A DNA stretch of 51,500 nucleotides from Bolinopsis microptera (taxonomy: Eukaryota; Ctenophora; Tentaculata; Lobata; Bolinopsidae), in contig NC_087073.1 of assembly GCF_026151205.1 (NCBI RefSeq), positions 9,936,411-9,987,910 on the forward strand. Reading direction: 5' to 3'. Positions 1 through 51,500 of this stretch are shown piece by piece. Positions within the stretch are counted from its first letter, which is position 1; every line of letters starts with the position of its first letter. The translations under genes were made by a program, and so were the position numbers. The notes below the pieces were generated by a model, which saw only the letters and a program-made list of their open reading frames with translations, had not been told where the DNA came from and ran no database searches.

Positions 1-3000
1 GATCCCATCTTACACCAGTTTTTATCAAAATACCCTCCCAGATAAGAAAAAGGGCACTGGGGTTGCGCTTTATGTCTCAGACAACCTTAACACTGTTGTC
101 CTAGAAAAGTTATCCTACTGTACTGTAAACATTGAATGCCTATTCGCCGAAATCACTGATAGCACTGGTGTTGGGGTTGTCTACGGAGTTGTATACCGTC
201 CCCCTAGTGGCTGCCTTGAGGCTTTTTGTGAAACTTTACAAACCATTGCTAAGCAGATATCCGGCAAGCCCTTTCGTTTGCTTGGTGACTTTAACTCAGA
301 CCTCTTCAAAGTTTCGTCACACAACCAGTTATTTGAAGACACTATAATTAGTAATGGTTTGTATCCATCCATCTCAATTGCTACCCACTTCCGGCCTAAC
401 TGTAAAAACTCGTGTATAGATAACATCCTAGTTAGTGATATTGATAATGTTTTGCTCTCTGGTGTACTTCAGGATAGATTAAGTGAACACACGTTCATAT
501 TCTCCTTCACCTCAACCCCGGCCCCAAGAAATAAGAACAATGAAAAACATGTCCGCTACTACGACTACTCAAGTGCCAAGCTTAAAAATTTTGTTTCTGA
601 CCTTGAGGTGAAGGTGAATCAGCTGTCCCAATCTTCAGATTTTTGCGAATTTGTCGATTGCTTCACATCCACCCTTGACAAGCACTGTAAATTAGAAGTA
701 CCGAAAACGACCAAAAGAACACCAAAGCTTAATCCTTGGATTACAGATGGAATCATCCTCTCAATCGACAGAAAACATGAGCTTTGTAAAGAATGGTCAG
801 ATACAGTAACAAATAAAGATCCATCTGGCAATGTCCTTCTTTATAAGATATTTAGTGACTATCGTAGGATGCTTAAGGGTATCATAAAGGCAGCCAAACG
901 CTCCTATTACTGTAACGAAATCTATAAAAACATTGAAAGCAGTAAGAAAACTTGGCAGATAATAAATGAGCTTAGGGGCAAAAGAAAGAAAACAACCAAA
1001 CCACCTTTTATCATCAATAATGAAAGAATCTTGAACCGGAGAGCAATTGCCAATGGTTTTAATTCCTGGTTCGTATCAATTGCTCCCAAGCTCAATGAAA
1101 CTATCACAACTGACTTGTCTTCTGGTATTCCAATTCTCCCCATGAAAACATTCCATGACTTCCTTAGCCCTAGTAACTCTCGATCTATTATGTTAGAGGA
1201 CAGCACTCCTGAGGAGGTTCTAAGAATAATCAAAGAATTCGAGAATGGAAAGGCCAGTGATATTCCCATAACCGTTATTAAAACTTCGTCCCACGTTATT
1301 GCACCAATTATCAGCAGATACTTAAACAAACTTATGTCAAATGGTATATTCCCTGATATACTTAAGACTGGCAGAATCACACCCGTATTCAAAAAAGGTA
1401 ATCCAGAAGAAATAGAAAACTACCGTCCTATATCCACCTTGTCCATATTTGGCAAAATATTTGAGAAAATCATATATTCTAGGATTTATTCGTTTGTCAG
1501 CTCTCAGGGAATAATATCTAAGACTCAGTTTGGTTTCAGGCAATCGCACTCAACCTCCCATGCAGTAAACTACTCTGTTGACCTCATATCTAAGCACATC
1601 AAATTGAAGCACCATGTGTTAGGCATATTCATCGACCTCAGCAAAGCTTTCGATACTATAGATCACTCAACATTACTTACCAAACTAGAAAGGTATGGCA
1701 TCCGTGGCGTGGCAAACGATCTGATCAAGAGCTACCTAACTAATCGATTCCAGTACACTGATGTTGTAGGAGAAAAGTCCGACCTACTTCCAATAAAATT
1801 TGGGGTTCCCCAGGGGTCAATTCTCGGACCCCTTTTATTCCTACTTTACATAAATGATATCTCTAATAGCTCTAGCTTGGGATCGTTTGTCACCTTTGCG
1901 GATGACACCAACATATTTGTTGTTGGTAAAACTGCACAAGAAGCATATGAACGCAGCAACGCCCTACTTTCAAACCTTCAAACATACATGCGGGCTAACA
2001 AGCTTCACATAAACATGTCAAAATGCTGCTACATTCACTTTAGACCTAAGTCACGTACTGAAGCAAACGTTGAAGAAGAATTCATAATGAATATAGACAA
2101 CTACCCCATCAAAAGAGTAACGTCAGCTAGATTTTTAGGAGTCGTCATTGACGAAAATCTAACATGGGAAGAACATATAATAGCCCTAAAACGAAAGCTT
2201 AACCATGCCACCTCAACTCTGTGTCGTCTACGCTGCTCCCTCCCAGAATTTCTCCACAGACAGTTATACTACACTCTTTTTGAATCCCATCTGTCGTACT
2301 GCATATCAGCATGGGGTGGGGCAGCTAAAAATCGTGTAAGCTCAATATTCACTGCACAGAAGTACTGTCTGAGGGTCTTGTTTGGTGATAGAGCAGCCTA
2401 CCTGGATAAATTCAAAACGTGTGTTCGAACCAGACCATTTACTGACCAGAAACTTGATAGTAAATTTTATAAAAAGGAGCACACTAAACCTCTGTTTAAA
2501 AACAACGAGATACTCACTGTACAAAATCTTTATACTTACCATAGCTACATAGAATTATTCAAGATCATGAAGTTTTCTACTCCTATGTCTATGTACGAAG
2601 AGTATTCTCGTTCTTCCAGGAAACCAATGCTTATTATCAATAAACCGGATCCCCCAGACAACCATAACACGAGGTCAACGAAAATATGGAATATAATAAC
2701 CCCTAACCTTAAAATCTTTGATTGTTCTGTTAGTATTTCTTGCCTGAAATCCAAACTGAAATCTTCACTACTTTCCAACCAGCATTGTCATGCCGTGTAT
2801 GACTGGACAAATAAAGACTTTGATATATGTAACCTTAAATTTTCGTAGGCTCCTGCAGGGATTCCACCTGACCTCCAAAATTTCATGACCAAATCGACTT
2901 ACTCTGCCAGCGTATTCCTCTGTCAAGTTAAATGTGATGTGTGAGTGAGTAAGTGTAGTGTAAAGATATCCTATTTTTGTATCCAATTTGAATTCTAATA

Positions 3001-3005
3001 AAGAC
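1..3005 (+). mobile_element. jockey/CR1-like non-LTR retrotransposon, 5' end outside window
   Basis: The element runs off the left edge of the window. It contains one long open reading frame (next entry), a short 3' UTR after the stop at 2848, and an AATAAA at 2997-3002 after which recognisable element sequence fades. No LTR is seen. The lack of stops and intact catalytic motifs suggest a young copy. The exact 3' boundary and target-site duplication cannot be set because the 5' flank is missing. Confidence 0.85.
2..2848 (+). CDS. APE endonuclease / reverse transcriptase polyprotein of a LINE (5' partial)
   Basis: The frame is open from base 2 of the window, so the protein is longer than the 856 residues that start at the TTG at 278. 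The upstream part reads as the APE-like endonuclease: YRPPSG near 204-221, GDFNSDL near 284-304, SCIDNILVS near 413-439 and SEHTF near 485-499. The reverse transcriptase follows, with YRPIS near 1421, the motif A block FIDLSKAFDTIDHS near 1630-1670, GVPQGSILGPLLFLLYIND near 1802-1858 and the catalytic FADDTNIF near 1894-1917. The C-terminal region has the RAAYLDKFKTCVRTRPF and FYKKEHTKPLF stretches typical of jockey/CR1-type elements. The protein nicks genomic DNA and copies the element RNA into the nick. No frameshift or in-frame stop is visible, so it may be active. Clade assignment (jockey versus CR1) is a family-level inference. Confidence 0.93.
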   Translation: MPSYTSFYQNTLPDKKKGTGVALYVSDNLNTVVLEKLSYCTVNIECLFAEITDSTGVGVVYGVVYRPPSGCLEAFCETLQTIAKQISGKPFRLLGDFNSDLFKVSSHNQLFEDTIISNGLYPSISIATHFRPNCKNSCIDNILVSDIDNVLLSGVLQDRLSEHTFIFSFTSTPAPRNKNNEKHVRYYDYSSAKLKNFVSDLEVKVNQLSQSSDFCEFVDCFTSTLDKHCKLEVPKTTKRTPKLNPWITDGIILSIDRKHELCKEWSDTVTNKDPSGNVLLYKIFSDYRRMLKGIIKAAKRSYYCNEIYKNIESSKKTWQIINELRGKRKKTTKPPFIINNERILNRRAIANGFNSWFVSIAPKLNETITTDLSSGIPILPMKTFHDFLSPSNSRSIMLEDSTPEEVLRIIKEFENGKASDIPITVIKTSSHVIAPIISRYLNKLMSNGIFPDILKTGRITPVFKKGNPEEIENYRPISTLSIFGKIFEKIIYSRIYSFVSSQGIISKTQFGFRQSHSTSHAVNYSVDLISKHIKLKHHVLGIFIDLSKAFDTIDHSTLLTKLERYGIRGVANDLIKSYLTNRFQYTDVVGEKSDLLPIKFGVPQGSILGPLLFLLYINDISNSSSLGSFVTFADDTNIFVVGKTAQEAYERSNALLSNLQTYMRANKLHINMSKCCYIHFRPKSRTEANVEEEFIMNIDNYPIKRVTSARFLGVVIDENLTWEEHIIALKRKLNHATSTLCRLRCSLPEFLHRQLYYTLFESHLSYCISAWGGAAKNRVSSIFTAQKYCLRVLFGDRAAYLDKFKTCVRTRPFTDQKLDSKFYKKEHTKPLFKNNEILTVQNLYTYHSYIELFKIMKFSTPMSMYEEYSRSSRKPMLIINKPDPPDNHNTRSTKIWNIITPNLKIFDCSVSISCLKSKLKSSLLSNQHCHAVYDWTNKDFDICNLKFS

Positions 3006-3497
3006 CCTAAGCATTATGATCAAATTTTTAGTACAATAGTTATATCAGGGTTGACATCTATGATTAATATTATAACCCAATATTCATTTCTTTTTCTCCC
3101 TTAAATTTAAACCCCTCTTAGACATTAAGCCATGATTTAGTATTGAACACCCAAAATACTTACCGTCCTTAATAATCGTAAAGACCATTTGTTACAAAAT
3201 AGCTGCTAGAATAATGCATGCCAAATATTCCCTCTTACACCCACAAATTATAATGCCTTCCTATCAACGCCTCTAATTTGGTCACTAATCAACCAGACTA
3301 GCGTTATGGTGTGTACAAAAGCTACCAGCCAGTACATTCCTTGCCCCGCTAGTTGATTGTCAAAAAATCATACAGCTCAGAACAAACGGCCATTTACCAC
3401 TAAGAGCATTATATGTTTTCATTTGTTTAAATTTTATGCTGTAAAATGTGCTAAAACTTTGATTATTTGTTTAATTGATTATTTGTTTAATTGAATC

Positions 3498-3851
3498 TTG
3501 TATCATGTCGTGACCCCCACGGTCGTTTCACTATGGCATGGTGTAGAGTTTCTACGATACAGGGGGAGCCGTTCACCTAATTTCATGTGCTTTCGCAACA
3601 CTGCAGTTACCTGGGGACCCCAGGCTATTATGTTCATTAACATAGAGATTAGGCGGAATGACAGGCTGAGCGCGGCCCAGTAAGTATTGTTAAATTTAAA
3701 ATTAATAAAATGACCCTAAGAAACAAAAATGGTGACAGATTAAATTGTGAAACTAAATTTATGTTTAATGCGTGCCGCGCTTGTTATGTCATACGTTGTA
3801 TGACCCGCCGCTCCCCCGCGACCGTGGGGGTCCGGTCATCACGTGATACAA
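3498..3851. mobile_element. ~354-bp inverted-repeat element (MITE-like)
   Basis: The left end (3498-3525, TTGTATCATGTCGTGACCCC) is repeated in inverted form at the right end (about 3818-3851), with one small indel. Both arms carry the CCCACGGTCG block. No coding capacity is apparent. The element contains a short segment (3607-3684) found again at 37940-38031. No convincing target-site duplication was found, so the transposon class is open. Confidence 0.5.
3607..3684 (+). repeat. copy 1 of a short dispersed element (TTACCTGGGG...CCCAGTAAG)
   Basis: It shares the block AGATTAGGCGGAATGACAGG, followed by CTGAGCGCGGCCCAGTAAG, with 37940-38031. Its ends are imperfect inverted copies of each other (TTACCTGGG / CCCAGTAA). 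This copy lies inside the larger inverted-repeat element at 3498-3851. Confidence 0.6.
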
Positions 3852-4713
3852 TGCCGCGCATATTCGAAACAATTGACACCGTGTAATTATATGCTACCTA
3901 CCATTTAAACGTTAAGTTAAAATCGAGCGTTATATGTTTCGTATCTTTGTCAAAATACCTTGCCTACAATTTAAAAGGCTTACTGTTTCATTTTGAAAAT
4001 ATGTCAGACTAAATGTTGGTGTATTACATTTTTAGATTTAAGTCGATGTTTGAAAATTTCCATAACCCTCTAATGATATGGCATAGTCCCATTATTTATA
4101 CCGATGACCCTTATTTTTTACAACATGTTATATTATCCATGTTTTACTTACACAAAATTTGGATGCTTTAGTATCCTGTTATCAAAAACAGTTGAGTAAT
4201 GCCTTTCCAATGTCACCACACTTATTTGCTTCATATGTGATTGGCATTTTAAATTTAAACGATTTTGTATATTGTTGATGTTATATTGCTTAGTTTCCAC
4301 CTATTGCTTAGGTTCCACCTTATTGGTTGTTAATGTGTTAAATCCATACTTCGAATACTGAAAGAGTTTTTGAGATACCAATATAATTGTATGGAATTTG
4401 ATTTGATTAGATCCTACCTGTAAGTGGTACCATAGTAATGTAGCTTTATTGTGAGTGACGTTTTTTAGGCTGAAATTGTAACAGAGAAAACTAGGATTGA
4501 AAAATATTAAGATACAATATTATGAGCACGTTCGAAAAGAAATGTTTTCAGATACACTTTAAGTCCAATGTTGTACAATTCTTAATCTCAAATGGAAAAG
4601 AATATTCAAACAATATACACATAATATAGCAATGGCCAATTGGCTGACTATAAGGTCATGGCCTGAACAAACAATTTTTTTAAATAGTCAAGTGATGCTA
4701 AAGCAGAGCACAA
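3852..4713. other. intergenic, nothing recognised
   Basis: AT-rich sequence without sustained coding potential on either strand. A GTTTCCACCTATTGCTTAGG-type short repeat occurs near 4290-4325. No RNA gene is seen. Confidence 0.4.
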
Positions 4714-5241
4714 ATGTGTAATAAGTTAATAGATAAAAATACTGATTCAATGATTAAAATTGTAACTGAAGATCAAATGCAAATCATCGTACAATCTCTT
4801 GTTATTAGTTCCCTTGACTACTGCAATGCACTTTACTATGGTACTAATCATTCTGTTTTGAAACAGCTACAATCTCTGCACAACAGAGCATGTCGCTTAG
4901 TTAAAGGTCTAAAGAGGAGAGAAGAAGTTGAGCCCTACATAAAAGAACTTCATTGGCTCAAGGTACAAGAACGTATTGAATTTAAAATACTCCTGCTAAC
5001 TTTCAAACTGCTCCATGGACTAGCACCTTCATACCTGTCAAACCTTGTCAAGTACAATCCCAGTGGTGGCAGAGATGTGTCTCTTCATTGCCCTATAAAC
5101 AGCCCACCAAGAGCCTTCTCTTCATCTGCTCCAAGATTATGGAACAACCTTCCTCAAGAAATTAGGAAATGTGTAAACATCAATGACTTTAAGGGAAAAC
5201 TAAAAGCTCATCTGTTTAGAAAGTCCTTTGATATGTACTGA
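4714..5241 (+). pseudogene. 3' fragment of a CR1/L2-type LINE reverse transcriptase
   Basis: A 175-codon open stretch encodes only the region after the RT catalytic core. It includes SSLDYCNALYYG, LQSLHNRACRLVKG, LHWLKVQERIEFKILLLTFK, LLHGLAPSYLSNL and SAPRLWNNLPQEIR, ending FKGKLKAHLF. This is the standard C-terminal tail of CR1/L2-like elements. The palm domain with the FADD box is absent, so this is a 5'-truncated copy. It is a different family from the element at 1-3005, whose tail motifs do not match. The ATG at 4714 is not a biological start. Confidence 0.85.
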
Positions 5242-7303
5242 GTAAATAATACATTATCAGAAGATTTTTAAAATCTTCATCCTATAGCAGGTCAATTTTA
5301 CGCTTTAAATTAAATTATTTTAGGCTACTAATTTTTCAGGATTTTCGGGCAACATTCGAGATATTATTCTTTTCCGTGTTTCACTGTGTCTGCCAACAAA
5401 ATTGTAGTGTAGGTCAGAAAAGGAGGCTCTATCCCGGGACACCAACATTTTTTGGGTTGGCACCCAGGAGAAAGCTGCCTTATTCTTTGTATTTTGTCTC
5501 AAGTATTTTAGCATCTTCTACCACTCTGTTTATTTCACCGTCTCTAGACTTGTATGTTGCCCAGATAATTTGACATGACTGTATTGGATTTTCTGTAACA
5601 TCAGTTACTGTTCTGCAGTAAGCTTTTTTAATAATTTTGTATTGTATATTGAAGTATTCAGATTGTTTGTATATTTGGAGTCTATAGAATTTCTATAGAA
5701 TTTTTATAGAATTTTTAATATTTTAGGGAATTTCATTCTTATTATCCTGATTTTTACATTTGATAGGCTGATGAGTTTCATACTGTGATTTCTTGCAGTC
5801 ATCATCCTTTCCTCAAGTCCTCTGTTAGAAAACCTGCTAAGCCTGCTTGTTAGGTGCATCTGCCTTATCTAGTGACGATTTTATTTACAGTTTTTAACGT
5901 CTGTTTTCTGAACAGTTTCTTGTTTCACCTAAGGCAAAGATGCACACTCTCGTTAACTTAAGTATCATTTACAGCTGAGCATAAGGGTTGAATTTAAATT
6001 ATTTAACCTTTTGGTGCTGTATAAAAATAACATTAATTTATTATAAAGGGTCTCAATAAGAGGTCTCGACTGCCTAGGCGTCAAACCTTGGCAGTCGGTA
6101 GTTTTCCTCTGGCCCGGGATCAGCTGACCCTAGGGACCAGAGGGTAAAGGTGTAGAGACTATGTGTATCTACAAATCTTTCGAGGTTGTTTTTACAAGAG
6201 ACAGGGCTTGCTACGCAAGGGAAGAAAACCGGGAGAAACAATCACAAATTATACAAATAAATATTATAAAACCTAGCAAAAAGAAATTCAAACAATCCTA
6301 CACTACTACAAATGTTTATTACATACTACAATGTAATACACGATAAATAAATGCTGTATAATCAAGAAACAGGGCTTGCAGGGCAAGGGACAATTTATTA
6401 TTATTATTATTAACCGTATTCTAATGGCATTCGGGTAGAGCAATTAAGGGCAAATAACTCTAGTAAGCATGGCATTTAATTCTATTACGTACCTGATGGC
6501 ATTTGGCAGTCATTTATTGTGAAATTTGTATTTCTGTTAATTACATTTATGATTTATGTTTCTTTCATGGATGTGTGTAACATTGCCTATTGCCACCCCC
6601 TCCCCCTTGCCGAAAAATCGTCCCCCTGATGGTGCCCCCTCCCCTCTTAAAGTAGAAACGTAATATTGGACAAATTAGGTGATTTAAGTGGATACGCCGG
6701 TAAAATCTCTAAAAAAGTGTGTTTCTAGATCAAAACGCACAGTTTTGCTAGCAGGGTCGGCATAGCCCTTTTTCACACCACTGCTAATGCTACTGATTAC
6801 CCCATGGGGAACTCCAACCCACATTTTTTCTGCTCATGAACACATCATTTTCCATTTTGGATCCTGTCACTATCCATGATTGCAGCTCTACTCTCAAAAC
6901 ACATTTTTTGTTCCTCTAAAAAGATTTGTTTCTCAGCTCTTTTACTTTTGATTGCAAATCAACTGGGCCCAAACAAAACATTTAGAAGATCATGCTCACA
7001 CACAAACGAAAGGGACTTTTTCACTTCTGATCATTACTGATCAAGCAGTTGATTGAAATGATAATATGAATGATCATATTAATATTCTATTAAGATTGCA
7101 TTTGGTTGACAGTTATTTTCAATTTGAAATATTCAGTGTGATAGATACTGACTGACCTAATGATTTAAGGTATTCAGTATTCTAGTGTTTTTGTCACAGC
7201 TGTGCACATTGCACAAGAATCAGTTTCAAATCACTGATCTATTAAAGCTGTAGCAACTTAAATGACAAATTCCCTTTTTCATTAACATTCATTTTTTCAC
7301 TAG
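5242..7303. other. non-coding flank upstream of the adaptor gene
   Basis: No coding exon was identified. At 6063-6150 two nested inverted repeats can be read: ACTGCCTAGG...CCTTGGCAGT and CCTCTGG...CCAGAGG around CCCGGGATCAGCTGACCCTAGGG. They are followed by two copies of an ACAGGGCTTGC...GCAAGGGA segment (6200-6225, 6369-6390) and a (TTA)n tract at about 6392-6413. This has the look of a SINE-like or small non-autonomous element, but no tRNA promoter boxes could be matched. The 5' UTR or promoter of the downstream gene may also lie here. Confidence 0.35.
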
Positions 7304-7317
7304 AAGGTTTGCATGTG

Positions 7318-30461
<23,144 letters not shown>

Positions 30462-31111
30462 GTAAGTTGCTGTTCATTTTTATTGAATGTTAATAGCTCT
30501 GTGAGATATTATCACTTTATCTCCGGTGACATTGTCCATATCTCTACCCTTGTTCGGCCAGAGGCAACCTGTAGGTGCGGTAATATCATGCAAAAAGTGC
30601 AATTCCGCCCTGGCCTCAAGTGATGAGAATAGTTGATGCAGAGTATTCAAGTATTGTAACTTTGCAACTTAAGATTCCTACACATTTTGTGTATAACTAT
30701 AAGTTAAAATTCTGGGGGGGGTGTAACCCAAAAAAACCCAACTCCTACCCAAGAAAAGGTAATACTGGGATTGGGTTTTTTTGGGTTTTTTTGGGTTTTT
30801 TAAACAAAATTTAAACAAAATTCTAGCCATTTCATTAATTGTATTGAATGTGAATTATTTCCCACTGAGTTTTACCTACGTGTTGTTCTCATGTCTTAAC
30901 TTAATAGATAGTTTACATAGTATATGAGTGTGTTTATATTGATAGTATGTTATCACGATAGCAAACAGGATGTCTCGATCATCGAGATATAATCCATATG
31001 AATGCACAAAGTGGAAATGTGCCAAATGTGGCAAATGTGTTCTCCTGTCATGGAAGGAGGCTATGACGAAGGTCAAGGGCAAGTCAAAGCACATGACTTA
31101 AATTACTTGAC
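30462..31111. other. non-coding sequence after last recognised adaptor exon
   Basis: Contains the palindromic element at 30711-30805. A 44-codon + strand ORF at 30970-31101 begins MSRSSRYNPYECTKWKCAKC; see findings. No poly(A) signal can be tied to the adaptor gene. Confidence 0.4.
30711..30805 (+). repeat. palindromic TTTTTTTGGG element, copy 1
   Basis: Layout is CTGGGGGGGGTGTAACCC, then CCCAAAAAAACCC, core AACTCCTACCCAAGAAAAGG, ATACTGGGA, TTGGGTTTTTTTGGG repeats, and TTTTTTAAAC. It could form an A-T rich hairpin. Related copies are at 33901-34000 and, more diverged, at 19781-19890. Confidence 0.75.
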
Positions 31112-32357
31112 TTAAGGCGGCTTCAGAGTCCGAGTCTCAATGATGTGTCTCCAAAGCTTTCTGTCCGCCATAAGCTCCTTAATCTCCCCAGTGTTCTTGA
31201 GTACGGTGTCACTTATTAGGTTATCGACGAAAGTGAGCGGTGGTCTGCCCCTCCCTCTGGTCCCATGGCTAGGTTCCCGAAGGAGAAGTTGGTGTACTGC
31301 CAGGTCATCATATCGCTGGATCTCTGGATGTGCCCAGCCGACCTCATTCTTCTGGCCTGTATCTTCGAACTAACTCTTGGGAGTGATTTAAAGACCTCTT
31401 TGTTGGTGCGATGTTCTCTCCAGTCCACGTTTAGGGCCATCCAAAGCATTTTACTGTAACATCCGTCTATTCTTTTCAAAGATTCTGTCATTGTCCACGT
31501 TTCCGTTCCATACAGGAAGATTGATTCAACTGTAGCCTTGAGACAGACGGATCTTTAAATCTCGGCGCAAATTGGACCTCCATATAGCCTTCATTTTGTG
31601 GTAGGCAGCCCATGCCTTGGCCTTGCGTACCCTAAAGTCGTGCTCTGTAGCTGTTGTACTTATCCAGGCTCCTGGGTAGAAAAAATCCTCAACTTCTTCT
31701 AAGGCATGTCCGTCCTTAGAAGTTATTGTGTGTGGCTCCTCTTCTACTAAATTAACAGTAAGATGCTTGGTTTTAGACGAAAGAGATTTTCTGCCTCCTC
31801 ATCAGATGAGGCTTCTGTAGGACTGTAGCATGTGATGACAGTGAGCCTGCGCTTTCCATTGAAAGACATGGTGAGGATCCTTGCGCTGTAAGATTTTATA
31901 AGACTTAAATAGCCTCATATGCTGTCCTCGTCAAGATGATTCCTACTCTCCCATTAGAAGCGCCAGCTGCGTTTCTCCACGCAGATGAGGTCACTAGATG
32001 AATCCCTTTGTTCATCTTTTCTATCCTGGTAGGCTCAGAATGCACTACATGATGTTCTTGCAGGCCAAGGATGTGCAGTTTGATTCGAGAAAATAGTTCT
32101 GCAAGTTCGATGCGTTTGTGCTGTTCTCTGGCTGTTCTTATGTTAAATGTACTAGCCTTAGCAGTCCTTTTACATGATACAATACAATTGATGTTCATAT
32201 TTTGTTGATGTTTTCTTGTTTGACTTTCTGTAGAAATAGGTTGTCGTGTTGTGGAGACCGAGTTATCAGCTTCTGTAATAGCAGCGTAATTACCCCGGCA
32301 ACCACTTCCACTAGAAAAATAAGGGGCTTTAACCCTTAAGCTGTTGATAAGATTCAT
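31112..32357 (-). pseudogene. internally deleted RTE-type LINE (endonuclease joined to RT C-terminus)
   Basis: Read on the - strand. From 32357 downward the frame gives an N-terminal leader, then STFNIRTAREQHKRIELAEL, LHILGLQEHHVV and SSAWRNAAGASNGRVGIILT, the start of an RTE-like APE endonuclease. After a frame change near 31905 it continues as RILTMSFNGKRRLTVITCYS and PTEASSDEEAE. Almost immediately (near 31785) it jumps to the RT C-terminal zone: KTKHLTVNLVEEEPHTITSK, HDFRVRKAKAWAAYHKMKAI and, in another frame (31216-31491), KRIDGCYSKMLWMALNVDWR, ending FVDNLISDTV and the stop at 31112. The rest of the endonuclease and the whole RT palm, with its catalytic Asp pair, are absent. It is thus a dead, deleted and frameshifted copy. 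Confidence 0.85.
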
Positions 32358-33010
32358 CTTGACTTTTCAGTTGGCTCACAATCCTGTGCAGTCCCCTGCA
32401 CATTGGCAGTGGATTGTGTTCTTAACTCTTGCGCCACTAAAAGAGAGAAAGAGTAAAAGGTTAAGGCAATCCGCTTGAACAAAAGCCATCTTTAACTCTC
32501 ACCATAATATCTTGGGTATCTTGAGCATGTAATTGCACGAACATATGCTATACAAGACAAATGTGACACTTCCTTTTTCTACCAAACAGCATCAGTTGTA
32601 ATCCTTACCCAATCGTCACCTGCTCCAGTGTGGGACTTTCCGATTTTATCCCAAAGCATAAGGAGGTTAGAGTGAGAACAGAGCTACACTTTAGCGGGGA
32701 CTAACCCTTCCCCTGACTACCTCGTTACCCGGTACGGGCCGGTACCCTGGGCATAGGGAGCCGTATCCTGACTACCAGAGTGTGGTCCAGTCTAGCTGAG
32801 TCATAGTAGACTAGGTTGAACAGGGTAACAGCCAACACCTCTTTAGCTACTGTGCAATCCACAGTAAAGATTTACGAGTCTCAAAGCCTCTTGTAGACCA
32901 AGAGTTAAGGAGTCAATAGATCAAATTATTGAACTTCCGGGGCTCAATGTCTCCCGTCGACCGTCCTGCCTTTAGCCTGGACCCCCTGTCCAGTATCCAG
33001 TCTTCACCAC
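32358..33010 (-). mobile_element. probable 5' non-coding part of the RTE-type LINE
   Basis: It lies directly upstream of the endonuclease reading frame on the - strand. It is GC-richer than its surroundings and includes the GTCGACGGGAGACATTGAGC block near 32943-32962, typical in style of LINE leaders. No ORF. The 5' limit is not fixed. Confidence 0.4.
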
Positions 33011-33780
33011 GTGGAGGTAGTGGATTTCATCATGCTGTCCGATGAGTGTCTGGAAGAGGGCACCAGCAGGATACCCCTTTTCAAAGTTCTGGGAGCCTCA
33101 CATCAGACCAGGGCTTCCACCCAGCTTCTATCCAGCGGTGACGCCTTGGGCCACCTAAGCTTCACACAACCATTGAAAGACCACCTGCCTACTTGTAAAA
33201 ATTTTGATGATGCGATAAGAACACTGTAACTTTGAAGGAGAGGCTTTCCAACCATCTTCTGACGGAGCAGAGAGTGACGAAGCGGAAACAGATGATGAAG
33301 AAGAGGAAGTGGAGGATATTGACTCATCAGAGGAATGGGCGAAAATAGTAACTGTGTATGGTGATGCTCTGCATCATGATACGGCTGTTGAGGTTTGCCT
33401 CAATGGAGGGCGAGATCGAATGCCATCCCAGTCAAGATTTTAGCGACTCCAGGGCCATAAACAAGCGAAGATATCACTTAATATCACATGTGATCACGCA
33501 GCTGATGGTAACTGCAAGATTCTTTCAGTTGGAGATAGAGCATGGTGTCTCGTTAAGCGGATGATCAGGAAAACGGAAACAGAGATCGTGAAGGTGAGAA
33601 GAAAAGCTTTATTCCTCTCGTACCGGTTGCGGTCAGGGTTGGGGTCATCAGTGAGTTGCGTCCCTACTAACTCAATTTGCCATGGCCATCGAAGTGAGCA
33701 TTACATAATGGCTGATATCATATCTGGATGGCCAACTTCTTCTGAGCACATCAGTGAATAAAATACTGCTTTTGGGTGAT
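33011..33780 (+). other. decayed coding-like region, unidentified
   Basis: Three short + strand open pieces in different frames lie close together. 33011-33229 is preceded by an open approach. About 33232-33440 contains an acidic run, SDEAETDDEEEEVEDIDSSE, then EWAKIVTVYGDALHHD. About 33480-33650 contains DGNCKILSVGDRAWCLVKRM. The base composition is less AT-rich than its surroundings. It may be the relic of a transposon protein or of a retrocopy. I do not recognise the family. Confidence 0.3.
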
Positions 33781-33900
33781 ATTTAAGCGATTATATCTAT
33801 TGTGATGTTGTAGTGATGAACAACAACAGTGATGTTGTCAGTTGTACTGATAATTGTTTTGCTAGGTGCCTACATGATTTTATATCCTTCAAATGAAAAA

Positions 33901-34000
33901 TTTTTAAAAAACCCAAAAAAACCCAACTCCTACCCTGAAAAAGGTCATACTGGGATTGGGTTTTTTTGGGTTTTTTTGGGTTACACCCCCCCCAATTCTT
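33901..34000 (+). repeat. palindromic TTTTTTTGGG element, copy 2 (flanks inverted)
   Basis: The core AACTCCTACCC...ATACTGGGA lies in the same + strand orientation as in copy 1 (30711-30805). The TTTTTAAAAAACCC flank is now on the left, and GGGTTACACCCCCCCC on the right, the reverse of copy 1. Confidence 0.75.
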
Positions 34001-34570
34001 ACAAACTATAATATCATCTACATCTGTAGCTATAATTATAACTATAATACATTTAATCGTGACTAAGTTTACTTGCTTCCAATCTGTTGAGGGTTTACGT
34101 TATGTGGCGTAGCAAAGGGGCCCAGAGACCCCTCTATTTTGAAATTTTAAGAAATAGGACACATTTTTAGGGGCGCCAAAAACCCTTATCATATTTGTAG
34201 GCAAATCGATCATATCTCATAGTACTCACGACACAGCGGTACAAAGTACACAATTCTAATAGAACGAATAGCGGCCGATGGTGCGGAAAAGTGCGATATG
34301 ATGTCAATAGTGCGATTCCGCACCCACCGCACTTATATGTCGCCTATGCTTGTTCCCACTTTCTCGTGCACAACATTCCAAAGATCAAGCTCACTTGCTG
34401 TTTGCTGACATGTACGTTCATTAATCATTGTTGAGTTGTGTCATGGCGTGTCACAGATGATCACTTTAATAATAACAAATCTAAACCCAGGTTCGAACAG
34501 ACACAACGGCGTGTGATAGCGGTACTATCTCCTCTCTCCCTCCCCTCCAAACTCAAACAGCTCACATCTT

Positions 34571-34665
34571 ACGTCATGTGACGTCATTATACGTCATGTT
34601 ACTAGACGGACGTAATACTGGTAGTGACGTCATGTTATTGCAGCTGAGGACTTGAATTTATAAGC
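34571..34665 (+). promoter_or_regulatory. cluster of CRE/ATF-like sites upstream of a TATA-like box
   Basis: Two perfect TGACGTCA palindromes (34579-34586, 34625-34632) lie with TACGTCATG half-sites at 34570-34578 and 34590-34598 and GGACGTAA near 34608. A TTTATAAG box follows near 34656-34663. This would suit a cAMP/CREB-family responsive core promoter, but no gene start was identified downstream, so it is a candidate only. Confidence 0.35.
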
Positions 34666-35576
34666 GAGCTTTCTTCGGAAAAGATTTTATTTTTCTTAAC
34701 TGATGGATCAATCAATCGAGAAACACAAATTTTATGTGCGCCATTAAATTTAATTGGAAAACCGAATATTGCATGCTTGTTTCAAACAAACTACAAGGGA
34801 AAAATTCGCCCACGTTTCTACCCAGTCTCAAGCGAGCATGATGCATTGTTTTTATAAGATTTGCTTCGAATGATGAAGTGTGTTGGCCAAATGAATGATT
34901 TGGTGTTAACTTTTGAGTTTGATGTTAACGATTATTGTAATTTTGTAAATTAAGATTCCTTGCCGCAATTCAATTCACATTCGCAATAATGAGTTGTTAT
35001 GCGATCGGATCGTAGTTGTTTAATGTATAATATCAATTTTTATCAGAACGTTTAAGCTCACTGCTTGTGTACTTTTAAAAGGGATTTTAAAGTAACAAGT
35101 CTTTTTTAATGTTAGTACTAACTTTTATATGATTATCAACCAATTGGCAACCAATATACTATTTTTGATATACTCTATGAATTCACCCGCTTTAAAATTT
35201 TATTGATAAATCAAAAGCATCGTTTTCGTAGCAACAAGCTTTATTTTTACATGATATCACTACAACCATAATTTTGAAATTTTGTTTGAAAATTAAGTTC
35301 AAAGGTTCAGGTCTGCGTAAAACTGGAGCATGCTGCAGCGTTCTTGCTCATCACTGTAATCTAATCGTCACAGTTGGGGACATCACATTTATGATTTAGC
35401 ATATCTCTTCACTCTTGTCCGCGGCAATCGTGTAAGTGTAACACAACTTACGCATCAGATTCTCCTGTGAAAGATTACCCGGGGATCTTATTATATAGCT
35501 AATACTAATAATGTTCATAAACTAAAACACGATTGAAGCTGCGGCAGAATTGAGAATGGCAGTCTGAGCGCCACCT

Positions 35577-35620
35577 TATAGTAGTACTAGTAGTAGTACT
35601 AGTAGTACTAGTACATAGTA
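35577..35620. repeat. (AGTAGTACT)n microsatellite
   Basis: About 40 bases of self-complementary TAGTACTAG units. Short and probably slippage-derived. Confidence 0.85.
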
Positions 35621-37813
35621 GGTAAAACAAAATATGCGCGCGCTATATCTCTACCGAAAACACATCCATTTCCAATTTGATGCATATGATTATGAAATGT
35701 GTCTATATCAATATGGCCATGGGGTCGTTCACATATTACGTAACCATTTTTTGGAAGATTTTTACCCCCCCCCCCCCCCCCACCCTCCGTAATCAGTTTT
35801 ACAGCTTGAAACAAATGCGTATTGAGTGATCTTCCCCTGATCCAATTTTGACAAAAATTGGTAAGCTTACTCAAAGACTTACAAGGAAAGTGTCAGAAAA
35901 TTTAAAGCATATCCAATCATCAGACATTATGCAGTTACAGCTAAAAGCAGCGTATTTTGCACCAATAATTGCCCCATTTTCATTACTATATCAACTCCGA
36001 TATCCACGGGATTAGTGGAAGATATTTAATTTTATCAAATATTTGGTTTCATGAAAAAATCGTTTTTTGGTTTAAAAAAACTAGTACTATGTACTAGGCC
36101 AGGGAGCAGGCTTGCCACATAGCGTCCGGGAGTTCCGAACGTTTAGGCAGTGTGCTAGGTTGTGGTACACACTCAACTAGATAGTCTGAGAGTCCGAAAA
36201 TCAAAAAAAGAGATGTCATCAGATGGTGACTGTGAGCCACTGCATGACTAACCTGTGGATAGAGTTCGCTAGACTCTATAATTATGACAGGTAGTATCTT
36301 CTGTGACCAATACTCATAGCCTTTGGAATTGGATCACAAACCTAGAAACTATTTGTCGAACTGGAGAATATATAATAGTACAATACCTATCTGACGAACT
36401 TAAGCTGTCGAACTAATACTATAGTGCGTGTCGAACTAGAGTACGTGAATCGATATCATTACTGAGATTAGATATTTCCTAACAGAACTTTATCATTATG
36501 TACACCTCTACCAAAATTTGGAATGATCTCATCCCTAATAGCGATATATGTGACCTACCTATGTGACCTATGTCGAGTTTCGTCAAGACTTGACGGGGCC
36601 ATCATATCTTCTGACCACCCCATAGCGAAGTATATATCACAATGCTGGCAAGCATTACCGTCGCCCTTATATTCACAATACTATTTACCCCCTATACTAG
36701 TATATCCCCTTTATTGTTTTCCAGGCATTAAGACTCATCGAAAGTAGTTCAGCAGGTATATTTAAGTTCAAAACATTCTAATTCAATGTTAAAGATGACA
36801 GGAATAAGAAATAGTTATGTGGAGGTTTTTAAGAAATTTGCGCAAAATACGCGCCAGCATGTTATCAGTTATACGAAATTAGGTAAAAAACCCAAAATCG
36901 CCATATTCAGGTGCCTTAAAAACCATGTTAAAATTGAGTTAGATATCTGAAACTTTGCAGGGCGTCTAGACCTTGTTCAAATCGACTGTAAAATTTTTTT
37001 CATGTTTCAGGAGTATCGGGAAGTGGGTTTTCTGGAACCCCTGTTTTACAACAGATTGTCGTGAAGTATAGTATATATGTATAGACGCTTTGGCAGTCAA
37101 TTGTAGCCTACATTTAAGTGTCCGTAGATTCAGAAGTATAAAAGATACAGTCATTTCGAACCACAGGTTTTAAAGATAATTGTTTATACTTTAGTTTACA
37201 TTATATTAAAAAATAATGTATCTTCATCATCATCACTTGATGACGTCATCAAATTAAGTGTTACTGATATCTGGATATTATCCGGTTGGATAAATAAAAC
37301 TTGATTTTTGACAAAGTAATAACTTTTCAAATCGATTTTAAACCATTAAGGAGTAATTTTATTCAAAATCTTAGGACATTTTCATCTTAGATAATTGTTC
37401 AAGCATTCAGAAAATCTACCGGAAAAGTTTCTTACTTTGCTCCTTCATAAAGATATTTGCTATTGAAGTAAGTGCTTTTTTGAAGAATAATTTTATAAAA
37501 ACACAAAAGTTGTGAATTAGTATTCTCTGGTGTTGGGCCATCCCTTGGGTTGTGGAGGTCAATTTTGCTTTTTAAAGGTCTAAATTGTGTTATAGGCTAA
37601 TTTTAAAGTTGAAAATCGAAAAGTTGCACACGAGGGGACACTCCCAAATTTATAGAAAATTGCTAAAATTACTGAAAATTGCTGTTTTCACCATTTTTAT
37701 CAACTTTGGAGTCCCGTTGTGATCCAAGTTCTATATGAAATCTTCTGAAACTTTGCATGCTTATCACAGTGCTGGCAAGCACAACCGTTGCATTTATTGT
37801 GGGTATACTATGT

Positions 37814-37876
37814 TCCCCATTTACTATTATACCCCCTTTACTATTATACCCCCTTTACTATTACACCCCCTTTGGT
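37814..37876 (+). repeat. triplicated ~17-20-bp TTTACTATTATACCCCC unit
   Basis: Three near-identical copies in a row at the start of copy B. The equivalent part of copy A (about 36675-36710) has only traces. Confidence 0.8.
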
Positions 37877-37939
37877 ACACGTTACAAGCCTCTTTTGTGC
37901 ACGCGAAGCGTGCACTCCGGCCGGAGGCGGGAGTTTTCC

Positions 37940-38030
37940 TTACCTGAGGACCCCAGGCTTTAATGTTGGTAAACAACCGAATAGAGATTAGGCGGAATGA
38001 CAGGGCGACAGGCTGAGCGCGGCCCAGTAA
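37940..38030 (+). mobile_element. 91-bp insertion flanked by 9-bp direct repeat GAGTTTTCC
   Basis: GAGTTTTCC occurs immediately before (37931-37939) and after (38031-38039) the segment. The parallel copy A (36712-36722) reads TGTTTTCCAGGC without it, like an empty site. The insert matches 3607-3684 and has imperfect inverted ends (TTACCTGAGG / GCCCAGTAA). It is too short to code for anything. A 9-bp duplication fits Mutator-like elements, but the class is inferred. Confidence 0.65.
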
Positions 38031-39044
38031 GAGTTTTCCAGGCATTAAGACTCATCGGAAGTCGTTCAGCAGATTTATTTTTAGTTCAAAACATTATAAT
38101 TTGATGTCAAAGATGACAGGAATAAAAAATAGTTATGTTGAGATTTTTAAGAAATTTGCATAAAATACTCGCCAGCACTGTTATACGAAATTCGGTAAAA
38201 AACCCAAAATCGCCATATTCAGGTGCCTTAAAAACCATGTTAAAATTGAGTTAGAGATCTGAAATTTTTCAGGGCGTCTAGACGTTGACCAAATCGACTG
38301 CAAAAAAAGTTTCAGGTTTCAGGAGCATCGGGAAATGGGTTTTCTAGAACCCCTGTTTTACGATAGATTGTCGTGATACATATTCAGGGATAGACGCTTT
38401 GCCAGTCAATTGTAGCCTGTATTTAAGTGTCCATAGATTCAAAAGTATAAAAGATACAGCCATTTCCGACCACAGGTCTTGCAAATAATTGTTTACACTT
38501 TAGTTTACATTGTATACAAAAATTATTTGACGTCATAAACACCCCTTGATGACGTCATCAAGTTAACCGTTTTTAAAACTTAATTTTTGACAAAGTAATA
38601 ACTTTTAAAATTAATTTTAAACCATTAAGGAGTAATCGTATTCAAAATCTGAGGAAATTTTCACCTTAGATAATTGTTCAAGCATTCTGAAAATCTACCG
38701 GAAAGTTTTTTTAGCTTGCTCCTTCATAAAGATATTCGTCATTGAAGTTTGTGCTTTTTTGAAGAATTATTTTATAAAAACGTCAATTTTGCGATTTAGT
38801 ATTCTCTGGTGTTGGGCCATGCCTTGGGTTGTGGAGCTCAGTTCTGCTTCCTATAGGTATAAATTGTGCATTAGGCTAGTTTTAAAGTTAAAAATCGAAA
38901 AGTTGCACACGTGGGGACACGCCCAAATTGATAGAAAATTGCTAAAATCACTGAAAATTGCTGTTTTCGTCATTTTCTGTCAACTTTAGATTGCCGTTGT
39001 GATTACAGTTCTTCTTGAAATACTTTGAAACTTTGCATGCTTAT

Positions 39045-40435
39045 CAAGCTATATATAAAACAATTACATGCAAAAATTTACGGCGATTCAATATTGGATG
39101 CGCACGCAATGTCCGCTCAAAGTTTGCACGTGCGAAAGGTGAGAATTTTGCTCATTCGTGATTTCCAACAAATTCTGCTTAATGCCACGACAGTTTAATG
39201 TCATTATATATGAATTTAATGCCAACTTGAATGAGTATTAAGTGGCATATTCAGTCAGTGATCGACCGATATGCTTCCCTAAACACAAGGAAATGTTTTT
39301 AAAGGAAAAATTTCGAAATCGTTGAAACTTCCTCCTTATTAATGAAGATATCAGTTTATATATTTCGACTTTATAAAGTACCCTGACATAATAATCAAAA
39401 AGAGATGATATTTGACCAAAACCCATAATCATGGGTAGAGTGGACCGCTGCCAGTGTCTCTCTTTCCCAAACAAAAGGAAATGATATTAATTTGATTGAC
39501 CGTTCTCAAATGCAAAATGATACCGAGAATGAAATCGGTCGCTCGCTTTTCCCGTTTATTTACAATTGTAATAGATTAAGAAGAACTACCCAAAGGCAGC
39601 TGTACTCGGCAATAAAGATTCAATAAACTTCAGCTTATTCAATAAGTAATAACTACCACCCTTGTCCCTTACCCCGAAATACTAGGTATCGACCCGAACG
39701 CAACCCAAAGAGATTTTTACAGCATCTGATTGATGTAATCAATCGAAACTTATTTATACAATTCGTAAGCCGTGAATGAATGGGAAAAGCGAGCGGCCGA
39801 TTTCATTCTCGGTATCATTTTGCATTTGAGAACGGTCAATCAAATTAATATCATTTCCTTTTGTTTGGGAAAGAGAGACACTGGCAGCGGTCCACTCTAC
39901 CCATGATTATGGGTTTTGGTCAAATTAAACTATATACAAAATACTCCTATGCAAAAATTTACGGTGATTCAATATTGTATGCGCACGCAACGTCCGCTCA
40001 AAGTTTGCACGTGTGAAAGGTGAGAATTTTGCTCATTCGTGATTTCGAATAAATTCTGCTTTCCCACGATATTTAAATGGCATTATATATGAATTTAATG
40101 CCTACTTGAATGAGTAAAAAGTGCCATATCCAGTCAGGTAAAATTTCGAAATCGATGAAATTACCTCCTAATTATTAATATAAATATTAATGAAGTTATG
40201 AGTTTACATTTCGGCTTTGTAAATTATCCTGACATAATTATAATCAAAAAGAGATGATATTTGACCAAAACCCATAATCATGGGTAGAGTGTACCGCTGC
40301 CAGTGTCTCTCTTTTCCAAACAAAAGGAAATGATATTAATTCGAATAACCGTCCGCAAATGCAAATTGATACCGAGAATGAAATCGGTCGCTCGCTTTTC
40401 CCATTCATTCACGGCTTACGAATTGTAATAAAGCT
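39045..40435. repeat. nested direct and inverted repeats (~150-200 bp arms)
   Basis: Block P (TGCAAAAATTTACGGCGATT, continuing through GAATTTAATGCC) occurs at about 39068-39225 and again in the same orientation at 39950-40105. Block Q (TTTGACCAAAACCCATAATC through CGGTCGCTCGCTTTTCCC) occurs at about 39412-39550 (+), inverted at 39785-39925, and again (+) at 40258-40425. The inverted pair at 39412-39925 looks like a TIR element with a unique middle. Copy 3 extends further (CATTCATTCACGGCTTACGA), matching the middle's right side. Confidence 0.8.
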
Positions 40436-41874
40436 TATTAAGGGGGCATACCCCAAATCTGTCCAGACCAAATGACCTCATAGGCAGTTCAGTGACCTTC
40501 TAGCGCACCGTTTCCACACCAAACAAAATTATTTTGAGAATTCCCATTTTTTTAATCGAGCATTTCCTGGTTAAGAGTGCAATTTTCGGAAAAAATTATT
40601 TTGTGGTTGAGACGCTATAAGTTAATTATTTCTTGCGGTATCGGGTTGAAATTTTGCTCGCCGTTTATTCACATCTATGTCAAGGTGTGTGTAAAATCTT
40701 GATATCGTATCTAAAAAGGCTGGTGTGTTATGAATTTTTAAAGTCAAAAAGCTAAAATTGTCCTTTTCAGGCTTATTTTAACAAAAAGTTTGTAGGTTTA
40801 CAACCTACCAGGACGCGCGCCGAGTTGGACTCGTCGACGGTCCTGTTCCACGGTCCCTGTTCCAATATATGGAACAGATATTTTACGAGTATCACCCGTT
40901 AACAAAAAGTCAGTCAGGGAAGATCGGATTATTTGATGCTTGACATCAAATTGTTCTCTGAATTCTGGCGCAGTTTTTGATGCCCTCAAAAATGTTTTTA
41001 CTCATTCACCTTCTGATATATTGGACCTCAAAGCCAAACAACAAATTTAGGCACATTTTTCGTTTTTAATATTTACTGATTTTTCTAAAATTTTGATACG
41101 AATGTGCTAGTGACTTTTTGAAGGGTGCAAAATAACCGCAACTAGCACATTTATATATAAGTTATGAACAACAAAACACCCTAAAATGCTTCCCTTTGAA
41201 GTTATGGGAGAAAATGTGATTTTTTGGCTTTGCAGATAAAAAATCAGAATATATGTATATATTTTTTGATTACTCAGTTTTATGAAGGAGCTATCTTGGT
41301 AAAATGTTTGTAGTACTATGAGGAATTGTTCACGGCTTGTTGCGGTGTGGATTCTTTTAGCCGTTATATTTTATGTTTCTTTTGGAGAAATTTGTGATCG
41401 TTGTTGGGTTTCAAGATGTTATTTGTTGTTGTTATATTTCGTAGTATTAATAGATTATTTTAACATTGTATCTTTGCAGCTATGTAAGTTTTCAGTACGT
41501 CCTGTTTATGACAAAGGCATGTAGCCGAAACGTCGACAAAGAATTATGTTTTAACACACTGAGTGGAGACTCTCATTTCGTCAATTACAATTAAAAATAA
41601 ATGTACCGTGCAATTATTTAAAAATAGCATTGCCCCCTTCACAACATTTGCACCCTCTTACCCCTGCTTTTGATCCTAACAAATTTAGCTCACTGAGGGA
41701 TTTGCTGAGCTCCATAACCTGATCCTGCATGCCATTCTTGATGAAAAATATGCCAATTCAAAAAAATATGCCAATTCGCCTCATCATATCAATGATATTC
41801 ATTTTAACATTTTTAAGCTGCACCACTAATCAGTAATCTCAAGTATTGTAACAATGTGGTATGTATTTCAAGCC
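40436..41874. other. non-coding, possible LINE/Penelope 3' remnant
   Basis: No reliable ORF. At 41510-41550 the phrase GTAGCCGAAACGTCGACAAA resembles the conserved GCCGAAACGTC segment near the 3' coding end of several retroelements. The surrounding frames are broken. The rest is AT-rich. Confidence 0.35.
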
Positions 41875-42332
41875 TTACCCCCAGTTCTATGGCCGGGTAT
41901 TTTCACGGGTGCCGGGTAGGTTTGCGGGTACAGACACGGGTACTACATTTTGTGCCCGTACCCGCGTACACGTGAACCATACACGTGAACCATGATACAC
42001 GTGAACCATACACGTTCGAACCATACACGTGAACCATACACGTGAACCATACACGTGAACCATACACGTGAACCATACACGTGAACCATACACGTGAACC
42101 GTACACGTGAACCGTACACGTGAACCGTGCACGTGAACCGTACACGTGAAACGTACACGTAAACCGTACACGTGAACCGAACACGCGAACCGTGCACGTG
42201 AACCGTACACGTGAACCGTACACGTGAACCGTACACGTGAACCGTACACGTGAACCGTACACGCGAACAAACCCGTGAACCGTACACGTGAACATACACG
42301 TGAAAATACCCGGCCATGGAACTGGGGGGTAA
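41875..42332. mobile_element. 458-bp TIR element filled with a 13-bp CACGTG minisatellite
   Basis: The ends TTACCCCCAGTTCTATGGCC (continuing GGGTATTTTCACG) and their complement at 42298-42332 form about 32-bp terminal inverted repeats, with one indel and one mismatch. Between them about 25 copies of CACGTGAACCGTA or CACGTGAACCATA run head to tail. This gives roughly twenty perfect CACGTG E-boxes; left-hand copies are mostly the CATA type and right-hand copies the CGTA type. All three - strand frames are open because 39 (3 x 13) is a multiple of three; none is a real gene. Confidence 0.8.
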
Positions 42333-43221
42333 CTTGTCAGCTGTGAACGTGTACCAGCAATTCTCACACACATTTTAGTGTTGTTTATTAAAACTCAAAG
42401 GAAGGTCCAAATCACTTATTGCTGTGGGTGGAAGAGTTCTGGTACCTCTGTAACCCCTGATAGAGATTATACAGGTTCTTAGTAAATTAAAACGCAGTCT
42501 GCGTCTGACAAATGACATCACATCTCTGCTTTAGCTTAATAAATAATTATATTTATACGGTAATATATAACGCGAACGGTAACATATATTTAAAAGAAAA
42601 TCAATGATTCACGTCATGTTCACGTCATGTTCACGGACAAAACCCAATTACATCACCAACAAAAAAGATTTAAAACTAAATTAAAAAGATCCAAAAGAGC
42701 TATATATACTAGAAAAAGATCCAAAAGAGCTATATACTAGAAAAAATATGGACAAAAATATCATCAAAAAATTAACTTTTCATGCATAATTGTCTCTTCA
42801 CTCATTCTTAGCCCATTTTGTGGTCAACGGCCAACGTACCTGTTCTACAGCTACTCCAGACACATCTGCATGAGCCCTCCAACTCCTGGAAGGCGAGAGA
42901 TTCCCTTCAGCAGATCCTGTAATTTACAAGGTGTTTGGTTGGGAATTTTCTAATTTTGCGGAGCTCGAGAAACAAATCGTCAAAGCTCTTCGAAGCTGGG
43001 CCCGGTTTCAGGTCAGGCCGTAATCACCGACACAGGGTGAAATCTGGCAACTTCAAGTTCAAGCGAGTTGGCAAAGCTACCTCTGCAAGCGATCACTTGT
43101 CACGTTTTCTAGATGTAAAAGTAATCAAATCAGATCACGTGGCACTGCATCTAAAGTCAACAATTTACACAATGTACAATGAACAAAATATATTGTACAG
43201 GCTATAATATAATGTATTATA
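42333..43221. other. non-coding or downstream part of the 299-aa gene
   Basis: A short tandem AAAAAGATCCAAAAGAGCTATATA pair lies at 42684-42750, and a TTCACGTCATG pair at about 42609-42635. If the - strand gene continues by splicing, its next exon would lie here. Candidate acceptors exist near 43080-43100 (GCTTGCAG) but no continuation is convincing. Confidence 0.35.
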
Positions 43222-44121
43222 TTAGTATATTACCTTAAGCCTACCGTGCACCTCCTCATCATCAAACGCGAGTACAAGATCAACTGCAACAGAAACTCCA
43301 GCTTCAACACATTCGATTTCCATACCAACAGAGGGTGCGAGGTAAATTGCATACTTCTTCCCGCCCACCGGGTTCTTGGACACGCCTATGAAGAATCCAA
43401 CGGGGCACAGCCCGGAGCAACCGTAACATGTGAAATCAACTTTCATGTCGCCTTTGTCTTTAGAAAAGAAGCTGACGGAAGTATCCATTCCGTTCTTTAG
43501 CGCCCCTCCTACGCCCAAACCGACTCCTCCGTCAACTCGGAAGTACCAAATGGTACTTGAGAGATTATGGCACAACTCTTTCAGAGTCATCCCAGGGCAT
43601 ACCGCATTAATAACATGGTCAATACCGTCGCCCATCATTTCCGAAACGCCAAGTTCATAACACGTCTGTTTCCCCGCAGTGTATAACTCTTCTGGTGTTA
43701 TCATTCGAATCAGACGACCCTTGTGTTCAACATCTGTCGAGAAGTATAGACCAACGTTCCCTTCAGCAACAACTCCATTCTTGTCCACTTCAGTAGTGTA
43801 TGAAGTCACTTTGATTCCATGCACCAGAACTTTGCCATTGCTGTTTCCACCAAAATCTCCATCTGAGCTTTTCAGCTTGATGACCTGTCCCTCGAGCTTC
43901 ACCAGGGGGTTGTTAAAGAGCCCATAGGTATCATCCGGTGCTTCTACGTCGATCCCATTCTGAAACACATCTGGTTTGACATGCAGACCTGTAACAATTT
44001 CAAACGCTTTTCCAATGCCAGTTTCAACGACAACAGTTTCTGCCGCGTTATCCACAACTCTCATCATCTCTTTGCTGGCGTTACCCGCAAGCTTAACCGC
44101 CTGGTGAAATATCCAGGCCAT
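43222..44121 (-). CDS. unrecognised 299-aa protein
   Basis: A long, clean open frame starts MAWIFHQAVKLAGNASKEMM. I do not recognise the family. Residues ~1-60 look helical and hydrophilic. From ~65 on it is rich in Gly, Val and beta-type alternation. Notable segments are MTLKELCHNLSSTIWYFRVD, then GGVGLGVGGALKNG, then a Cys cluster CYGCSGLCPVGFF, then a Val-rich end. There is no signal peptide and no clear membrane span. The ORF may end at the TAA at 43222-43224. Alternatively it may splice out at GCACG/GTAGGC or TTAAG/GTAATA near 43235-43245; both look usable, so the C-terminus is uncertain. The start codon and first five codons are part of the 79-bp tandem array that lies directly upstream, and an acceptor-like CTGTTTTAG sits 14 nt before the ATG. 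Confidence 0.65.
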   Translation of the reverse strand: MAWIFHQAVKLAGNASKEMMRVVDNAAETVVVETGIGKAFEIVTGLHVKPDVFQNGIDVEAPDDTYGLFNNPLVKLEGQVIKLKSSDGDFGGNSNGKVLVHGIKVTSYTTEVDKNGVVAEGNVGLYFSTDVEHKGRLIRMITPEELYTAGKQTCYELGVSEMMGDGIDHVINAVCPGMTLKELCHNLSSTIWYFRVDGGVGLGVGGALKNGMDTSVSFFSKDKGDMKVDFTCYGCSGLCPVGFFIGVSKNPVGGKKYAIYLAPSVGMEIECVEAGVSVAVDLVLAFDDEEVHGRLKVIY

Positions 44122-47100
44122 AACTGCAGTGCGATCTAAAACAGGGGTATCATTAGTGTCAATATTTCAATAGGAGACTAAAAGTAAATATCCAGGCCAT
44201 AACTGCAGTGCGATCTAAAACAGGGGTATCATTAGTGTCAATATTTCAATAGGAGACTAAAAGTAAATATCCAGGCCATAACAGCAGTGCGATCTAAAAC
44301 AGGGGTATCATTAGTGTCAATATTTCAATAGGAGACTAAAAGTAAATATCCAGGCCATAACTGCAGTGCGATCTAAAACAGGGGTATCATTAGTGTCAAT
44401 ATTTCAATAGGAGACTAAAAGTAAATATCCAGGCCATAACAGCAGTGCGATCTAAAACAGGGGTATCATTAGTGTCAATATTTCAATAGGAGACTGAAAG
44501 TAAATATCCAGGCCATAACAGCAGTGCGATCTAAAACAGGGGTATCATTAGTGTCAATATTTCAATAGGAGACTAAAAGTAAATATCCAGGCCATAACAG
44601 CAGTGCGATCTAAAACAGGGGTATCATTAGTGTCAATATTTCAATAGGAGACTGAAAGTAAATATCCAGGCCATAACAGCAGTGCGATCTAAAACAGGGG
44701 TATCATTAGTGTCAATATTTCAATAGGAGACTAAAAGTAAATATCCAGGCCATAACAGCAGTGCGATCTAAAACAGGGGTATCATTAGTGTCAATATTTC
44801 AATAGGAGACTAAAAGTAAATATCCAGGCCATAACAGCAGTGCGATCTAAAACAGGGGTATCATTAGTGTCAATATTTCAATAGGAGACTAAAAGTAAAT
44901 ATCCAGGCCATAACAGCAGTGCGATCTAAAACAGGGGTATCATTAGTGTCAATATTTCAATAGGAGACTAAAAGTAAATATCCAGGCCATAACAGCAGTG
45001 CGATCTAAAACAGGGGTATCATTAGTGTCAATATTTCAATAGGAGACTGAAAGTAAATATCCAGGCCATAACAGCAGTGCGATCTAAAACAGGGGTATCA
45101 TTAGTGTCAATATTTCAATAGGAGACTGAAAGTAAATATCCAGGCCATAACAGCAGTGCGATCTAAAACAGGGGTATCATTAGTGTCAATATTTCAATAG
45201 GAGACTAAAAGTAAATATCCAGGCCATAACTGCAGTGCGATCTAAAACAGGGGTATCATTAGTGTCAATATGTCAATAGGAGACTAAAAGTAAATATCCA
45301 GGCCATAACAGCAGTGCGATCTAAAACAGGGGTATCATTAGTGTCAATATTTCAATAGGAGACTAAAAGTAAATATTTAGGCCATAACTGCAGTACGATC
45401 TAAAACAGGGGTATCATTAATGTCAATATGTCAATAGGAGACTGAAAGTAAATATCCAGGCCATAACTGCAGTGCGATCTAAAACAGGGGTATCATTAGT
45501 GTCAATATTTCAATAGGAGACTGAAAGTTAATATCCAGGCCATAACTGCAGTGCGATCTAAAACAGGGGTATCATTAGTGTCAATATTTCAATAGGAGAC
45601 TGAAAGTTAATATCCAGGCCATAACTGCAGTGCGATCTAAAACAGGGGTATCATTAATGTCAATATTTCAATAGGAGACTGAAAGTAAATATCCAGGCCA
45701 TAACTGCAGTGCGATCTAAAACAGGGGTATCATTAGTGTCAATATTTCAATAGGAGACTGAAAGTAAATATCCAGGCCATAACTGCAGTGCGATCTAAAA
45801 CAGGTGTATCATTAGTGTCAATATTTCAATAGGAGACTGAAAGTTAATATCCAGGCCATAACTGCAGTGCGATCTAAAACAGGGGTATCATTAGTGTCAA
45901 TATTTCAATAGGAGACTGAAAGTAAATATCCAGGCCATAACTGCAGTGCGATCTAAAACAGGGGTATCATTAGTGTCAATATTTCAATAGGAGACTGAAA
46001 GTTAATATCCAGGCCATAACTGCAGTGCGATCTAAAACAGGTGTATCATTAGTGTCAATATTTCAATAGGAGACTGAAAGTTAATATCCAGGCCATAACT
46101 GCAGTGCGATCTAAAACAGGGGTATCATTAGTGTCAATATTTCAATAGGAGACTAAAAGTAAATATCCAGGCCATAACTGCAGTGCGATCTAAAACAGGG
46201 GTATCATTAGTGTCAATATGTCAATAGGAGACTAAAAGTAAATATCCAGGCCATAACTGCAGTGCGATCTAAAACAGGGGTATCATTAGTGTCAATATTT
46301 CAATAGGAGACTGAAAGTTAATATCCAGGCCATAACTGCAGTGCGATCTAAAACAGGGGTATCATTAGTGTCAATATTTCAATAGGAGACTAAAAGTAAA
46401 TATCCAGGCCATAACTGCAGTGCGATCTAAAACAGGGGTATCATTAGTGTCAATATGTCAATAGGAGACTAAAAGTAAATATCCAGGCCATAACTGCAGT
46501 GCGATCTAAAACAGGGGTATCATTAGTGTCAATATTTCAATAGGAGACTAAAAGTAAATATCCAGGCCATAACTGCAGTGCGATCTAAAACAGGGGTATC
46601 ATTAGTTTTAATATGTCAATAGGAGACTAAAAGTAAATATCCAGGCCATAACTGCAGTGCGATCTAAAACAGGGGTATCATTAGTGTCAATATTTCAATA
46701 GGAGACTGAAAGTAAATATCCAGGCCATAACTGCAGTGCGATCTAAAACAGGGGTATCATTAGTGTCAATATTTCAATAGGAGACTGAAAGTAAATATCC
46801 AGGCCATAACTGCAGTGCGATCTAAAACAGGGGTATCATTAGTGTCAATATTTCAATAGGAGACTGAAAGTTAATATCCAGGCCATAACTGCAGTGCGAT
46901 CTAAAACAGGGGTATCATTAGTGTCAATATTTCAATAGGAGACTGAAAGTAAATATCCAGGCCATAACTGCAGTGCGATCTAAAACAGGGGTATCATTAG
47001 TGTCAATATTTCAATAGGAGACTGAAAGTTAATATCCAGGCCATAACTGCAGTGCGATCTAAAACAGGGGTATCATTAGTGTCAATATTTCAATAGGAGA

Positions 47101-48687
47101 CTGAAAGTAAATATCCAGGCCATAACTGCAGTGCGATCTAAAACAGGGGTATCATTAGTGTCAATATGTCAATAGGAGACTAAAAGTAAATATCCAGGCC
47201 ATAACTGCAGTGCGATCTAAAACAGGGGTATCATTAGTGTCAATATTTCAATAGGAGACTGAAAGTTAATATCCAGGCCATAACTGCAGTGCGATCTAAA
47301 ACAGGGGTATCATTAGTGTCAATATTTCAATAGGAGACTAAAAGTAAATATCCAGGCCATAACTGCAGTGCGATCTAAAACAGGGGTATCATTAGTGTCA
47401 ATATGTCAATAGGAGACTAAAAGTAAATATCCAGGCCATAACTGCAGTGCGATCTAAAACAGGGGTATCATTAGTGTCAATATTTCAATAGGAGACTAAA
47501 AGTAAATATCCAGGCCATAACTGCAGTGCGATCTAAAACAGGGGTATCATTAGTTTTAATATGTCAATAGGAGACTAAAAGTAAATATCCAGGCCATAAC
47601 TGCAGTGCGATCTAAAACAGGGGTATCATTAGTGTCAATATTTCAATAGGAGACTGAAAGTAAATATTCAGGCCATAACTGCAGTGCGATCTAAAACTGG
47701 GGTATCATTAGTGTCAATATTTCAATAGGAGACTAAAAGTAAATATCCAGGCCATAACTGCAGTGCGATCTAAAACAGGGGTATCATTAGTGTCAATATT
47801 TCAATAGGAGACTAAAAGTAAATATCCAGGCCATAACTGCAGTGCGATCTAAAACAGGGGTATCATTAGTGTCAATATTTCAATAGGAGACTGAAAGTAA
47901 ATATCCAGGCCATAACAGCAGTGCGATCTAAAACAGGGGTATCATTAGTGTCAATATTTCAATAGGAGACTGAAAGTAAATATCCAGGCCATAACTGCAG
48001 TGCGATCTAAAACAGGGGTATCATTAGTGTCAATATTTCAATAGGAGACTGAAAGTAAATATCCAGGCCATAACTGCAGTGCGATCTAAAACAGGGGTAT
48101 CATTAGTGTCAATATTTCAATAGGAGACTGAAAGTAAATATCCAGGCCATAACTGCAGTGCGATCTAAAACAGGGGTATCATTAGTGTCAATATTTCAAT
48201 AGGAGACTGAAAGTAAATATTCAGGCCATAACTGCAGTGCGATCTAAAACTGGGGTATCATTAGTGTCAATATTTCAATAGGAGACTAAAAGTAAATATC
48301 CAGGCCATAACTGCAGTGCGATCTAAAACAGGGGTATCATTAGTGTCAATATTTCAATAGGAGACTGAAAGTAAATATCCAGGCCATAACAGCAGTGCGA
48401 TCTAAAACAGGGGTATCATTAGTGTCAATATTTCAATAGGAGACTGAAAGTAAATATCCAGGCCATAACTGCAGTGCGATCTAAAACAGGGGTATCATTA
48501 GTGTCAATATTTCAATAGGAGACTGAAAGTAAATATCCAGGCCATAACTGCAGTGCGATCTAAAACAGGGGTATCATTAGTGTCAATATTTCAATAGGAG
48601 ACTGAAAGTTAATATCCAGGCCATAACTGCAGTGCGATCTAAAACAGGGGTATCATTAGTGTCAATATGTCAATAGGAGACTGAAAG
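44107..48687 (-). repeat. 58-copy, 79-bp tandem array containing the start of the 299-aa gene
   Basis: The unit start recurs every 79 bases without a single indel: checked at 44107, 44186, 44265, 45608, 47188 and 48610. Read on the - strand each unit has GATACCCCTGTTTTAG, then a CACTGCAGTT or CACTGCTGTT variant, then ATGGCCTGGATATTT, then ACTTTTAGTCTCC (or ACTTTCAG). Only the unit at 44107 joins the gene; there the sequence leaves the repeat after ATATTT. Variable sites are few: CTGCAG/CTGCTG, AATATTTC/AATATGTC, CTAAAAG/CTGAAAG, TAAATAT/TTAATAT. There are no spacers, so it is not a CRISPR-type array. Confidence 0.97.
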
Positions 48688-49436
48688 GAAGAACTAACAA
48701 TGATTAAAATCACTGACATTTGAAAATAAGGTGATTCTTGGAGGAGTACTATAAATTATTATAACTACTAGAACTGAGGGCAAATTGTTTGGTTCAACAC
48801 TGATCTCAGGTTCACTTTGATTACATGAAGATATGTTGTTGAAAAATAGGGGCTAATGCTGTGTAAAGTGTTAAATGTTTTATTCTGTATCTTTGGTTTG
48901 GATGGATATTTATTTATGCGCTTAAAACTTTCTTTTAAAGAATACTAATAGCTTCATCCATGTTACCACGGGCTTTCTAGTATATATATAATTTGAGATA
49001 ACGATGTATAATAAATGATGCAAAGAATTTCGAAGATCTAATCAACACCGACTTTTAATGTGTAGGAGTACAGCAACGAAATATATATATATATATATAA
49101 TATATATTATCAACAGAAGATGTGGAAGAATTATGACAGTTGAACTCTATAATAGTCATCGAGTCCTATGATACCTAATACATACTGGGATGCTTCAAGT
49201 GTGTGGTTATAATAATATAAGGTAATAAGATGAGATTTCATATTCTTGCCAATATAATTGTGATCTTTTAACAATCTTATAATAATCCTGGACCTGGAAA
49301 AAGTCCAGCACACATTGGAACGTCCGCTAATTTTCTCGATGTAATCCGACTTATATGGTCCTAAATAACGCTAATTACTCGGGTACACTTTTTCACCAGT
49401 GGGGCATTTCTCGGATTCACGCCCTTTTTGACCACA
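48688..49436. other. AT-rich flank of the array
   Basis: No coding exon recognised on either strand. An AT-dinucleotide tract lies at about 49081-49110. If the 299-aa gene has an upstream promoter or exon beyond the array, it would be here. Confidence 0.4.
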
Positions 49437-50724
49437 CCCATATCGTGACCCCCACTATAAATTATTCCAGCTTCTGAAATTGAGATACGGACCTCAGCTA
49501 TGAATAAAAATGTGCCTAAGATATATTTTTATCTTAGTGCTATGGAGATACTTAAAGCCTAAGAGACTTAGTTTTTGAGAAATCGCCAAAAATCTGATTT
49601 TACTATACTGGCAATCTTGCGCGTAACCATTATTACACTTATTTCAAGATATCTCAGCTTCTGATTGGAGCTAGGTGCTCATCTCGGGCATTAAAATGGT
49701 CAAAATCATCATATTGATCAGTGGGGTAGAGCATGGTTTTAAAGTCTCCAGACTTCGGGTTGTTGAGCTATTAGGTAATATGCCATTTTTACGCTCTCGC
49801 GAGTAGCAATTTGTGCACCTATTTCGAAATATCTCAGCTTCTGATTGGAGCTAAGCGTTCATCTTGGGCATCGAAATGGTCAGAATGATCACAATTAGTG
49901 GGGTAGAGCATTGTTTAAAAGTCTTGAGACTTCAGGTTGTTGAGTTATTAGGTCGAATCCCATTTTTACGCTCTCACAAGTAGCGATTGATGGACTTATT
50001 TCAAGATATCTCAGCTTCTGATTGCAGCTAAGCGCTCATCTAGGGCATTAAAATGTTCAGAATCATTACATTGAGTGGGGTGAGCATATTTTCCAAGTCT
50101 TCAGACTTCAGGTTGTTGAATTATTTGGTTAAAACATATTTTTACGCTCTTGCAAGTAGCGATTGATACACTTATTAGAAGATATCTCAGCTTCTGATTG
50201 AAGCTAAGCGCCTATCATGGGCATTAAAATGGTCAGAATGATAAAATTAAGTGGGGATAAGCATGTTCCTAGAGCTATATTAGAGCTATACTAGAGGTTT
50301 TAGTGTAATTTTACTGATATTTCTTGGCAAACAACTTTTTTTCCTGGCATTTAATTAATGTCCATTTAATAAATATTTTCACCATTGCAGTGACCATACT
50401 TGCAAGAGTGTAAAAAAGGATTGACGTAATCATTTAATAACCCGAAGTCTGAAGACTTTAAAACCATGCTCGATGCTACTTAATCTAATCATTCTTACTA
50501 TTTCAATGCCCAAGATGAACGCTTAGCTCCAATCAGAAGCTGAGATTTCTTGAAATAAGTGCATAAATTGCTACTCGCGAGAGCGTAAAAATGGCATATT
50601 ACCTAATAACTCAACAACCCGAAGTCTGAAGACTTTAAAACCACGCTCTACCCCAATCAATATGATGATACTGACCATTTCAATGCCCAAGATGAACGCT
50701 TAGCTCCAATCAGAAGCTGAGATA
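49437..50724. repeat. ~177-bp tandem repeats in direct then inverted orientation
   Basis: The landmark ATCTCAGCTTCTGATTG recurs at about 49651, 49831, 50008 and 50184 (spacing 180, 177, 176). A diverged first copy occurs near 49470. From about 50440 the same unit reads in inverted form, with AGCTCCAATCAGAAGCTGAG at about 50525 and 50703. Each unit also has GGGCATTAAAATGGTCAGAA, GACTTCAGGTTGTTGA and TTTTTACGCTCTCGCGAGTA. The inverted turn is near 50300-50430. No coding sequence. Confidence 0.85.
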
Positions 50725-51486
50725 TCACCTTAATAACACCAGAATGTGTGTGTGTGTGTCTGATGTCTGTGTGTAATTTCCGGTCGGTTATACAAAAAAA
50801 ACGGTAAGAGTTACGGGACTGTTTTTTTTCGGTATAGTGCCGACAAAACTCTGATGAAGCCCATAAGCAAATTTTTTTAAATCGGCCGGTGGTAAGTGGT
50901 TTAATTGATGGTTTCGTACCACAAATGTTACATAAAATAGCTTGAGCAGAACGGCAAGAGTTACGGGGCTTGCTCTCTCTTTCTCTCTCTCTCTCTCTCA
51001 TTACTGTATAATATGTTATAGCTGCATTTAAGTAGCGTCATAATTGGATTAGCCCAGAAGATTCGCTGTAATGTTATACCATAAGCTTATTAGGGGAGGG
51101 GACTGTTAGTGTTTGGGGTCTGTTTGGACTGCAGAGAGAGAGAGAGAGAGAGTTCATACGACAATGTTATGCGTGTTTTCAAATATAATAGGCGGGTGTG
51201 GTGCGGAGTTAACAAGGGTTAATTTCTATAACGATTTAAATAAAAATGGAAAGCGGTTCAAGACGGGAGTGATGAGGTGTAATAGTCGGTGTTCAGACCT
51301 TATGATCATGGAATGTGGTGCCTCATGGCTATAATGACTTAATTATCCACAAGAAATAACTGATTATGAGATTATTGTTTAAGAAACTATTGGGTCACTT
51401 AATGCGGGTTTTGACTCAGCGGGTAATTACTCCTACCCTTTTTAACTGCGGCAGTGAAATCCCGGCCGAAGGCCGGGTTACACTAG
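50725..51486 (+). mobile_element. 762-bp non-autonomous Helitron
   Basis: The 5' end is TC (50725-50726) preceded by A. The 3' end is CTAG (51483-51486) followed by T, with a perfect hairpin CCCGGCC-GAA-GGCCGGG at 51461-51477 and a 5-nt gap before CTAG. This is the Helitron terminal signature (5' TC, hairpin, 3' CTRR, insertion between A and T, no target duplication). The flanks GAGATA and TCTTGAAATAAGTG are continuous in the intact neighbouring repeat unit (about 50531-50553, GAGATTTCTTGAAATAAGTG), so the empty site is visible. Inside are a GT tract, a CT tract, a GA tract, and a doubled CGGTAAGAGTTACGGG / CGGCAAGAGTTACGGG phrase. There is no Rep/helicase gene, so it needs an autonomous partner. 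Confidence 0.88.
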
Positions 51487-51500
51487 TCTTGAAATAAGTG

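Follow-up and report, generated by a model that had tools for sequence, protein, structure and literature searches.

A tandem array of 58 units of 79 bp, found in a 51,500-nucleotide stretch of the Bolinopsis microptera genome (the window: all of the DNA that was analysed), runs at one end into the first codons of a 299-aa open reading frame (ORF), and looks like a young repeat array grown from the gene's own start. We lean towards the reading that it is a young gene-derived minisatellite, in which 79 bp round the start of the gene were duplicated and then spread by unequal exchange or slippage. The features on which this reading rests are collected in Table 1.

Table 1. Positions of the array, its edges and associated features within the window.
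Feature	Positions	Strand	Remarks
79-bp tandem array	44107..48687	-	Unit on the - strand: CTTTYAG, 56-nt leader, ATGGCCTGGATATTT, A
Gene-proximal unit	44107..44185	-	ATG (44121-44119) and next four codons form the 5' end of the 299-aa ORF
299-aa ORF	43222..44121	-	Open reading frame; possibly a single exon of a longer gene
Competing acceptor-like CACCAG	44101..44106	-	ORF codons 6-7; 6.79 bits, top 3.1%
Candidate 5' splice site CTTAAG/GTAATA	43228..43239	-	Just before the stop of the ORF
Candidate next exon	42840..42916	-	Start at 42916 (weak acceptor, <=4 bits) or 42885 (8.0 bits)
Far-edge site TTGTTAGTTCTTCCTTTCAG	48681..48700	-	Strong 3'-splice-like (or initiator-like); last 7 nt repeat, pyrimidine tract in unique flank
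Leader implied by use of the far-edge acceptor	44122..48680	-	4559 nt; 115 upstream ATGs, each with its frame closed ahead of the main ATG
Seven-unit block, units 27-33	46161..46713	.	Exact second copy is units 39-45 (47109-47661)

A minisatellite in perfect register

TRF reported a period of 79, 58.0 copies, 97% matches and 0% indels for the array, and cutting it every 79 bp from 44107 gave 57 full units together with 78 of the 79 bases of the 58th, all in register. A first-pass annotation, made from the letters of the DNA, had described 58 tandem copies of a gene's 5' end, free of indels over 4.6 kb, and on both counts its description holds. The absence of indels mainly reflects youth, with substitutions in only a dozen columns: units 1-57 vary at 12 positions, at a mean divergence of 1.6% from the consensus and 2.4% between pairs. 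With 58 head-to-tail units of 79 bp, the array falls within the definition of a minisatellite or VNTR (head-to-tail units of about 10-100 bp in many copies), and it also bears the marks of turnover by unequal exchange, namely shared variants and block duplications. Thus, the units comprise 14 distinct sequences, nine column pairs show the four-gamete conflict (all four combinations), a block of seven units recurs exactly, and identity between units at a lag of three reaches 16 against 7.3 expected, a value attained in none of 2000 shuffles (29 lags were examined).

On the - strand, GTTATGGCC and the ATG are present in 58/58 units, CTGTTTTAG in 56, the full ATGGCCTGGATATTT in 45, and a CACTAAT upstream of CTGTTTTAG in 54. 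The earlier statement that each unit carries an acceptor-like sequence, a leader, a start and a short frame was therefore slightly too sweeping. Elsewhere in the window the unit yielded nothing beyond matches of 10-12 bases, and its core matched no viral or prokaryote contig. When three single units were folded as RNA, each structure was weaker than its shuffles gave on average (z +0.9 to +1.7), and neither an Rfam family nor a tRNA was found in the window. The window also contains a GA repeat and a 13-bp minisatellite, together with a reverse transcriptase, an SLC35G-like ORF and a receptor-like ORF, a set in keeping with an animal genome; the last of these has no Pfam support.

The near edge lies inside an open reading frame

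Read on the - strand, the gene-proximal unit continues into the 299-aa ORF, supplying its ATG and next four codons (MAWIF), and the near edge of the array falls 15 nt inside the ORF. This bears out three linked claims of the first-pass annotation: that the unit includes the start of the ORF, that the amplification boundary lies within its coding part, and that the gene-proximal unit is both repeat and gene. The ORF itself is hardly a product of chance: when the window, stripped of the GA repeat, the 13-bp minisatellite and most of the array, was simulated 60 times with a Markov-1 model, the longest ORF obtained had 177 aa. By a codon preference derived from the SLC35G-like ORF, the frame of the ORF scored 0.232, the two remaining frames of its strand -0.438 and -0.585, and the three of the opposite strand 0.089, -0.185 and -0.475. 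Residues 6-32 follow the pattern of a strongly amphipathic helix, to a degree seen in 1 of 5000 shuffles, so that coding sequence probably reaches near the array boundary; whether MAWIF belongs to the helix cannot be read from this pattern, as 55 of 120 permutations were equally good. The start ATG has G at both -3 and +4, which is a good start-codon context, and further in-frame ATGs occur at codons 19 and 20.

The ORF may be incomplete, as a donor-like AAG/GTAATA stands directly before its stop; the candidate next exon ends at 42840 and is followed by a strong donor, GTACGT (10.25 bits). A Pfam search with the ORF returned only Peptidase_M24 at E=0.15, below the cut-off, the best match among PDB sequences had E=0.4, and neither NCBIfam nor PHROGs yielded a family even at E=10. 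No relatives were found in viral contigs, prokaryote genomes or phage records. None of these collections is an animal genome set, so that the negative results are weak evidence of absence. The window holds no second copy of the gene (best tblastn match E=0.32).

A strong acceptor-like site marks the far edge

The first-pass account of the array's edges was right about the near one and overlooked the far one, where TTGTTAGTTCTTCCTTTCAG is completed at 48681 by the first bases of the repeat. This site scores 9.52 bits, placing it in the top 0.4% of the 5616 AGs that lie elsewhere in the window, under a generic splice matrix, not one fitted to this species. The same AG scores 2.2-4.9 bits in the other 57 copies (CTTTYAG at internal joints, 57/58, falls in the top 9-25%), the pyrimidine tract being lost at each internal joint. 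In a check that used no matrix, the site was equalled on two pyrimidine measures by 12 of the 2670 YAGs that lie neither in the array nor in the GA repeat; the chance expectation for such a site within 10 nt of the far edge on the - strand is 0.003, in what was a post hoc test. A branch-point-like TTAAT lies 23 nt upstream, with another AG intervening 13 nt before the site, and an in-frame TGA lies between the site and the ATG of the ORF. These bases would also fit an initiator. We identified no first exon beyond 48687, where the best donor scores 7.0 bits (51437, top 2.5%) and several others are similar.

Because coding sequence stands at one end and a strong acceptor-like site at the other, both on the same strand, the two edges fit a single ancestral copy. 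We infer that the ancestral first coding exon would have begun at the far-edge site, TTCTTCCTTTCAG/TCTCC (48681/48680), with a 56-nt leader followed by ATGGCCTGGATATTTCACCAG. A 79-bp tandem duplication at the DNA level, taking in the last 7 nt ahead of the exon boundary, the leader and the first 15 coding nt, with a joint base T added, could then have created the unit; the 7 nt would represent the end of an intron or an initiator. Expansion to 58 copies would have followed by unequal exchange or slippage, with only the gene-proximal unit feeding the ORF. An origin from spliced RNA is disfavoured because the 7 nt ending in AG belong to the repeat. The in-frame TGA ahead of the ATG, the context of that ATG, the helix pattern close to the boundary and the signs of turnover within the array also favour this origin. 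Against a gene-first origin stand the acceptor-like CACCAG/GCG inside the ORF, the post hoc nature of the far-edge test, the generic splice matrix, the AG between the TTAAT and the far-edge site, the fit of that site to an initiator and the failure to find a first exon beyond 48687.

The first of these points is the core of an alternative that we consider unlikely, yet take seriously, in which the array lies outside the exon as a minisatellite of an intron or spacer, its ATG being incidental or later lent to the ORF. Since every 79-bp unit has an ATG and 79 is not divisible by three, an ORF leaving the array readily finds a start. CACCAG/GCG at 44101 outscores every in-array site except that at the far edge, and its use would place both MAWIF and the array in an intron; the ATGs at codons 19 and 20 could serve such a gene, and MAWIF adds no measurable helix phase. 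However, the good context of the ORF's ATG speaks against this alternative, which also leaves the strong same-strand site at the far edge as a coincidence.

Upstream start codons and the fate of the gene

Under the gene-derived origin, a transcript spliced at the far edge would carry a leader of 4.6 kb, as opposed to 56 nt with a single unit. Translation of the gene would then be poor, or else depend on a start or a weaker acceptor lying within the last units. The 115 upstream-ATG frames, all with stops before the main ATG, were counted in the sequence, their presence on an mRNA being assumed. Given such a leader, repression is the likeliest effect of the array on the gene, if it is transcribed from the far edge. 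The same count favours a view that we hold to be rather doubtful, compatible with the gene-derived origin, that amplification destroyed expression and left the ORF as a young pseudogene. While the lack of relatives in the protein family, structure, viral, prokaryote and phage collections fits a dead locus, the ORF is intact and codon preference favours its frame.

A promoter array seems slightly more doubtful again. Here CTTTCAGTCTCC would be an initiator, and a start-site region with its leader would have been duplicated to give units that act as promoter copies, like the elements of ribosomal DNA spacers. The - strand of the array has 32 copies of TCAGTY, where 1.6 (-) or 3.7 (+) would be expected from the rest of the window, and the far-edge pyrimidine tract would also suit a start site. 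Yet this excess amounts to a single amplified motif, as there is one per unit having the C, and the evidence from one short motif in each unit is weak; moreover, 26/58 units have TTTTAGTC instead and neither strand of the array contains TATAWA.

It is improbable that the array acts as a translational rheostat that the gene made for itself by repeating its leader and start codon, each repeat adding two decoy uORFs and array length, shifting by unequal exchange, setting protein output; the point of entry along the array, through weak acceptors or starts in each unit, would then determine how many decoys remain.

A shade less probable still is the model of the first-pass annotation, in which many units serve as alternative splice acceptors, start codons or sources of a micropeptide. 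The constancy of the ATG and the near-constancy of CTGTTTTAG and CACTAAT are in its favour. Its 58 competing acceptors find weak support in CTGTTTTAG, which in 54/58 units falls within the top 15% of the AGs of the window, and in the 21 internal CTTTCAG copies at 4.5-4.9 bits (top 9-11%), and CTGCAG before the ATG ranks in the top 9-19% in 44/58. But the only strong site (top 0.4%) is that at the far edge, and no other acceptor in the array is better than the top 8.6%. Competing start codons for the gene are not supported: none of the 57 extra ATGs of the unit-start type reaches the ORF, their frames all ending before the main ATG, and no GT of the unit makes a plausible donor (of the three in the gene-proximal copy, the highest-scoring reaches -2.5 bits with the generic matrix, which ranks it in the top 71% of GTs across the window). 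The extra ATGs could thus act only as decoy uORFs. As for the micropeptide, 36 of the 57 unit-type ATGs (gene-proximal excluded) open the exact frame MAWIFTFSLLLKY, 18 frames carry one replacement (10 F5L, 8 K12T) and three stop after two codons (MA). Variable columns are as common in the frame (6/42) as outside it (6/37; Fisher p=1.0), or 5/39 against 7/40 when the stop codon is excluded (p=0.76), giving no hint of constraint. A long repeat protein or tandem-repeat peptide gene was also considered and rejected, with 106-120 stops in each of the six frames and a longest open stretch of 31 codons.

Finally, near-identical 79-bp units are difficult to count and 58 may still be off, but an array inflated by assembly is very improbable given 14 unit types in ordered domains and a seven-unit block duplication, which look biological.

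Comparison with known systems

Ribosomal DNA comprises RNA polymerase I genes with no translated leader, in which it differs from this array, and Xenopus spacer repeats resemble the promoter. The likeness would lie in a duplicated promoter region and repeats ahead of a gene: rDNA spacers are described as having a duplicated promoter, with so-called enhancer repeats between it and the promoter of the gene (PMC9737084). The CSTB dodecamer of EPM1, a minisatellite or VNTR at a gene's 5' end, likewise places a short tandem unit beside a gene start; its copy number is unstable, and its expansion has been grouped with mutations considered loss of function (PMC10814315); the copy number of non-coding VNTRs is described as able to modulate expression (PMC12776774). 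However, the CSTB unit is 12 bp of G and C, lies in the promoter and has no start codon, whereas the 79-bp unit holds a leader, an ATG and coding bases. In the D4Z4 macrosatellite each unit is reported to hold a DUX4 gene (PMC2965761), and the edge unit, being joined to unique sequence, to be the sole source of stable mRNA (PMC3203905); the edge unit here is likewise joined to unique sequence. The D4Z4 edge provides an intron and a polyadenylation signal, while in our array each unit has 15 coding nt and the edge provides the gene body. Chelicerate sDscam genes are described as having tandem copies of the gene's 5' part before one constant body (PMC4835542), a layout like that seen here. In that account, their cassettes have two or four exons, generally with their own promoter, and are spliced to the constant exon, whereas no GT in the gene-proximal unit would serve as a plausible donor; of a promoter per cassette, the array offers an initiator-like motif in 32/58 units, judged from the bases alone. 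A literature search aimed at such arrays found none like this one among the titles and starts of abstracts listed, which is not proof of being unpublished.

Many minisatellites no longer show the sequence from which they arose. In this array, the single-copy source seems to survive at the two edges, and the founding duplication can therefore be read. If the array is copied into RNA, over a hundred false start signals would lie ahead of the gene. Copy number might control expression. If transcribed, the array would provide a natural series on the number of decoy start codons that one gene can bear, and may act as a fast-changing dial on expression.

An array preserved at both edges

The tandem array was confirmed as the first-pass annotation had described it, with 58.0 copies of a 79-bp period, no indels, and the start of the gene inside it. 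Cut in register, it yields 57 full units and 78 of the 79 bases of a 58th, with 14 distinct sequences. Across units 1-57, 12 columns vary, the commonest variants lying at columns 74 (26/57 units), 19 (14/57), 1 (9/57) and 60 (8/57); given so few substituted columns, we judge the absence of indels unsurprising. The edges are not degenerate: relative to the consensus, unit 1, at the ORF, is off by one base, and unit 58 by two, plus the first flank base.

That annotation described the near edge, at the ORF, and missed the far one. There, on the - strand, a pyrimidine tract ends the unique flank and the repeat's first bases complete an acceptor-like site, TTGTTAGTTCTTCCTTTCAG/TCTCC. With a generic 3' splice matrix built from general frequencies, this site reaches 9.52 bits; among 5616 AGs outside the array it ranks in the top 0.4%. 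The 57 other copies of its AG, which follow the repeat joint, score 2.2-4.9 bits: 36 of them do not exceed 3.2 (top 18-25%), and 21 reach 4.5-4.9 (top 9-11%). A matrix-free count, made with the array and GA repeat left out, points the same way: 12 of 2670 YAGs match the far-edge site in pyrimidine content as well as in the length of the longest pyrimidine run, which puts the number expected within 10 nt of the edge at 0.003, in a test chosen post hoc on a sequence already seen. The same bases would also fit an initiator, marking a start site instead of a splice site; TTAAT lies 23 nt upstream, with another AG in between.

Within units, CTGTTTTAG scores 3.63 bits in 54/58 (top 15%) and CTGCAG directly precedes the ATG in 44/58 (3.1-5.0 bits, top 9-19%). 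A second good acceptor-like site, CACCAG/GCG at 44101 (6.79 bits, top 3.1%), lies within the ORF, in unique sequence six bases past the near edge. If this were the true exon start, the array and MAWIF, the ORF's first five residues, would be intronic, and both the earlier model and the leader model preferred here would fail.

The ORF and its surroundings

The longest ORF in 60 simulated sequences reached 177 aa at most, versus 299 aa here. A codon-preference measure with the SLC35G-like ORF as its training set points to the 299-aa ORF's own frame (0.232; same strand -0.438, -0.585; opposite strand 0.089, -0.185, -0.475). No protein family match was found in Pfam, PDB, NCBIfam, PHROGs, viral, prokaryote or phage sets, none of them an animal genome set. 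Residues 6-32 carry an amphipathic-helix pattern (1/5000 shuffles); with MAWIF as its possible continuation, 55/120 permutations gave as good a helix phase. The printed C-terminus may be wrong, since a donor-like AAG/GTAATA precedes the stop (6.2 bits, top 3.9%). Acceptor-like and donor-like sites lie at 42886 (8.0 bits) and 42840 (10.25 bits), and a weaker candidate acceptor at 42917 would yield a 21-residue C-terminal end.

Features of the array, the ORF and their surroundings
Feature	Position	Strand	Details
Reverse transcriptase ORF	869-2848		RVT_1, 1.2e-36
Inverted pair	8904-10267 / 10524-11938 (region 8904-11938)		94% identity over 1.4 kb; ~341-bp tandem duplication in each arm
GA microsatellite	13955-14402		~224 copies
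EamA transporter ORF	22247-23398		EamA, 2.6e-21; presumably SLC35G-like
Weak endonuclease-like piece	31905-32357		Exo_endo_phos 0.025, below cut-off
Direct duplication, 1 kb	36716-37766 and 38033-39046		84% identity
13-bp minisatellite, second array beside the gene	41965-42304		CGTACACGTGAAC, 26 copies; ~900 bp past ORF 3' end
ORF, 299 aa	43222-44121	-	starts in gene-proximal unit, first 15 nt from unit
79-bp array	44107-48687
177-bp tandem repeat	49636-50264 and 50397-50726		inverted copies nearby, 79-87% alike
Insert, Helitron-like by the usual end rules	50725-51486		762 bp; 5' TC; 3' hairpin CCCGGCCGAAGGCCGGG followed by TTACACTAG; flanked by A and T

Joined together, the 26 bases flanking the insert have one exact match in the 177-bp repeats at 49636-50264, read as their reverse complement; three further places match with 1-3 mismatches.

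Origin and history of the array

On the preferred reading, both edges would derive from one ancestral copy, in which the end of an intron, or a start site, was followed by a 56-nt leader, the ATG and the ORF body. The leader holds an in-frame TGA, and the ATG context is good. The duplicated piece would run from 7 nt before the exon boundary to 15 nt within the coding sequence; an origin via spliced RNA is unlikely because those 7 nt are included in the repeat. The T at the repeat joint, not directly explained by either flank, may be an added base or reflect a one-base loss beside it.

All four combinations occur in nine column pairs, identical units spaced three apart exceed any of 2000 shuffles (29 spacings examined), and units 27-33 equal units 39-45, which we read as unequal exchange. 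Only two columns (8 and 25, both in unit 17) are private to a single unit, so the copies probably share recent ancestors. Our best reading of the array is a young minisatellite that arose from the start of the gene itself.

Expected consequences for translation

The 4559 nt from the far-edge site to the main ATG hold 115 ATGs (57 MAW type, 58 MIPLF type), all 115 of which meet a stop before it, and none of the three GT dinucleotides in the gene-proximal unit is donor-like. Upstream ATGs are thus unlikely to feed the ORF and would be decoys, which speaks against the many competing start codons proposed earlier. For the suggested micropeptide, no constraint is seen (variable columns 6/42 in frame versus 6/37 elsewhere, p=1.0), with replacements in 18/57 copies and a stop after two codons in 3/57. 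According to PMC6755093 and PMC3738444, uORFs usually inhibit the downstream frame; with the upstream ATGs as decoys, we would expect repression, or escape by a start or acceptor close to the last unit. The novelty lies in the two edges, both preserved, and in the odd leader that the structure implies. The boldest reading remaining, a long shot, is a translational rheostat, in which array length may set protein output through the decoys.
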